The translations under genes and the position numbers were made by a program. The notes beneath the pieces were generated by a model, which was given only the letters and a program-made list of their open reading frames with translations, was not told the DNA's origin and ran no database searches. Shown here in pieces: positions 1 to 60,332 of a stretch of DNA of 60,332 nt. Origin of the DNA: Candidatus Thorarchaeota archaeon (GTDB lineage: Archaea > Asgardarchaeota > Thorarchaeia > Thorarchaeales > Thorarchaeaceae); contig RDOF01000017.1 of assembly GCA_011365025.1 (NCBI GenBank), positions 1 to 60,332 on the forward strand. Direction: 5' to 3'. How positions within the stretch are numbered: the first letter of the stretch is position 1; each line of letters starts with the position of its first letter.

Positions 1-1240
1 CACTAGCTTCCATTGCTGGCATGCTGGGCCGCTCACTCGCGAACCACAGGTCAACGATTGTGTTTAACAGGTCCGATATCCCTTGGCCTGTAACGCTTGA
101 AGTTTCAAGAAACATAAGTGGATGAGACCCCGTCGTGCCAGATAGCTGCTTGGCTATTCTCTGGCAAAAAGCCTCACCCTCGGTGGCTGTAACAGGTTCT
201 TCAAACACATCATCTTCCTCATGCACAGGGTAATCCCTAAGATCAGTCTTGTTTCCAACAATGACAACTGGTGGAGGCACTAGAAATGTATTGGTAAGCT
301 CTTTAATCCAAAACTCGAGGCTGTCAAAGCTCCATCTGTCAGCCACCGAGTAAACTATGACGGCTACTCCTGCTCCTGTGAAGAACTCAAGTCTAGGTAT
401 ATTCTCTCTTTGGGCCATTTCGAAACTCCAAACTTCCAAGTTGACAAGGGCATCATCATGGGCAATACTGTCTCGATAGACTGCACTAGTATGAGGAGAA
501 GCATCATCCAGAGAAGCATCCTTTCCTTGTTTGAGATTGCATTCGAAGAGAATGCTCTTTACCCCAACCTGCTGCTCACCAAGGAAAAGAACTTTCAAAT
601 CGTGAGACTTGCCGGTGAACTCATAAACTTGCTCTTCCTGAGCTGTTACTTCATCGAGCGACTCCATTTCGCTAGTATCATCCCAGATGAATCGCTTTTT
701 CTGTGGCCCCTCATCCTCAGAACAACTCGTGCGAGGCGTAGGTGTATTCACAGGAAGATTCTCCCAATGGAAGCTATAGATAAGCTCGACAGCCTCCTCA
801 CTCTGAGGCACAGCTTTAGCTAGGTTCTCAGGTTTTAGCCCAACAGATACAGGCATTGCATCTTCAGTTGCAGGTGTAATTACCGTAACATACTTCTTGA
901 GTTCCTCGGTGATTTCGGCGCTTCCAAGCGGCGAGAGATACTCATCCCTCAAGGAGTCAAGCGTGTTCAGAGCTCTGCTTAGTTCCAATATGTCCTCCTT
1001 TGTCAGATCGTCTTCAAGCGGAAATATTTCAACCTCTGGCAGGCCAAGTCTTCTTATGATGAATTTCAGGATAGTAGTTGGAGTGTTGTATCCCCTCAGA
1101 TAGGCGAATCGCTGGAGTTCCTCTAAGACCTCATTGAATGCACGTCCAGCATACTTGATACGTTTAACAACACCTTGATCGACGACGTATATTCTACTGG
1201 TCTTGAGACTTATGTCCATGGTAGTTCCAGGGACTTTCAT
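1..1240 (-). CDS. Ras-like small-GTPase-fold protein with degenerate nucleotide site, C-terminus outside window
   Basis: An open frame of 413 codons runs off the left edge, so the C-terminus is missing. Residues 1-215 match no family I know. From about residue 216 the order of elements is that of a Ras/Rab-type GTPase: strand plus P-loop region (GEQQVGVKS, from residue 221), a switch II region, the guanine-specificity motif VGNKTDL, and an ETSSVTG element in the place of the SAK motif. The P-loop is abnormal: valine occupies the lysine position and lysine follows one residue later. The usual WDTAGQE of switch II reads WSFEMAQRE, so the DxxG magnesium/gamma-phosphate motif is gone. Binding or hydrolysis of GTP is therefore doubtful, and a pseudo-GTPase scaffold role is inferred. 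The ATG at 1240 lies just downstream of a TATA-like box, giving a very short leader. An in-frame ATG at 1219 is an alternative start. Confidence 0.8.
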   Translation of the reverse strand, partial: MKVPGTTMDISLKTSRIYVVDQGVVKRIKYAGRAFNEVLEELQRFAYLRGYNTPTTILKFIIRRLGLPEVEIFPLEDDLTKEDILELSRALNTLDSLRDEYLSPLGSAEITEELKKYVTVITPATEDAMPVSVGLKPENLAKAVPQSEEAVELIYSFHWENLPVNTPTPRTSCSEDEGPQKKRFIWDDTSEMESLDEVTAQEEQVYEFTGKSHDLKVLFLGEQQVGVKSILFECNLKQGKDASLDDASPHTSAVYRDSIAHDDALVNLEVWSFEMAQRENIPRLEFFTGAGVAVIVYSVADRWSFDSLEFWIKELTNTFLVPPPVVIVGNKTDLRDYPVHEEDDVFEEPVTATEGEAFCQRIAKQLSGTTGSHPLMFLETSSVTGQGISDLLNTIVDLWFASERPSMPAMEAS

Positions 1241-1268
1241 AGGGACCACACCACGCAGAATATTATCT

Positions 1269-1281
1269 GGTTTTATATACT
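1269..1281 (-). promoter_or_regulatory. TATA-like promoter core for the left-edge GTPase-like gene
   Basis: On the minus strand this reads AGTATATAAAACC, an archaeal TATA-type element. It lies about 30 bases before the ATG at 1240, which predicts a leader of roughly ten bases. It is embedded in a very AT-rich stretch (about 1263-1320). The remainder of the 1241-1498 gap holds no gene that I can support. Confidence 0.5.
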
Positions 1282-1498
1282 ATGTTTATATTATTGATAT
1301 TTATATATATTAATTCATCGCATGCTTTCATAACCAGGCAAGTCACCTGCCCATCACCCTAAAATATCGATTTTTAGACCACATGACTCTGAGTGGACGG
1401 CATTCTTTCCAAGACCAATGTCGGCATAATTGAAATAAGTCTTGTAGGAGCACCCATCTTAACGTAGACGTTGCTGCGCGTCGGAGTGAATAGTAATC

Positions 1499-2125
1499 TT
1501 GATACATCTCAAGGCGAAACTAGTAGATGGAAGAACAGAAAGCATACCGATAGGGTTTAGCCAAACAACCATTGATTTGTCGGAACGGTCCATCATGGCA
1601 ATCGACCTAAGCAATCTGGATCGCATTGAAGGAATTGAGGAACTGAAGCTGACTGCTAACAGGTTGATGGCAGTAGACCTGAATGCTCTTGCGTTTTGTC
1701 CGTCAATACGAAAATTAAAAATTGACTCCAATAGTATACGAGTCATCGATTTAGCTCCAATACGCTATTGTAGCAACCTAGAGCATTTGAATATTGGAAG
1801 CAATGAGCTAATTCGAGTAGACCTTGAGCCTTTATCGGATTGCCAGAGGCTCAAGACACTAGACCTACAGAACAATCATCTATCCTCCATGAATTTGGAG
1901 CCCCTCTCCCGTTGCGCGCGACTTGAGCAGCTGAATCTTCTAGGAAACAAACTCATGCGCCTTGACATAAGTGCTCTATTTTCCTGCGCGTCACTCTCTG
2001 ATTTGTTGGTGCCTGATGAAGCAAAACTCATTTCATGGGCGCGGCCCCAGATTGAGATACTGAATCCTCCTGCACTCAACTCTCTGATTGAAAAGGGACG
2101 AATAGAATTCATCCCTGAGAACTGA
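1499..2125 (+). CDS. Leucine-rich-repeat protein, 24-residue period
   Basis: A 208-residue protein made mostly of tandem leucine-rich repeats of 24 residues. Each unit has a Cys near its start, then LxxLxhxxNxL and DLxPL. The units begin near LDRIEG, AFCPSI, RYCSNL, SDCQRL, SRCARL and FSCASL, giving five clear repeats and a decaying sixth that acts as a cap. No signal peptide or membrane segment is visible, so it is probably cytoplasmic and likely binds a protein partner. LRR proteins are common among Asgard archaea, often near GTPases; here a GTPase-like gene is divergent just upstream. The start is TTG, with a GGAG at 1483-1486 twelve bases before it. No ATG fits the repeat frame upstream. 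The partner cannot be read from the sequence. Confidence 0.8.
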   Translation: MIHLKAKLVDGRTESIPIGFSQTTIDLSERSIMAIDLSNLDRIEGIEELKLTANRLMAVDLNALAFCPSIRKLKIDSNSIRVIDLAPIRYCSNLEHLNIGSNELIRVDLEPLSDCQRLKTLDLQNNHLSSMNLEPLSRCARLEQLNLLGNKLMRLDISALFSCASLSDLLVPDEAKLISWARPQIEILNPPALNSLIEKGRIEFIPEN

Positions 2126-2154
2126 GCAAGAATCGGGCATCGCATCAGTATATT

Positions 2155-2205
2155 ATCCCATATTATTATGTAATACTTATTAATTATATTAAGTAGATGT
2201 ACAAG
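2155..2205 (+). promoter_or_regulatory. AT-rich promoter region of the giant surface-protein operon
   Basis: A run of almost pure A/T containing several TATA-like candidates (for example TTAATTATATTAAG near 2180) lies 75-120 bases before the ATG at 2276. The start codon itself is preceded by GGGAGATG at 2263-2270. The exact TATA box cannot be chosen among the candidates. No other promoter-like region precedes the second giant gene, so this element probably drives about 27.5 kb. Confidence 0.4.
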
Positions 2206-2275
2206 AATATCTTATTTCTAATTGCTCTAAGTTCATTCTGACTCCAATTGGTGTTAATTCGCGGGAGATGTTACC

Positions 2276-5200
2276 ATGCGTAAGCCAGTAGCGGCCATAA
2301 TCATCTGTGTGATTTTTCTCCTCCCATCGTCGGGGGCGCCCGAATCTAGCCTGCCAGCTGTATTTCAAGAAAGGGTTGTGAAATCGAATTCGGAGTTTGA
2401 GGCTGCTAACTGGTTGGACGAATCATCTGGTACAGGAATGCCACGGCAAGTTGACTTCCAGGGAATGGCTGTGTCGAGTGGGACATCTGTGATAGACGCA
2501 ACACATCCGGGCTATATTGGGAGTAATCCGCCACCAGGTTGGAGTTCCAAAGAGCTTGAGGGACAGCTTGAACATCTCTCATTGTGGGTGGATGATATAC
2601 TAACCAATCCGAATCTTGATGCATATCACGAAGAGCGCTGGTTTATGATAAGCAATCCGGAGTATAATAGCGACTCCTTCTATATCCCTACTGGTTGGAC
2701 CTTTGTTAAGAATGACGCACTTCCTAGTGGGACTCAACATCCTCAACACGGATACTTCGAGATTAATGGCGTAAGCGGATATGGATATGATGCGACCATG
2801 GGTTGGAGGTTCGATGCCAACTTAGATAGTGGTGCTACTCTCAACCCCAACAATGGGATCTATATAAGTCAGCAAGTTTCTGCACCCTGGAGAAGCATCT
2901 ATTCGGCCGAAATCACGTTCCGTTACTACGTTTCAAGCACATCCACCCTGAACGATCAAGTGTACATTTTCACTAGCCTCGAGGGGCATGTAACGAAGCA
3001 TCATGTGTTCGATATTGAAACCCAAATGGACACATGGCTTCAAGTCACTGCCACGGTGCCTTCGTCATTCTTTGAAACCCTGGGTGCAATGGATTCATTG
3101 CTTTTCAACATCGGTCTTGGAACAGATATCAATGGCAACCCCGACACGGCTGACCACGAGGTGTACGTTGACGAGGTTGGACTGAAGCTTCTGGTGCGCC
3201 CCTTTCCGGAGCAGATAGATCTTCTTGCAAATGGTGCTCGTGTAACTGGCTCGACCCAAGGCAGTGTGAGTCCATATGTTCCCGATGGAAGCAATAGAGA
3301 CTGCTATAGCTGGATTGGCGGAGGGGGTGTGGACCTCAATGGATATGGCGATAATGGATGGCTGGAAGTGGGTGGAGACGTACCTGATTATCCCGATTGG
3401 AGTACAGCTACCGCATATCAGGTTGGGCTTTCGTTTCCATTATATGTGCCGCAGGGCTCCATGATTACCTCAGCCACATTGCAGGTGGAAACTCCCAGTG
3501 ACTCTACAGGTTTCCCCGGCATGCGAATTTACATTGCGGACGAGGAGAATATTCCGGCATTCACGAATGGTTTGCCTTCGTTGCCTGATAGATTTGACTG
3601 GGTGAACACGAGCATCTACTGGCGACCCACTACATGGATAGCAAATGGTAGGTACACTTCGCCCGATCTATCGGCACTCCTACAGAGAGTGGTTTCGCGG
3701 CCTGGCTGGCAAAGCGGCAATTTCATTTGCGTGATGATTGATTATGCATATTCGAATCAGGACTATTGTTACAACCAGATAAAAGGCTCAACAGGCTTTT
3801 CTCAGGGAGATCTAGCAAGAATCTTTGTAGATTTCACTGCACCTGACGCCGGAGATGTCATACCAAGTTTCCGATACAACAAGAAAATAGTGATTGACCA
3901 TACGCAAGTTGTTTCTGACCTACAGGGCTTTCCTGTGCTACTGGACATTTGGGATGAAGACCTGCATCTGGAGTCGCAAACTGATGGTGATGATATTGCA
4001 TTCCTCTGTAATGGCCAGGTAATTCCGCACGAAATCGATTCTTACAACAAGCTGGGCAATGGCACACATGCACATCTGACTGCTTGGGTGAAAGTGCCCT
4101 ATCTCTCTTCTGTCCAAGATACAACAATAATCATGGTCTATGGTGATGACGACCTCGGAAAGCAAGAGAATCCATCTGAAGTATGGGACTCGGATTTCTC
4201 TGCAGTCTGGCATCTAGGGGAAAATCCGGCGCAACCCCAGTGGAGCTCAACCTACGCAGACTACTTACCTCATCAACCTCAGATTTTGGATGCTACTTCC
4301 CCGAGGAATGACGGCACTTCGTATGGAACGATGACGTCCGGCGATCTTGTTCAGGGAGTAGTCGGAGGGGCAATTGACCTTGAAGGAACAGACGACTACC
4401 TTGACTTTGGAAATCCGGCGGAACTACAGATGTCTGGTGCATTTACGGTTGAGGCGTGGTTCTATGCTGGCTACATAGACAATGACTACCTTGTGGTCAA
4501 GTCTGGGGAATCCAATTATCGAGGATGGGATATCAGCTTTGATGATGATCCAAGCATCAGTCCCGCAGGCTGGGTCATGTTCAGATGGAGTCCTGATGGA
4601 GTAAACACAAATGTCGTGGGATATGAACGAGTTGAAACTGGTCAGTGGTATCATGTCGTAGGTGTGTTTAATCCGTCGCAATACACCAAATTCTATTTGA
4701 ATGGCGAATTGGTTGATGAGGTAACCACTGGGATACCTGCATCATCTTACAACCCAAATCGGCCAGTGAGAATTGGCCGAAGGTCCGACACTACCGGTGC
4801 AACGTCCTATTTCGATGGAGTGGTTGACGAAGTTCGTGTTTCAGCAGTCGCCAGGTCAGATGCTTGGATTATGACGCAGTATAACAACCAGAGAAATCCA
4901 GGTCAATTTGTCACTGTTGGCGAGGAAGATTCGAATTTCAGGTATGAAAAAGACATCATCATCAATCATAACAAGGTGACTTCTGACCTCTATGGATTCC
5001 CCGTCCTGATTGACATTTTCGACGCGGATTTGCGGGTAGATGTACAGGGTGATGGCGATGACATCATGTTCACTTCAAATGGTAGAAACATCCCGCATGA
5101 AATAGAATTATTCGACCAACAGTATAACTCCACTCATGCTCATTTAGTCGCCTGGGTCAAAGCTGACCTCTCGTCCACATCTGATACCGTTCTGTCGATG

Positions 5201-8200
5201 TATTATGGCAATCCACTGATGGGAAGTCAAGAGAACCCGGATGAAGTCTGGCGCTCAAACTATGCAGGAGTCTGGCATTTCGGCGAATCCAGCGGCAACG
5301 CCCATGATTCCTCACCCTTCGGTCAATCTGGTGTAGTCAGCGGAGGAGTTGCGCAGAGCCAACCAGGTGTTGTAGGAAAATGCTACGAATTCGATGGTGT
5401 AGACGGGAATGTGCTCTTTGGGGACCCTGGCAATGGCCATCTTGACTTCGGTGTCAACGCCTTCTCCTATGGCCTGTGGATTCGTTTTGACCAGAGTACA
5501 GATGACTACCAGCTCCCGCTATTCAAGGGAGGCACAACGACATCTGAAGCTGGATATGAGTTTGAAACAAATCAGGCTTGCACAGATGCAAAAGCCGAAG
5601 TTGCAGATGGAGGTACTCAGGTGATATCCAGTGCAACTTCTGTCACGTTTGGCCAATGGATGTATTTGGTTGCGGTTGTTGACCCATCCACAAACACCCT
5701 TCGATTGTATACAAATGGAGCTCAAACGGGAGCTGCCCAAGACATTAGTTCTCTAACAGACGTCAGCAACTCCCTGAACTTCCAAGCATCACCTCTCTCA
5801 TATCCAGTGTATGGAGCTATTGACGAGATTCGGATATTGAGTGTGGCGCCCACGGCAGATTGGATTCTTACAGAGTATGAGAATCAGTACAACCCGTCTA
5901 GCTTCATCTCCTTGGGTACGGAACGGGAAATCATACCTATGAGTGAAGGGCCAAGTGGATTCATGTACAAGAAGGATATTACAGTTGACCACAACAAGGT
6001 GGACTCCGATCTATACAGTTTTCCGTTGCTTGTGGAGTTGTATGACTCTGATCTTCGTACTCATGTTCAGGCTGATGGTGACGATATCATCTTCGTAAAA
6101 GATGGATGGATGCTTCCTCATGAGATTGAGCTATTTGACCAATCATACAATTCCTCGCATGCTCATCTAATTGCGTGGGTAAGAACTGATCTGTCCGCTC
6201 TATTAGATACCATCATATCAATGTACTATGGCAGTCCAGAATCAGAAAACCAGGAGAACCCAACAGAAGTTTGGGGCACCTCATTTGCTGCTGTTTGGCA
6301 CCTCAGTGAAGACCCAGCCGGCGCAGTCCTCGATAGTACCATGAATGGCAATGATGGTGTAGGTCAGCCTATTGGCTCCGAACCGACACTTCAGTCAGGT
6401 ATAATAGACGGATGTGCGGAATTCTACGGCGCAGCCACTAATGACCGAATCGAAGCTCCTCATTCTTCATCGCTGGTAATCGATTCAGATGTAACTGTTG
6501 AAGTATGGGTGCGCACAGACAATACAGATGGCAGCTCGGATGCCATTGTGGCAAAATGGGGGGATGTGGGTCATAGAAATTACTGGCTGGGCAAACTTGA
6601 TGATTCGACACTCGCTTTCTTCGTTGACGACACTCAGAATGTGACTGCTCCGCTTAGCCTTGTGAATGATGGCTTTTGGCATCATGTCGTCGGCGTAGCA
6701 AGAGCCGCCAGCGGAGTTCTGCTTTTATATGTAGATGGAATTGAGCAGGGTTACGCCCCGTATAGCGGCGTCACCCAGACTGGAACATCAGTGATTCAGA
6801 TTGGAAACAACCCTGGTTCGGATGGGTTTATCCAAGAGTGGGATGGTCGCATAGATGAAATTCGCGTGTCAAGGTCTTGCAGAAGCGCGAGCTGGATTCT
6901 CACCGAATTCAACAACCAGCAAAACCCAGCTGCATTCTATGCGGTGGGTGATGAGGGGCTACTTCTTGACTTCGCGTTCAAAAAGGAAATCGTTGTTGAC
7001 CACACGAAGGTCGATGCCAATCTGGAGAATTTTCCCCTTCTTGTCGACATATTCGATGCGGACTTAAAGACAAAGTGTCAAAATGACGGAGATGATATAA
7101 TCTTCAAATCCGGAGATGCAGCGCTTCCTCATGAATTGGAACTGTTCGAACCGAACTACAACTCCACTCATGCGCATCTTGTTGCTTGGGTAAAGGTGGA
7201 TCTCTCATCCACGGCCGATACTACAATAACGATGTATTATGGCAGCTCCGAGGCCTCAAACCAAGAGAATCCAGAAATGGTCTGGGACACGGGCTATGTG
7301 GGCGTTTGGCATTTCTCAGAGAGCACTGGAGGAACTGATGCAATAGAAGATTCAACATTCTATCAGAATCATGGGACTGATACAGGAAGTCCCTCATTTG
7401 GGTCGACGGGAGCCATTGGCAACGCCATCAGTTTCGATGGGGAGAATTACATTCTCGTTTCAAATAGCCCGAGTTTGAATTCATTTACGAATCAAATCAC
7501 GCTAGAGGCTTGGACTCGAGCTGACTCCTATGAGTGGGAGAGCTGCATCTTCGCCAAAGGAGGCGAAGATACGGGCGCGCTATCCCTATTCTATTGGCGG
7601 TCAACTGGGACAAATGATGTACGCTTCAATTTGGATGGCGTTACATCAGGATCCGTTGAAACTGGAGTCGGGGTTACCAGAAACGACTGGATGCACGTGG
7701 TCCTGACCTACGACGGGTCTGTTATTCGCGTGTATACGGATGGAGTAATGTCATACTCAAATCCGTATAGTGGGAATGTAATTAGCAACAGCCAAGACTT
7801 CTTTATCGCCTCAGAAACTGACTACGATGACAATTTCCTAGGTCTGATTGATGAAGCCCGTATTTCCAACATAGCCAAGACCCAAGAGAGAATTCAAACC
7901 GAGTACAGGAATCAGAATGACCCGTCGAGCTTCTACTCGGTTGGAATCGAGCAACTTGGCAACTCGTCAAGTGACACAAATAGCCCTCTCGGCGCTTCAG
8001 GATTCCAATTCACGACAGACAGCGTAGCTAGCGTTCAAGTTGAGGCAACGCTTTATCTGGGGTTGAGAAGCACCGCTATGACTCTTGCAAATGATTTCAC
8101 TTTGGGAACATCATTTTCGATTGAGAATGGCACTATTGCCCTTTGGACCGCAAATGTGCTAGTATCACCGCCACCTCAGATTGATTCGGTGAGCTTCGAA

Positions 8201-11200
8201 GTTTCTTATCCAGAAGGAGATTGGTATCCGGTTTCGGTTAGGAATCCATTGACCATTGAGAAATCATTCGGCACTGATTGGACTTGTTTCAACGGGAACC
8301 TAATGGTTGGAGCATCCACGGTTGATGAGTATGGAGTGTGGAAGATTCAATTCCAAGGTAGGAATCATGTTTTTGATGCACTCATGGGACCTCTTGGAGG
8401 ACCCTATTCTTCATCGGATGAGTTCTCCATTGGAGAAGATATCGAGTTCCGAATTTGGAGTTCGGGAACAATCGGCTCAGCGACATCTCTTGAGCTGACA
8501 GACCCATCAGGGTCGACTTGGTACTCCGGTATCACGACCCTTCAAGGGCAGAGCTTTGCATTGCCATACTATCATCGAAAACCCATCACCATTAGTTCCG
8601 AAGATGTTGGTGCAGATCTCACCAACTTCCCAGTACTCATTGACATCTATGATTCCGATTTGAAAACAGATGTTCGCGCAGATGGCAGAGACATCGCGTT
8701 TGCGATTGGTGAAGAAACGCTTTCACATGAGATAGAGCTCTTCGACCAGACCTACAACGAAACACACGCTCATCTTGTTGCATGGGCAAAGGTCCCCATG
8801 CTCTCCGGTTCAATTGACACCATTCTTAGCATGTATTACGGTAATCCATTAGCACCAATAGTTTATGACTCGGGACTGGTTTGGGATGCCGGCTATCTAG
8901 GAGTTTGGCATCTATCGGAAAGCGGGACTGGAGCACTAAATGAATATCTCGACAGCAGTCAGTATAAACATCATGGGCAAGGTGGTGAAGGAAACACTTC
9001 GTTTGTGCCAACAAGAGTGACTGGAAAGATTGGAAGCGGGCAGGATTTCAACAACCTTGATGGTTACTATGATCTTATTGATTGCGGCGACAGTCCAATG
9101 TGGAATATAGACGGTTACCAGATAACTTTGGAAGCTTGGATTCAACATGACATAACTCCTAACACTCACGTTTACGGAATAATGAATCACAAGGGATGGT
9201 ACAACGGATACAGCCTCTTCATAAATTATGGCGGAGGATCAACTCTAAAGCCCACCTTCAGCCTTCCGGGAGAAACGCATCAGCTGAGGGGAGCCAATGA
9301 TGTGACGGGAGAAGCCTGGCATCATATAGTGGCAACGTATGATGGATCGCTGATGAGGATATATGTCGATGGGGTTCAAGACCCCAATGTTCTTGTGAAG
9401 ACAGACACGATATTGCCCTCTACGTACGAGCAAGGATTCTGGATTGGGCATGGAGACCAACCTAAGGACAAAGGTTGGAGCGCAGAATGGGTGGGTCAGC
9501 TTGATGAAGTTCGTATCTCTGATGCAATTCGGTCAGCAGATTGGATTCAGACCGAGTATCAGAATCAAAATGACCCGAGTGACTTCTGTTCAGTTGGAGC
9601 AGAGGAAGATGCAGGATATTTCGAATCAGAATCTATTTCACTCGATTCCTCAGCTTCAGCAGGAGTTTGGCGGGCCACAGCCAGGAACAGTAACGCTGGG
9701 ACTGGTGTGAATGACCGAGTGGGCATTTTCAGCAGGAACTTCATTGTGAAACATGCTTCATTCTTGAGTCTTGTTGCACCAGGTGATGCCATATCTGATG
9801 GAGTCTCTGCTAGGCTCATTGGTGAAGGATTGTATGTTGAGTACGAGTTGGCTGACACATTGAACTCAAATCCCATCAGCGGAGCAACAATCACAATGAA
9901 CTGGACCGTAGGCGGAACACCAACCGAAGTCCAACTTGATGATTATGGAGAGGGAGTCTACGGAAAAGCACTGAATACCACAGATTTGGCCACAGCTCAA
10001 CGTTGGCGGATAGAATTCGCTTCTAGTCACCAGTTCTACAGCACAGCGACAAGTATTCTTCTTCTTGACCTCTCACATCAGACCTATCTTACTTACGAAC
10101 CGCCATCCCCTGTAGGGTATGGTGACGATTTTGCCGTTAGAGTAACACTCAGAGACTCCTTCGACAACTTGCCGGTTGCTAATGCAGAATTCACCAGCGA
10201 TGGTACTTTAGTAGGGGAACCTATTGACTACGGCAACGGAACCTACCTCCTAACCCTGGAAAGCTCAGGTCTTTCCATTGGAACGCATTCATTTGAATTA
10301 ACAGCCACTCCAACAGATTCGTTTCTATTGAGCACCTCCATAGATGTGCAGTTCACTTATCGTTCCGTTGTGACCGAGGCCTATCCGTATAGCGATGAAC
10401 CTGCCGAGATTCCTTGGGGCGAAGACGTCACCGTGTTGATACAATGGAACGATCTTGACCATGGCGGGATTGGCATTCAAGGAGGCACCATTAGCATCCT
10501 TCCGTCGGTTTCGATTCAGACAGTAGATAATGCGAATGGACATTATACACTAACAATTGTGATGGCATCTTATGCCCCAGGAACCTACTTCTTCAACGTG
10601 ACAATTTCAAAGACCAACTATGAGGACGCAACCTTCGCGCTCGCAGTTATTGTGGTAATTCACAAGACCTCAGCAAGTGCTGATCACAGTCCGAGTACCC
10701 CAGTGGGAACAAGCACATACTTCGACATTGCATTCCTAGACATTGATAGCGCCTCGAGTACAATAGGTTTGGCCAATCTCAGTCAGGTTATACTTGATTG
10801 GGGAACCGGTTCTCAAAGCTTCACCAACTATGGCTTTTGGCTTGACACAAGCGCTTGGGCCGTAGGAATCTATGAGATTAACATCACCGTTTATTCAGCA
10901 GCTGAACCTCAATACTACTCAGATGCAACAATTTCAATTGAGCTAGAAATACGGAAACTAGGCGTTTATGTAAGTTGGGAGAATCTGGAGCCCTTCCCAA
11001 ATGGCGATGACTTCATCCTCTTTATTCATTTGAACATTAGCGAACCTGGAACATCAGTTGATGGCAATCCGATTGATGGCTTAGATCAGACATACATCGT
11101 TGCAAGAAATTCGACAGGATGGGAGTACACACTCAAAAGCTTCACAGACCTATTTGATGGGCGATACAGAATTGTCATAGATCAGAGTCTGTTTCAAGAG

Positions 11201-14200
11201 GGAGATTACACTATCATAGTGCTTGTTGACTTCCTTGCATCAGAGAACTATATAGATACCCATACCCCAGTCATAACATTCTCCTATAGACCAATTCGGA
11301 CCTACTTGTTATCGGATGATTATCCAACCGTGACAACAACTTATGACACGAATGTGACAGTAGTCCTGAATTACGTTGACATTGACAATGGTGTGAACAT
11401 CACCACTGGTATTGTAACGGCAGAAGGAGCCTCAATCATTTGGCAACATCTTGGTGATGGATTCTACAGGGTGGTCGTAATTGTACAAGGTTGGGATTTG
11501 GGCTCTCATGAAGTCAACATAACGGTAGATGCCCCGAGCTACCAAGCGAAGACACTCTCTTTCGAGGTGTTGGTCCAGATTGCCTATGCGTTTGCACGGT
11601 CGTCGGCATCCTCGATTGATCTTCCTCTTGGCGACATTGCGGTCTTCTACGTAGATTACTGGGATATCATTCATGAGGAGCCAATTCCGGGAGCACTTAT
11701 CGAAAACAATTGGACTTATGCGATATCAGTGACTTGGACAGGGTCACAGTACAGAGTCGAACTACCAAGCTATGAAACTAGTCAACTGGGTAGCTATCTT
11801 ATTGTATTCAATGTATCAAAGGGCTCAAACTACCAGATCGGTTACTTCAATATTAGTCTGACATTAAGGACCCACTATACAGAATTCATCTTGGCTAGTG
11901 CAGTGGAACCAACGACCTACATAGGTATGGTTAACGTATCTCTCTATTACGGAGACCTGGACAATGACGTAGGAATTCGGTCCCAGTACGTCAACGCCTC
12001 TGTATATGGCAAGTATGGCTGGATTGAATCATATCTTGAGAATGACACTATTAGGGGAAACGGTTTCTACATCATCCGATTCATGGCATCGGCTCTTGTT
12101 GAAGAAGGAATCTACAATTTCACGGTGTATTTCAACTGGACTGGGCCGGTGCAGCAGTTCTTCAACGGAATGGTCAGGACTTCTGTCACCATAATTGGGG
12201 AGGAGTCCGAATTGAGTCTTGAGGACTCGCCTGGTCCGACGCCATACCTTGAGAACATGACGTATATCTACTTCTATAGCGAACTCTACAGCGGAGTTGG
12301 AATATCAAACTCCTCAGGGAACGTCTTCATTTCAATAGAATTTCTCGAATTGACAATTGATTCATCTTTGATATCCATATTTGAAGGGGCACCGGGGCAT
12401 TACACAATCGAATTCAATACAACAGTCTTCTCTAGGCCGGGCATATACACCATGATAGTGCATGTGAACTGGTCTGCCTCCATTTCACCGTTCTACGATA
12501 ATCGAACTGACACAATATCAGTACGAGTAATTCCCAGAAACACAGCCTTTGCAGTGACTCCACCCGACAGCACTCCGTATGGAGTTAATGCAACCTTCTC
12601 CTTCACCTATGATGATGTATCAGAGGCTGTGCCAATTTCGATTGCCAATAGCCCACAGCTGACCCTTGTCGTGAACCTGCCAGACTACACTATTACATAC
12701 AACTCCACATCCCGGCGATTCTATGTTTCATTTAACAGCAGCATCCTTGGACCTTCACTTGGAAGCAAGCAGTTCACTATCAGCGTGACTTGGATTGGCT
12801 CCCCATTCTATGCAAACATCACAATCCGGACTGTGCTCATATCGGTCATAGCGCGAGAAACATCGTTCGATTTTGTTTCTCCAGCACCAACAGCCTATGG
12901 GGAAGTAGCCACTTTCTCAGTGACCTTCCTGGATGTTACCAATGAACCCTCAAGCCCAATTAGCGACGGACTAATCGTTTTGTTTGATGCCTCTCTGCCA
13001 ATTCCGGTTTCTTACTATGGTTACGTGTACCTTGGAAGTGGTCAGTATTCAATTAGCCTAGATACTTCCTACTATGGTAATCCGGGCTCCTACAATCTGA
13101 TGGTTGAGATTAGCACCGGCCATTTCTACTATTTGGATGCTACATCTTCAAGAATCTTCAATGTTAGATATAGGCTCACGACACTTGCTGCAGAGTCGGT
13201 CGGAACGATTGCTTACAACTCCACAATCCAGCTTGTAGTCCACTACAGAGATCTATTGTCCCTGATAGAGATAGGCAACACTTCATATTTCACGCATATG
13301 GAAATTCTGAATGGCAGCTCCTGGCTCTACACTTGCGAGTGGCGTGATGGTTCACAGGACTACCTCCTTACGATTCAAACATATAATCAGGCTCTAGAAA
13401 TAAGCAAAGAATACCTCCTTTTGATTAGGTTTAGCTATTCGAACCTGGCACCATATTACCTCTCTTCAGAAGCATATGTTTCTTTCAGGCTAAGAGAACG
13501 GACAACATTCCTTGATGTGACCGAAGCGCCTCTACCTGCACCCTACCTTGATTCAGTGAATTTCACGTTTGTCTTCCGCGACTTGGAATTGTCACACGGA
13601 ATTGAGGGCGCGGAGATTCTTCTTTCGATTGGAGTGTATGTATTAGAGGCGGGAACAGACTACGCTCTTGAAACCTTTGAAGGCGGAGTCTATCAGCTTT
13701 CAGTTAGCACAGCCGCAATAGGGATGCCCGGAACGACATCGAGCCTTTTAGTGAGGGCACAGTGGACCTCAGGTGCACCGTACTATACTGATGCATACAT
13801 AACCTTAGGCGTAAGTGTCACAGAAAGGCCGGCAAGTGCCGGCATCGTGTCTTCGGTGTCACAAGTCAGATTCTTAGATAATGTCACTTTCACCTTTAGC
13901 TATGTAGACGACGGTACAACAGAGAGCGTTATTCTGACCAAGAGTATGGTTTCTGTATACAGCGGTGGCAGCCTCCTACAGGGCGAGGATTTCACAATGT
14001 CATACTTGGATGGCGTTTATGAAATCAGTGTAAACTCCACGATTCTTAGTGTGGGATTGGTCACCGCCTTGAACGTCACCGTGTTTGTGGACTGGCCTTC
14101 AAACGTTAATCCCTATTACACCGACGATGCAGCGTCAGTAAGAATCACAATAATAAACAGAAGTGGATTAGTCAACATTGGCTCAGCCCCAATTACACCA

Positions 14201-17200
14201 ATTGGCAACAACATGAGTCTTACATTTTCCTACACTGATGAGGAAACAGGAATTGGGATTGATGGGGCAATAATTGAGTTCGATTGTCTGGATCCAAGTG
14301 GGCTTGTGGAGAATCTAAGTTACTGGGTGATTCGTGGTTCAGGCACTCAAGCAGGACACTACACAATTCTAGTCGACTCACGGCAACTCAATGGAGTTGG
14401 CCAGTATTCATTTTCGCTGCGCCTGCTTTGGAATCCATCCGTTGCACCCTACTATCGCAATACATCAGAGGTCCTCCTCTTGGGGTCAATCAGACTGATT
14501 CAGTCACTACTGACGAATGGCGACCCAGACCCATCCACTGTTCCCATTAATGACAATGTGACTGTTGTTCTTACATTCGTTGACTTGGACAACGGAGATC
14601 CCATATCAGAAGCGCAATCATACATTTCTGTTATCTACAAAATCAGTGGATCCGCGCCAACTATCTGGAGCGTTGCTGTGCTTAGCCCAGGGATCTATGA
14701 GCTTGTCGTAAATTGCACTGATGCGGGCTCAATGGGAACGAATGCGCTTGTGGTTAGAATCACCATGAGCGATTATCAGTTTGCAGAAGTCCAAGTTCCA
14801 ATCCAGATTCGAGCAAGAGAGGGCGAACTGAGCAAATACCTAGCTCCTGACGCGTACTTTGGAGAACAGACCTATGTAATCGTTGAACTTGTCGACCTCG
14901 ATTCATTTTCTTCACCAATAGCAGATGCAAGTCTGGGCATTACTTGGCCTAGACCCTCAAGTTACACATACATTGGGAATGGCAGATACAATATATCTCT
15001 CAGCACAACCACTCTAAATGCAGGCCTATACACTCTCCTAGTTAGCGCCACAAAGTCGAATTACTTCATACCGGATATCTCGATATCAATACGAATCAGA
15101 GCTATCCCAACCGAAATCATTCTGCCTCTGGTAATTCCTGATGTATATTGGGGAGAAAGTGTTTCAGTCTGGGCGCTCTTCAACGATACAAGGAGTGGCA
15201 CCTTAATCTCTGGCGCCGTTGTTGTATATATGTTCGGGCCACTAGAAGGCAGTCTAATAGAAACGACACCACCTGGTAATTACACGTTTTCTGCAAATAC
15301 GGGAAGTTTGCCAATCGCAACCGCATACGTCATCTCCATAACCGCAAGCATGAACAACTATGTTCTTGCTTCAGGTCAGATTACCGTCAACGTTCTTAGA
15401 CTCGGACTCGAACTGGCAATTGTTGACGGGCTTAACAACCAGATTCTGTACAAAGGAGAGCCAGTCAATATTACCGTGTTCGTTCGCGACGTCTACCACG
15501 ACGCCCCATTGGCTGGCGCAACGGTGACCGCACGCTGGTCGCTGGCAGGGCAGGATGTGCTAATCTATCTCACTCAAGTTCCAGGAAGAAACGGGTTCTA
15601 TACAGGGTTCCTAGATAGTCAAGACGCCCTGGTGAAGACCTACGTAGTTATTGTACAAGCAAGCAGAACCAATTACGTAAGTATGAGCACCTCTGCCAGT
15701 ATCTCCATACGGCAGATTCCTACCGAGGTCTGGTTGGATGCACTTACTGCGACTTACGGCAGCGCTTCGTTCAATTGGTCGGATACAGTACGAATTGGAG
15801 TCTATGTATTGTGTCCGTTCTTGAACGAGTCCTATCCCTACTCTACAGGCCTATCAAACTGCACGGTCACTTGGTCACTCTCTGGCACTGTCATAGCGGG
15901 CGAATTCCTGAACGGTACAACCATCGGGGGACCAGGATACTTCTATTTCGATTTTAGAACATGGGAATACAACGCGACTACTTACACACTCAGAATTACC
16001 GCAAATCCCAATGTGAGGGCATTCGCTATTTCGAGTAATATGACCACTCTAACAATCAATCCTATCGAAACAGCGGTAGAGGTGTCCTATGTATCACCCA
16101 AGGTGTGGGGATGGGCAGGATGGGTGAATTTGACGTACTGGGATTTGCTGGGCGACAGGGGCATTCTTGGTGCAGGAGTTAGTATAGACTGGGCAGGCAT
16201 TGAGGAAGTTTTTAGTTATGTAAGTGAAGGTACTTACCAAATTTGGATCAATACATCTCTCGTCTCTCCTGGTGTATATCCTATCGTGGTGAGCTTCTGG
16301 AAGCAAAACTACGAAGGAGGGATAGGAGTCACAACCTTGACTGTAGAAGAAGTTCCAACCTCCATTGTTGCGTACACCCCTCCTGAGAATCTGGATGAGG
16401 GAGAGAATAGTCTAAGGGTGCCAATAGGGGATGTGCTATCAGTTGTTCTATTCTACAATGACACCTGGTACAATCAGGGAATCCTCGGAGCAACAGAACT
16501 CAGAGCCGTGATAATGGGACCATCAATCTCAGACAAGGAATATCTTCAGATAACCGAGCTTTCAAATGGCAATTACAGCTTTGTCATAGATTCTAGTCTT
16601 TGGACCGTAAGCAATCAACCGTATCGGATAGTAATCAGTCTTGCCCTTGAGAATAGAAGCAGATCTACGTTAACCCTTTATCTAACCATTATCGACATCC
16701 CAACTGCATTGAGTGCGGAGTTTTATACTGTCACTCTAAGTTACAGCCAGACGGTGATAGTCAACGTCTTCTATTACGACACATGGCCAGGTCATGGAAA
16801 TCGAGGCATTTCTGGGGGTACCGTAAACGCCACTAGCCTAAATATGGCCTACGTCTACACAGGAGAGTGGCGACCAGATGAGTCCAATCCGGGTTGGTAC
16901 GAAATTACAGTAATCTCTCTTCGTGCACAAGGCTCCGCGGTTGTTATTGTGGAATTGTCCGGAGGTAATTGTGAAACCGCGAGAATCACATTGGCCGTTT
17001 CTGTAGAGCCTTCCGATGCGGATATTCTCTTTGAGCGCACTTTGATCTACGGTCTCCCAATAGGCGTTATTTGCCTGATAGGAGCCATCCTTTGGTCAAG
17101 ACTATTCAGTCTACCCAAGCTCCTTAGAGATATCCGTGGAATGATTAGGGCCATTGACAAGGGCCGCATACCGAAGGTGCCCGATGGTGTCAGGACAAGA

Positions 17201-17806
17201 CGAGAACTGATTACAGAGTTGTTCAATGATGTTGTCAAGCCACTCGGAATTCTCAGGTCAGCTGATACAATGCCGGACTACTCTTTGACTGCAGAAGTTC
17301 CGGAAATCGAAGAACTGCTCATTCAACTTGCCATTCTAACCAAAATGAAACAGGAGGAGCTTGAGGAGTTCAGGTCCGACCTCTCAAAGATGAGGCTCAG
17401 CGAGCAAGTGGAATTTGTCAAGGAAGTAATTAATCAAGAGGCTATCAAGAGATCCAAAATTGAAAGAAAAAGCATGGAGATGGTCCTCAAAGAAACGTTG
17501 GAGCAGGCAAGGGCGCAACTCTCTGGACGAGAGGCGGTTCCATTATCAGAACCTGACATCGCTGAAGAAGAAGTCTCGAAAGAGGATGCTGAGCCTATCA
17601 AACCAGATGCACCCAAAGCCGAAGATGAGTTGCCGCCTGAGCTATTGACCGAAGAAGAGATCAATGAGATTCGGAAAAAGCTCATTGACGCAGGAATTGG
17701 AGGCAATGAGCTTGAAACCATAATGGAACAAGTACATGAACTTCCGAAGGAGCTTGCCGACGATTTGCTCCGAAGCATACTTCGGAAAGGAGGTGGTAAG
17801 CCATGA
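2276..17806 (+). CDS. Giant membrane-anchored surface protein A (DUF2341/LamG modules, 22 Ig-like repeats, cytoplasmic tail)
   Basis: A 5176-residue protein. Residues 1-25 form a signal peptide (MRKPVAAIIICVIFLLPSSG). Residues about 60-530 hold two beta-rich domains resembling carbohydrate-binding folds. Next come four tandem DUF2341+LamG-like (concanavalin A fold) modules from residues 532, 888, 1229 and 1566. After these is a beta domain interrupted by a fifth module (residues about 2096-2448), then 22 Ig-like repeats of 95-115 residues (about 2602-4912). A single membrane helix lies near 4924-4945, followed by a 230-residue cytoplasmic tail with acidic linkers and one 45-residue helical repeat. 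NxS/T sequons are frequent in the ectodomain and cysteines are few, as expected for a glycosylated archaeal surface protein. LamG and DUF2341 domains are associated with glycan or protein binding, so adhesion is inferred. It overlaps the next gene by four bases (ATGA) and is its paralogue. Confidence 0.85.
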   Translation: MRKPVAAIIICVIFLLPSSGAPESSLPAVFQERVVKSNSEFEAANWLDESSGTGMPRQVDFQGMAVSSGTSVIDATHPGYIGSNPPPGWSSKELEGQLEHLSLWVDDILTNPNLDAYHEERWFMISNPEYNSDSFYIPTGWTFVKNDALPSGTQHPQHGYFEINGVSGYGYDATMGWRFDANLDSGATLNPNNGIYISQQVSAPWRSIYSAEITFRYYVSSTSTLNDQVYIFTSLEGHVTKHHVFDIETQMDTWLQVTATVPSSFFETLGAMDSLLFNIGLGTDINGNPDTADHEVYVDEVGLKLLVRPFPEQIDLLANGARVTGSTQGSVSPYVPDGSNRDCYSWIGGGGVDLNGYGDNGWLEVGGDVPDYPDWSTATAYQVGLSFPLYVPQGSMITSATLQVETPSDSTGFPGMRIYIADEENIPAFTNGLPSLPDRFDWVNTSIYWRPTTWIANGRYTSPDLSALLQRVVSRPGWQSGNFICVMIDYAYSNQDYCYNQIKGSTGFSQGDLARIFVDFTAPDAGDVIPSFRYNKKIVIDHTQVVSDLQGFPVLLDIWDEDLHLESQTDGDDIAFLCNGQVIPHEIDSYNKLGNGTHAHLTAWVKVPYLSSVQDTTIIMVYGDDDLGKQENPSEVWDSDFSAVWHLGENPAQPQWSSTYADYLPHQPQILDATSPRNDGTSYGTMTSGDLVQGVVGGAIDLEGTDDYLDFGNPAELQMSGAFTVEAWFYAGYIDNDYLVVKSGESNYRGWDISFDDDPSISPAGWVMFRWSPDGVNTNVVGYERVETGQWYHVVGVFNPSQYTKFYLNGELVDEVTTGIPASSYNPNRPVRIGRRSDTTGATSYFDGVVDEVRVSAVARSDAWIMTQYNNQRNPGQFVTVGEEDSNFRYEKDIIINHNKVTSDLYGFPVLIDIFDADLRVDVQGDGDDIMFTSNGRNIPHEIELFDQQYNSTHAHLVAWVKADLSSTSDTVLSMYYGNPLMGSQENPDEVWRSNYAGVWHFGESSGNAHDSSPFGQSGVVSGGVAQSQPGVVGKCYEFDGVDGNVLFGDPGNGHLDFGVNAFSYGLWIRFDQSTDDYQLPLFKGGTTTSEAGYEFETNQACTDAKAEVADGGTQVISSATSVTFGQWMYLVAVVDPSTNTLRLYTNGAQTGAAQDISSLTDVSNSLNFQASPLSYPVYGAIDEIRILSVAPTADWILTEYENQYNPSSFISLGTEREIIPMSEGPSGFMYKKDITVDHNKVDSDLYSFPLLVELYDSDLRTHVQADGDDIIFVKDGWMLPHEIELFDQSYNSSHAHLIAWVRTDLSALLDTIISMYYGSPESENQENPTEVWGTSFAAVWHLSEDPAGAVLDSTMNGNDGVGQPIGSEPTLQSGIIDGCAEFYGAATNDRIEAPHSSSLVIDSDVTVEVWVRTDNTDGSSDAIVAKWGDVGHRNYWLGKLDDSTLAFFVDDTQNVTAPLSLVNDGFWHHVVGVARAASGVLLLYVDGIEQGYAPYSGVTQTGTSVIQIGNNPGSDGFIQEWDGRIDEIRVSRSCRSASWILTEFNNQQNPAAFYAVGDEGLLLDFAFKKEIVVDHTKVDANLENFPLLVDIFDADLKTKCQNDGDDIIFKSGDAALPHELELFEPNYNSTHAHLVAWVKVDLSSTADTTITMYYGSSEASNQENPEMVWDTGYVGVWHFSESTGGTDAIEDSTFYQNHGTDTGSPSFGSTGAIGNAISFDGENYILVSNSPSLNSFTNQITLEAWTRADSYEWESCIFAKGGEDTGALSLFYWRSTGTNDVRFNLDGVTSGSVETGVGVTRNDWMHVVLTYDGSVIRVYTDGVMSYSNPYSGNVISNSQDFFIASETDYDDNFLGLIDEARISNIAKTQERIQTEYRNQNDPSSFYSVGIEQLGNSSSDTNSPLGASGFQFTTDSVASVQVEATLYLGLRSTAMTLANDFTLGTSFSIENGTIALWTANVLVSPPPQIDSVSFEVSYPEGDWYPVSVRNPLTIEKSFGTDWTCFNGNLMVGASTVDEYGVWKIQFQGRNHVFDALMGPLGGPYSSSDEFSIGEDIEFRIWSSGTIGSATSLELTDPSGSTWYSGITTLQGQSFALPYYHRKPITISSEDVGADLTNFPVLIDIYDSDLKTDVRADGRDIAFAIGEETLSHEIELFDQTYNETHAHLVAWAKVPMLSGSIDTILSMYYGNPLAPIVYDSGLVWDAGYLGVWHLSESGTGALNEYLDSSQYKHHGQGGEGNTSFVPTRVTGKIGSGQDFNNLDGYYDLIDCGDSPMWNIDGYQITLEAWIQHDITPNTHVYGIMNHKGWYNGYSLFINYGGGSTLKPTFSLPGETHQLRGANDVTGEAWHHIVATYDGSLMRIYVDGVQDPNVLVKTDTILPSTYEQGFWIGHGDQPKDKGWSAEWVGQLDEVRISDAIRSADWIQTEYQNQNDPSDFCSVGAEEDAGYFESESISLDSSASAGVWRATARNSNAGTGVNDRVGIFSRNFIVKHASFLSLVAPGDAISDGVSARLIGEGLYVEYELADTLNSNPISGATITMNWTVGGTPTEVQLDDYGEGVYGKALNTTDLATAQRWRIEFASSHQFYSTATSILLLDLSHQTYLTYEPPSPVGYGDDFAVRVTLRDSFDNLPVANAEFTSDGTLVGEPIDYGNGTYLLTLESSGLSIGTHSFELTATPTDSFLLSTSIDVQFTYRSVVTEAYPYSDEPAEIPWGEDVTVLIQWNDLDHGGIGIQGGTISILPSVSIQTVDNANGHYTLTIVMASYAPGTYFFNVTISKTNYEDATFALAVIVVIHKTSASADHSPSTPVGTSTYFDIAFLDIDSASSTIGLANLSQVILDWGTGSQSFTNYGFWLDTSAWAVGIYEINITVYSAAEPQYYSDATISIELEIRKLGVYVSWENLEPFPNGDDFILFIHLNISEPGTSVDGNPIDGLDQTYIVARNSTGWEYTLKSFTDLFDGRYRIVIDQSLFQEGDYTIIVLVDFLASENYIDTHTPVITFSYRPIRTYLLSDDYPTVTTTYDTNVTVVLNYVDIDNGVNITTGIVTAEGASIIWQHLGDGFYRVVVIVQGWDLGSHEVNITVDAPSYQAKTLSFEVLVQIAYAFARSSASSIDLPLGDIAVFYVDYWDIIHEEPIPGALIENNWTYAISVTWTGSQYRVELPSYETSQLGSYLIVFNVSKGSNYQIGYFNISLTLRTHYTEFILASAVEPTTYIGMVNVSLYYGDLDNDVGIRSQYVNASVYGKYGWIESYLENDTIRGNGFYIIRFMASALVEEGIYNFTVYFNWTGPVQQFFNGMVRTSVTIIGEESELSLEDSPGPTPYLENMTYIYFYSELYSGVGISNSSGNVFISIEFLELTIDSSLISIFEGAPGHYTIEFNTTVFSRPGIYTMIVHVNWSASISPFYDNRTDTISVRVIPRNTAFAVTPPDSTPYGVNATFSFTYDDVSEAVPISIANSPQLTLVVNLPDYTITYNSTSRRFYVSFNSSILGPSLGSKQFTISVTWIGSPFYANITIRTVLISVIARETSFDFVSPAPTAYGEVATFSVTFLDVTNEPSSPISDGLIVLFDASLPIPVSYYGYVYLGSGQYSISLDTSYYGNPGSYNLMVEISTGHFYYLDATSSRIFNVRYRLTTLAAESVGTIAYNSTIQLVVHYRDLLSLIEIGNTSYFTHMEILNGSSWLYTCEWRDGSQDYLLTIQTYNQALEISKEYLLLIRFSYSNLAPYYLSSEAYVSFRLRERTTFLDVTEAPLPAPYLDSVNFTFVFRDLELSHGIEGAEILLSIGVYVLEAGTDYALETFEGGVYQLSVSTAAIGMPGTTSSLLVRAQWTSGAPYYTDAYITLGVSVTERPASAGIVSSVSQVRFLDNVTFTFSYVDDGTTESVILTKSMVSVYSGGSLLQGEDFTMSYLDGVYEISVNSTILSVGLVTALNVTVFVDWPSNVNPYYTDDAASVRITIINRSGLVNIGSAPITPIGNNMSLTFSYTDEETGIGIDGAIIEFDCLDPSGLVENLSYWVIRGSGTQAGHYTILVDSRQLNGVGQYSFSLRLLWNPSVAPYYRNTSEVLLLGSIRLIQSLLTNGDPDPSTVPINDNVTVVLTFVDLDNGDPISEAQSYISVIYKISGSAPTIWSVAVLSPGIYELVVNCTDAGSMGTNALVVRITMSDYQFAEVQVPIQIRAREGELSKYLAPDAYFGEQTYVIVELVDLDSFSSPIADASLGITWPRPSSYTYIGNGRYNISLSTTTLNAGLYTLLVSATKSNYFIPDISISIRIRAIPTEIILPLVIPDVYWGESVSVWALFNDTRSGTLISGAVVVYMFGPLEGSLIETTPPGNYTFSANTGSLPIATAYVISITASMNNYVLASGQITVNVLRLGLELAIVDGLNNQILYKGEPVNITVFVRDVYHDAPLAGATVTARWSLAGQDVLIYLTQVPGRNGFYTGFLDSQDALVKTYVVIVQASRTNYVSMSTSASISIRQIPTEVWLDALTATYGSASFNWSDTVRIGVYVLCPFLNESYPYSTGLSNCTVTWSLSGTVIAGEFLNGTTIGGPGYFYFDFRTWEYNATTYTLRITANPNVRAFAISSNMTTLTINPIETAVEVSYVSPKVWGWAGWVNLTYWDLLGDRGILGAGVSIDWAGIEEVFSYVSEGTYQIWINTSLVSPGVYPIVVSFWKQNYEGGIGVTTLTVEEVPTSIVAYTPPENLDEGENSLRVPIGDVLSVVLFYNDTWYNQGILGATELRAVIMGPSISDKEYLQITELSNGNYSFVIDSSLWTVSNQPYRIVISLALENRSRSTLTLYLTIIDIPTALSAEFYTVTLSYSQTVIVNVFYYDTWPGHGNRGISGGTVNATSLNMAYVYTGEWRPDESNPGWYEITVISLRAQGSAVVIVELSGGNCETARITLAVSVEPSDADILFERTLIYGLPIGVICLIGAILWSRLFSLPKLLRDIRGMIRAIDKGRIPKVPDGVRTRRELITELFNDVVKPLGILRSADTMPDYSLTAEVPEIEELLIQLAILTKMKQEELEEFRSDLSKMRLSEQVEFVKEVINQEAIKRSKIERKSMEMVLKETLEQARAQLSGREAVPLSEPDIAEEEVSKEDAEPIKPDAPKAEDELPPELLTEEEINEIRKKLIDAGIGGNELETIMEQVHELPKELADDLLRSILRKGGGKP
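3869..7953 (+). repeat. Four tandem DUF2341+LamG-like modules in surface protein A
   Basis: Module starts are at 3869 (FRYNKK), 4937 (FRYEKD), 5960 (FMYKKD) and 6971 (FAFKKE), about 1.0 kb apart. Each begins with a DUF2341 block (vDHxKVxxDL, FPVLxDI, DGDDI, THAHLxAWV, SMYYG), followed by a VWHxxES segment and a LamG-like beta sandwich ending in DEVRxS and a TEYxNQxxPssF stretch. Sequence divergence between copies is large, so these are old domain duplications and not recent DNA repeats. Compared with the single module in surface protein B, the number of modules has expanded here. Confidence 0.85.
8561..9620 (+). repeat. Fifth DUF2341+LamG module, nested inside another domain
   Basis: This module (starting LPYYHRKPI, residue 2096) interrupts a beta domain that is uninterrupted in surface protein B. 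The left half of the split domain ends at about GITTLQGQSF, and the right half resumes at about SISLDSSASAGVW and continues into FSRNFIVKHASF. In protein B the equivalent segments are directly joined. The insert's DUF2341 block (DIYDSDLKTD, ETLSHEIE) is the closest match by eye to the only module of protein B. Confidence 0.75.
10079..17010 (+). repeat. Array of 22 Ig-like repeats in surface protein A
   Basis: About 2310 residues of consecutive beta-sandwich repeats. Each unit opens with T-x-hydrophobic strands and a YG(D/E) turn, carries a D(L/I)D-type turn, a central GxGxY(x)I strand, an xxxGxYxhxIxhxxxxY strand and a final hydrophobic strand ending in R-x-h/T. I count 22 units. Consecutive units are strongly diverged from each other, yet each resembles the unit of the same rank in the downstream paralogue. 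Confidence 0.75.
17645..17779 (+). repeat. Single 45-residue tail repeat in surface protein A
   Basis: It begins LTEEEINEIR and ends DDLLRSI. It has the same length and key positions (E5, R10, L13, G17, E22, Q29, P34, L41, L42) as the four copies in the tail of surface protein B. It is predicted to form two or three short helices and lies on the cytoplasmic side of the membrane helix. Confidence 0.8.
17789..17795 (+). promoter_or_regulatory. Strong ribosome binding site deciding the start of surface protein B
   Basis: GGAGGTG sits seven bases before the ATG at 17803, inside the last codons of the upstream giant gene. It is a full match to the archaeal anti-Shine-Dalgarno sequence. This supports the upstream ATG over the internal ATGs at 17872 and 17881 that directly precede the signal peptide, neither of which has a good site. 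Confidence 0.7.
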
Positions 17807-20800
17807 GAGATTCTTCAGGACTTACCATATCCAACAAAAGAGGTGTTTGCTGCGGAAGCTCCTTGATTTCTATGAGAAGGATGGGGGCAAGAGCTACGAA
17901 ACTGATTGTAGTCGGCTTGCTGGTTCTGCTTCTATGCCCAATGACAGGACTGCCTGCTGCTAATGGTGAAGGCGAACGTATCAGCCAAATTGAGCAGAAT
18001 CCGGATATCCAAAGATTTGCTCAGGCCGGAGATACAACTTACGCGGCAACCGGGGCATCCCAGACTGCAACCCTAAAGGGAGTGTTTACAAATGACACGC
18101 AAGACCTAGTCATGATGGACTCATCGGCAGCAACTCCAGTATCGATTTATGCACCTCAAGGTTGGACTGGAACGTCTTTGAGCGGAACCCTAGAACATCT
18201 TTCCACGCAGTTCGCACCAATCCAGAATGGACTACTAGATTTGTATCACACTGAGCGCACAATAATCGCCGGCTCATCTTGGAATGCACAGGAGTACAAC
18301 GTCCCCGATAGCTGGACAATTGTGGAAGAGGGAGAGACCATAATTCACCCCTATTACGGTCGCCTCTTCTTCCACAGCTATTCAGGCTCAGGCCGTGAAG
18401 GCTCAATGGGTTGGAGATTCAACGCAAACTTTGGCACCACTAATGCGGTTAACCCAGGCATGGAGCTCTACCTCAGACAGCATGTAGGAGTGCCGTATAG
18501 AGAGCTCTACTCAGCTAAGATATCAATCAACTATTATGTACGAAGCGTATCGACCATGAATGATTACTTCTACCTGTTCATTCGTTTGGGCGATTATGAA
18601 TCGAAACTTCATCTATTCACATCAGGAACCACCACAGACCAATGGCTTAAATATACGGTAGAGGTTCCAATGTCTGCATGGGCCTCATATCCAGTGCCAG
18701 GAGCGCTTGATCTCGACATCGGAATTGGCTCAGACTATTCTGGACTTCCCTCAACAGCCATTGACAATCAATTGTACGTAGACGAAGTCGATCTAACTCT
18801 CGAGGCGCGCCCGTTACCCGAGCAAATAGGACTTAGCGCGAATTATACGGCTATCACTGGTTCTGTCTCTGGTAGCGTGTCCCCCTACGTTCCAGATGGA
18901 TCTTCCAGAGATTGCCGCAGTCGGTCCAGCACCGGAATCAGCACATCCACCTATCTTGAGGTGGGCGTCATTGGTACAGCTTGGAGCAATGCGGTCAAAT
19001 ATCAGGTAGGAATCCAGTTCCCATTGAACATACCTCAGGGCGCCGTAATCACTTATGCAGCCATTGAAGTTGAAGCCCTATTCCGCAATGGTTTCACCTC
19101 TGGTGCGCTTAGAGTGTTTGTGGCACAAGAGGATGATGTTGCGCCATTCACAAGTGGATTACCGGCGCTTGAGAACAGATACAGCTGGGGCAAAGCGGGT
19201 GTTGCCTGGATTCTAGATTCTTGGGAAGAAACCCTTAGATATAGGTCTCCGGACCTGTCTCCACTCGTACAGAGCGTGGTTTCTCGCTCAGGTTGGGATG
19301 GTGGGAACTACGTCTGCATTATGATTGACTACCTGAACTCAGCTGACTACTCTGACACGATAGAGATGGATGGTTCTTGGAGTTCTAGCGGTGATGACCT
19401 GCCCACATTACATGTTGACTATGTAGTTCCACAGGCGGAAGATAACATTTCAATCTTTCAATACAAGAAAGACCTGACAATCGACCACACGAAGGTGAGT
19501 TCGAATCTTGAGAACTTCCCTGTCTTAGTAGACATTTACGATACGGACCTAAAGACTGATGCACAACCAGACGGTGATGATATCAGATTCATGATTGGCA
19601 GCGAAACACTGGATTATGAAATCGAGGTGTTTAACCCGAATTATAACTCAACTCATGCCCACCTAACAGCATGGGTGTCTGTTCCCGAGTTATCCAGTTC
19701 TGTAGACACAATTATTGGAATGTATTATGGCTCTGAAACAGCCAGTAGAACTGAAGACCCTGCTAATGTTTGGGGTAATGTCTATGAATCCGTTTGGCAC
19801 TTCTCCGAATCTTCTGGTAATGGATCATACGTTGAGGATTCCTCTGGACATGCACACGATGGCTTGCCATGGTCAACAACATTCTGGCAAAGTGGAGTGA
19901 TAAATAGCGCACGACGATTTCAGGATGCATCAGAGAACTATATGACCGTCATAGAGGGCGACGAGCTCTTCGATGGCTGGGCCGACTGGCAGTTCTCATT
20001 TTGGCTCTATCCTGATTTCGATAGCGATACGGAATGGGAGGCTGGTGTTAATGAACCGCGAGTATTCTACAAGAGCAACTCGCTGACCATGGCACGAGTC
20101 TTTAACTGGGGTGGGCCCACTGGTGTGATTCAAGTGGACATTCATTTCGAGGGGTCTTCAACAGAGTACTGGCAAGTGGAGATTACAAACCGGGCTTGGA
20201 ACTACATTGTAATGAAATACCAGAGCTCCGATAATGGGAGGCTGTACGGTTATTCATTCGTTAACGGTGCTATTGCCACCTCCTCGAATACTTTGGTTGG
20301 AATTGGGGATAGGCTGCCTTACGATGATAGCCCATTTGCTCTTGGGTATCCTAGCAGCGTCATCAAGGGAATGATGGATGAGTTTCGAACAATCAAGGAA
20401 GGCTATACATCTCTAGCCTGGATAGAAACGGAATACACCAACCAGTACGACCCCGCCAGCTTCCTAAGCGTAGGGACCGAACAGAGTGTAGAGTATGGAG
20501 CGAGTGCAACACTGCTCTTTACCACGAACGCCCCGTCTGTTGTGAGCTTCCTTCCTAGAATGACTCTCAACATCAGCACTCAGAAGAGCACACTGGACGC
20601 GGACATGCAGCCAGGGACATCATTCATTGTAGGTAATGGCACAGCTGTTACCTGGATTGCTAATGTGCTTGTTTCACCTCCACCAGGAGTCGCTGAAATA
20701 AACCTGACTCTAGAGAAGCCATCAATATGGACTTTCCAAAATGTTGTGGACTCAGTGGGACTAATTAGAACATCTGAAGTGGCCACAACTGCAACTCAAG

Positions 20801-23800
20801 TTATCATCCCGTCCTCAGTCCTAGATGTCTACGGCGTCTGGAGCTTCAACTTCACGTCATCAAACGAAGCCACCAACTTAGAATGTGCTGGCGGGTTGTT
20901 GCCCTATGACATGACTACCGTGGTACAACCAGGCGAGTCGATTGACTTCAGAGGTACGGCCTCGATTATTCCAGGTTCGGCAATGAAATTGACACTTGTT
21001 GAACCGGGTGGTCTTGTCTTTTATGAATCGGACAATCTGTTCCAAGATGGGAGTGGTAGGTTTGAATGGGCTGACATTGGAGTAGACGCGTCGTGGCCTC
21101 GGGGCACATGGACAGCAAATGTAGATTTCAACGACACCGGAAGTGTGTTCCCACTTCGAGTGGGGAGATACAGTAGAGAATTCATAGTCAGGCATGGCTC
21201 ATTTCTGCAGCTCCAGTCACCAGGCGATGCAGTAGGCGACCAATTGTCTGTCAAAACAGCCGGCGATTTGCTGCTTGTCGAGGTCTACCTCAGTGACAGC
21301 AGTACCCTCGAGGGAGTGTCTGGCTCATCGGTTGCCATGAATTGGACTGTTTCAGGTGCGCCCACAGAAATACAGCTAGAAGACTATGGAGATGGCTCCT
21401 ATGGGAAGGCAGTCAATACATCAGATCTCGGCCTGCCGGGTATGTGGAGAATAAACATCCAGTCCAGTCACCAGTATCTTGCTGATTCGTTTACATACTT
21501 CGACCTCGAACTGTCACACCCAACCCACATCATTTACACGACTCCAAAGCCTACAGCCTACGGTGATGATTTCTCGGTTAGAATATCACTCTATGATGCG
21601 ATTAATGGGAATCCATATCCGTCAGCTCTTATAGCATCAAATGGATCCCTGGTTGGCGCTGCCGTAGACTATGGAAATGGTACATACCTTGTTCAAATCG
21701 AAGCAGCAGGCCTAGAGCCCGGCACTTACTGCTTTGAGATAACAGCCACACCAACCCAAAGCTTCGTTCTGGGTTCGAGCACAAATGTTGTTTTCACATA
21801 CGTACGAATCAGAACGCAACTTGTTCAGATAGGGGTCAGTCCGATTAGCGTGCCATGGGGGCGAACTGCAAATGCCACCTTGATGTGGCTGGACTTGGAC
21901 CATGGTGAAGCGGGCATTGCTGGAGGACTGCTCACTGGAGATACCATATTCCAGTACACCGACCTTTTGGATGGCACGTATTCCATTCGATTTGATGTAA
22001 GTGACTATGATGTAGGCCTGTATTTGTTCAACATCACTATCGCCGGGACCCACTGCACTAGCGACCAGATTACAATTTCAGTGAGGGTTATTCCACATCG
22101 AACAGCCATATTAGCAACATACGACAGCTCCGTTCCTCTGGGTGGAAACACGTCTGTTAGTCTAATATTCTACGATTTGGACTTGGCCAATACACAAATA
22201 TCAGGCAATTTCTCGTTTGTCCTCGCTCAGTGGAGTGGAGGATCAAGTAGCTTCGGATCCAAGCAGTTCTGGCTAGATACAGATGACTGGGCTCTTGGCG
22301 CCTATACATTGAATCTTACCCTGTATTCAATCGCATCGCCAAGATACTACTATGATGCGAGAACAGCAATTATTGTTAGGATTGCCAAGTTGACCGTAGA
22401 CTTCTCTTGGGACCCAATTGACACCTTTCCGGTAGGAGATGATTTCGGAATAACTCTGCATTTGACAATAAATGAATCAGAATCATTGTACAACGGTGGT
22501 TCAATAGATGGTTTGGATGGTAGCTACTTTGCTGCAGAAAACGAGGAGGGAATTCCTTACACCATAGGAATCACGCCCCTCGGCGGTGGTTTATACCTTC
22601 TAACTGTGGACAAAGCCTATTTCTCGGTAGACACATATTTCATTCGAATATTTGTCGCATTTGGGGCTACCGAGGACTACAGAAACACGCAAACGCCCAT
22701 CATCAGTTTTGCTTATACTCAAGCACGCAGTGAGCTATCATCTCCAGATTTTCCTGCAGTAACAATTTCCTATAACACGAATGCAACAATCACTATTGAG
22801 TTCTTAGACATAGATAGGGCGATTGGCATAGATGCCGCGACTATTCTTGTCAACGGGAGTAGTCCTCTGAGCCAAATCTTGATTGGGAGTGGCAGGTACA
22901 GAGTCATTCTCCATTCATCGGATTGGAGTATTGGACTATATGTAGTGAATATCACGGCTTCGGCCGAGGACTATGAAAGCAAGTCAATATGGATAGAGAT
23001 TCGTGTGAGGCAAATTAGGACATACGCGACTGCCTCGGTCGGAATGTTGGATATTCCAGTAGGAGACGTACGTGTGTTCTATGTGGACTACGTGGATTTG
23101 GATCACAACATAGCTGTATCCCCAGCATTCGGCTCATGCAACTGGACCCTCGAACACTATAACATCGTTTGGACCGGAATACGATGGAAAGTAACGATAA
23201 CCACATTCGATACGGATACTCTTGGTTCCTATGTGTTGAGATTCACCTTCTCTGGGAATCCTGAGTATGAAATGGCCAACTTCAGTGTCTCGTTGGTGAT
23301 TCGTACCATACACACAGAGCTACGCCTTGTCACACCTGCAAGTCCTACTCCTGCCTCAGGAGAGGTTCAAATAACGGTTTACTATGGGGACCGCGACCAT
23401 GGAATCGGCATTGCTTCGCCTTTTGTTCTATGCACAGTTAGAAACGCCACGGGTGTACTCACAATTACTCTGACTAGCCTAGCGCCAGATGGATACTACC
23501 TCATTCGCATTGACCCTAGCCAATTTGGTAGACTAGGAACGCAGCAGCTTACCATATCTTTCAATTGGACAGGAAGTATTCAGAAATATGAGAACAAGAT
23601 CGTCCTCACCATTGCGGAGATAATTGGCGAGGATTCAGAGCTCATCCTTTATCATGCGACTCCAGCGACTGCATGTCTAGGATACATGGATTACACATTC
23701 ATTTACTTGAACTCATTTGGTTCTGGAATCACGAATAGCACCTTTGACGTGTACATTAGTGTTGAGTTCGTCGGTCTTGATGTGAGCCTCGCCCTGATTG

Positions 23801-26800
23801 ATATCTGGGAAGTCGACAGAAGCAATTTTCCAGGCTACTACTCGGTTGGTTTCAACAACACAATCCTGGGCCGCACTGGGCTCTTCTCGATGAGGGTGTT
23901 CATTAACTGGTCGCAAGATGCTTGGCCCTACTACACCAATAGAACGGATCTGATTTCTGTCAGGGTCCTTCCTCGGGACACATTGCTTTCGGTTGTGCCT
24001 CCCACAAGCGTAGCATTCGCAGAGAATGCAACCTTCTCATTTACATTTGAGGACATTACAGGGGGAACTTCCAACCCCGTGGAATACAGCAGCTCCATGA
24101 ACATTGCAATGAATTTGGCGGATTTCTCCTGGTACTACAACGCCCTTGATTGCGTATTCACAATTTCATTCAATACAAGTCAGTTCGGGGCTCCGATTGG
24201 AGAGAGGCTTTTCACTCTCAGCGTCACATGGTCAGGAATCCCATTCTATGCAAACAAGACGGGGCACGTGATATCAGTGACTATCACAAGTCGACAGACT
24301 GCTTTGACATATCCTACACCCCCATCAACTCCATACGGTGATAACGTAACTTTCACCGTCGTGCTTACCGATGTCGCAGGCGCCTCGTCATACGGAGTTG
24401 ATTCGGCGAGCATAGCACTATACAGCGGAGCTACTGCGATACCCCTTCAGTTCCTGAGTGTGACTGGACTTGGTCAGGGCCGGTACTTTATTGAACTTGA
24501 TACCTCATACTTTGCTGCGCCAGGCAACTACGAATTGGGAGTTCTTATTACTCCAGATGCGTTTTATTATCAAAGCAGAAGCAGTCTCAGAACGCTCGCC
24601 GTTACCTACAGAGAGACTATTCTAACCGCCACTCCTCCTGGCCGCATAGCGTACAACAGTTCCCTGAGAATCGTCCTTGAGTATTTGGATCTCAACACGC
24701 TAGACCCAATCGTCAACGGAACTGGTCCGAATGTTGACATTACAATCATAAATGGAACAGGCTGGATTTTCACCTGCCAATGGCAGCCGTCCACGCAGAG
24801 CTATCTTGTTGTTGTTGAAACATACAATCAAATACTCGAAATCGGAAAGCCCTATTTACTTTGGCTCAATTTCAGCACCGACTACCTAGCCCCATTCTAT
24901 ACCTGGGCCGATGTCTTGGTTTCATTTCAGCTCAGGGAGAGAGACACCAGCCTGAATCTGATTTCTACGCCTCTTCCAACACCCTTCCTTGATTTCGCCA
25001 ACTTCACAGTCGAATACAAGGATGTCATTTCTTATTCAGGCATCAACGGAGCATCGTTGCTAGTATACTTTGGTGGGGATCTGCTGAGCGAATCAGCCGA
25101 TTACTACTTGGTCCCAATTGGATTGGGGCAGTATGCAATTTCCATTGATACATCAGTTCTGGGTACACCTGGCATCAAGGCCATTACAGTCGTTGCGAAC
25201 TGGCCTTCGGGGACACCATACTATAGTGATGCGACTCGAATTGTGAGCTTCACAGTGACTCAGCGTCCAACGAATATTGAGATAGTTGTACCTCCGTCGC
25301 GAACGCAGTTTCTCAACAACATCACCTTCGAATTCGCTTTCAGAGACATTGCAACGGGCCAGTCGATTGGAATAGTGCCCGATGAAGTGAGAATATACAG
25401 CGAGGGGAGCCTACTGAGCTCAACCGACTATTCGATTACGATAATCGGTCTGTCCTTGCGAGTCAGTTTGAATTCCACAATAATCAGCGCATCTTTGGTT
25501 GCCGGGTGGAATATCACAGTCGCTGTAGTGTGGACTGGTGCCGCTCCGTACTATGCTGATGACCAAGCAGCACTCTTCATTGACACCGTTTCCAGAGCTG
25601 GAACCGTCGAGCTGGAGCAGGTGCTTGATACGCCACTCGGTGACAACATAACATTGAGCCTGGCGTTCATTGACCAAGCTTTAGGAGTTGGAATTGAGGG
25701 AGCTTCCATTGCCTTATCCTGTTTAGAATGCCCAGGTCTAGTTGAAAATGCGGATTATTGGGTGACAGAAGGAATTGGTGCTCAAGCTGGTATTTACTCT
25801 GTAGAAATAAGCAGCTCCGCACTTCTCGGAACTGGAAGTTATCATTTCGTCCTCGAAGTCAGGTGGAATCCAACCATCGCTCCCTTCTACCGGAATGTCA
25901 CCAACCTGAACGTCCAATCATATGTTAGGGCCATTCAAGTTTCGCTCTCAAGTGAATTGCCAACACCTTCTGTTGCGGCGTTCTATCAAGACATCTCGTT
26001 TGCAATCACGTTTACAGATATTGATCACTCAGAGGCTATAACAGGCGCAGAGGGCTCAATCTCTCTTAGATATGGATCTACAGGATTCGAGCCAGCAATT
26101 TGGTCGGTATACGTTATTTCTGACGGAGTCTACGGTGTGACGATTAATCTCTCTGACAACTTGGCAATAGGGCTTCAGTACATCATAGTCAATATTACAC
26201 TCTCCCCGTATCAGTCAGTTGAAACCCAAACAGTATTTGGAGTGAGAAATCGAATCGGAGGAATATCGGCTGATCTCCCATCGGCAAATTACGCTGGTGA
26301 GCCAACCCACGTCACAGTTTATCTTACTGATGAGGATTCCGGAGGTACACCTCTCAGTGGCGCAACTCTTGCCTTCAGCTGGAGTGATATGACATCCTAT
26401 GTTGACCTGGGAGATGGGAGATACAACGTTACGCTGTATACCAGCAATTTGGGACATGGTGTCCAAAGCTGCACCATCTATGCCACTCTGGCGCATTTCT
26501 CAATCAGTCCTCTCAATTTGGAAATCGAGCTTCTTGCCGTGACTTCAGAATTGATAGTGGTATTCACAGGACCGCGGCCGGATTCGCCACTCGAGATATA
26601 CTGGGGAGAACAGGTGACCATCTATGCCGCTTTGAATGACACTCTCAGAGGACAACTCGTGGTTCTCGCGACAATAAACTATGTATGGTCCTTCGGAACT
26701 GGAGTCTTCGAACTAACAGCTGTACCGGGTAATTATACCGGTGTATTGGATACAGGCCTAGCGGATGAACCCGGTACCGTCGCTGTAACGATTGAAGCGT

Positions 26801-29754
26801 GGGCACCGAACTACCTGAACGCATCTGCCCAAGTATCATTTCAGCTGTTACCCAGGTTGATGGAGGTTATTCCTGACGAAGGTAGCTATGTATTCTCTGT
26901 CAGTTGGGGAGGACAGGCTTCAGTCGTTGTCTTGCTCAGCGATTCCATAGACGGCTTTCTTGTGCCCGGAGCCAATTTGACGGCGAGCTGGGATTTCGCC
27001 GACTTAACACTCAATGAGCTGCCAGGACAACAAGGGTACTACGCGCTCAGTTTCTCAATTGCGAATGCGTCGTTTGGCACATATGAGATACAGATCTACG
27101 CTTTCAAAGAGAACTACAGGAATGCTTCGGTAACGCTCATCATGAGTGTATCACAAATCCACATGGTAGTATGGCTCGATGACACGACCGCATCCTACGA
27201 GTACACTCCCATTTACTGGTCCGAGGTAGTGAGAATTGGGGTGTATGTACTTACTCCATCGCTGAACCCCTCAGACCCGTTTGCCACAGGGCTTTCCAAT
27301 TGCATACTAACCTGGTTCTCACCAGAAATGGGTAGAAATGGCACTCTGATCAATGGAACACTGATTGGTGGGCGAGGATACTATTACTTCGACTTTAACA
27401 CCTCGCAAAGCACCGCATCAGTTCACACCTTTAGGATAGCAGTGACTCCCCCCAGCGCCGATTACACAGACGCCGAAAACGCAACAACTATACTTGTTCA
27501 GAACCTTCCGGCCATAATTCAGTCGGCAGGATCACAGGAGCTTGTTTGGGGATGGGCAGGCTACTTGACCTTCACCTTCTTCGATACCTTCCACGGGACT
27601 GGAATCGAGGCTGATCTTGCCTCCTTCCAATGGGCAGGAGAGTCGGGGGAGGCCGAGTATTTTGACGAGGGCCTGTACGGAGTTCCGTTTGACACCCAGC
27701 AAGTTAGACCCGGAACATATCGTCTGACAATCATCTTCCGCAAAGACAACTACAATGACGTTCAACTGACAATTTCGGTTAGTATTACCCCGGTTCCAAC
27801 AGAGATTGTGCTGAGTCTACCGGCGGAATACGAATTGGGAGACACTTGGTCTCAGATTGAGGTCCCATACGGTGAATCTCTCACCATGGTGTTCATGTAT
27901 AACAACACATGGAGTGGGTCTGGAGTGGCTGGTGCGTCTTTCGCCAACTCATTCTTCTCTGGCCCTGGCTTCTTTGAGGCTCCGCTCAGTCTAACCGAGC
28001 AAAGTGGCGGCAATTACTCCCTAGTCTTTGAGGCCTCAAACTGGGCACTCTATTCCGAATTCACATTCACAATTGTTCTACTGCTCGAGAATCACACTAC
28101 ATCAACCCTAGAGTTTGTGTTAACTATTGTCGAGATTCCCACAGTCATTGAAATCCAAGGACAGGCACTCCTCTCACTGTCTTATGGCAACGAAACAACA
28201 TTCTGGATTGTTTATTCTGATGACTGGCACATCGACCAAGGAGTTCCGGGAGCGACTGTGATAGTAACCAACCAAGGTCCCGAGTATGCTACCGTCGAAT
28301 ACGTTGGCGAGGATGCATCGAGACCGGGATGGTATCAGTTTAGAGTTGTAGCATTCGGAAGAGCAGGATTTGCTGAAATAACAATTCAGTTCAACAAAAC
28401 TTACTATGCAGCTGCAAGCGTGCATCTTACCGTTTCTATCAGCCCTTCAGAGGCTGATATCGCAATGCAGAACATGATTACATATGGAAGCGCTTTTGCA
28501 ATTATTCTCCTTCTTAGTTCCATTGTGTGGGTACGTATAATCAAAGTTCCGAAACTTGTGCGAGCTATTAGCGCCCAAATTAGGCAATTGAGGAGAGGAA
28601 AGATACCGAAGCCCGCGGAAGGAGTTAGGACCAGACAAGAAATCACTGCAGAGCTATTTGGCGAACTCTCAGCAGAACTCAGGTTGAGCAAGAAAGCTGA
28701 AATGATGCCTGCAGAAGCGATATCCATTGCAGTGCCCGAAATCAACATACTACTTCTAGACCTAGCGATTCTAACTTCCATGTCGCAGGAAGAAGTTGAT
28801 GACTTCAGGCGCGATCTCTCAAAAATGAAACTGAGTCAGCAAGTTAACTTCGTGGCTGAAGTAATAAAGCAAGAAGTTGTCAGGATAGCAAGACAGGAGA
28901 AGAAATCAATTGAGCAAGTTTTAGAAGAAGTGCGACTTAAGAGACAAGAGAGAATTGGAGGGGAAGCAGAGCCTATTACCCTTCCGGGCTTTGATATTGC
29001 AGAAGAAGAAGCCGCGCTCTTCGGGCCTGCTGAGGTTCCTGAGTCATTGGATGAGCAACTTACCGAAAAAGAGATTCAAGACATGAGAAAAGCTCTGTTG
29101 GAGAGGGGCCTTCCACTGCATGAGGTCGATGCGGTCGTTGGGCAAGCACGCAAGTTGCCGCGAGAAGTGGCTGAAACCCTTCTCAAGGGCTTCGGGCATG
29201 CTGTGGATATGCACGAACCTGACAAAGAGATAGCTAGGCTAAGCGATATGGAGATTGAAATGCTTCGTGTTCAGCTCCATGATGAAGGCGCTAGTCCTAA
29301 TGAAATCAATACCATTCTTGAACAGGCGAGAGAAGTTCCGAGAGCTCTTGCGATGGAGTTGCTTAAGGGATTTAGACATGAACGCGAGGCAAAGAAGGCT
29401 CCGAAACCAGTGGAAACTATGACCGAAGATGAACTTACTGCTTTGAGGGGTCGGCTTTTCTTAAAGGGCACACCAGAGGATGAGATTGAGTCGATAATAG
29501 AACAAGCTAAAAAGGTGCCTCGTGAACTCGCTGCGGAGTTTCTGAAAGAGGTTGAACAGCAAGAACCTGTACCCGAAGAGCTTGTTGAATTTGAGGATCG
29601 TCTTAGCAAAATGGAGCTGGAGGACTTGCGCGAAGAACTAATGAAAAGGAACCTGCCTCCAGAAGAAGTGGAATCAATCTTGGCTCAGGCCAAGAATCTT
29701 CCTAGCGCGCTTGTCAAGGATCTTCTCGATAGCATTGATGCAGAAGAGAAATAG
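17803..29754 (+). CDS. Giant membrane-anchored surface protein B, tandem paralogue of A, with four-repeat cytoplasmic tail
   Basis: A 3983-residue protein. A 26-residue hydrophilic leader precedes a classic signal peptide (ATKLIVVGLLVLLLCPMTG). The N-terminal beta domains to about residue 550 parallel those of protein A. There is one DUF2341+LamG module (552 to about 897) and an uninterrupted beta domain, then 22 Ig-like repeats (about 1241-3551). One membrane helix (about 3560-3582) leads to a 400-residue cytoplasmic tail. The membrane-proximal part of that tail is clearly shared with protein A (GVRTR..., AILT...EE, DLSKM+LS-QV-FV-EVI-QE), and it ends in four 45-residue repeats. Translation is probably coupled to gene A by the ATGA overlap and the strong site at 17789-17795. 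By inference it is an adhesin or surface receptor that engages an intracellular partner. Whether the leader before the signal peptide is translated could not be settled from sequence alone. Confidence 0.85.
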   Translation: MRDSSGLTISNKRGVCCGSSLISMRRMGARATKLIVVGLLVLLLCPMTGLPAANGEGERISQIEQNPDIQRFAQAGDTTYAATGASQTATLKGVFTNDTQDLVMMDSSAATPVSIYAPQGWTGTSLSGTLEHLSTQFAPIQNGLLDLYHTERTIIAGSSWNAQEYNVPDSWTIVEEGETIIHPYYGRLFFHSYSGSGREGSMGWRFNANFGTTNAVNPGMELYLRQHVGVPYRELYSAKISINYYVRSVSTMNDYFYLFIRLGDYESKLHLFTSGTTTDQWLKYTVEVPMSAWASYPVPGALDLDIGIGSDYSGLPSTAIDNQLYVDEVDLTLEARPLPEQIGLSANYTAITGSVSGSVSPYVPDGSSRDCRSRSSTGISTSTYLEVGVIGTAWSNAVKYQVGIQFPLNIPQGAVITYAAIEVEALFRNGFTSGALRVFVAQEDDVAPFTSGLPALENRYSWGKAGVAWILDSWEETLRYRSPDLSPLVQSVVSRSGWDGGNYVCIMIDYLNSADYSDTIEMDGSWSSSGDDLPTLHVDYVVPQAEDNISIFQYKKDLTIDHTKVSSNLENFPVLVDIYDTDLKTDAQPDGDDIRFMIGSETLDYEIEVFNPNYNSTHAHLTAWVSVPELSSSVDTIIGMYYGSETASRTEDPANVWGNVYESVWHFSESSGNGSYVEDSSGHAHDGLPWSTTFWQSGVINSARRFQDASENYMTVIEGDELFDGWADWQFSFWLYPDFDSDTEWEAGVNEPRVFYKSNSLTMARVFNWGGPTGVIQVDIHFEGSSTEYWQVEITNRAWNYIVMKYQSSDNGRLYGYSFVNGAIATSSNTLVGIGDRLPYDDSPFALGYPSSVIKGMMDEFRTIKEGYTSLAWIETEYTNQYDPASFLSVGTEQSVEYGASATLLFTTNAPSVVSFLPRMTLNISTQKSTLDADMQPGTSFIVGNGTAVTWIANVLVSPPPGVAEINLTLEKPSIWTFQNVVDSVGLIRTSEVATTATQVIIPSSVLDVYGVWSFNFTSSNEATNLECAGGLLPYDMTTVVQPGESIDFRGTASIIPGSAMKLTLVEPGGLVFYESDNLFQDGSGRFEWADIGVDASWPRGTWTANVDFNDTGSVFPLRVGRYSREFIVRHGSFLQLQSPGDAVGDQLSVKTAGDLLLVEVYLSDSSTLEGVSGSSVAMNWTVSGAPTEIQLEDYGDGSYGKAVNTSDLGLPGMWRINIQSSHQYLADSFTYFDLELSHPTHIIYTTPKPTAYGDDFSVRISLYDAINGNPYPSALIASNGSLVGAAVDYGNGTYLVQIEAAGLEPGTYCFEITATPTQSFVLGSSTNVVFTYVRIRTQLVQIGVSPISVPWGRTANATLMWLDLDHGEAGIAGGLLTGDTIFQYTDLLDGTYSIRFDVSDYDVGLYLFNITIAGTHCTSDQITISVRVIPHRTAILATYDSSVPLGGNTSVSLIFYDLDLANTQISGNFSFVLAQWSGGSSSFGSKQFWLDTDDWALGAYTLNLTLYSIASPRYYYDARTAIIVRIAKLTVDFSWDPIDTFPVGDDFGITLHLTINESESLYNGGSIDGLDGSYFAAENEEGIPYTIGITPLGGGLYLLTVDKAYFSVDTYFIRIFVAFGATEDYRNTQTPIISFAYTQARSELSSPDFPAVTISYNTNATITIEFLDIDRAIGIDAATILVNGSSPLSQILIGSGRYRVILHSSDWSIGLYVVNITASAEDYESKSIWIEIRVRQIRTYATASVGMLDIPVGDVRVFYVDYVDLDHNIAVSPAFGSCNWTLEHYNIVWTGIRWKVTITTFDTDTLGSYVLRFTFSGNPEYEMANFSVSLVIRTIHTELRLVTPASPTPASGEVQITVYYGDRDHGIGIASPFVLCTVRNATGVLTITLTSLAPDGYYLIRIDPSQFGRLGTQQLTISFNWTGSIQKYENKIVLTIAEIIGEDSELILYHATPATACLGYMDYTFIYLNSFGSGITNSTFDVYISVEFVGLDVSLALIDIWEVDRSNFPGYYSVGFNNTILGRTGLFSMRVFINWSQDAWPYYTNRTDLISVRVLPRDTLLSVVPPTSVAFAENATFSFTFEDITGGTSNPVEYSSSMNIAMNLADFSWYYNALDCVFTISFNTSQFGAPIGERLFTLSVTWSGIPFYANKTGHVISVTITSRQTALTYPTPPSTPYGDNVTFTVVLTDVAGASSYGVDSASIALYSGATAIPLQFLSVTGLGQGRYFIELDTSYFAAPGNYELGVLITPDAFYYQSRSSLRTLAVTYRETILTATPPGRIAYNSSLRIVLEYLDLNTLDPIVNGTGPNVDITIINGTGWIFTCQWQPSTQSYLVVVETYNQILEIGKPYLLWLNFSTDYLAPFYTWADVLVSFQLRERDTSLNLISTPLPTPFLDFANFTVEYKDVISYSGINGASLLVYFGGDLLSESADYYLVPIGLGQYAISIDTSVLGTPGIKAITVVANWPSGTPYYSDATRIVSFTVTQRPTNIEIVVPPSRTQFLNNITFEFAFRDIATGQSIGIVPDEVRIYSEGSLLSSTDYSITIIGLSLRVSLNSTIISASLVAGWNITVAVVWTGAAPYYADDQAALFIDTVSRAGTVELEQVLDTPLGDNITLSLAFIDQALGVGIEGASIALSCLECPGLVENADYWVTEGIGAQAGIYSVEISSSALLGTGSYHFVLEVRWNPTIAPFYRNVTNLNVQSYVRAIQVSLSSELPTPSVAAFYQDISFAITFTDIDHSEAITGAEGSISLRYGSTGFEPAIWSVYVISDGVYGVTINLSDNLAIGLQYIIVNITLSPYQSVETQTVFGVRNRIGGISADLPSANYAGEPTHVTVYLTDEDSGGTPLSGATLAFSWSDMTSYVDLGDGRYNVTLYTSNLGHGVQSCTIYATLAHFSISPLNLEIELLAVTSELIVVFTGPRPDSPLEIYWGEQVTIYAALNDTLRGQLVVLATINYVWSFGTGVFELTAVPGNYTGVLDTGLADEPGTVAVTIEAWAPNYLNASAQVSFQLLPRLMEVIPDEGSYVFSVSWGGQASVVVLLSDSIDGFLVPGANLTASWDFADLTLNELPGQQGYYALSFSIANASFGTYEIQIYAFKENYRNASVTLIMSVSQIHMVVWLDDTTASYEYTPIYWSEVVRIGVYVLTPSLNPSDPFATGLSNCILTWFSPEMGRNGTLINGTLIGGRGYYYFDFNTSQSTASVHTFRIAVTPPSADYTDAENATTILVQNLPAIIQSAGSQELVWGWAGYLTFTFFDTFHGTGIEADLASFQWAGESGEAEYFDEGLYGVPFDTQQVRPGTYRLTIIFRKDNYNDVQLTISVSITPVPTEIVLSLPAEYELGDTWSQIEVPYGESLTMVFMYNNTWSGSGVAGASFANSFFSGPGFFEAPLSLTEQSGGNYSLVFEASNWALYSEFTFTIVLLLENHTTSTLEFVLTIVEIPTVIEIQGQALLSLSYGNETTFWIVYSDDWHIDQGVPGATVIVTNQGPEYATVEYVGEDASRPGWYQFRVVAFGRAGFAEITIQFNKTYYAAASVHLTVSISPSEADIAMQNMITYGSAFAIILLLSSIVWVRIIKVPKLVRAISAQIRQLRRGKIPKPAEGVRTRQEITAELFGELSAELRLSKKAEMMPAEAISIAVPEINILLLDLAILTSMSQEEVDDFRRDLSKMKLSQQVNFVAEVIKQEVVRIARQEKKSIEQVLEEVRLKRQERIGGEAEPITLPGFDIAEEEAALFGPAEVPESLDEQLTEKEIQDMRKALLERGLPLHEVDAVVGQARKLPREVAETLLKGFGHAVDMHEPDKEIARLSDMEIEMLRVQLHDEGASPNEINTILEQAREVPRALAMELLKGFRHEREAKKAPKPVETMTEDELTALRGRLFLKGTPEDEIESIIEQAKKVPRELAAEFLKEVEQQEPVPEELVEFEDRLSKMELEDLREELMKRNLPPEEVESILAQAKNLPSALVKDLLDSIDAEEK
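19456..20493 (+). repeat. Single DUF2341+LamG-like module in surface protein B
   Basis: It begins FQYKKDLTIDHTKV and carries the usual FPVLVDIYD, DGDDIRF, THAHLTAWV, GMYYG and VWHFSESSG landmarks. A LamG-like sandwich follows, ending at EYTNQYDPASFLSVG. Protein A has five modules at and near this position. Confidence 0.8.
21523..28455 (+). repeat. Array of 22 Ig-like repeats in surface protein B
   Basis: About 2311 residues, nearly the same total length as the array in protein A. Rank-by-rank pairing is visible from unit-specific signatures. Examples are SIDGLDGSY in unit 4 (VDGNPIDGLDQTY in A), DLISVRVLPRDT closing unit 8 (DTISVRVIPRNT in A), GLVENADYWV in unit 14 (GLVENLSYWV in A), and VWGWAGYL in unit 20 (VWGWAGWV in A). 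Confidence 0.75.
29059..29736 (+). repeat. Four 45-residue helical repeats in the tail of surface protein B
   Basis: The units are 29059-29193, 29239-29373, 29419-29553 and 29602-29736, each exactly 45 codons, with start-to-start spacings of 60, 60 and 61 residues. Positions conserved in all four and in the single copy of protein A are E5, R10, L13, E22, Q29, P34 and L42; G17 and A38 are nearly invariant. The pattern EhxxhRxxL...E-hxxhhxQAxxhPRxhA suggests a small helical hairpin bundle. I do not recognise the family. Confidence 0.8.
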
Positions 29755-29792
29755 CGATTTGTTTCTGCAATCTAATGAGCCATAACCACCAA

Positions 29793-30035
29793 TCAGCCTC
29801 CCCCTATTGGAGGGAAGATAACAACGACATCGCCATCCTTCAGCTGATATTCCAGCTCTGTGACCCGTATGCCATTTACCATTACAATTCTTGCCTGTCC
29901 TTCTTGGAATCTGAGATGATGAACGAGATCAAGAATTGTCTTGCCAACTAGCTCAACTTGAAATGATTGCCCTAGCTCGGTTCCCTCGGGAGCATAGTGC
30001 TGAAGCGTTGCATAAAGCTTGACATGAATCTTCAT
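29793..30035 (-). CDS. MoaD/ThiS-like ubiquitin-fold sulfur carrier
   Basis: An 80-residue beta-grasp protein. MKIHVKLYATLQHYAP is the typical first strand of the MoaD family, and the C-terminus FPPIGGG carries the terminal Gly-Gly that is adenylated and thiocarboxylated by an E1-like enzyme. In this family the thiocarboxylate supplies the dithiolene sulfur of molybdopterin/tungstopterin. That fits the tungsten-type aldehyde oxidoreductase two genes upstream. The start is ATG at 30035, with AGGTG six bases upstream overlapping the stop codon of the preceding gene, so the two small genes are probably translationally linked. It ends convergently 38 bases from giant gene B. Confidence 0.85.
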   Translation of the reverse strand: MKIHVKLYATLQHYAPEGTELGQSFQVELVGKTILDLVHHLRFQEGQARIVMVNGIRVTELEYQLKDGDVVVIFPPIGGG

Positions 30036-30044
30036 TCAAGGCAC

Positions 30045-30353
30045 CTAGTAGTAGTCTACATCTGGGTCACTTTGAGTATAGCCATGGCCTTTAAGATGTT
30101 GACCTCCGCATAGGAGAACCATGTTGAATGGAAACAAGCCTACTCTTGCACCATCGGGAATAGGGTGATCAGGCTTTGCCAGCGTACCATCTATGAAGCA
30201 GTCACCCAAGTCCTTGGGCTCAAGTCCAATTCTAGCTATAAGATCCTTGAAGGTTTCGCCTTCTACTGCTTCTCTCTCTAGTATCGTATCCTCATCAGGC
30301 CTGCTGCCTTGAACCAGGTCTCTAAGGCAGCCGTATAGATGTATTCGAATCAT
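30045..30353 (-). CDS. MoaD-like beta-grasp protein with extension past the Gly-Gly
   Basis: A 102-residue protein with a MoaD-type first strand (MIRIHLYGCLRDLV) and a final strand VGLFPFNMVLLCGG. Here Gly-Gly is not terminal but is followed by 18 residues (QHLKGHGYTQSDPDVDYY). Either the protein is processed after the Gly-Gly, as ubiquitin-like precursors are, or it has lost the carrier function and acts as a structural partner. It lies between the aldehyde oxidoreductase and the canonical MoaD gene, nine bases from the latter. The ATG is preceded by GAGG at a spacing of eight bases. A role in making or inserting the tungstopterin cofactor is inferred from position. Confidence 0.7.
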   Translation of the reverse strand: MIRIHLYGCLRDLVQGSRPDEDTILEREAVEGETFKDLIARIGLEPKDLGDCFIDGTLAKPDHPIPDGARVGLFPFNMVLLCGGQHLKGHGYTQSDPDVDYY

Positions 30354-30395
30354 TGGTGAAGCCTCAGCAGCAAGTCAAATAAGCTGTGTCATGCA

Positions 30396-30438
30396 GGAAA
30401 AATCAGAAAAAGAAGAGGACAGGGAGCATAAGCCCCCT
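30396..30438 (-). terminator. Hairpin plus T-rich tract after the aldehyde oxidoreductase gene
   Basis: On the minus strand AGGGGGC-TTAT-GCTCCCT (30438-30421) forms a seven-pair stem with one G-T wobble and a four-base loop. It is followed by TTCTTTTTCTGATTTTTCC. It sits between the oxidoreductase stop and the first MoaD-like gene, so it would limit expression of the small genes relative to the enzyme. Whether it acts as a true terminator in an archaeon is uncertain. Confidence 0.4.
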
Positions 30439-30448
30439 GAAATCAATT

Positions 30449-32230
30449 CTACTCATGTACCTTGTCTAGTTCCTCATCACTGACCTCGAAGACGACATTA
30501 TGAGGAGGCAAAGGCTCGGTACGGAAGAACTCCGGCAGACGGTCATCCTTTTTGGTGAATCCCGCCTGACGGTTGAAGTCCAGTTCGTGTTTCAGAATCT
30601 TCATCCCGTAGTTCGTGACATCAATCTTCGTACCAAGAAAGGCATCAACAGTGTCTGTCATTCCGCCAAAGCCTTCATCATCATCTAAGATACAGAAGGC
30701 AATGAACAGGCAATACCCTGAAGCGTCTATGTACGCAGTTGTCGCTTGAAACGCTCGTGAGAGTTCAGCCTTGTTCAAGGCTCTTGGGTCCGTTACTGTA
30801 CCCTTGATGCCTAGTATCTCAGCCGCGATCGTGTAGCCGGCTGTGTGGTCAGCCCCCATTGGAGTGGTCGCATAGGTAACTCCTATTCCACGGATGGGAC
30901 GGGGGTCATAGGCTGGTAAGGCTTGACCCTTAACCACCGGAATTCGAGTCACTCCAAAGGCTTCACCAACAGTCTGTGTGCCAGAACATACCAGCTTGCC
31001 CTTGACAGATTTCTCGTCGTATGCCTCTTTTAGGAGCTTGATAGCTGCGGGCCCATCGCCGAACGGTATCATTCCACCTTCCATGAACATGGCTATGGTA
31101 TTTCCTGCCTCGATTGTATCCAAGCCCAAGTCGTTGCAGAGCCTGTTGAGCTCAGCTACGTCATGAAGAACATCAATGCCGAGATTTGCGCCTAATGCCC
31201 ATGCAGACTCATACTCCAAGGGAGATACGTGGGCCTTCCCTGTCTTCTCATAAGGCACAATATTCGAACAAGACATGATGCATCCGGGGTGGCATGCATG
31301 GGCATATCTTCCTTCAGCCTTGTCACCAAATTTCGCCTTTGTCTTGTCCACTAGGGCATGGACAGCCTCTCCAGATATCCTTGCGGCTCCATCAAATCGG
31401 CCTGAACTGAAACCTCTGGTGGGAAGGCCGCCTGCTTCGCTTAGAATGTTTTGTAGGATATTCGTTCCGTAGTTCTTCAAACCGCCAAAGGGCTTTCCTG
31501 CATCGTCATTGAGTTTCCCAGTTACAGGATGTTTGTTTAAGGCTTCGACTAGCTTCTTTCGACCGGCTTCGAATTTCTCCTTGTCTTTGGCCTCAGGCCG
31601 CGATCCTCCCGTATCATCGCTGATTATGGCGACAAGTCGTTTGGAACCAAAAACAGCTCCAAGGCCACCTCTTCCAGCATATCGACCTGGGTCCGAGTTC
31701 TCAATGTTGTTACCAAAGACTCCAGCACACTTTAACAGTCGTTGGCCAGCGACACCGCAGCCAATGATGCCAGGCTTTGAGTCGTAGTCCTTCCAAATCT
31801 TACCAATAAGATCGTAGAGACCGATTCCTGCATAGTTGTTTGTTTTGATGATCTCGGCCTTGTCCTTTCCCACCAGCAGACTATACCAGTTGTCGTCTTT
31901 GGGCATTCCCTCAATGATAATGCCCCTTACGCCAATCCGTGAAAGCCTGGTAGCTGTGAGTCCTCCAGCATTCGCTTCTTTTATCCCTCCAGTAAGAGGC
32001 GATTTTCCTCCCACACTTAGACGCCCGGAAGAGGGTGCAAGAGTACCAGCCAATAGACCAGGTGAAACTACAATCTTATTCTTCTCCCTGAGTGGATGAC
32101 AAGTGGGATTTACTTCTGCACTCACAACTGCAGAAGTGAAGGCGCGTCCTGCAAGGGTCTCGTATTCCTTTGGAACATCGCTCCACTTTGTGGTCATATC
32201 ACTCATATTTACTCTCAGGATTTTACTCAT
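30449..32230 (-). CDS. Tungsten-type aldehyde ferredoxin oxidoreductase family protein
   Basis: A 593-residue protein with the family's full length. The N-terminal domain starts MSKILRVNMSDM and contains GRLSVGGKSPLTGG and GRGGLGAVFGSKRLVAI, which form the pterin-binding region. The iron-sulfur ligands appear as a CHPGCIMSC segment, with the later cysteine in ASGYCLF. The three clustered cysteines are spaced CX3CX3C. The central segment ESAWALGANLGID and the later GLDTIEAGNT are typical of the family. It oxidises an aldehyde to the acid with transfer of electrons to ferredoxin; the substrate cannot be told from the sequence. ATG at 32230 follows GGAGA at a spacing of seven. The gene is divergent from the Kbl-type gene and is followed by two MoaD-like genes that support cofactor synthesis. 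Confidence 0.85.
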   Translation of the reverse strand: MSKILRVNMSDMTTKWSDVPKEYETLAGRAFTSAVVSAEVNPTCHPLREKNKIVVSPGLLAGTLAPSSGRLSVGGKSPLTGGIKEANAGGLTATRLSRIGVRGIIIEGMPKDDNWYSLLVGKDKAEIIKTNNYAGIGLYDLIGKIWKDYDSKPGIIGCGVAGQRLLKCAGVFGNNIENSDPGRYAGRGGLGAVFGSKRLVAIISDDTGGSRPEAKDKEKFEAGRKKLVEALNKHPVTGKLNDDAGKPFGGLKNYGTNILQNILSEAGGLPTRGFSSGRFDGAARISGEAVHALVDKTKAKFGDKAEGRYAHACHPGCIMSCSNIVPYEKTGKAHVSPLEYESAWALGANLGIDVLHDVAELNRLCNDLGLDTIEAGNTIAMFMEGGMIPFGDGPAAIKLLKEAYDEKSVKGKLVCSGTQTVGEAFGVTRIPVVKGQALPAYDPRPIRGIGVTYATTPMGADHTAGYTIAAEILGIKGTVTDPRALNKAELSRAFQATTAYIDASGYCLFIAFCILDDDEGFGGMTDTVDAFLGTKIDVTNYGMKILKHELDFNRQAGFTKKDDRLPEFFRTEPLPPHNVVFEVSDEELDKVHE

Positions 32231-32264
32231 CTCGATTCTCCAAATGATGAGTATTGCGTTCCCC

Positions 32265-32275
32265 CTATATATGCG
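32265..32275 (-). promoter_or_regulatory. TATA core of the aldehyde oxidoreductase promoter
   Basis: It reads CGCATATATAG on the minus strand, about 35 bases before the ATG at 32230, so a leader of about ten bases is expected. The same 11 bases recur on the plus strand at 32414-32424 for the divergent gene. Confidence 0.6.
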
Positions 32276-32291
32276 ATATGTTTAACGGGTT

Positions 32292-32333
32292 CATATCGAT
32301 ATGTACGGACATGCAATTCGGCTCGATTTCGAG
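32292..32333. promoter_or_regulatory. Two palindromes between divergent promoters (candidate operators)
   Basis: CATATCGATATG (32292-32303) is a perfect 12-base palindrome, and CTCGATTTCGAG (32322-32333) is a 5+5 inverted repeat with a two-base centre. It is followed at once by another TCGAG half-site (32334-32338). They lie upstream of both TATA cores, where an activator or repressor could act on both genes. No specific regulator can be assigned. Confidence 0.4.
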
Positions 32334-32413
32334 TCGAGTAACGAGATGGACGCCCAAAGAAAAAGGGGCCTTTGTCAAGGAGAGCTGTCAGGTCATAAAA
32401 GCTTCTAACGAAG

Positions 32414-32424
32414 CGCATATATAG
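32414..32424 (+). promoter_or_regulatory. TATA core of the Kbl-type gene promoter
   Basis: CGCATATATAG on the plus strand is identical to the divergent core. Transcription would be expected to begin near 32446, giving a leader of about 45-55 bases. Confidence 0.6.
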
Positions 32425-32465
32425 ACGAATTTTAGCGGGGCCAACTCAGATAAGACCAATACGAA

Positions 32466-32479
32466 GGGTTTGCAAACCC
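32466..32479. promoter_or_regulatory. 14-base perfect palindrome in the leader of the Kbl-type gene
   Basis: GGGTTTGCAAACCC lies between the predicted transcription start (about 32446) and the start codon. Its symmetry and position fit a repressor operator. It could also fold in RNA, but the loop would be too small for a stable hairpin of full length. Confidence 0.45.
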
Positions 32480-32501
32480 AACAGAGACTATGGTGAATAT
32501 T

Positions 32502-33689
32502 ATGAGAAACCCCATTGGATGGATGAAGGACGAGTACCAGAAACTCGTTGAACAGAATCTTGACTGGAAGATTAGAGAGCTGCAGGGACCCAGTACGCCA
32601 AGGGCCAAGGTCGATGGCAAGGAAGTCATTATGCTCTGTAGCAATAATTACCTGAATCTTTCAAATCACCCCAAATTGAAGGAAGCGGCCATTGAAGCAA
32701 TTAAGACACATGGAGCCGGTTCAGGCTCTGTCCGTGCAATTGCAGGAACAATGGACCTTCACTTGGAACTTGAGAAACGTCTGGCAAACTTCAAAGGCGC
32801 AGAAGCAGCCCTAACGTATTCTGCGGGATTCACGACGAATGAAGGTTTGATCCCCCAGCTGGTTGACAAGAACGATGCAATCATATCAGATGAACTCAAC
32901 CATGGTTCTATTATCGATGGTGTGAGACTAGCAAAAGCCACGCGCTTTGTCTACAGGCATAACGACGTAGCAGACTTGGAGCGTGTGCTCAATGAGGCGG
33001 AAAAAGACAATCCGGAAAAGATGCTCATTATCACTGATGGAGTCTTTAGCATGGACGGAGATATCGCGCCACTCGATGGAATTGTGAAAGCAGGAAAAGA
33101 ACATGGTGCTATGATCTATGTTGATGATGCCCATGGTGAAGCCGTTCTCGGTCGCGGAGGCCGAGGTATTGTTTCTCACTTTAACCTGACTCACCACGAT
33201 GTGCATTTTGAGATGGGAACCTTTAGCAAGGCATTTGGGGTGATGGGAGGTCATGTATCCGGCAGCCGCGATATGGTGAACTATGCCCTGAACAAGAGCC
33301 GTTCTTGGCTTCTTAGCGCCTCGCATCCTCCAGCCACTGCTGCAGCCTGTATTGCGGCGATTGACGTACTCGAAACCGAAGAAGACCACGTGAAGACTCT
33401 CTGGGACAACAGGGAGTACTTCGTCAAGGGGCTCCAGCAGATGGGTTTTGACACAGGCAACAGTCAGACCCCTATCATTCCTGCAATGTGCGGTGAGAGC
33501 GCAAAGGCAGTAGAGCTCAGCAATGGCCTGATGGACGAAGGAATTCTAGCACTGCCAATCGTGTTCCCAATGGTCGCTCGTGACAAGGCGAGAATCAGAA
33601 ACATGATGAACTCTGGACTGACCAAGGATCAGCTTAATCATGCGCTTGGCGCTTACGAAACGGTTGGCAGGCGAGTTGGGATTATCTAA
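32502..33689 (+). CDS. PLP-dependent 2-oxoamine synthase family (glycine C-acetyltransferase-like)
   Basis: 395 residues of the fold-type I family that includes Kbl, BioF, serine palmitoyltransferase and ALA synthase. Landmarks in order: SNNYLNLSNHP, the GSGSVRAIAGT segment, SDELNHGSIIDG, TDGVFSMDGDIAPL, the PLP-contacting VDDAHGEAVLG, and the lysine-bearing TFSKAFGVMGG. The SVR-IAGT segment and overall similarity to bacterial Kbl favour 2-amino-3-ketobutyrate CoA ligase (threonine breakdown to glycine and acetyl-CoA). BioF-type activity cannot be excluded, and no threonine dehydrogenase gene is adjacent. ATG 32502 is chosen because GGTGA ends five bases before it. An in-frame ATG at 32490 lacks such a site. 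It is divergent from the aldehyde oxidoreductase and probably co-regulated with it. Confidence 0.8.
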   Translation: MRNPIGWMKDEYQKLVEQNLDWKIRELQGPSTPRAKVDGKEVIMLCSNNYLNLSNHPKLKEAAIEAIKTHGAGSGSVRAIAGTMDLHLELEKRLANFKGAEAALTYSAGFTTNEGLIPQLVDKNDAIISDELNHGSIIDGVRLAKATRFVYRHNDVADLERVLNEAEKDNPEKMLIITDGVFSMDGDIAPLDGIVKAGKEHGAMIYVDDAHGEAVLGRGGRGIVSHFNLTHHDVHFEMGTFSKAFGVMGGHVSGSRDMVNYALNKSRSWLLSASHPPATAAACIAAIDVLETEEDHVKTLWDNREYFVKGLQQMGFDTGNSQTPIIPAMCGESAKAVELSNGLMDEGILALPIVFPMVARDKARIRNMMNSGLTKDQLNHALGAYETVGRRVGII

Positions 33690-33698
33690 GAGATGAGA

Positions 33699-33745
33699 GC
33701 GGAGCATTTAGCTATAAAGATGCTCCGCAGTTGCTTTTCTTTTTG
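33699..33745 (+). terminator. Stem-loop and T-rich terminator after the Kbl-type gene
   Basis: GCGGAGCAT (33699-33707) pairs perfectly with ATGCTCCGC (33720-33728) around a 12-base loop and is followed by TTGCTTTTCTTTTT. It starts ten bases after the stop codon. The rest of the gap to 33931 shows no gene. Confidence 0.65.
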
Positions 33746-33931
33746 CAGCCAATTAGAATCAGCGAACGGATGCCTGATGTGAAACACATCTCGCTCCACC
33801 GCACGACATGTCGCGCCAGGAGATAGTACAAATGCCCTTGAAGCGAATATGTTGCTCCAAGCAGCGGAGTATTATTGCCAGAAAATGAACAATTAAAGTG
33901 GTAAAGAAGATGCTCTCACTGAGGTGGTCAA

Positions 33932-35830
33932 TTGAATCCGCTGCAGGACATCCACAAGCAAAGCATCAAGGAACTCGCTTCTTACATTGACAATATTGTC
34001 AAGGAGAGAAAGGACCCATATGGTTTGGCCATTGCTCTGGCAAATGATGAAGGAATCATCTGGGCGGAAGGTTTCGGATTCACAGACCAATCTAAGTCGG
34101 ATAAGGTCACACCAGATACGTTGTTCAGTACCCAATCGATGGGAAAGTGTTTCACTGCTACTGCGTTTCTAATCATGGCAAGTGAAGGGCTGATCAGTCT
34201 TGCCGACCCAATTCGAAAGCATTATCCCGAGTTCAAGATTAACACCATTTTTGGCAATCCTGAATGTGAGATTGAGAAGATTACATTTCGAAGAATGCTA
34301 AGTCACACTGCTGGACTAACTCATGAGGCGTTGGTAGGGAATAACTACGATAACCAGCCCTGCTCCTTCGAGGAACACGTCCGGAGTATTGGTGATGGGT
34401 GGCTGAAATCCCCAGTGGGCTCAGAGATATCCTACTCCAACCTCGGGTATGATCTGACGGGATATGTTATGGGCTTGATAAGAGGCAAGACATTCCCGGA
34501 AGTTATGGATGACGTGCTATTTCGACCTTTAGGAATCTCAAGTGCAACATTTGACATTGACATGGCTATGCAGAGCCCTTTTGCCAGAGGATATGATGGA
34601 CCCTTTGCCTATCCTGCTGTCCAGATACCAATGTTGGGTGCTGGAGGGCTGTTCATCTCGGCCAAGGATGTAGCGAAGCTTATTGCTTTCCACTTGAGAA
34701 AGGGTGTGAATAATGGAATGCAACTAATACGTTATGATCTCTTTGAGGAAATGTATCGTCCACAACATCCCAGCACAAATCAATTTGGCTACGGCTTTGG
34801 ATTGTTTTGCAAGGAAAAAATAGCTGAGACAGAGGCTTACGGACACGGAGGTGGAGGATACGGCTACCAAACGAACATAACATGGCTCCCCGATTTCAAT
34901 ATTGGAGTGGTTGTATTATCGAACAACATGAAAAACAGCTATGTAGGGGGCATTTCAAGGAAAGCCATTGAGCTGATAATCAAGAACCTTGAGAGAACTA
35001 CCTTGAAGTCACCACCATCTGGGATGATAGAGAAACTATCTGGAACTTATATTGCCGATGGGAATCTTTCTCCGCAATTCCTGAGGGTGTCAAGTATCAA
35101 CGGAAAACTAGCCGTTAGTTCCACGGATGGTTCCCGTTTTGAGTTGATATCCAAAGCTGCAACCAAATTCGAGTTACCAGATGCAACAACATTCACATTT
35201 GTACTGGATTCGCAGAGTCGTCCGAGATTAATTCGAGTTGAGAATCTGGTCTTCCCATTTACGGCGAAATACAACGACGGACCATTTGATGAGATGGGAC
35301 CTGACAAGAAGGAATGGAAGGACCATCTGGGAATATACCTGTTCGAAGATGATGCAAGACCAGCGTATTTGGCATTAACTGTAATCAACGGGCACCTCTA
35401 CCTAATCTTTGGAGATAACTTGAAACTGCATGAACATGAGGGTGACACATTCTTCACTGCTGAAGGAGAGGTTGTTTCTCTGGCTGAAGACGAACTGGTC
35501 TATAAGGGAATAACTGCCAAGAGGGTGGAATTTCAGCTCCCTGTTTTCCTTAAGGAAATTACCCGAAATGAGCTCAAGTACGATTATTACTGCCTTGCAG
35601 TTTCAGGCTTGCTTAATATTCTATATTCCTGGAAGGGACTGGATGGAACCTTGGATTTCATAAAGAAGGTGGTTGAGATAGATATCGAATTCAAAAACTC
35701 CTATTCAAAATTGGGCAGGAAGCTTCATGCGCTTGGACATCATACCGCAGCAATCCGATGCTTCGAAGAACTAATCGAGGTTGATCCCGACAATGAAGCA
35801 GCCAAGGAGTTTCTCAATAAGATAAAGTAG
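33932..35830 (+). CDS. Beta-lactamase-fold (class C/esterase-type) serine hydrolase with C-terminal TPR
   Basis: 632 residues. The N-terminal 350 residues are a serine beta-lactamase-like domain: the SxxK nucleophile motif is SMGK in FSTQSMGKCF, the second motif is YSN in ISYSNLGYD, and the third is HGGGGYG in place of KTG. A middle region resembles the beta-barrel domains that follow such hydrolases. The last 40 residues form a TPR-like helix pair (GHHTAAIRCFEELIEVDPDN). Class C-type proteins in archaea are usually peptidases or esterases and not antibiotic-resistance enzymes. There is no signal peptide, so a cytoplasmic enzyme acting on a peptide or ester is likely. The start is TTG, with GAGGTGG at 33921-33927. 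No later ATG preserves the domain. Confidence 0.8.
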   Translation: MNPLQDIHKQSIKELASYIDNIVKERKDPYGLAIALANDEGIIWAEGFGFTDQSKSDKVTPDTLFSTQSMGKCFTATAFLIMASEGLISLADPIRKHYPEFKINTIFGNPECEIEKITFRRMLSHTAGLTHEALVGNNYDNQPCSFEEHVRSIGDGWLKSPVGSEISYSNLGYDLTGYVMGLIRGKTFPEVMDDVLFRPLGISSATFDIDMAMQSPFARGYDGPFAYPAVQIPMLGAGGLFISAKDVAKLIAFHLRKGVNNGMQLIRYDLFEEMYRPQHPSTNQFGYGFGLFCKEKIAETEAYGHGGGGYGYQTNITWLPDFNIGVVVLSNNMKNSYVGGISRKAIELIIKNLERTTLKSPPSGMIEKLSGTYIADGNLSPQFLRVSSINGKLAVSSTDGSRFELISKAATKFELPDATTFTFVLDSQSRPRLIRVENLVFPFTAKYNDGPFDEMGPDKKEWKDHLGIYLFEDDARPAYLALTVINGHLYLIFGDNLKLHEHEGDTFFTAEGEVVSLAEDELVYKGITAKRVEFQLPVFLKEITRNELKYDYYCLAVSGLLNILYSWKGLDGTLDFIKKVVEIDIEFKNSYSKLGRKLHALGHHTAAIRCFEELIEVDPDNEAAKEFLNKIK

Positions 35831-35903
35831 CGACGGTAGTATGCCAGCTATCGTATGAGCAACAAATGAGCGAGTTACATCCATGAAGAACTGAAAGTGA
35901 AAG

Positions 35904-35974
35904 GGAGCAAGGTAGTGGGAGATTCGGTATTACCTACGCGGCATGACTGGCTTTCTCCGACCTCACTTTGCTCC
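35904..35974 (+). other. Long bulged hairpin in the gap before the SBBP gene
   Basis: GGAGCAA (35904-35910), AGTG (35914-35917) and GGAGA (35918-35922) are complementary in order to TTGCTCC (35968-35974), CACT (35964-35967) and TCTCC (35954-35958). This gives 16 pairs with one bulge on each side and a 31-base loop. It could be a leader structure, a processed RNA or a terminator lacking a T tract. No known RNA family was recognised. Confidence 0.3.
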
Positions 35975-36015
35975 TCGCCTGATGAAGCTATTGACTCGAT
36001 AGAGATATTAGAGGG

Positions 36016-36030
36016 CTTCAAAATTTGAAG
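36016..36030. promoter_or_regulatory. Inverted repeat next to the SBBP gene ribosome binding site
   Basis: CTTCAAA-A-TTTGAAG, seven-base arms around one base, ends just before GAAGGAGGCG, the ribosome binding site of the gene starting at 36047. It may be an operator. Confidence 0.35.
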
Positions 36031-36046
36031 GAAGGAGGCGTTATGC

Positions 36047-38629
36047 TTGAGTAGGGCACAGCTTGCGTCGCTGCTTCTATCACTATTAGTTGCTACTAGT
36101 TTGGCTGGATTGATGATCTCCTCTGAATCAGCGGCAATTCCAATTCAAGTGCTTCATTCTTACGAGGCTGAAGATACTCGTGGCCTGCTACCTATGGAAA
36201 CAACCACTGAAGAAGACCCGCTTCTATATTCCAGTTACTACGGAAGCAATGCGGCAGAGTACGGCGCTGGCATCGTACTCGATTCAGAAGGAAATTTCAT
36301 TGTTTCAATACGAGAGCACGTCCTGAAACTTGATACCAGTGGAACGATACTCTCAGAGATCTATGTCCCCAACGCAAGATACCCAGAGGACATGGTATTA
36401 GATGATGACGACAACATCTACATAGCTGGAGGGACAAGTGACGGCGATGGTAATGCCTTTGTCATTAAGGTGAATCCCAGTGGCTCCATAATCTACAATA
36501 CATTCTTGGCAGGTTCCGATTGGGACCATGCCTATTCAATCGACGTTGACTCTTCAGGTAATGTCTATGTAACTGGGGGCACTTATTCCCCCGATTTCCC
36601 CGTCACCAGTGGAGCTTATCAAGAATCGTATATTGATGGATTTGACTGCTTCATCACCAAGTTGAATTCCACGGGCGGCATAGTCTACTCGACCTTTGTT
36701 GGTGGTGATGGATGGGATAGGGGCTACGGGATAGCTGTTGACTCTGCAGGATATGCATATGTGACAGGAATTGCAGATGATGGCTTTCCAACTGTCAATG
36801 CGTATCAACCAGAGCACGAAGAAGACTGGTCTTTCACCTACGATACTTTTGTCTTGAAGCTAAATCCGTCAGGCAGCTCATTGGTCTATTCAACTTATGT
36901 CGGAGGAGGGTCCCACGATTTTGCGTATGACATTGCGATTGATAGTAATGGAAATGCATACGTAGTGGGAGATACGGGCTCACAGGACTTCCCAGATGTT
37001 CAGGCATATGACGGGAGCTATAATGGCGGGTGGGCTTACACTTTGAGTGAAGATCCACAACACGGCGACTGCATCCTCTATAAGCTGAATCCTCAGGGCA
37101 ATGACCTGGTGTTCTCGACTTATTTTGGAGGAGCTGGAAAGGAGTGGGGTAATTCTATCGCCTTGAATGATGACAATGAGATTTACATCACCGGGTATAC
37201 AGAGTCCGACAACTTCCCGCTGAAGGATGAGATGGATTCCTCCTATTCTGGTGGCGGGGACTGCTTTGTGTCGAAGTTCACAACGAATGGAGCTTTGCTC
37301 TACTCCACATACCTCGGTGGCGGGGCTCTTGATTCGGGCAATGCAATCGCAGTGGACTCGAATAATAGAGCCTACATAACAGGAGTGACAGCTTCGACAA
37401 ACTTCCCGTTAGCTAACGAAAATGATGATTCTCTTGAAGGAAGTTCTGATTGCTTCATCACCATCCTTGCTGATACAACCGGAAGAGACGACTTTGTGTT
37501 AACGCCAGGAATATTCAGCTTGGTCGTTCCCCTTGTTGGATTAGTCCTGGCAGGTGCGCTAGTCCCCATATTCTTCATTAGGATGACTGCAGACAGAACA
37601 GAAGGACTAAGACCACCAGGCTTCATGAAGCGACGCAAGTTGCTGGTTTCTGCAGTCCTTGTTCTACTGGTTGCTGGCTATGCATATTCAATAACCGCAC
37701 CAGGACCAATGCCCCCACCATCAAATTCTGAGAGGTTCCGGTTTTCCTCAACCACAACTAGGTCGTATACATCATATGACTCTCCATACGTGGAAGAAGA
37801 AACAGAGATTGTTGCAGGATACACCATGGACTACTACGAAATAACCACAGTTACGGTGCAATTCGAGAAAGAGGGAACCTACCAGTTTAGCATCGATTTC
37901 CAGATTAGGTCTACAGCAAGCTATGTCAAATGGGAAACCGGGAGAGCCTTCGTCAAGGTCCCCGAGGGAAACTACACTCTCATATTCTCATACTACGTTG
38001 ACGGATCAGACTGGGGAAATCCCAGCGGGGTTTCCAGGGAACTCCAAGTGGACATTGGTCAAGCTCGACTAGACGGGCGCAATAGCGATCAGATTGCCTA
38101 TGACCAAATCAAACTCTATTTTCTAGGCGCAGCCGCAGTCTTTGCTCTTATTGGGTACTGCTACGAGAAGGAGGAGAAGCTCCCACCACCACCGCCTGAT
38201 ATCGGGTATGTTTCTAGCTCAGGAACCCCAATCAGGAGCTCAGTAACTCAGCAAATCCCCAGTCCAACACCAACCAGAACGTACGAAATACCGCCAGTGA
38301 GTGAAACGGAGAGAAAACCAATATCTGGAGGCATTAGAGTCGGCGACTTGGACATTGAATATCGGGAAGTGCCAATGGATGGCAGAAAATGGCATGAAAC
38401 GGGGCTCAAACAAAAGGCCGCAAGAAACCTTAGTGATGCTGAAAAGTCCTTTAAGATGGCCGTGAAAGAGAACCCCGGCGATGCAGAGGCGTGGAAGGAA
38501 CTATGGGAAGTTCTAGCAATGCTTCGAAAGACCGTTGAAGCCATGGCCGCAAAGAAAGGCTATGAGAATGCCCTCAAGGGATTACCGATTACAGCCGACA
38601 TCTGGGCCGGATTAGGAATCGCGAGATAA
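36047..38629 (+). CDS. SBBP-repeat beta-propeller membrane protein with cytoplasmic TPR
   Basis: 860 residues. The signal peptide is LASLLLSLLVATSLAGLMI. Residues about 60-480 contain roughly seven SBBP-type blades, recognisable by repeated YSTYxGG, G(x)xIAVDSxGNAYxTG and (D)FPxxxAY motifs, forming an extracellular beta-propeller. Membrane helices lie near residues 486-512, 533-553 and 690-709. Between the second and third is a further beta-rich ectodomain of about 135 residues. The C-terminal 150 residues are Pro-rich and then contain a TPR-like unit (ARNLSDAEKSFKMAVKENPGDAEAW), probably cytoplasmic. The role is unknown, though SBBP propellers are common in archaeal and bacterial surface proteins. 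The start is TTG with AGGAGG eight bases before. The earlier ATG at 36043 reads into a stop after three codons. Confidence 0.75.
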   Translation: MSRAQLASLLLSLLVATSLAGLMISSESAAIPIQVLHSYEAEDTRGLLPMETTTEEDPLLYSSYYGSNAAEYGAGIVLDSEGNFIVSIREHVLKLDTSGTILSEIYVPNARYPEDMVLDDDDNIYIAGGTSDGDGNAFVIKVNPSGSIIYNTFLAGSDWDHAYSIDVDSSGNVYVTGGTYSPDFPVTSGAYQESYIDGFDCFITKLNSTGGIVYSTFVGGDGWDRGYGIAVDSAGYAYVTGIADDGFPTVNAYQPEHEEDWSFTYDTFVLKLNPSGSSLVYSTYVGGGSHDFAYDIAIDSNGNAYVVGDTGSQDFPDVQAYDGSYNGGWAYTLSEDPQHGDCILYKLNPQGNDLVFSTYFGGAGKEWGNSIALNDDNEIYITGYTESDNFPLKDEMDSSYSGGGDCFVSKFTTNGALLYSTYLGGGALDSGNAIAVDSNNRAYITGVTASTNFPLANENDDSLEGSSDCFITILADTTGRDDFVLTPGIFSLVVPLVGLVLAGALVPIFFIRMTADRTEGLRPPGFMKRRKLLVSAVLVLLVAGYAYSITAPGPMPPPSNSERFRFSSTTTRSYTSYDSPYVEEETEIVAGYTMDYYEITTVTVQFEKEGTYQFSIDFQIRSTASYVKWETGRAFVKVPEGNYTLIFSYYVDGSDWGNPSGVSRELQVDIGQARLDGRNSDQIAYDQIKLYFLGAAAVFALIGYCYEKEEKLPPPPPDIGYVSSSGTPIRSSVTQQIPSPTPTRTYEIPPVSETERKPISGGIRVGDLDIEYREVPMDGRKWHETGLKQKAARNLSDAEKSFKMAVKENPGDAEAWKELWEVLAMLRKTVEAMAAKKGYENALKGLPITADIWAGLGIAR

Positions 38630-38691
38630 GGGCATGCAGGTTGTCCTCTGGACACTAATCCTTATCACGGAAGAGACCTATAGTTGAGGGT

Positions 38692-38928
38692 ATGTCCGAC
38701 TTTGAAAAGGATGCAACCCTGAAGACCATCCTGCATGAGGCGGCGAAGTCAGGAAACAGAATGAGGTTCTACGGACCGGGAATGCTAATCGTAGCAGAAG
38801 GACTGGTGGCGTTCGTTGGAGATGGTGTCGTGGCAATTAGCCATGGTAAGGATGACGAGCCCGACGAGTATGTTTCACTGGATTGTATTATCAAGATACA
38901 AGTGATTGGAGAATACAGACATTACTAG
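38692..38928 (+). CDS. Conserved-looking hypothetical protein, 78 residues
   Basis: A small acidic protein, MSDFEKDATLKTILHEAAKS at the N-terminus, followed by beta-strand-like stretches (MLIVAEGLVAFVGDGVVAIS and SLDCIIKIQVIGEY). No family was recognised. The alternating hydrophobic pattern suggests a compact alpha+beta or small barrel fold resembling Sm/PRC-like barrels, but this is only an impression. It lies 62 bases after the SBBP gene on the same strand and convergent with the exchanger gene. GAGGG sits directly before the ATG. Confidence 0.55.
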   Translation: MSDFEKDATLKTILHEAAKSGNRMRFYGPGMLIVAEGLVAFVGDGVVAISHGKDDEPDEYVSLDCIIKIQVIGEYRHY

Positions 38929-39050
38929 GGTTTCTCACTCCACAACCTGCTAGTCATTTTGACGGGACCAAAGAGAATCATAAAGTCCGTGAGCAAATTT
39001 ACTTAGTGCTATCAATAACGAATTGAAACACTGCCAGATCAGGTATTCGA

Positions 39051-40217
39051 CTACTGAATGGTGAGCCCTCCAAAGACAAGCAATATGTACAGCATCATGA
39101 TGAAGACCGCAATCATTGCGATGGCCTCTAAGTTGTTGATTTTCGCATCATCTGCAATTTTTGTTCTGAGAATGTAAAGCGTTGGAAATGCAAAGACCAC
39201 CAAGACTACTGAATAGAGGTCTATAGGAATACCATGATGGGGGTCGGTCAAGCCATTGAAGAACAGATGTGCCCCTGAAGCAACTAGGGTGAAACCAAAT
39301 ACCACAAAGAAGACTTGAACAATCCCACCGAAGGCGTTCGACAATGCAATCTCTATTTCGTCCTTTAGATGACTCGAGGCCACAATTATGTATTCAGGCA
39401 CTCCAGCAAAGACAACTAACATCAATGCCGCCTGTATGAAATTCAATCCAAGCCAATTCTGGGCATAATGCGCAAATCCAGAAACCGCTTCACCGCCCAA
39501 CAAGGCTCCAATAGAGGCAAAGAGGATGTATATGCCAGCTGTGCGCTTGGAGATTGGCTCGCGAACCCTGCAAACCAGAGCGGGGTCTTCTGCCTGTGGA
39601 TCGCACCTTCCGTAGTACTTCGTTATATTGTAGAGGTATGCTATGAAGACAGCAACCAGACAACCTCCGAACATTAGAAGCTCGTCATAGGTGAAATAGA
39701 AGACCTGTCCGGGACTTATAGGTGCAAGAAAGACGTGCAGGATAAGCATTGAGAGACCTACAGCCAGACTAATGATGGCACCCACCGTTAGGAGGTCGGA
39801 GCCAATCCACATGATTGCGTCAGGAAGCCGGAAGTTGCCGGTATCATCCTTAGGAAGGAATAACGAATAAGTCGCGAAAACCATCGTGTTCACAAAGATG
39901 GTTGAAAGGGCAAGAACCCACGCCAATTCATACGCTCCATCACGGATCAGAAAAGACAGGACAACTAGTTCGGGGATGGTGGATGCAAGACTCGCATAGA
40001 TACCAGAAACATAGTCAGTCATATTCATATTGTGAGATATGCCCTCTACTGACAGGACAAATGCTTCGCAAGCCCCGGCGATGAGCATAACACCAGCAAT
40101 CAGTTCAATCCATGCCGCTATATCATGCGGCAAGTGCAGGAGAGGGTCAAGCAAAAGCAAACTCAAGACCGTGATAAACCCAATAATATATGAGATTTGC
40201 CAGAGCTTCAGTTTCAT
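39051..40217 (-). CDS. CaCA-superfamily cation antiporter (Na+/Ca2+ exchanger-like)
   Basis: 388 residues with about ten or eleven hydrophobic helices. The two inverted alpha-repeats of the superfamily are visible: YASLASTIPELVVLSF near residues 95-110, and FAGVPEYIIVASSHLKD with SNAFGGIVQVF near 265-300. The PE pairs that bind the cation are kept in both repeats. A cytoplasmic loop with KYYGRCDPQAEDP separates the halves. It would exchange a divalent cation, probably calcium, against sodium or protons at the cytoplasmic membrane; the ion pair is not deducible. ATG 40217 follows GGTGG at a spacing of about eight. Confidence 0.75.
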   Translation of the reverse strand: MKLKLWQISYIIGFITVLSLLLLDPLLHLPHDIAAWIELIAGVMLIAGACEAFVLSVEGISHNMNMTDYVSGIYASLASTIPELVVLSFLIRDGAYELAWVLALSTIFVNTMVFATYSLFLPKDDTGNFRLPDAIMWIGSDLLTVGAIISLAVGLSMLILHVFLAPISPGQVFYFTYDELLMFGGCLVAVFIAYLYNITKYYGRCDPQAEDPALVCRVREPISKRTAGIYILFASIGALLGGEAVSGFAHYAQNWLGLNFIQAALMLVVFAGVPEYIIVASSHLKDEIEIALSNAFGGIVQVFFVVFGFTLVASGAHLFFNGLTDPHHGIPIDLYSVVLVVFAFPTLYILRTKIADDAKINNLEAIAMIAVFIMMLYILLVFGGLTIQ

Positions 40218-40292
40218 TTTCTGTCCACCGATAGGGCAGGCGAATTACGTTCTCCAATTAAACTTCACGCAATCACAAAACAGGAATCATAG

Positions 40293-40853
40293 CTACTGTG
40301 CTAGTACAGCACGAATAATCTTTGCGGCAGTGCGTCCCAAAACAATCACTACAACTTGCACAAGGAAGGCTACAATGAAGATTCCTATTGAAAGCGTCAT
40401 TCCGAAGAAGCTCAAGGACTCTGTCGCCTGCTGGAAGAAGTAGTATTTGTAAAGGAGATAGTAGCCATAGATGCCCATGATTAGTATCATTCCCACTGCC
40501 AAGACATAGATTAGAATGACAGTCTTTACACGCCCCTTACTGAGGTCCACCGAACCAATGTCATCACTAATCACAAATCGTGTTACTCTTCGGTTGAATC
40601 GGATGAAGAAGCCTATGGTACCCAGAAAGAAGAACAGCGTTACAATTGCCCCTGCCATGAGAAGCAGGATGGCTACATCAGACTCAAGGCTTTGAATCCA
40701 TCCCTGCCCCCGAAGGACGTATGCTACGCTTGAACCAAGTAGCATTATCATAGCCACGATTTCGGTAACGAACGTGACAGTGGCGGTTCCTCTGAAAAGC
40801 CCACCAACATCCATTTCCTCTGGTTCTTTTGCTGTTGTTGCCGCATCAGTCAT
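40293..40853 (-). CDS. Four-helix membrane protein of unknown function
   Basis: 186 residues with four predicted membrane helices (around FVTEIVAMIMLLGSS, ILLLMAGAIVTLFFFLG, TVILIYVLAVGMILIMG and GIFIVAFLVQVVVIVLG). An Asp/Glu/Thr-rich N-terminus precedes them, and a short hydrophilic loop (RFNRRVTRFVISDD) separates helices two and three. No known family was recognised. It is upstream of the exchanger on the same strand with a 75-base gap, so the two may be co-transcribed. Confidence 0.65.
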   Translation of the reverse strand: MTDAATTAKEPEEMDVGGLFRGTATVTFVTEIVAMIMLLGSSVAYVLRGQGWIQSLESDVAILLLMAGAIVTLFFFLGTIGFFIRFNRRVTRFVISDDIGSVDLSKGRVKTVILIYVLAVGMILIMGIYGYYLLYKYYFFQQATESLSFFGMTLSIGIFIVAFLVQVVVIVLGRTAAKIIRAVLAQ

Positions 40854-40981
40854 TGTTTATTCCCACACCTATACTGGAGAACCCATCGAATCAGTGTACT
40901 ATGATACTCAAAGGCTTGTCGGTTTGTTAGTTTATCACCTAGCGAAACATCAATAGGGGAAGGGAAGCCTGCCCTTTCTAC

Positions 40982-41521
40982 GTGAATTACATGACAAGTT
41001 ACCTTCATGATCTTCCATCTGGTCCCGACCCGCCATCGGAGGTCTTTGTTGTAATCGAACTCACCAAAGCTAGCAAGAACAAGTACGAATACGATGAAGA
41101 ACACAATATTTTCCGATTGGATAGGGTGCTCTATACTTTCGCTCCTTTTGACTATGGCTTCATTCCTCGAACACTGGACCATGATGGCGACCCATTGGAT
41201 GTGGTCCTTTTAATCAATCAACCAACCTTCACATCGTGCGTGGTTCAGGCTCGTGCAATTGGCCTGATGGAAATGGACGACATGGGGAAGATAGACGACA
41301 AGATAATCGCAGTTCCAACAACCGACCCATACTACAGAGACATCAAGACCATTATGGACCTGCCAAAAAGCCAGGTCGAGGAGATGCAGCACTTCTACGC
41401 CACTTACAAGATTCAGGAAGGAGGACACGTAGAAATCAAGAAGTTTCGAGAGTTGAATGATGCGTATCAGACAATTAACAGATGCATTGAGCTTTACAGG
41501 AGTACCCATTCTGAGGAATGA
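40982..41521 (+). CDS. ppa: Inorganic pyrophosphatase, family I
   Basis: 179 residues, the normal length for archaeal soluble pyrophosphatases. The substrate and metal site is seen in VVIELTKASKNKYEYD, the DYGFIPRT strand and the signature DHDGDPLDVV with its three aspartates, followed by the second metal site around IDDKIIAVPTTDPYY. It hydrolyses the pyrophosphate released by biosynthetic reactions, in the cytoplasm. GTG at 40982 and ATG at 40991 are both possible starts, and the ribosome binding site is weak for each. It is divergent from the membrane-protein gene at 40853. Confidence 0.92.
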   Translation: MNYMTSYLHDLPSGPDPPSEVFVVIELTKASKNKYEYDEEHNIFRLDRVLYTFAPFDYGFIPRTLDHDGDPLDVVLLINQPTFTSCVVQARAIGLMEMDDMGKIDDKIIAVPTTDPYYRDIKTIMDLPKSQVEEMQHFYATYKIQEGGHVEIKKFRELNDAYQTINRCIELYRSTHSEE

Positions 41522-41597
41522 AGGGAAAGGACCCACCAAAACCGTCTAAAGCAATTCCATCTCGCGTGGATAACTACTGAGCAGGATGCGGTAGACC

Positions 41598-42266
41598 ATG
41601 AATAAGATCCGAACCCGCGCAATTGTGTTTGACTTTGACGGAACGTTAGCGGATAGTATGCCATTTTTGGAAATGATTGGCGTGCAGGTCATGATGAAGT
41701 ACTACGGAGTTTCCTTTGGTGACGCCACACAAAGATATCGGTCTACCACTGGCCTGCCATACGAACATCAAATTAAGATCAACTTCCCGGATAACCCTGA
41801 CAACGACACTGCAATTGCGGAGTTCGAGAAACTGAAGATTGAGCGCATCTTTGAACAGAAGCTCTTTGAAGACGCAGTTCCTACGCTTGATTCAATTGCC
41901 GCCATGGGAGTGAGCATTTTTGTTTCATCTTCCACGTTTCAGCCGACAATTACGGAGTACTTCAGAAGGAGAGAAATGCTCCATTATTTCACCGAAATAC
42001 TTGGGTATAGACCAGGCTTTGAGAAAGGAGTCCATCATTTCAACCACGTGAAGAACAGATATAATGTCGATGAGTCAGAGCTCGTTTTTGTTGGCGATTC
42101 CTTGAAGGACCAAGAGCGGGCGGAGGGCCACGCACAGTTCATTGCGCTTTTAGGAATGTTCAGCGAAGAGGACTTTAGAATGAATGGCCATAATGGGCCC
42201 GTGGTCAAGAACCTCTCAGATATTGCCGTCCTACTCGAGCCAGTCGGAGAAACGAGTCAGACCTAG
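41598..42266 (+). CDS. HAD-superfamily phosphatase (phosphoglycolate phosphatase-like)
   Basis: 222 residues. HAD motif I is VFDFDGTLADS (nucleophile and acid/base aspartates), motif II is the serine run in FVSSSTF, motif III lysine is probably in GFEKGVHH, and motif IV is VFVGDSLKD. The alpha-helical cap between motifs I and II makes it a subclass I hydrolase such as Gph/beta-phosphoglucomutase relatives. The substrate is unknown. It lies 76 bases after the pyrophosphatase. Its stop shares a CTAG tetranucleotide with the stop of nadA on the opposite strand. Confidence 0.8.
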   Translation: MNKIRTRAIVFDFDGTLADSMPFLEMIGVQVMMKYYGVSFGDATQRYRSTTGLPYEHQIKINFPDNPDNDTAIAEFEKLKIERIFEQKLFEDAVPTLDSIAAMGVSIFVSSSTFQPTITEYFRRREMLHYFTEILGYRPGFEKGVHHFNHVKNRYNVDESELVFVGDSLKDQERAEGHAQFIALLGMFSEEDFRMNGHNGPVVKNLSDIAVLLEPVGETSQT

Positions 42267-43216
42267 ACCGTTGCCGCCCCTTTCTGCTTATCAGGAACCT
42301 TGTTCATATTCCCAAGGATTTCCCGGATATGAATGGCCATCTCTGCTGGCACGGTCACGATGTTTTCCTTGGGCAGGTCCTTAAGAACAGCGTAAAGCTT
42401 CTCTAGAGTGTTTTTCTTCATTTGCCGACAGACGGCTTTACTATAGGCGGGTATGATCTTCTTGTCCGGATGAGCGGCTTGGAGCTGCTCAATTAAGCCG
42501 AGTTCTGTTGCAATAATGAACTCCTTTTCCGGGGATTCAGCAACTATGCGAACCATTGCACCCGTAGACCCTACAATATCAGCGGCATCCTGCACCTCTG
42601 GTGGACACTCTGGATGCACAATCACTATGGCATTCGGATGCTCTTCCCGAGCAAGCTCTATTTGAGCAACATCAAATTGCTGATGGACGTAACAATGTCC
42701 ACGTGGTTCGATATCAATCAGCTCCACGCCAGTCTGTCGTCGTACATATTCTGCCAGATTCTTATCAGGGCCAAAGAGCACTCTCTCTGCGCCAAGGCTT
42801 GTGACAACCTCAACAGCGTTTCCGGAGGTACAAATGACATCGCATTCCGACTTTGTTTCAGCAGTCGTATTGACGTATACAACAACGGGGGCATCAGGGT
42901 ATTGCTCCTTTTGCTTTCGAAGCTTCTCTAAATCAACAAAGGCAGCTAGTGGGCAAAGCGCGTCTGGTGCAGGAATGTATACCGGGATGTTCTCAGCCAG
43001 AATCGCGGTCATCTCAGCCATAAAGCGGACACCTGCGAATACAATCAGGTCATAACCCGTGACTTCGGCTGATTTCCGGGCAAGCTGAAGCGAGTCGCCG
43101 ACAAAATCCGCAACCTGCTGAATCTCAAATGGCTGATAATTGTGAGCGAGAACAAGCGCATTGCGGTCCTTCTTCAGTTGAATCACTTCTTTCTGCAAAT
43201 CTGTCAGATGTACCAC
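42263..43216 (-). CDS. nadA: Quinolinate synthase
   Basis: 317 residues of NadA, which condenses iminoaspartate with dihydroxyacetone phosphate to quinolinate in NAD biosynthesis, using a 4Fe-4S cluster. Seen in order: LAHNYQPFEIQQVADFVGDS, GVRFMAEMTAIL, the cluster cysteine in ALCPLAAFVDL, the ICTSGNAVEVV strand, the cysteine in HPECPPEV, and the last cysteine in AVCRQMKKNTLEKL. The three sequence repeats typical of the fold are present and the length is normal. The start is GTG at 43216 with GGTGG six bases before it. nadB and nadC are not in the window; a NAD kinase-like gene lies 2.5 kb away on the other strand. Confidence 0.95.
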   Translation of the reverse strand: MVHLTDLQKEVIQLKKDRNALVLAHNYQPFEIQQVADFVGDSLQLARKSAEVTGYDLIVFAGVRFMAEMTAILAENIPVYIPAPDALCPLAAFVDLEKLRKQKEQYPDAPVVVYVNTTAETKSECDVICTSGNAVEVVTSLGAERVLFGPDKNLAEYVRRQTGVELIDIEPRGHCYVHQQFDVAQIELAREEHPNAIVIVHPECPPEVQDAADIVGSTGAMVRIVAESPEKEFIIATELGLIEQLQAAHPDKKIIPAYSKAVCRQMKKNTLEKLYAVLKDLPKENIVTVPAEMAIHIREILGNMNKVPDKQKGAATV

Positions 43217-43380
43217 TTATTCCACCATATCAAACGAAATTCATTCTGTTATTAATAGAATGCCAATCGGCAAATGTTGACCCCTAATCTTGGTTTTGGC
43301 AACAATTGCCAATTGTATCCATCAAGACTTTTCTCGATTCTCTCTTGCCAGCAGTCTTTTCTGCGAGCAGTGGGAAAACC

Positions 43381-44286
43381 CTACTTTAATTTCAGGAGAC
43401 TATGTGCAATTGCGGTCTGGAAATCAGCGACCTTGGTCAAGATGAGTTTCGGATCTTTCACAATAACTGCGAAAGTGTATACGACTCCAAAGTTCTCGTT
43501 GTTGGCATAGAAGAACTCGGGCCTTTCAACAAACGTGGGCCGCCACTCCTCGCAAAGGGTGTTGAAAGCCTTGTCAACTTCATCAATGGGATAATCCTTG
43601 TGGACAAGAATATCGAACGTGTACCTGTGTATCTCATCACCCTTTGTAAGGTACTTGAGTTTCCTCATTGCAAAGTCCAATCGACCTTCCGTGTCTGTTT
43701 CCTCACTCCATTCAATGCCTCGCTCCGCGACGTAATCATCAATCCGAATTCTGAAATTCGTTAGTTGCGAGTCTATAATCTTGCTATTTGGAACTGCTTG
43801 CCGCACATAATTCGGCATGAGAAGTCGCGTATAGTTGAGAGTCACATCCAAGACCAATCCCTCAACATCACCCACTCGAATGTAGTCGCCAACTCTGAAA
43901 GGTCGCGCACCAAAGAGGTACAGTCCACTTACCAAATTGGCAAGCGCACGAGAGAATGCAAGACCAACGGCAGTTCCAATTAGTGCGCCGAGAGTAACAG
44001 CAGAAGCACCAAGAACCGTGTTTGTTGCCGCCAGAACTGCGGTCAGTGCAATCCCAAAGAAGAGAAGGCGCACAATGAAAATGACGCCCGTTGAGGCCTC
44101 CCTAGGAAGTTCCATTCTCCTAAATGAGAGTCTAGCAGTTCTAATTACTATCAGATAGATTACATAGAGAATAAGGAGAAAGGGGATAATTGCAATGTAG
44201 ACTGCATATTGCTGGAACTCCAAGGGAAGGAGAGACTGGATAAATAGCACAAATTGACTAAATGGGTCGGTTGCCTCGGTCTGCAA
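43381..44286 (-). CDS. MscS-family mechanosensitive channel
   Basis: About 301 residues with the small-MscS layout. Three N-terminal membrane helices are present, the third being the Gly/Ala-rich pore helix (GALIGTAVGLAFSRALANLVSGLYL). The signature GARPFRVGDYIRVGDVEGLV follows, then the beta domain and C-terminal alpha/beta domain. It releases solutes on osmotic down-shock. TTG at 44286 is preferred because GAGGTGA (44293-44299) then has normal spacing. The ATG at 44292 would directly abut that site. Confidence 0.88.
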   Translation of the reverse strand: MQTEATDPFSQFVLFIQSLLPLEFQQYAVYIAIIPFLLILYVIYLIVIRTARLSFRRMELPREASTGVIFIVRLLFFGIALTAVLAATNTVLGASAVTLGALIGTAVGLAFSRALANLVSGLYLFGARPFRVGDYIRVGDVEGLVLDVTLNYTRLLMPNYVRQAVPNSKIIDSQLTNFRIRIDDYVAERGIEWSEETDTEGRLDFAMRKLKYLTKGDEIHRYTFDILVHKDYPIDEVDKAFNTLCEEWRPTFVERPEFFYANNENFGVVYTFAVIVKDPKLILTKVADFQTAIAHSLLKLK

Positions 44287-44458
44287 AAACATTCACCTCA
44301 GACATTGCCTTTGTGCACGTTACCCCATTTGAAAGCTGTGGAAGGGATTTCATCATCTCTCCAGTTGCCTAGGTGCATATGGTCAGCAATGTGTGGCTCC
44401 TCACAAAAGAACAGATAATAACCACCTGAATGATTAAAGCTGGGAGATGGAGTTTCAA

Positions 44459-45685
44459 ATGAAATTAAGTAGAGCCGCATTAATGGCTGCACTTGTATTT
44501 TCAGTACTTGTAATGCCAGTATCGCTCAATTTTGGATTCTCCAATTCCGGAAAAGTGACTACTCAGACTCCTCTCCCATTCCTAATTTCCGATGTAACCT
44601 GGGAAGACAATTGCACATCCGCATCTCTGTGGACTCAACAGAATAATGAATCTGGTTTCGCAACACTTGATCTGATAGCAAACGAAGGCGCGCTTGTGAG
44701 TTCGGCAGGTTACCTTAGCGTAACGGGGCTTGTTGGCTCTGGCGAGGAAATAGAAGGTCCGCTTTTCACAAGAACCATCGACCCCGAAGTACCAATCAGG
44801 AACCTTAGCATGTTCCAAGTAGATTTGGAGTTTGTCTATCAATTCGATGAGGTAGGATATCTGTCTCTCTACCTCTTTGATGAGTTCCGTGACAGGATTG
44901 GCATGCTTCAAATATCGGATTCGGATATTGCCTCAGAATCGAAGGCGCTCTGCGCATTCTACAGAGGCGGTGACTCCGCTGTTGCAGGCTCTTTTGACTC
45001 ACATTACCTGTTCTCATGGCGCGCTTCGCTTAGCATCCGCTACGAGGAAGACATCCGTTCAGTGATAGCGCAGATTGACGATGGAACACCGAATAATCAA
45101 ACACTAATGGTGGAGGGACAGTTTGATGAGTACCGAGAAATCAAGTATATCGGAATTCATGCCTGCAGGGATTCAAGAAACTATGTGGGAGAGCATCTGA
45201 GAGTCCACGAGATTCGACTTGGATATCATAAGATAATCACGGCAGGCGAAGGTAGTCTGGTAACTAGTCCGAATCCACCTTTTGATGGTAGTCCAGATAA
45301 TAATTCATCGCCCTCGCATGAAAGCAACGATGTCTTTCCAGTCGAACTCGTAGGACTTGTTGCTGGATTCGCAATGGTTGGGTTTGCTATGTACGCATGG
45401 CCTGGACGCAGGAAGGAAATAGCTGAGCCATTTTTCCGAACATCATATGATCCATCGCCTAGGGAGTCAAGGAAGTCCACCTCGGGCTTAACTTCTAGAT
45501 CCGCTCCCACTCCGTCAGTGGAGGAAATGCTTCCAGGAACCTTTGGTGAATACTCACTTGGCATGAACTCCTGGCTTTGCATTCACTGCGGAGCCCCTCT
45601 TGGGCCAATTCTTGTTGAGAATCTACGAAAGGGTCATACAGTTCAATGTGATTATTGCTCACGGGCAATAACCTTGCAGTCGTAG
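44459..45685 (+). CDS. Membrane-anchored ectodomain protein with cytoplasmic zinc ribbon
   Basis: 408 residues. Signal peptide: MKLSRAALMAALVFSVLVMP. Residues about 35-260 are a beta-rich ectodomain with a jelly-roll or LamG-like feel (LYLFDEFRDRIGML, HEIRLGYHKI), family not identified. A Ser/Asn/Pro-rich linker and one membrane helix (VELVGLVAGFAMVGFAMYAW) follow. On the cytoplasmic side a basic and Ser/Thr-rich linker ends in a zinc ribbon with CIHCG and CDYCS pairs. ATG 44459 is chosen because GGAG lies six bases before it. The ATG at 44447 abuts its only candidate site. The topology suggests a sensor linking an outside ligand to a cytoplasmic partner, by inference only. Confidence 0.65.
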   Translation: MKLSRAALMAALVFSVLVMPVSLNFGFSNSGKVTTQTPLPFLISDVTWEDNCTSASLWTQQNNESGFATLDLIANEGALVSSAGYLSVTGLVGSGEEIEGPLFTRTIDPEVPIRNLSMFQVDLEFVYQFDEVGYLSLYLFDEFRDRIGMLQISDSDIASESKALCAFYRGGDSAVAGSFDSHYLFSWRASLSIRYEEDIRSVIAQIDDGTPNNQTLMVEGQFDEYREIKYIGIHACRDSRNYVGEHLRVHEIRLGYHKIITAGEGSLVTSPNPPFDGSPDNNSSPSHESNDVFPVELVGLVAGFAMVGFAMYAWPGRRKEIAEPFFRTSYDPSPRESRKSTSGLTSRSAPTPSVEEMLPGTFGEYSLGMNSWLCIHCGAPLGPILVENLRKGHTVQCDYCSRAITLQS

Positions 45686-45740
45686 GTACTGTCAGTTTGA
45701 TTTAAGAGGATGAAGTCCTTACAACGCCCTAGTAACCCCT

Positions 45741-46826
45741 TTGGAGGACCCTAGTACGAGGATTGGTTTAGTCGCTGGCCTAGAGGCAAGCATCCTAGAG
45801 GACGCAAAAGAAGTGGCTAACATTCTCTCTGAGAGGGGCATTCAGCTCGAGGTCGAGCAAAAAACAGGCGCTGCCCTTAGGAAACCCGGTCTCCCACTAA
45901 AGAAGATGCAGGTTGACTCGCTGATTGTGGTAGGCTCTGACAAGTTCTTGCTATCAACGCTTCTCAACTTGGGGGAAGTCCAGATTCCCATTCTGCCTGT
46001 TTCGTCCAAGGGTCAACCGGATTTTCTTTTCGATGTGACAGCGACCAATTTTGAAACAGCGGTCGATGATTTGCTTGAAAATAGATGGACGCAAGAGAAG
46101 AAATCCAGAATCTGCGCGGAAATCGATGGAAAGACTAGTCCGCCGTTGCTAAATGATGTTGGCATCTTCGCCCGTAGAAGTGCGACTCTGTTAAGATATT
46201 CGCTCTTCCTCGATGGTGAGCGCTTTTGGAAAGATGGGAGCGATGGTCTCATAGTTGCGACCCCCACCGGGAGCACCGCGTACTCGCTCAGTGTCGGAGG
46301 ACCCGTCATTCTCAGCCCTGCGTCTGTCATCTCCATAATTCCTGTGAATAGCGTGAATCCGGCAAGGAGACCTCTAATCGTTTCAGATGAAGTTACCATC
46401 GAGGTGAGAGACCTTGAGAGTTCTGTTTCAGTTGAACTCGTCTTTGATGGTCAAATCAGAAAGAAGACTGATGGCAGATCAGTAACAATTCGAAAGGCGG
46501 AAATTGACGCAACATTCGTGAAATTCTCGGAAGAAAGGCTCGAAGACCTTCGGGGAAAACTCAGTCAGAAGACGGAAGCCTTTGGCGATCTAGCACAAGA
46601 ACTGCCACCCAGCGCAAAACTAGTTCTGAAGGTATTAGAATATCAAGGACAGCTTACACAGAAAGAGATTATTGAGGAAACAATGCTCCCGGCCAGAACT
46701 GTTAGATATGCGCTGTCACTCCTCATATCAGAGGGACTCATAAAGAAACACATCTCCCTCAGAGATAGCAGACAAGGCATCTACAGCGTGACAAAGAAGA
46801 AGCCAATTCGAAAGCAGCCCAAATGA
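45741..46826 (+). CDS. NAD kinase-like protein lacking the canonical GGDGT motif, with C-terminal winged helix
   Basis: 361 residues. The C-terminal half of the kinase domain is well conserved: LLNDVGI (the NE/ND motif, about 137) and DGLIVATPTGSTAYSLSVGGP (about 168-188), the latter diagnostic of NAD kinases. The N-terminal nucleotide motif that is nearly always GGDGT reads GSDKF here (residues 65-69), keeping the aspartate but losing the second and fourth glycine/threonine positions. After the kinase domain a winged-helix segment (about 289-350, with the LTQKEIIEETMLPARTVRYA recognition region) is fused. It may phosphorylate NAD or act as an NAD(P)-sensing regulator. The start is TTG without an evident ribosome binding site. 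It overlaps the downstream beta-CASP gene by four bases. Confidence 0.75.
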   Translation: MEDPSTRIGLVAGLEASILEDAKEVANILSERGIQLEVEQKTGAALRKPGLPLKKMQVDSLIVVGSDKFLLSTLLNLGEVQIPILPVSSKGQPDFLFDVTATNFETAVDDLLENRWTQEKKSRICAEIDGKTSPPLLNDVGIFARRSATLLRYSLFLDGERFWKDGSDGLIVATPTGSTAYSLSVGGPVILSPASVISIIPVNSVNPARRPLIVSDEVTIEVRDLESSVSVELVFDGQIRKKTDGRSVTIRKAEIDATFVKFSEERLEDLRGKLSQKTEAFGDLAQELPPSAKLVLKVLEYQGQLTQKEIIEETMLPARTVRYALSLLISEGLIKKHISLRDSRQGIYSVTKKKPIRKQPK

Positions 46827-48982
46827 AACCAGTGATTATCATGTCAATCGCAAAAGATAGAGTACCAAAAGCCAAACACAAGATAGCAAAGATGATACTA
46901 GATGAGGCCCTCAAAGATGCCGAAAAGATACTCACTGGAAAGCCCCTAATAGAAGGAACCGGTGTGTTTGGGGAGTCCAAGGAAATGCTTCCATTTGAGA
47001 TTCTAAGAGCAGGAAGTGAAATTCCTGAGGGACTACCGAAAGCACATCGAGTCCATGAGCTGCTGGGAAAGGTGTTCCTTGATAGCATTCTAAGCATCAG
47101 CATGGAGGATTATTTGGACGTCCTGGTGCTAGCATGCTATGGACATCTTCTTGGCAATTACTCCGATGAGGATTTCCGGTATGTCTATCGATATTCGCTC
47201 TATCACCTAAAAGAACACAAGAAAGTTGAAGGACATCTTCACAGGATTCTGCTTTTTCTAAGCGCAGTTCATCATGACAAAGAAGAGGGAATTGTTCGTG
47301 CTGTAAGAGAATGGGTCAGATTTCTTGGAGCTCCTTTGTTCAGCCCTCTCGCTTTGGCCGAGCCCAGCAAGGAATTGGGATTGGACCTTTCATCAGGCTT
47401 GGAAAACGAAGACCTTCGCTTTGTTGATAATCTAAGACGCTATTCGGAATACTTGGAGGAGGCAGTGGCGGGCAAGACGTACGGCGAAGTCAGGTCTGCA
47501 TCACATGAATGGTTGCCCGAAGTGCTCTCTTCAAGATTGTTGTCAATTTACAGAAAGAGTGTTTACGGAAAGGCACAATCGAGAATATCCACCGAAATGC
47601 AGGTGGAGAAGGCAATCAAAGCAGTATCAGAGGTATTCAAGGAAGAAAGCTTTGAAAGCGCAAAAGATTCGTATTTGCCAGTGAGACTACAGGAACTTGA
47701 AACACCGCCAGCACCCAATGTAGTTGATCCAGTTATCTTTGAGATGATTCCGCAAAAACTGAGTCGTGACCTCTTGCCATCGGTTGTTTATGCAACGAAA
47801 ACGAAGAGAATCGAAATAATATTCCTAGGTGGACCAAGAATTGGTCACAGTGGGATACTCATTAAAACAGATACAAGCGGAGTTCTTTTCGATTACGGGC
47901 TCTCAGTATCCAATCAGCAGATTCCTGAATGGATTCCAGAACTGGAGATGATTGATTCCGTTTTAGTCAGCCATGCGCACCTTGATCATATTGGCGGACT
48001 TCCAGTACTCTACGAGAACTACTCGGGCAAGTGGTGTTCGGTAGGAGAAACCGGAGGTATCACAATGTCCCTTCTTGACGATGCTTTGAAGGTTGGAACT
48101 CCATTCCCACCTCGCAAGAAGGACCGATTGGATTTAATTTCCAGATTCAACCAAGAGAACATCAGACGGGTCGCCAAGAACCATGTAAAGCTGGAAATGG
48201 GAAAGAGTAGTGAGATAGGTCCGTCCATTGTTGTGACCCCTGTTGAAGCGTGCCATATCTATGGAAGCGCATCATTTGTTATTGATATTGAAGGTATCAG
48301 GATTCTGTACACAGGAGATTTCAACACAGATGAATCAGTCCTATTTCCAGGTGCGTCCCTACCCACCGATTGCGATGTCACAATCTTCGATGGAACATAT
48401 TGGGCAAGAGAAGATTTCGATAGAGCCAAGGTTATGGAAACAGTATCGAATGTGATCCAAAAGCATGGTCCAGTAATTATTCCAAGCTTTGCAGTTGGTC
48501 GATCTCAGGAGATGCTGACTATTCTCGAAAATCTGGGAATCACAAAGAATCGGAATGTCATTATTGCTGGACTGGCTGAGCATGTCACTAAGTTAGTAGG
48601 ACTATCCGGTCACTGGAGTGGAATTAAGAAGAACAAAGTGGACTTGGATGAAGAGGACGTATTGGTGAGCGGCGGAGGTATGATGGGTGGAGGTCTCTCC
48701 AGACATCACTTCAATGAACACCGCGATAATCCAAATGCTGCTGTGATACTATGCGGCTATCTGGCTCCAAGAACCCCAGGGTGGAATCTGCTTCATGGAT
48801 ACGAGCCGCATCAATGCAAAGTTGTCAATGCAAGGCTCAGTGCTCACTCTTCAGGGACGAAACTAATGGACTATGTCGCCTCCTGCAAGGGTAGAAAAGT
48901 CATGGTACATACACCCTATCAAGAATCTGTCAAAGGTATACACATTCCTGAGCCAAGAGAACGAATGGTTCTTTCAACATAG
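46823..48982 (+). CDS. Beta-CASP metallo-beta-lactamase nuclease with unrecognised N-terminal domain
   Basis: 719 residues. From about residue 330 this is a metallo-beta-lactamase fold with a beta-CASP insertion: FLGGPRIGHSG, the metal-binding SHAHLDHIGG near 383, EACHIYGSASF, LYTGDFNTD, the beta-CASP start FDGTYW, FAVGRSQEML, and the terminal histidine motifs LSAHSS and MVHTPYQES. Relatives are CPSF73-type and aCPSF RNA nucleases that process mRNA ends. Residues 1-330 are helical and charged and do not look like the KH domains of aCPSF1. They may hold a dimerisation or RNA-binding module. It overlaps the NAD kinase gene (ATGA), so the two are co-translated. Confidence 0.8.
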   Translation: MKPVIIMSIAKDRVPKAKHKIAKMILDEALKDAEKILTGKPLIEGTGVFGESKEMLPFEILRAGSEIPEGLPKAHRVHELLGKVFLDSILSISMEDYLDVLVLACYGHLLGNYSDEDFRYVYRYSLYHLKEHKKVEGHLHRILLFLSAVHHDKEEGIVRAVREWVRFLGAPLFSPLALAEPSKELGLDLSSGLENEDLRFVDNLRRYSEYLEEAVAGKTYGEVRSASHEWLPEVLSSRLLSIYRKSVYGKAQSRISTEMQVEKAIKAVSEVFKEESFESAKDSYLPVRLQELETPPAPNVVDPVIFEMIPQKLSRDLLPSVVYATKTKRIEIIFLGGPRIGHSGILIKTDTSGVLFDYGLSVSNQQIPEWIPELEMIDSVLVSHAHLDHIGGLPVLYENYSGKWCSVGETGGITMSLLDDALKVGTPFPPRKKDRLDLISRFNQENIRRVAKNHVKLEMGKSSEIGPSIVVTPVEACHIYGSASFVIDIEGIRILYTGDFNTDESVLFPGASLPTDCDVTIFDGTYWAREDFDRAKVMETVSNVIQKHGPVIIPSFAVGRSQEMLTILENLGITKNRNVIIAGLAEHVTKLVGLSGHWSGIKKNKVDLDEEDVLVSGGGMMGGGLSRHHFNEHRDNPNAAVILCGYLAPRTPGWNLLHGYEPHQCKVVNARLSAHSSGTKLMDYVASCKGRKVMVHTPYQESVKGIHIPEPRERMVLST

Positions 48983-48993
48983 AAAGAGGGAAA

Positions 48994-50931
48994 CTATGCA
49001 ACGACCTCGAGGACACCATCAAGCACAAGCTTTGTCGCAACAAAGCGCATTGCTGGTAAGCTGACGTTGAGCTTCCTAACGACATCCTCAAGCGGAGTAG
49101 TCCCATCGCAAAGATCGACAAACTTCACAACGACAGCCCCATATGTCTTCTGGGTCTCCGCATCGACCTCGCCGCGCTTCCGAAGATGGCTCTTGGCTTC
49201 TATCTCAACCTTGAAATCAACCCAGCCGTACTTTTCCATTATCTGAAGGCATCCAATGACTGTTTCCCGAGGAAGGTCAAGGCTTCTTACCAAGCCACCC
49301 ACTGTGTCGCTTCCATCTATGGCGCTTTTCACTTCAACAACGGCTTTTCCCACTTCCCTGCTGGCAAAGGGTAATGGCTTTCCGGCTTCACGTGATCGGA
49401 CAATGTAATCAAAAGAAACAGGCCTGAGAGGAATCTGATTCAGGACGGTGAATATTGACGTTTCAAAGATGCTGACGTTACCATCCCATCCCTCCCAAAT
49501 ATCGCTATACATGTCCTCAATGAGTGCAAGAAGCGATGCCATCATTCGTCGCTGTTCTTCTTCGTGCGTGTCATTATTCACGACCAATGCCAAGGTGAAA
49601 TTGTTTGACTTCTCGACTTGAACGAGATTGCCCTCGTGTTCGATGGTCTCAAGGGCATCAGTCTTGTCACCAACGCCATCCTGGTCACCATCAATTCCTC
49701 CGAAGGAGTCCAGAGCTGAAATCAGCGATGCCAAGGCAGTGGTGTCAATTTCCTCTCCCGCGTAGTTCAGATGGTATGATACCTCTGACATTCCCTTCTT
49801 GTGTGCAATAAGGAGCAGATGGAGAATCTTCGTGGTCTCCTGAATGGCCTCTGCGACAAGCTCCGTGGTTTGTGTAGTGTCAGACTCCGAATGAGTGGCG
49901 CTCTCAGTTTGTGCGGACTGTGTACCGCGATGCGAAGCGGTAACCTGAGTCGCCCCCTCTTCTTCATATGGGGAACGCACATACTGGCCGGCATCAGTGG
50001 CTCGGCTGTCTACTGCCACAGGCTCAATCTCTTCAGTTCCCTTTCGAACAGTAATCATTTCGCTAATTGGCCGATCTGGCAGGGTCACTCCGACAGTCTT
50101 GGCAGAAACCTCAAGCATAAGCCGAATGAATTCATCTCTGCGCGTTTTGTCGGTTCCAACCATGGCAAATGTTGGTGCCCCAAGGAGGCGCTGAATCTTC
50201 TCCGCTTTCATCGACTCAGGCAGGTCTTGCTTGTTTGCAATTATGAAGAGTGGAACTGCAGGAGCCTCTTTGCGAATGTTCCGAAGCAATGTCTTTGTCT
50301 GCATGACATTCCTAAAACTACTGTCGGTAATGAGAAAGATGACATCGGTTCCTTGGAAATAGAATTGCCAGAGGTCTTGGAATACAGCCTGCCCCGCGAA
50401 GTCCCATACGGTCACTAAGAAAGTCCCAAACTGTATTGTTTCGGAACTATCAACCGCAACATTGATGGTCGGAACATATCCGCCAGGTGCAGGTTCCCTA
50501 CCGAATAAGAGCCTAAGTAGCGTGCTTTTGCCAACACCACCTGACCCCACAAATGAAACCTTGAATCTGGTGAAAATCAGTTCGCCAAGGATGTCCTCCA
50601 GATTATCTCGAATATATCCAAGGCTGTTGCCACGAAGTGCCGTGGAGATGCGTGCAGCGCCTTCTCGAACCTTGTGCTTTATTGTACGCTCTTCATCACG
50701 TCCATCTGTTACGAACAGGAGAACAAGCTCATCATCCACTGTTCCATGAAAGATCTTATGTGGACCAACAAAGACTGGAGTGTCCTCAGCAAGGCCCTCC
50801 GTATTACGCAGGTCCCGCCAACCAGTGAGAAATTCTTGAATATCGCTCTCAAGAAAATCAATTTTCCAGAAGCGAGTTTTAGTAACAATGCCTCCATCGA
50901 CTTTGTCAATCAAGAGAACATTGTGTATCAA
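48994..50931 (-). CDS. Longin / Arf-like GTPase / longin / winged-helix fusion protein
   Basis: 645 residues. Residues 1-115 have the longin/roadblock-like look of Asgard regulators (MIHNVLLIDKVDGGI). Residues 122-290 are an intact Arf/Ras-like GTPase: P-loop GSGGVGKST (129-137), WDFAGQ (176-181) and NKQD (233-236). A Ser/Thr/Gln-rich linker follows. Residues about 372-495 form a second longin-like domain (ASLISALDSFGG, VQVEKSNNFTLALVV, IEDMYSDIWEGWDGN) with a DxDxDG-type insertion at 413-424. Residues 500-645 contain two winged-helix-like units, each opening with a DG(S/T) turn. The architecture suggests a membrane- or polarity-linked regulator. It lies 77 bases downstream of a paralogue that has lost the GTP site. 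Confidence 0.8.
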   Translation of the reverse strand: MIHNVLLIDKVDGGIVTKTRFWKIDFLESDIQEFLTGWRDLRNTEGLAEDTPVFVGPHKIFHGTVDDELVLLFVTDGRDEERTIKHKVREGAARISTALRGNSLGYIRDNLEDILGELIFTRFKVSFVGSGGVGKSTLLRLLFGREPAPGGYVPTINVAVDSSETIQFGTFLVTVWDFAGQAVFQDLWQFYFQGTDVIFLITDSSFRNVMQTKTLLRNIRKEAPAVPLFIIANKQDLPESMKAEKIQRLLGAPTFAMVGTDKTRRDEFIRLMLEVSAKTVGVTLPDRPISEMITVRKGTEEIEPVAVDSRATDAGQYVRSPYEEEGATQVTASHRGTQSAQTESATHSESDTTQTTELVAEAIQETTKILHLLLIAHKKGMSEVSYHLNYAGEEIDTTALASLISALDSFGGIDGDQDGVGDKTDALETIEHEGNLVQVEKSNNFTLALVVNNDTHEEEQRRMMASLLALIEDMYSDIWEGWDGNVSIFETSIFTVLNQIPLRPVSFDYIVRSREAGKPLPFASREVGKAVVEVKSAIDGSDTVGGLVRSLDLPRETVIGCLQIMEKYGWVDFKVEIEAKSHLRKRGEVDAETQKTYGAVVVKFVDLCDGTTPLEDVVRKLNVSLPAMRFVATKLVLDGVLEVVA

Positions 50932-51007
50932 TCAATTTCACACTCCGGGTAATTTGCGATTTATTCTTGGCTTACACCTGTTCAGGTATTGTTTCCTGCT
51001 AAGAAGC

Positions 51008-52708
51008 TTATGTTGATGTATCTCGCAGACGAATAATACCTCGACGATATAGTTCTGCAAAGACCGTAATTAGGACTTCTGTCTGTACCCCCAAATGCTC
51101 AGATATCACCTCAATACTTGCAGCTCCATCGATTTCTTCAGCAATTGACTCGATATGCGAATAGAGCGCACGGGTATTCTCGTCAATACTTCCGGTCAAG
51201 ATAGGAATATCCACTTTGCTAATTCGGATTCGCCACTCAATGAATCCCATTCTATGAAGAAGATGAAGTGCCCCAATGACCATTTCCGGACCGCTTCCGG
51301 TGGCAATGCCTGCAATTGTCTTCTTGCCATCAAGACTCTGCCAAACGGCACTGAGAAAATCACGCACTGAATCCGATTCAAATTTGCTCCAATCAGGCTC
51401 AGTCATTCGAAGAGGAATAATACGAGGAGGTAGGTCTTCGGGAGGCAAGGTCGCTAGCAGTTTCAATGTGAATGGTGGGGAGGAGTATAGATTCCCACTG
51501 CTCTCAACATTCTCTGGAGATTCGTCGAGATACAAATCGGGCAGGAATGAGAACCGTGCCCGTGTAATCTCAACATCTTCTCGTTCACCAGTAACAAGCG
51601 TGAATACCAGATTGCTTCTTTCGATTATGACGTACTTCAGACCACCGGCACTAAACACAGACGTAGAAGTTGGGCTCTTAAAATCAAGCTGAAATTGAGA
51701 TACTGCTGCTACAACGTTGGGTGTCATTTCTATAAAGACGGGATCCTCTTCATAGAGATAGGTGAATCTTGCGTCACCGGTTTCCCTACTTATCACGAAG
51801 AATGCCTGATGGCCCTTGTCAATCTGAACTTCATCTTTTGTGGTCCTGCTCGACGATATCTCTTCCAGCAGCCATGTTTCCTTCGCGATTTCGGGAAGAG
51901 TGAAGGTGAACCCAGATATTGCGAGAACTGACAATATCAAATCAATCGGATCTGTTGACACGGAGTCACACAACGTCAGAAAGTAGGAGTTCTCCAAGTC
52001 CCTAGCCAATTCGAGTTCGTCATCGGAAGCAGGCACGACAAGGATTTCTGCATTAGAATTGGCACGAATATGCCTAAGTGTGTCTCCGAGTGCCATTGGG
52101 TCATCCAACACACCAGATACAACAATGACGAATGTATCTACCGAACGCAACCATTCTGGCCAATCGTTATGAGGAATCGCATCAAAACTACTAGAAGCAC
52201 AATATACTTCAAAGGGACCAAGCATGAGTGCTGATGTGAATACCGATTCTTCATCAACACGCGACTGCAGAAGCTTTGACACTGCTATTCCGGTGCGGTT
52301 CTCGGGCGTTGGATTCCTATCGGAGAAGAAGCATATGTGAACAGGAGTAGCTAGATACTTGGTGGAGATTCTTTGAAACTCAATCCGAGCAGTTCGGAGG
52401 GAGTCATCTTCAATAAGAGCTGCAATCTCCTGTGCATAGGAGTCAAACCTTGATTCTTCGCCTAGAGCAAGATCGTGTGAGTCAGCCAGAAGCACGAGAA
52501 AGGTGGTTTCTGCAACCCTTCGCACGAAGGCAGGTGTTCCCTCCAATTCCAGCTGCAGAAATTCGTCTGCCAATCCGCTTTGAACTTTATCTAGTAGATG
52601 CTCTGATATCCGACTGATGATCTCCTCATTTGGCCCTTTGCGTAGAAATGAGGCAGATGCGAGAACGCTTGGCCCATGTAAGTCATATAGCATCGATGAG
52701 AGAATCAC
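51008..52708 (-). CDS. Longin / pseudo-GTPase / longin / winged-helix protein
   Basis: 566 residues with the same domain order as the next gene. It has an N-terminal longin-like domain (1-105, MILSSMLYDLHGPSVLAS), then a Ras-like core (about 120-270) with the expected strands (TPVHICFFSD, DTFVIVVSGV, AEILVVPASDD). This core has no P-loop lysine, no DxxG and no NKxD; the P-loop position reads SDRNPTPENRTG. A second longin-like domain follows at 300-400 (GLKYVIIERSNLVFTLVTGE), and winged-helix units at 440-566 (SLDGKKTIAGIAT, EEIDGAASIEVIS). It is probably a catalytically inactive partner of the neighbouring GTPase, by inference from adjacency and shared plan. It starts 60 bases after the cytosine methyltransferase. 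Confidence 0.65.
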   Translation of the reverse strand: MILSSMLYDLHGPSVLASASFLRKGPNEEIISRISEHLLDKVQSGLADEFLQLELEGTPAFVRRVAETTFLVLLADSHDLALGEESRFDSYAQEIAALIEDDSLRTARIEFQRISTKYLATPVHICFFSDRNPTPENRTGIAVSKLLQSRVDEESVFTSALMLGPFEVYCASSSFDAIPHNDWPEWLRSVDTFVIVVSGVLDDPMALGDTLRHIRANSNAEILVVPASDDELELARDLENSYFLTLCDSVSTDPIDLILSVLAISGFTFTLPEIAKETWLLEEISSSRTTKDEVQIDKGHQAFFVISRETGDARFTYLYEEDPVFIEMTPNVVAAVSQFQLDFKSPTSTSVFSAGGLKYVIIERSNLVFTLVTGEREDVEITRARFSFLPDLYLDESPENVESSGNLYSSPPFTLKLLATLPPEDLPPRIIPLRMTEPDWSKFESDSVRDFLSAVWQSLDGKKTIAGIATGSGPEMVIGALHLLHRMGFIEWRIRISKVDIPILTGSIDENTRALYSHIESIAEEIDGAASIEVISEHLGVQTEVLITVFAELYRRGIIRLRDTST

Positions 52709-52768
52709 TAGACCGGAATCACCTTTCTAACGAGAGCAGTCCTGCATGGAATGTCTTCAGCGAGTAAA

Positions 52769-54016
52769 TCAGTCTTGCTCTGCTCTACTGGAAATGAATT
52801 CGGACCATGAAAGCGTACCTCGCATAAGCCGCTGGTAGTCCGAATTGAGATGAACTTTGGCGTATTCTTGTGCCTTGCCTCCACCCCCTGCCTCAATCTC
52901 CGGAAGGTCACTGATTGCCTCGTCGACTGCTACCGGAAAGGCAGGCAAGAACGACTTCTGGTCGTCTGTACGGATGACAACTCCCCTCACAACGGCTGGA
53001 AAAATAGGGGGAGGTAGGGGCGGGAGATCACTGGTTCTGGAACCGGTTATGAACACTCGTCGACGTCGTTGCGGAACACCGAATTGCTCAGCTCTTAGTT
53101 TGAAAACACTGCATCTGAATTCGAGAGACTCGAGCCGAGCAAGAATGTCATTCAAAGTCTTCCCCTTGTTATGAAAGAGTAATCCAGGGACATTCTCAAT
53201 CAAAAGGTACTCAGGCGACAAAGACTCAACTATTTCGAGAAACGGGATATACAGGATGTTCCGGATATCCGACAGATTTCCCTTACCAGCGGTTGAGAAC
53301 CCTTGACAGGGAGGACCGCCGGCTATCAAATTCAGAGTTCTACCATGAAGCTCATTCTCGACTTCTTCAATCAAAGCAGATAAGTCACCGCGCTTTGACA
53401 AGTCGCATTTAACAACAGGAGTTTCAGGATGATTACGGCCATACGTTTGAAGCATATTGTCATTAAGATCCGCGCCCGCGATTACTCTGTGACCTCCAAG
53501 GCTTAGCCCTTGGGATAACCCACCAGCTCCTGCAAAAAGGTCAATCGCGAGTCCTTGAGGAATTGTTGCTCCAAGTGCCAGTGCAAGAAGCGGAGGAACC
53601 GCATTCCCAATCTGTTTGTACATTGAGCTCGTGCTTCCAAGAAACCTGAAGCTGTCAGGGAATGACTGAAGCCGAGCTGCCTCTCTTATCGAAATCAGAC
53701 GGTCTTGCTCTGGATGTATAAATGTTCCATTTCCGGGTCTATTGAAATAGGTGCTAATTGTATAGCTTGGCATATCGTTTCGTAGTCTGCCGTAGTAGGT
53801 GGTTCGGCCGCCAGATTTTCGAATTTGCATTACTCGCGCAGACTTCTTTGCGATGTGCAGGGGAATGTCCTTCCAGTTGCCGCCAGGAGGAACAGACCGA
53901 ATCATCTCTTGGTCAAGGGCACTCAAAGAAGTGCATACATGATTATAGAGAAGTGGTTCTTCAGACGTGACTTCGTCATGCGTACTTGTAACCAAAGTCA
54001 AGATGTATTGCACCAT
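52769..54016 (-). CDS. Circularly permuted DNA (cytosine-5) methyltransferase
   Basis: 415 residues with all the main C5-methyltransferase motifs, but in rotated order. Motif IX (DMPSYTIST and REAARLQSFPD, residues 81-121) and motif X (QIGNAVPPL, 135-143) come first. They are followed by motif I (DLFAGAGGLSQG, 159-170), motif IV with the catalytic cysteine (GGPPCQGFS, Cys237), motif VI (LIENVPG, 272-278) and motif VIII (QRRRR, 316-320). The C-terminal 90 residues are the start of the target-recognition region and residues 1-75 its end, so the polypeptide is opened inside that region. The enzyme would methylate cytosine at C5 in a specific DNA site. It lies 51 bases after the adenine methyltransferase; no nuclease gene is near. 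Confidence 0.88.
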   Translation of the reverse strand: MVQYILTLVTSTHDEVTSEEPLLYNHVCTSLSALDQEMIRSVPPGGNWKDIPLHIAKKSARVMQIRKSGGRTTYYGRLRNDMPSYTISTYFNRPGNGTFIHPEQDRLISIREAARLQSFPDSFRFLGSTSSMYKQIGNAVPPLLALALGATIPQGLAIDLFAGAGGLSQGLSLGGHRVIAGADLNDNMLQTYGRNHPETPVVKCDLSKRGDLSALIEEVENELHGRTLNLIAGGPPCQGFSTAGKGNLSDIRNILYIPFLEIVESLSPEYLLIENVPGLLFHNKGKTLNDILARLESLEFRCSVFKLRAEQFGVPQRRRRVFITGSRTSDLPPLPPPIFPAVVRGVVIRTDDQKSFLPAFPVAVDEAISDLPEIEAGGGGKAQEYAKVHLNSDYQRLMRGTLSWSEFISSRAEQD

Positions 54017-54067
54017 TCCAAGCCGCCCAGACTCAGAAGCTTAGACCATATATCGGATTCAATCCAA

Positions 54068-56230
54068 TTAGCCGAGATGTTTCAGGATATTCTTCCTCTG
54101 GAAGTCATTCACGCCTCGAAAATTCAGCACACGAGATGACTCGGTCCTGGTTAGTCCAAAGAGGGACAGAACACTGGCCTCCAAGACTGGTTCCACTTCC
54201 TCGTCACCGGTGATTCGTTTCTTTGCGAGTTTGACTATTGTTCGAACTGATTCTTTCTCAGCCGCGGTCATAGCTTGCGGGTCTGGTATTGGCAGTCTGG
54301 ATAGTTCGTGATTGGAAACATGGTTGTTTGTGTTACTCACTTCAAAACGCCAATTTAGGAGATGCGAGTTCAAAACTGCCAGTAAATAGTGGAGATAATC
54401 CTGATTCTTGTTTTCATTTATTGCGATGTAGTTGCAGGAGTTAGCTAGTATTGATTTCGGTGGTACCAAGGCGAATTTCAGGCGCCAATGTTGAAGCCTG
54501 TTGGACACCTGCTGGCAGGCAATTCTCCAATTCACTATATGACGAGCCTTTGGAGAGCCCCTGAGAGATTCCATGAACGCTTCAAACTCAACTGATTCTG
54601 GTTTTGTTTTGGGTTGACCTAGAAGCATGTACCTCGAAATATGGGACCCTCGAACGAGGCGATTCCCTGATGAGCCCTCCGTTATGAATTTCCTGTCCAG
54701 AGTAAGATCCAATTCCCCGCGCCTGTTCGACAACCAATCGAACGAAGAAACCGATGGGAAACGATGAATACGGTCGAAAATTTTCCATCCCGTCTTGGAC
54801 ACACGCGGAATGACCTTGGAATTGCCAGCGAATCGGGTAATTTCTTTGCCATGGATTGTGAATCCAGCGTTTGAACGTGCGCCATCGATGTCCTGCAAGC
54901 CAAAGCATGCATTGATTTTGGCCGTACTCCCTCCCTTCTCGGCTACTAAAATACAGACCGATTGAGTAACCTCCGGAAAGAGGCTGTTACCCTCTGAGAA
55001 CTCCCTGACCAGCTCGATTTGGTTTCCACTTAGCAGACATTCTCGCAGCTTCATGGCGGAGAGGTCGCCAAGTAGGGAAGAAGGGACAATGAAGCCAATT
55101 CTGCCGCGATAACGAGTGATTTGCAGAGCCCGCTCAATGAAAAGCCGATACGTGTCAATCGTGTATCTATTTCCAAATTTATATTCTCCAGATTTTCGAT
55201 AGTATTTCACATCTTCGGCAATGATCTCTTTTCGATTGTCATACTCTGCCAGATGGATAGTCCGATTCCCCTTAAGCAATCTATCACGCATGAATTCGGC
55301 AAGGTTGGGTTTGAGGCGCTGATACGGAGGGTTCATCACCACAGCGTCAAATCCGGACCCATATTTTCCAAGAATTGTGGGAAACTCGCACTTCCACTCC
55401 AGCGGGAAACGCGATGAAGAATCTGCAAAGAAATGGTTGTGCGATGACTGCCCATCCCATCCCTTCATGGATACCAATGAATTGCCCCTCCTAAGCTCAG
55501 GACCACTATTTCGTTCTTTGATTTGAGGACTTGATGGTTGCATGATAAGCTCCACTGAAACCTTCGCAATCTCTAAAGCACCGGCATCAAGGTCAATGCC
55601 ATAGAGAGCCTTTCGAGTTTGCTCGCACAAATCGGGTGCTTCAAGTTCATTTCCAAACCTCCGTTTGAATAACTCCGCAGTTGAAATCAAGAATGCGCCA
55701 GTTCCGCAGGCGGGATCAATGATTCTTGGGAGTCCGCGATTCCCGAGCTGTATCCGCTTTCCAATACTAGGAAGAAGAGGAGACACTGTAAGTTCCACGA
55801 TGTAGTCCGTAACGTCCTTCGCAGTATAGAACGCACCAACAGCTCTTCTAGGTGTGTGTTCATCCTGGCCATTGGGAAGAGCAAAGCAGGACAGAGAATG
55901 AGTATAAGATAGTAGGTCCACGAAATCACGGATTGCTAGCCCATTTACATGGCTTGTCCACTTTGTGGTGTCGAATCTGTGAAATACAGCATTTGTGAGT
56001 TCCAGAACCTCCTCTTGATTAAGGCCTGATTTCTCTGCTCCAAATGACAGATTCTCAAAAACAGGCAACTCCAACGACTTGCTGTTGTCTTTACTTCCAA
56101 AACGGATAGAGAGAAGGAGATTAAGAGCCGCCAAACGGGTTGCTTCTCTAGTCACTTGGTTTGTAAGAATGAATTGTGACTTGAGTTCGTCAAGCAATGC
56201 CATTGCAAGGTGAAATAATCTCGCTTCCAA
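54068..56230 (-). CDS. DNA adenine-N6 methyltransferase, type II (TaqI-like specificity region)
   Basis: 720 residues. A helical N-terminal region (1-125) is followed by the GAFYTAKDVTDYIV entry segment, SAM-binding motif I (DPACGTGAF, 172-180) and catalytic motif IV (NPPY, 300-303). These indicate a gamma-class N6-adenine methyltransferase. The C-terminal part is a TaqI/HsdS-like recognition domain, ending with LLNWRFEVSNTNNHVSN and LSRLPIPD. Size and layout fit the large adenine methyltransferases of type II systems such as the Alw26I/Eco31I/Esp3I group. No PD-(D/E)xK nuclease domain is visible. The start is TTG at 56230 behind TTGAGGT at a spacing of six. It is the first gene of the block 56230-48994 read on the minus strand. 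Confidence 0.85.
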   Translation of the reverse strand: MEARLFHLAMALLDELKSQFILTNQVTREATRLAALNLLLSIRFGSKDNSKSLELPVFENLSFGAEKSGLNQEEVLELTNAVFHRFDTTKWTSHVNGLAIRDFVDLLSYTHSLSCFALPNGQDEHTPRRAVGAFYTAKDVTDYIVELTVSPLLPSIGKRIQLGNRGLPRIIDPACGTGAFLISTAELFKRRFGNELEAPDLCEQTRKALYGIDLDAGALEIAKVSVELIMQPSSPQIKERNSGPELRRGNSLVSMKGWDGQSSHNHFFADSSSRFPLEWKCEFPTILGKYGSGFDAVVMNPPYQRLKPNLAEFMRDRLLKGNRTIHLAEYDNRKEIIAEDVKYYRKSGEYKFGNRYTIDTYRLFIERALQITRYRGRIGFIVPSSLLGDLSAMKLRECLLSGNQIELVREFSEGNSLFPEVTQSVCILVAEKGGSTAKINACFGLQDIDGARSNAGFTIHGKEITRFAGNSKVIPRVSKTGWKIFDRIHRFPSVSSFDWLSNRRGELDLTLDRKFITEGSSGNRLVRGSHISRYMLLGQPKTKPESVEFEAFMESLRGSPKARHIVNWRIACQQVSNRLQHWRLKFALVPPKSILANSCNYIAINENKNQDYLHYLLAVLNSHLLNWRFEVSNTNNHVSNHELSRLPIPDPQAMTAAEKESVRTIVKLAKKRITGDEEVEPVLEASVLSLFGLTRTESSRVLNFRGVNDFQRKNILKHLG

Positions 56231-56316
56231 GTGGGAACCTCAACGGAATAATAGCTGCCTCTCAAATATGTGTTCGCAGTCACTAAAACCATTTGGCTGT
56301 TGCATAGAATGATTAG

Positions 56317-56691
56317 CTATTCGGCCCCAGGATCGTTTTGCATCATACCCCAGAGATTTCCCTCAGTATCCCGAAAATAGGCCAGGCAGCCAACACCAGG
56401 AACAGGGCTCTTGGGTCTTACGATTTTTCCCCTGTTTGCCCTAACCAATTCTATATACTTGTCGATATCCTCAACATCAATTGTATTGACGATTGAATCC
56501 TCAGTGCTCTGCCTCATCCCAAACGCGCCGTCAATCCCGGGCTCTTTGTGGTCACCAGTCACGAGGAACCAATAATCCGTAGGCCCTTTCCATTTTTCGA
56601 CGGCCCACCCGAAAACGCTCTCATAGAATTTTCTGGTCCGATCCGCATTATCTGAAACAATCTCAAAATGAATGACACGAGGCATTATCAT
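56317..56691 (-). CDS. VOC-family (glyoxalase/bleomycin-resistance fold) protein
   Basis: 124 residues with the paired beta-alpha-beta-beta-beta modules of the vicinal-oxygen-chelate fold: VIHFEIVSDNADRTRKFYES, FGWAVEKW, then VNTIDVEDIDKYI and DTEGNLWGMM. Metal ligands are probably His and Glu in HFEI and the C-terminal EGN. The function of this subgroup is generally unknown (dioxygenase-, lyase- or resistance-like). ATG 56691 follows GGAG. It starts upstream of the methyltransferase but on its own, with an 86-base gap. Confidence 0.8.
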   Translation of the reverse strand: MIMPRVIHFEIVSDNADRTRKFYESVFGWAVEKWKGPTDYWFLVTGDHKEPGIDGAFGMRQSTEDSIVNTIDVEDIDKYIELVRANRGKIVRPKSPVPGVGCLAYFRDTEGNLWGMMQNDPGAE

Positions 56692-56758
56692 GGACTCCTA
56701 TGCCACGATGATTAACAATGGTTAATGAATTTAAGGTTGTAAAGAGAAAGAGGTGGAC

Positions 56759-57139
56759 CTATGTACCAGGAACTTCCTTTTCAGAAGATTCGCGCCCCCT
56801 CTTTGCCAGTTTCAACCGCGCAGCAAGGGACCCTACAACAAGCCGCATTTCATCCAGAGGTGCTTGAGGACGTCCACTCTTCTCAATTCTATCAGGCACA
56901 AGCAAGAGCCTGTATGCACGCTTGCCATGTAAATTCTCCAATGAGATGAAGCCTTTGGCCTCCATCTCCATCAGGTGAGTCCTGAAGATTTCCGGGGTTG
57001 TCACAGACCTTTGGGCTGAGATACGCAGATATCTTTCGTAAAGCATTGTTTCAGTCACAAGAATTGCCCATCCAAAGGACTTGACTATGTCCAGCTCTAC
57101 CGGATTTGGAACGCTAGTATCATGACTCGCTTCCGACAC
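56759..57139 (-). CDS. Winged-helix transcriptional regulator-like protein
   Basis: About 126 residues. The central segment resembles a PadR/MarR-type winged helix: LYERYLRISAQRSVTTPEIF, HLMEMEAKGFISLENLHGKRAYRLL. It is followed by a basic C-terminal helix. GTG 57139 is chosen because GGGGTG lies six bases upstream and a TATA-like AT-rich stretch (about 57150-57175) precedes it. The frame can extend to a TTG at 57208, but that extension would be translated from promoter-like DNA. The regulated target is unknown; the neighbouring VOC or acetyltransferase genes are candidates. Confidence 0.55.
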   Translation of the reverse strand: MSEASHDTSVPNPVELDIVKSFGWAILVTETMLYERYLRISAQRSVTTPEIFRTHLMEMEAKGFISLENLHGKRAYRLLLVPDRIEKSGRPQAPLDEMRLVVGSLAARLKLAKRGRESSEKEVPGT

Positions 57140-57227
57140 TACAACACCCCGAAATTCATATGCTAAAATAATCACATAGTGGTCTAATAAAACTACGTTG
57201 AGGTGCAATTCGGCAAAATTGTGGAGA

Positions 57228-58073
57228 TCAAGCCAATGCCTTGATTAGCTTCTCGCGATCCTCATGTGTAACGCGGATGTAGGCCTCATAGGGCTCAGGA
57301 TTCGAATAGCCCAGCTTTTCGGCCAGTTTCACAGAAATTTCGGTTTGAGCATCCCAATGAGGGATGAGCCGATTTCCAAGTGCATACTCGATTAGCGCGG
57401 AGGCTGCAACCGTGGCAAGTCCCTTGCGCCTGTATTTGGGCGAATCAACAGTTTCTATCTCAACCTCAAACGCTTCGGAGAAGGGAGAAAAGGTTGAAGC
57501 CATACAAACTGCATCTTCGTTATGAACTATACAGAATCCAATACCACTATCAAGGAAAGCCTCAATCGAGCCGAAGTATCTATGTATGTGACTGTCCAAA
57601 CCGGTACCACCCATCTTTTCAAGCAGTATCCTATTTGCCCTCTCAAGCCGGAATCCTTTGGGCAACGTAGTCTTGAGCTTCCGAATATGCTCAAGGTCAA
57701 GGGACTCCTCTGACATTTGGGTTCTCTTTAATGCGAAGAGATCTTCTCCCCATGCAGACCTAAGCCGCTTTTCCCAATTCTTGTTGGGAATATTCAGGAT
57801 TCGTCTATACGGAAACTGCGTCAAGACTTGCCAGGCTATATCAGAGGCGGAGTCACCAGCTATTGTATTCAATCCTTTGAAAGACCACCAAGCCACCTTG
57901 GGATGCTCTATGGAGTCCACGTACACTGTGCCCAGTTCATGGTCAATACTCCCGTAAAGAACTGTGCGAAATTGCCTAACTGAGGAGAATAGGGCTTTAG
58001 TAGAATCCTTGTCAGGCGAAATCCATTCAACAAGTGGCAGTTCCAATTTCAGTCGCAGAAAAGCTGAATACAT
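57228..58073 (-). CDS. GNAT-family N-acetyltransferase
   Basis: 281 residues. The acetyl-CoA binding motif is in the C-terminal half (YRRKGLATVAASALIEYAL), preceded by FEVEIETV and followed by PHWDAQTEISVKLAEKLGY. This pattern is typical of the larger GNAT_acetyltran (PF12746-like) subgroup. The N-terminal 130 residues form the extra domain seen in that subgroup. The substrate is unknown. There is no clear ribosome binding site before ATG 58073, so the message may be leaderless. Confidence 0.75.
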   Translation of the reverse strand: MYSAFLRLKLELPLVEWISPDKDSTKALFSSVRQFRTVLYGSIDHELGTVYVDSIEHPKVAWWSFKGLNTIAGDSASDIAWQVLTQFPYRRILNIPNKNWEKRLRSAWGEDLFALKRTQMSEESLDLEHIRKLKTTLPKGFRLERANRILLEKMGGTGLDSHIHRYFGSIEAFLDSGIGFCIVHNEDAVCMASTFSPFSEAFEVEIETVDSPKYRRKGLATVAASALIEYALGNRLIPHWDAQTEISVKLAEKLGYSNPEPYEAYIRVTHEDREKLIKALA

Positions 58074-58155
58074 CTACTAAAGAATTGTTACATTGGAGTA
58101 GCAATAGACACCAAAGAATGGCAGACGAAAAGGCAGCGAATAACCCTGGTCATAG

Positions 58156-58839
58156 CTACTTGGTGCTGTCATGTGCTTCCTTTCTCATTTCTTGTGCACA
58201 GATATGCGCTAGGCGCAAAGGCTCTGGAAACCCGTGAATAGATGATTTTTCAACAATTGCCAAAGCGGTCTCGAGGCGGATGTAGTGACCTATGGACACA
58301 TAGATAGGTTTTGCTCGTTTCCCCAGCCAAATTGCGCACCCCAGGATTTCTCCCTTTTCGCGAATCAGTGCTCTGTTATCCTTTCTCTTCTCGAGTTTGC
58401 CTAGAAGTAGGCTTTTTGCGACACCAATTGTTGGAACATCCAGCTTGATACCTAGGTAGGATGCGAAGCCACATCGGCGAGGGTGGAGTATACCATTGCC
58501 GTCAATCAACATCACTCCTGGTGCTGAGAGCTTCTTCAGTACTCCTTCCACAATAGGATACTCGCGGAGGTGGAAGTGGCCGGGTATATACGGGAAGTCA
58601 CATGAAGCCTGCATTGTGGAGCGTTCTCTAACATGAGTTGTCAGGAAGTCCATTGCGATTGCACAAGCATAGGCCGTATTTCCTTTGTACGCAACGTCAA
58701 TTCCAATCAAAAAGCGCGCTTTGGCGTCAAGTTGGTCTTCGCTTACTACTAGGGGTGCAAGTTTCCTTTGCTCTTTTTCAGATTCCCTGATTATCCATTC
58801 CAATTCGGCTTCATGCAAGATCTGTTTCCTCAGTGTCAA
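58156..58839 (-). CDS. nfi: Endonuclease V
   Basis: About 227 residues of the deoxyinosine-specific repair nuclease. Landmarks: GIDVAYKG with the metal-binding aspartate, PYIPGHFHLREYPIVEGVL with the catalytic glutamate, LIDGNGILHPRRCGFASYLG with the second aspartate, and the GVAKSLL lysine. It cuts the second phosphodiester 3' of hypoxanthine in DNA, and possibly acts on inosine in RNA. The frame opens at a TTG at 58905, but the first 22 residues would be Cys-rich and overlap promoter-like DNA. I therefore prefer an internal TTG: 58839 (GGAGGT just before it, spacing short) or 58818 (GAGG at spacing nine). It is divergent from the gene at 58927. Confidence 0.9.
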   Translation of the reverse strand: MTLRKQILHEAELEWIIRESEKEQRKLAPLVVSEDQLDAKARFLIGIDVAYKGNTAYACAIAMDFLTTHVRERSTMQASCDFPYIPGHFHLREYPIVEGVLKKLSAPGVMLIDGNGILHPRRCGFASYLGIKLDVPTIGVAKSLLLGKLEKRKDNRALIREKGEILGCAIWLGKRAKPIYVSIGHYIRLETALAIVEKSSIHGFPEPLRLAHICAQEMRKEAHDSTK

Positions 58840-58926
58840 GTACCTCCGGCATAGGCAATTACACGAATATACGGTATTCCAATTACATAAATCCGGATAA
58901 ATCAATTCCAGAAACGAAAGGAGCCG

Positions 58927-59715
58927 ATGAGTCTGCCTTCAGAAACCATAGTGAGGTCTCTAGCCTCAAGGAATTTTGCTGATCTTCAAAGCGAGGTTGA
59001 TAGATTCCTTGCTATGCATGACTGGCACGATTCGGTCAGCTTTCTTCAATCTGCGACAAACCAGCTTTTCCATAGGAACTGGTTGAGAGCATCCGAGGCA
59101 ATCTTGTGTCTCCTTGATATGCCAGAGCTATTCGGACTGGACATAGACATTTTCGCACAAATGAGAACACTAAACCAAGTTACAGCCCTAAAACAGGCAT
59201 CATCGGAACTCTATCCGGCTTTTCTTGAAATGGCCATAAATCAACTCAAAAGTGGAGGGTCAACGCTATTCTTCAATGCGAAAGAGATTTCCAAGAGTAG
59301 ATCTGCAGGGCTACTGACCGCTTTGGCGGATGCCAGGCACAGAGAGAGCCTGTTCATAATCGAGGAAATAGATGGTATCCTTGAAACCTCGAAAAAGGAA
59401 TGGCTTGATGCATCAAGGCTCTGGAGGACTGGTAACGGATATCGCATGCTGAGAGCCGCAAAAGCTGGCCTGCATATTAGCCTGCATGATTATCTCTCAA
59501 TAAGAGAACTCCTCCTTCGTGAATTGAAAATCGAACCAGAGTCTCTCAAGCAGGTATGCAAGGATTTGCGAAGCGGCGGACAAGGGAAATACCTTTTGCT
59601 GTCAGACAGGATGATTGAGATAATTAAAGTCGCTATTGATTCAAGAGGCGTTCGCGGAAAATACGAAGCGCAACTTCAGCCCAGAATCGAGTTGCAAGGC
59701 TTGGATGAGTTTTAA
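58927..59715 (+). CDS. Unrecognised helical protein, 262 residues
   Basis: Predicted almost entirely alpha-helical, no signal peptide or membrane helix. Its N-terminal half looks like HEAT/TPR-type helix pairs (LASRNFADLQSEVDRFLAMH, NWLRASEAILCLLDM). The middle carries an acidic helix (EEIDGILETSKKEWLDASRL) and the C-terminus is basic. No catalytic motif and no family was recognised. ATG 58927 is preceded by AAGGAG at a spacing of five. It is divergent from endonuclease V with only a few dozen bases between them. Confidence 0.6.
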   Translation: MSLPSETIVRSLASRNFADLQSEVDRFLAMHDWHDSVSFLQSATNQLFHRNWLRASEAILCLLDMPELFGLDIDIFAQMRTLNQVTALKQASSELYPAFLEMAINQLKSGGSTLFFNAKEISKSRSAGLLTALADARHRESLFIIEEIDGILETSKKEWLDASRLWRTGNGYRMLRAAKAGLHISLHDYLSIRELLLRELKIEPESLKQVCKDLRSGGQGKYLLLSDRMIEIIKVAIDSRGVRGKYEAQLQPRIELQGLDEF

Positions 59716-59896
59716 AGCAGTGGCTTATTTGGTAAACCTCATCCGATAAAGCCAGATTGTGTCCTCCTTAGGCTGCGGCCTGGGTGCACAGTTACAAATC
59801 CAATCATTATGCCTATCCTAGATGTCACTGCTCTGGGAGCTCATATTCGCTCCGTGGCTCAGATGCCGTGCGCTGCCAAGCATACAGTCTGGTGCC
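59716..59896. other. Convergent gap without recognisable feature
   Basis: The 181 bases between two convergent genes contain no open frame, tRNA or stem-loop that I can support. Confidence 0.4.
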
Positions 59897-60307
59897 TTAT
59901 CTCTTCATGTAGATGTACAGGTACAAGATGAAGAATACCAGAACGAGGGCCGTGAGCAACCAGCCAATGAGGGGAAGTGGGACTACTACGGTGCTCCAGA
60001 TTAGCCCTACCGAAGTGATGATGGTCCATAGAATGATCATCTGAACATATAGCTCTATTTCTTTCCATGTTGTAGCACGATACGCTAAGATCGCGGCAAT
60101 TGAAAAGGCAATGAGGAATGATGCCACAAGACGAACCGTGGCAGGTTCAAGAGGCCATTCTGTCAATCCACAAAACGACTCAGGAGATAGGTAAGACCAT
60201 ACTCCGATAATTGCAGATACAAGAAAGGCGAGCAGAAACACATACTTGGCAAAGCTCGGAATTTCTCCGCTCATTTCTAACGACCCACAAATGTAGTAGT
60301 AGCCCAT
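59897..60307 (-). CDS. Small four-helix membrane protein of unknown function
   Basis: 136 residues with four hydrophobic helices (YVFLLAFLVSAIIGVW, LVASFLIAFSIAAILAY, MIILWTIITSVGLIW and LIGWLLTALVLVFFILYLYIY) and short loops. The first loop holds SPESFCGLTEWPLEP. It resembles small DUF-type integral membrane proteins, but no family can be named. ATG 60307 is close to the window edge; an in-frame ATG at 60274 (MSGEIPSF) is a plausible alternative start. Confidence 0.6.
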   Translation of the reverse strand: MGYYYICGSLEMSGEIPSFAKYVFLLAFLVSAIIGVWSYLSPESFCGLTEWPLEPATVRLVASFLIAFSIAAILAYRATTWKEIELYVQMIILWTIITSVGLIWSTVVVPLPLIGWLLTALVLVFFILYLYIYMKR

Positions 60308-60332
60308 TTTTCCAACTTCTTTATCTTTCTGC

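Follow-up and report, generated by a model that had tools for sequence, protein, structure and literature searches.

A circularly permuted cytosine-5 DNA methyltransferase and its adenine methyltransferase partner in one class of Thorarchaeota: a probable solitary modification pair for GTCTC

Alw26I reads GTCTC, and the described systems closest to the locus reported here are those of Alw26I, Eco31I and Esp3I. Among C5-cytosine DNA methyltransferases, REBASE records 27 natural permuted cases, each with its permutation in the variable region, and the Alw26I/Eco31I/Esp3I family supplies most of the natural permutants that are named (PMC5944983; type H). Eco31I-type enzymes mark GGT(m5C)TC / GAG(m6A)CC (PMC4659465; these methylation sites were consulted after our first GTCTC count), the two enzymes being separate in Eco31I and BsaI and fused in Esp3I and BsmBI (PMC3874165). 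As for the Asgard archaea, the survey table of PMC10609329 holds one genome, which has no m5C gene. None of the open PMC matches listed was a study of an Asgard permuted pair such as the one described below, which does not prove that the pair is unpublished.

The window, that is the whole stretch of 60,332 nucleotides analysed here, carries genes for such a pair of predicted enzymes. An earlier note on this DNA had recognised the permuted C5 gene and had considered permutation rare and an archaeal case unusual. This needs qualification, as the form is known in the Alw26I/Eco31I/Esp3I family and the archaeal enzyme is common within one Thorarchaeota class rather than exceptional. The topology is thus already known; what appears to be new is a nuclease-free pair kept class-wide in archaea. 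That earlier reading of the C5 gene was also incomplete, in that the partner adenine methyltransferase was overlooked.

The permuted enzyme and its adenine-specific partner

The C5 open reading frame starts with ATG and runs through 415 codons with no internal stop (Table 1). Sequence inspection and an alignment of 22 homologues place a motif IX region (REAARLQSFPD, residues 111-121) and motif X (QIGNAVPP, 135-142) ahead of motif I (DLFAGAGG, 159-166) and motif IV (GGPPCQ with Cys237), with ENV (274-276) and QRRRR (316-320) in the slots of motifs VI and VIII; the motif numbers are labels that we assume. PF00145 of Pfam matches the frame in two stretches (E 6.3e-59). Mouse DNMT1 aligns to pieces of the query in the order 151-401, 20-52 and 74-152, the middle piece being weak alone (9.8 bits), and only two DNMT1 residues separate query residue 401 from query residue 20. 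This rotated order indicates that the two chain ends meet within one recognition region. Moreover, when the chain is rotated it aligns with the linear enzyme of locus L013 as a single domain (rotated residues 7-397, 236 bits) against a best domain of 148 bits in native order, and the permuted relative in L005 gives one domain of 297 bits in native order and breaks, with a best domain of 142 bits, in the rotated one. Linear enzymes align across the joint of the rotated chain.

In a homologue search with the C5 frame, 7996 of 7998 scored candidates passed E 1e-3. The best 120 listed, which include the window's own protein, are 378-443 aa long and collinear with the query, covering 91-100% of it in one local alignment. 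Cys237, Glu274-Val276, Gln316, Arg318 and Arg320 are invariant in 67 aligned sequences (62 of these 120 homologues plus five loci). The AlphaFold2 model reached a pLDDT of 89.1 and a pTM of 0.89, and structure searches, which depend on chain order, matched C5 enzymes mainly over residues 153-402. By these comparisons the frame is confirmed as encoding a predicted C5 methyltransferase that is intact and circularly permuted (IX-X before I-VIII) and broken inside its target-recognition region. The earlier note had claimed the rotation, the position of the break and the uninterrupted chain with intact catalytic motifs and had predicted the alignment of the rotated sequence with ordinary C5 enzymes, and these points held. 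Formation of 5-methylcytosine by this enzyme is predicted; the GTCTC deficit and GTTTC excess described below bear on it indirectly.

Table 1. Positions of the features discussed, in the window unless a locus is named
Feature	Position	Strand	Evidence or remark
Predicted circularly permuted C5-cytosine DNA methyltransferase, 415 aa	52769..54016	minus	Profile, homologue alignments, AlphaFold2 model
N-terminal part (residues 1-150): predicted second recognition-region part, motifs IX and X	53567..54016	minus	
C-terminal part (residues 151-415 and stop): motifs I-VIII (Cys237), then predicted first recognition-region part	52769..53566	minus	
Gap of 51 bases between both methyltransferase genes	54017..54067	minus	Genes on the same strand
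Predicted Alw26I/Eco31I/Esp3I-type adenine-N6 methyltransferase, 720 aa	54068..56230	minus	TIGR02987, PF07669, PDLC03237
566-aa protein, weak C-terminal HTH match	51008..52708	minus	Directly downstream of C5; context only
645-aa Roc/Arf-like GTPase	48994..50931	minus	Same syntenic block; context only
Tandem linear C5 frames	L011 9785-12241; L012 2734-5181; also L023, L024, L028		

Directly upstream on the same strand, the C5 gene adjoins a second methyltransferase gene, with which it presumably forms an operon. Its 720-aa frame has a mechanical TTG start, and the true start may lie later. The frame contains DPACGTG as motif I and NPPY as motif IV (NPPY in 32 of 33 relatives, NPPF in the remaining one) and matches PF07669 of Pfam as well as TIGR02987, the latter with E 4.4e-85 and 286 bits, under the curated cut-off of 353.5; the adenine copy of L003, which stands with a nuclease, is likewise under this cut-off (263 bits). 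A single PADLOC profile, PDLC03237, covers both methyltransferases. On these matches the upstream gene is a predicted adenine methyltransferase of the Alw26I type.

Distribution, nuclease family and relatives

We surveyed the class of Thorarchaeota SMTZ1-45 (record of L004; 47 genomes) within a phylum set of 227 genomes. The permuted C5 enzyme was found in 33 of the 47, with 30 full-length copies and 3 pieces at contig ends. At E <= 1e-60, matches occurred in 32 of the 227 phylum genomes, all within this class, and in none of the 180 genomes from other classes. Strong matches to the adenine enzyme (E < 1e-80) were present in 34 of the 47, two of which (G015 and G040) have no C5 gene. In the fetched regions the gene order was that of the window: adenine methyltransferase, C5 methyltransferase, 566-aa protein, GTPase and a converging beta-CASP gene. 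In all 29 fetched orphan loci whose contig reaches far enough, C5 is directly followed by the 566-aa gene, and in 27 of the 28 testable ones the adenine gene comes before C5, the exception being G017, where C5 is present and the adenine gene does not stand beside it. In G015 the adenine gene directly adjoins the 566-aa gene with C5 missing between them, and in G044 and G045 the downstream block is present without either methyltransferase. Many genomes are assembled in short contigs, where gene absence is less than certain. The C5 gene is conserved in the SMTZ1-45 class and vertically kept, nearly always at one chromosomal place.

The surrounding genes were noted in their own right. The genes at 48994-52708, the converging beta-CASP gene and an NAD-kinase-like gene (by eye, 45741-46826) make up a class-conserved block, and the 566-aa protein occurs in 37 of the 227 phylum genomes, all in the SMTZ1-45 class. 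At the other side of the window, 2276-29754 is occupied by two adjacent giant frames of 5176 and 3983 aa with a 4-base overlap; by eye they look related to each other and repetitive, resemble surface proteins and carry a membrane segment at the C-terminus.

The nuclease of the family, TIGR02986, had no match among the scanned neighbouring proteins of the window. It was found in two of the 47 class genomes, G003 and G027, which are also the only two of the 227 in the phylum, with 401 and 278 bits, both under the curated cut-off of 443.85. Each of these nucleases adjoins its own separate copy of the C5 and adenine genes, and G027 also carries the orphan pair. The bacterial loci L005 and L007 show the same order of C5 and adenine genes plus a convergent TIGR02986 nuclease; the nuclease family is present in three of the five non-Thorarchaeota pair genomes (G005, G006, G007) and in one of the four Thorarchaeota genomes searched alongside (G003). 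With respect to the Alw26I nuclease family, the Thorarchaeota pair appears to be solitary; for the window itself this covers the 60,332-nucleotide stretch.

For relatives elsewhere, 80 loci were kept of 578. Outside Thorarchaeota the pair was seen among them in a cyanobacterium, an Enterobacter, a Burkholderiales and a Flavobacteriales genome, and as a fused pair in a Lachnospiraceae genome; L006 is a 1008-aa fusion of the adenine and C5 enzymes. As linear rows the trees used a selection of 45 high-scoring single enzymes from these 80 loci. In the tree of rotated sequences, 17 permuted enzymes fell on one side of a branch with modest support (84/62), the Thorarchaeota permuted enzymes grouped together (99/97), and the nuclease-bearing copies L003 and L143 (100/99) sat beside the orphan clade (100/98). 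Separately, a special closeness of the C5 enzyme to eukaryotic DNMT1 was considered and rejected: among solved structures DNMT1 ranks first by sequence (153 bits), yet linear bacterial enzymes score above it (L013, 241 bits), so that the DNMT1 ranking reflects what has been crystallised.

The earlier note had suggested that the rotation arose by tandem duplication followed by truncation. Two linear C5 enzymes joined head to tail in one frame of 735-818 aa do exist, in five loci (Table 1), and this is the architecture which such a model requires. Trees of the separate halves ask for 3 changes of the permuted group in the C half and 2 in the N half, and they are too weakly supported for a conclusion on the origin of the permutation; L014 was left out of the full tree and put into the half trees, from which the long-branch linear enzymes L015 and L076 were left out. 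L014 itself (9995-11059, Comamonas), with a permuted C5 enzyme of 354 aa, stands on a very long branch; no Alw26I-type adenine gene was found in its locus, and it possibly represents an independent permutation lineage.

Pentamer composition of genomes with and without the C5 gene

We named GTCTC, which we take to be the core site of the family, before counting. The sample comprised 26 C5-bearing members (25 genomes and the window; about 8 to 160 kb per genome, methyltransferase loci included, 1.28 Mb in all). The C5-bearing genomes G001, G002, G017, G019, G036, G042, G050 and G012 were left out because their contigs were short or had not been fetched, and G049 stands outside the sample. One of the 25, G003, holds only the nuclease-bearing copy, leaving 25 of the 26 with the nuclease-free form. 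Against a third-order background, where observed and expected counts were halved (both strands, divided by two) and the z values are conservative, GTCTC showed the strongest depletion of the 512 strand-collapsed pentamers (0.596, z -14.5), and the strongest enrichment was that of GTTTC (1.199, z +8.2). Both ranks hold in every leave-one-out, and in the window alone GTCTC ranks first in depletion. The corresponding values for GTCTC and GTTTC were 0.922 (rank 38) and 1.003 in eight class genomes without C5, 0.96 and 0.97 in 20 genomes of other classes, and 0.87 and 0.97 in 68 loci of other organisms. Compared genome by genome, the GTCTC difference had the lowest p of the 512 (one-sided p = 0.001, 25 against 7 genomes with enough sites), although p values in this sample overstate independence because the genomes are related to each other. 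The GC-adjusted ratio was 0.66 (z -6.2, n = 34). In the contrast of genomes with and without C5 under first- and second-order backgrounds, for which full site numbers were used, GTCTC falls most of all 512 pentamers (log ratios -0.50 and -0.55), with runners-up at -0.27 and -0.30, respectively. The GTCTC deficit is independent of the background model.

The GTTTC excess is less firm than the deficit. Under the third order, a neighbour that differs at either end base has a tetramer in common with GTCTC and rises automatically; among the nine inner one-base neighbours GTTTC stands far highest (z +6.7), the next being GTCAC (+2.7). Under the second order no other of the 15 one-base neighbours rises as much (+0.20, z 6.4, Mann-Whitney p 0.0008), and GTTTC is 4th of 512, and under the first order it rises by 0.17 (p 0.006) and is 33rd of 512, with 4 of the 14 other neighbours raised equally or more. 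Of 1280 pairs compared by raw C/T odds, GTCTC/GTTTC comes out lowest (-0.65), with GAGAC/GAGAT close to it (-0.62). As the C-to-T signal varies with the background model, deamination of m5C at GTCTC is the better reading of this excess, though an unproved one.

The sites are not depleted in all contexts. In the C5 genomes the ratio is 0.48 for AGTCTC, 0.41 for CGTCTC and 0.33 for TGTCTC, and GGTCTC is spared at 1.11. Plain GTCTC specificity leaves this sparing unexplained; either the site may be HGTCTC, or selection may hold GGTCTC.

Genomes of the class that lack the C5 gene serve for comparison. In G015 the GTCTC ratio is 0.94, against 0.48 in its sister G016, and in G044 and G045 it is 0.95 and 0.95. 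In a tree of the neighbour gene, G015 and G044/G045 lie in two separate places, without C5 and without the scar, while their near relatives have both; each may be a loss or an original absence of the gene. Five further genomes without a detected C5 gene (G040, G038, G035, G010 and G020) are still depleted, with GTCTC at 0.45 pooled, 0.46 in G040 and 0.35-0.53 in the other four. These five were removed from the absent group only after their values were seen, and if they are counted as absent the effect weakens to a ratio of 0.79 (z -2.7). In G035, G010 and G020 the neighbour gene lies at a contig end, so that the assembly may have missed the pair; G038 is a 1.7-Mb genome. G040, being nearly a single contig, is a real exception: no permuted C5 gene was found in it, and its adenine enzyme lies in another neighbourhood (L141, G040:C1:655001-675000). 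It may reflect a recent loss, another enzyme or a flaw in the reading. Within the absent group, G041 (8/16) and G046 (1/3) are also low, on very few sites. G030, in contrast, carries the pair and is undepleted (0.96 on 8 kb).

Two other depletions were observed along the way. Among pentamers, CCAGG/CCTGG comes second in depletion with C5 (0.62) and first without it (0.68); a linear C5 enzyme of about 320-360 aa, which, as a guess, might be CCWGG-specific, is also present in many class genomes. GATC is strongly depleted as well, at 0.57 in genomes with the pair and 0.51 in the ten classed at that stage as lacking it.

A proposed solitary modification pair and its alternatives

We propose, with a probability of roughly 0.7, that the pair is the modification half of a type IIS system of the Alw26I/Eco31I/Esp3I type whose nuclease was lost, now a fixed chromosomal pair that would produce GT(m5C)TC / GAG(m6A)C. 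The ancestor would have been a type IIS restriction-modification system from which the endonuclease disappeared while the modification genes were kept. The site being asymmetric, two enzymes are needed: on the top strand the C5 enzyme would produce GT(m5C)TC, and on the bottom strand the adenine enzyme would produce GAG(m6A)C. Motif X and motif I are neighbours in the ordinary C5 fold; in the permuted chain the motif X helix would pass straight into motif I, with the new ends placed in the recognition region, and the chemistry is expected to be the ordinary attack by Cys237 of PCQ with SAM. On this reading the pair has been active over evolutionary time, and deamination would have depleted GTCTC and raised GTTTC. 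We counted the nuclease-bearing sister copies beside the orphan clade in favour of nuclease loss; the base changed from GTCTC to GTTTC is the one methylated by Eco31I-type enzymes, and this we counted in favour of activity. The wider statement, that an Asgard class keeps a solitary m5C + m6A mark at asymmetric HGTCTC through a domesticated type IIS pair, with a deamination scar that is absent where the C5 gene is absent, we hold somewhat more probable than its opposite.

What the pair would be kept for is a separate matter. A housekeeping mark is its most likely role; perhaps it is kept as a shield against incoming Alw26I-type systems. In the stronger form of the latter idea the pair would be an antidote, its pre-methylation blocking killing or addiction by such systems, which concerns the role alone and is compatible with the enzymology proposed above. 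The two enzymes do stay together in nearly all testable orphan loci, in G027 the orphan pair coexists with a nuclease-bearing copy, and related nuclease-bearing copies exist in the same class. Nevertheless, the nuclease occurs in just two class genomes, and G015 and G040 keep the adenine enzyme without C5, hinting that the m6A mark has a role of its own; we regard the antidote as possible but the less likely role.

As a rival, the GTCTC deficit could reflect avoidance of cutting by Alw26I-type nucleases, whether past or invading, or a general bias, instead of methylation by this pair. G003 and G027 do hold the nuclease family, and depletion is strong in G003 (0.34); G040, where no C5 gene was found, is depleted too, the loci of other organisms are mildly low, and the first-order background does not single out the C-to-T signature. 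Avoidance, however, should spread across all one-base neighbours, whereas GTTTC tops them under the second and third order. Moreover, all but one of the sampled C5 genomes hold the nuclease-free form, and the class genomes without C5 and those of other classes remain near 0.92-0.96. We consider avoidance improbable as the source of the deficit.

Still less probable is a working restriction-modification system with a strongly diverged nuclease, for instance the 566-aa downstream protein or a gene elsewhere. That protein is encoded by a conserved gene at a fixed position after C5 in all 29 loci, and similarity-based identification of type II nuclease genes is difficult (PMC10609329). Yet in G044 and G045 the protein is found in this block with neither methyltransferase beside it, profile searches gave it no match to a nuclease family, the family nuclease is recognisable beside the sister copies within the class, and the GTTTC excess, to the extent that the background model allows, favours deamination over avoidance of cutting. 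An assembly error or a frameshift joining two partial genes, against which the earlier note had warned, is hardly credible: nothing was found in its favour, and the same collinear layout is shared by the 120 homologues listed, by the full-length copies in 30 SMTZ1-45-class genomes and by bacteria.

With the solitary pair as the preferred reading, an oddity of protein topology becomes a case in which DNA methylation of Asgard archaea can be put to the test. With an orphan made of two enzymes one can ask what keeps both strands marked when there is no nuclease, and natural controls are at hand in G015 and G044/G045. In addition, permuted Asgard sequences need rotation before they are aligned with eukaryotic DNMTs. 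PF00145 matches, Asgard ones included, were aligned with MAFFT in PMC12344493, and no mention of permutation was found in its main text.

Compared with known systems, M2.Eco31I/M2.EcoMI, M.Alw26I and M2.BsaI have the same permutation with a break in the variable region (PMC5944983) and an adenine partner, as here. The Eco31I, Alw26I and BsaI systems possess a nuclease, whereas the family nuclease went undetected in 45 of the 47 class genomes, and the Eco31I site is GGTCTC, the very context that the site proposed for Thorarchaeota spares. M.Esp3I and BsmBI combine both kinds of enzyme in the order found here (PMC3874165). In these they are fused in one chain, unlike the two separate genes of the window. 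M.BssHII, the example named in the earlier note, is multispecific. By description it is a permuted C5 enzyme too (PMC5944983). Finally, the persistent orphan methyltransferases of archaea are taxon-wide and without a cognate nuclease, as is the Thorarchaeota pair; the orphan groups described in the available part of that survey (PMC10609329) are not asymmetric m5C + m6A pairs, whereas the pair presented here would be one.
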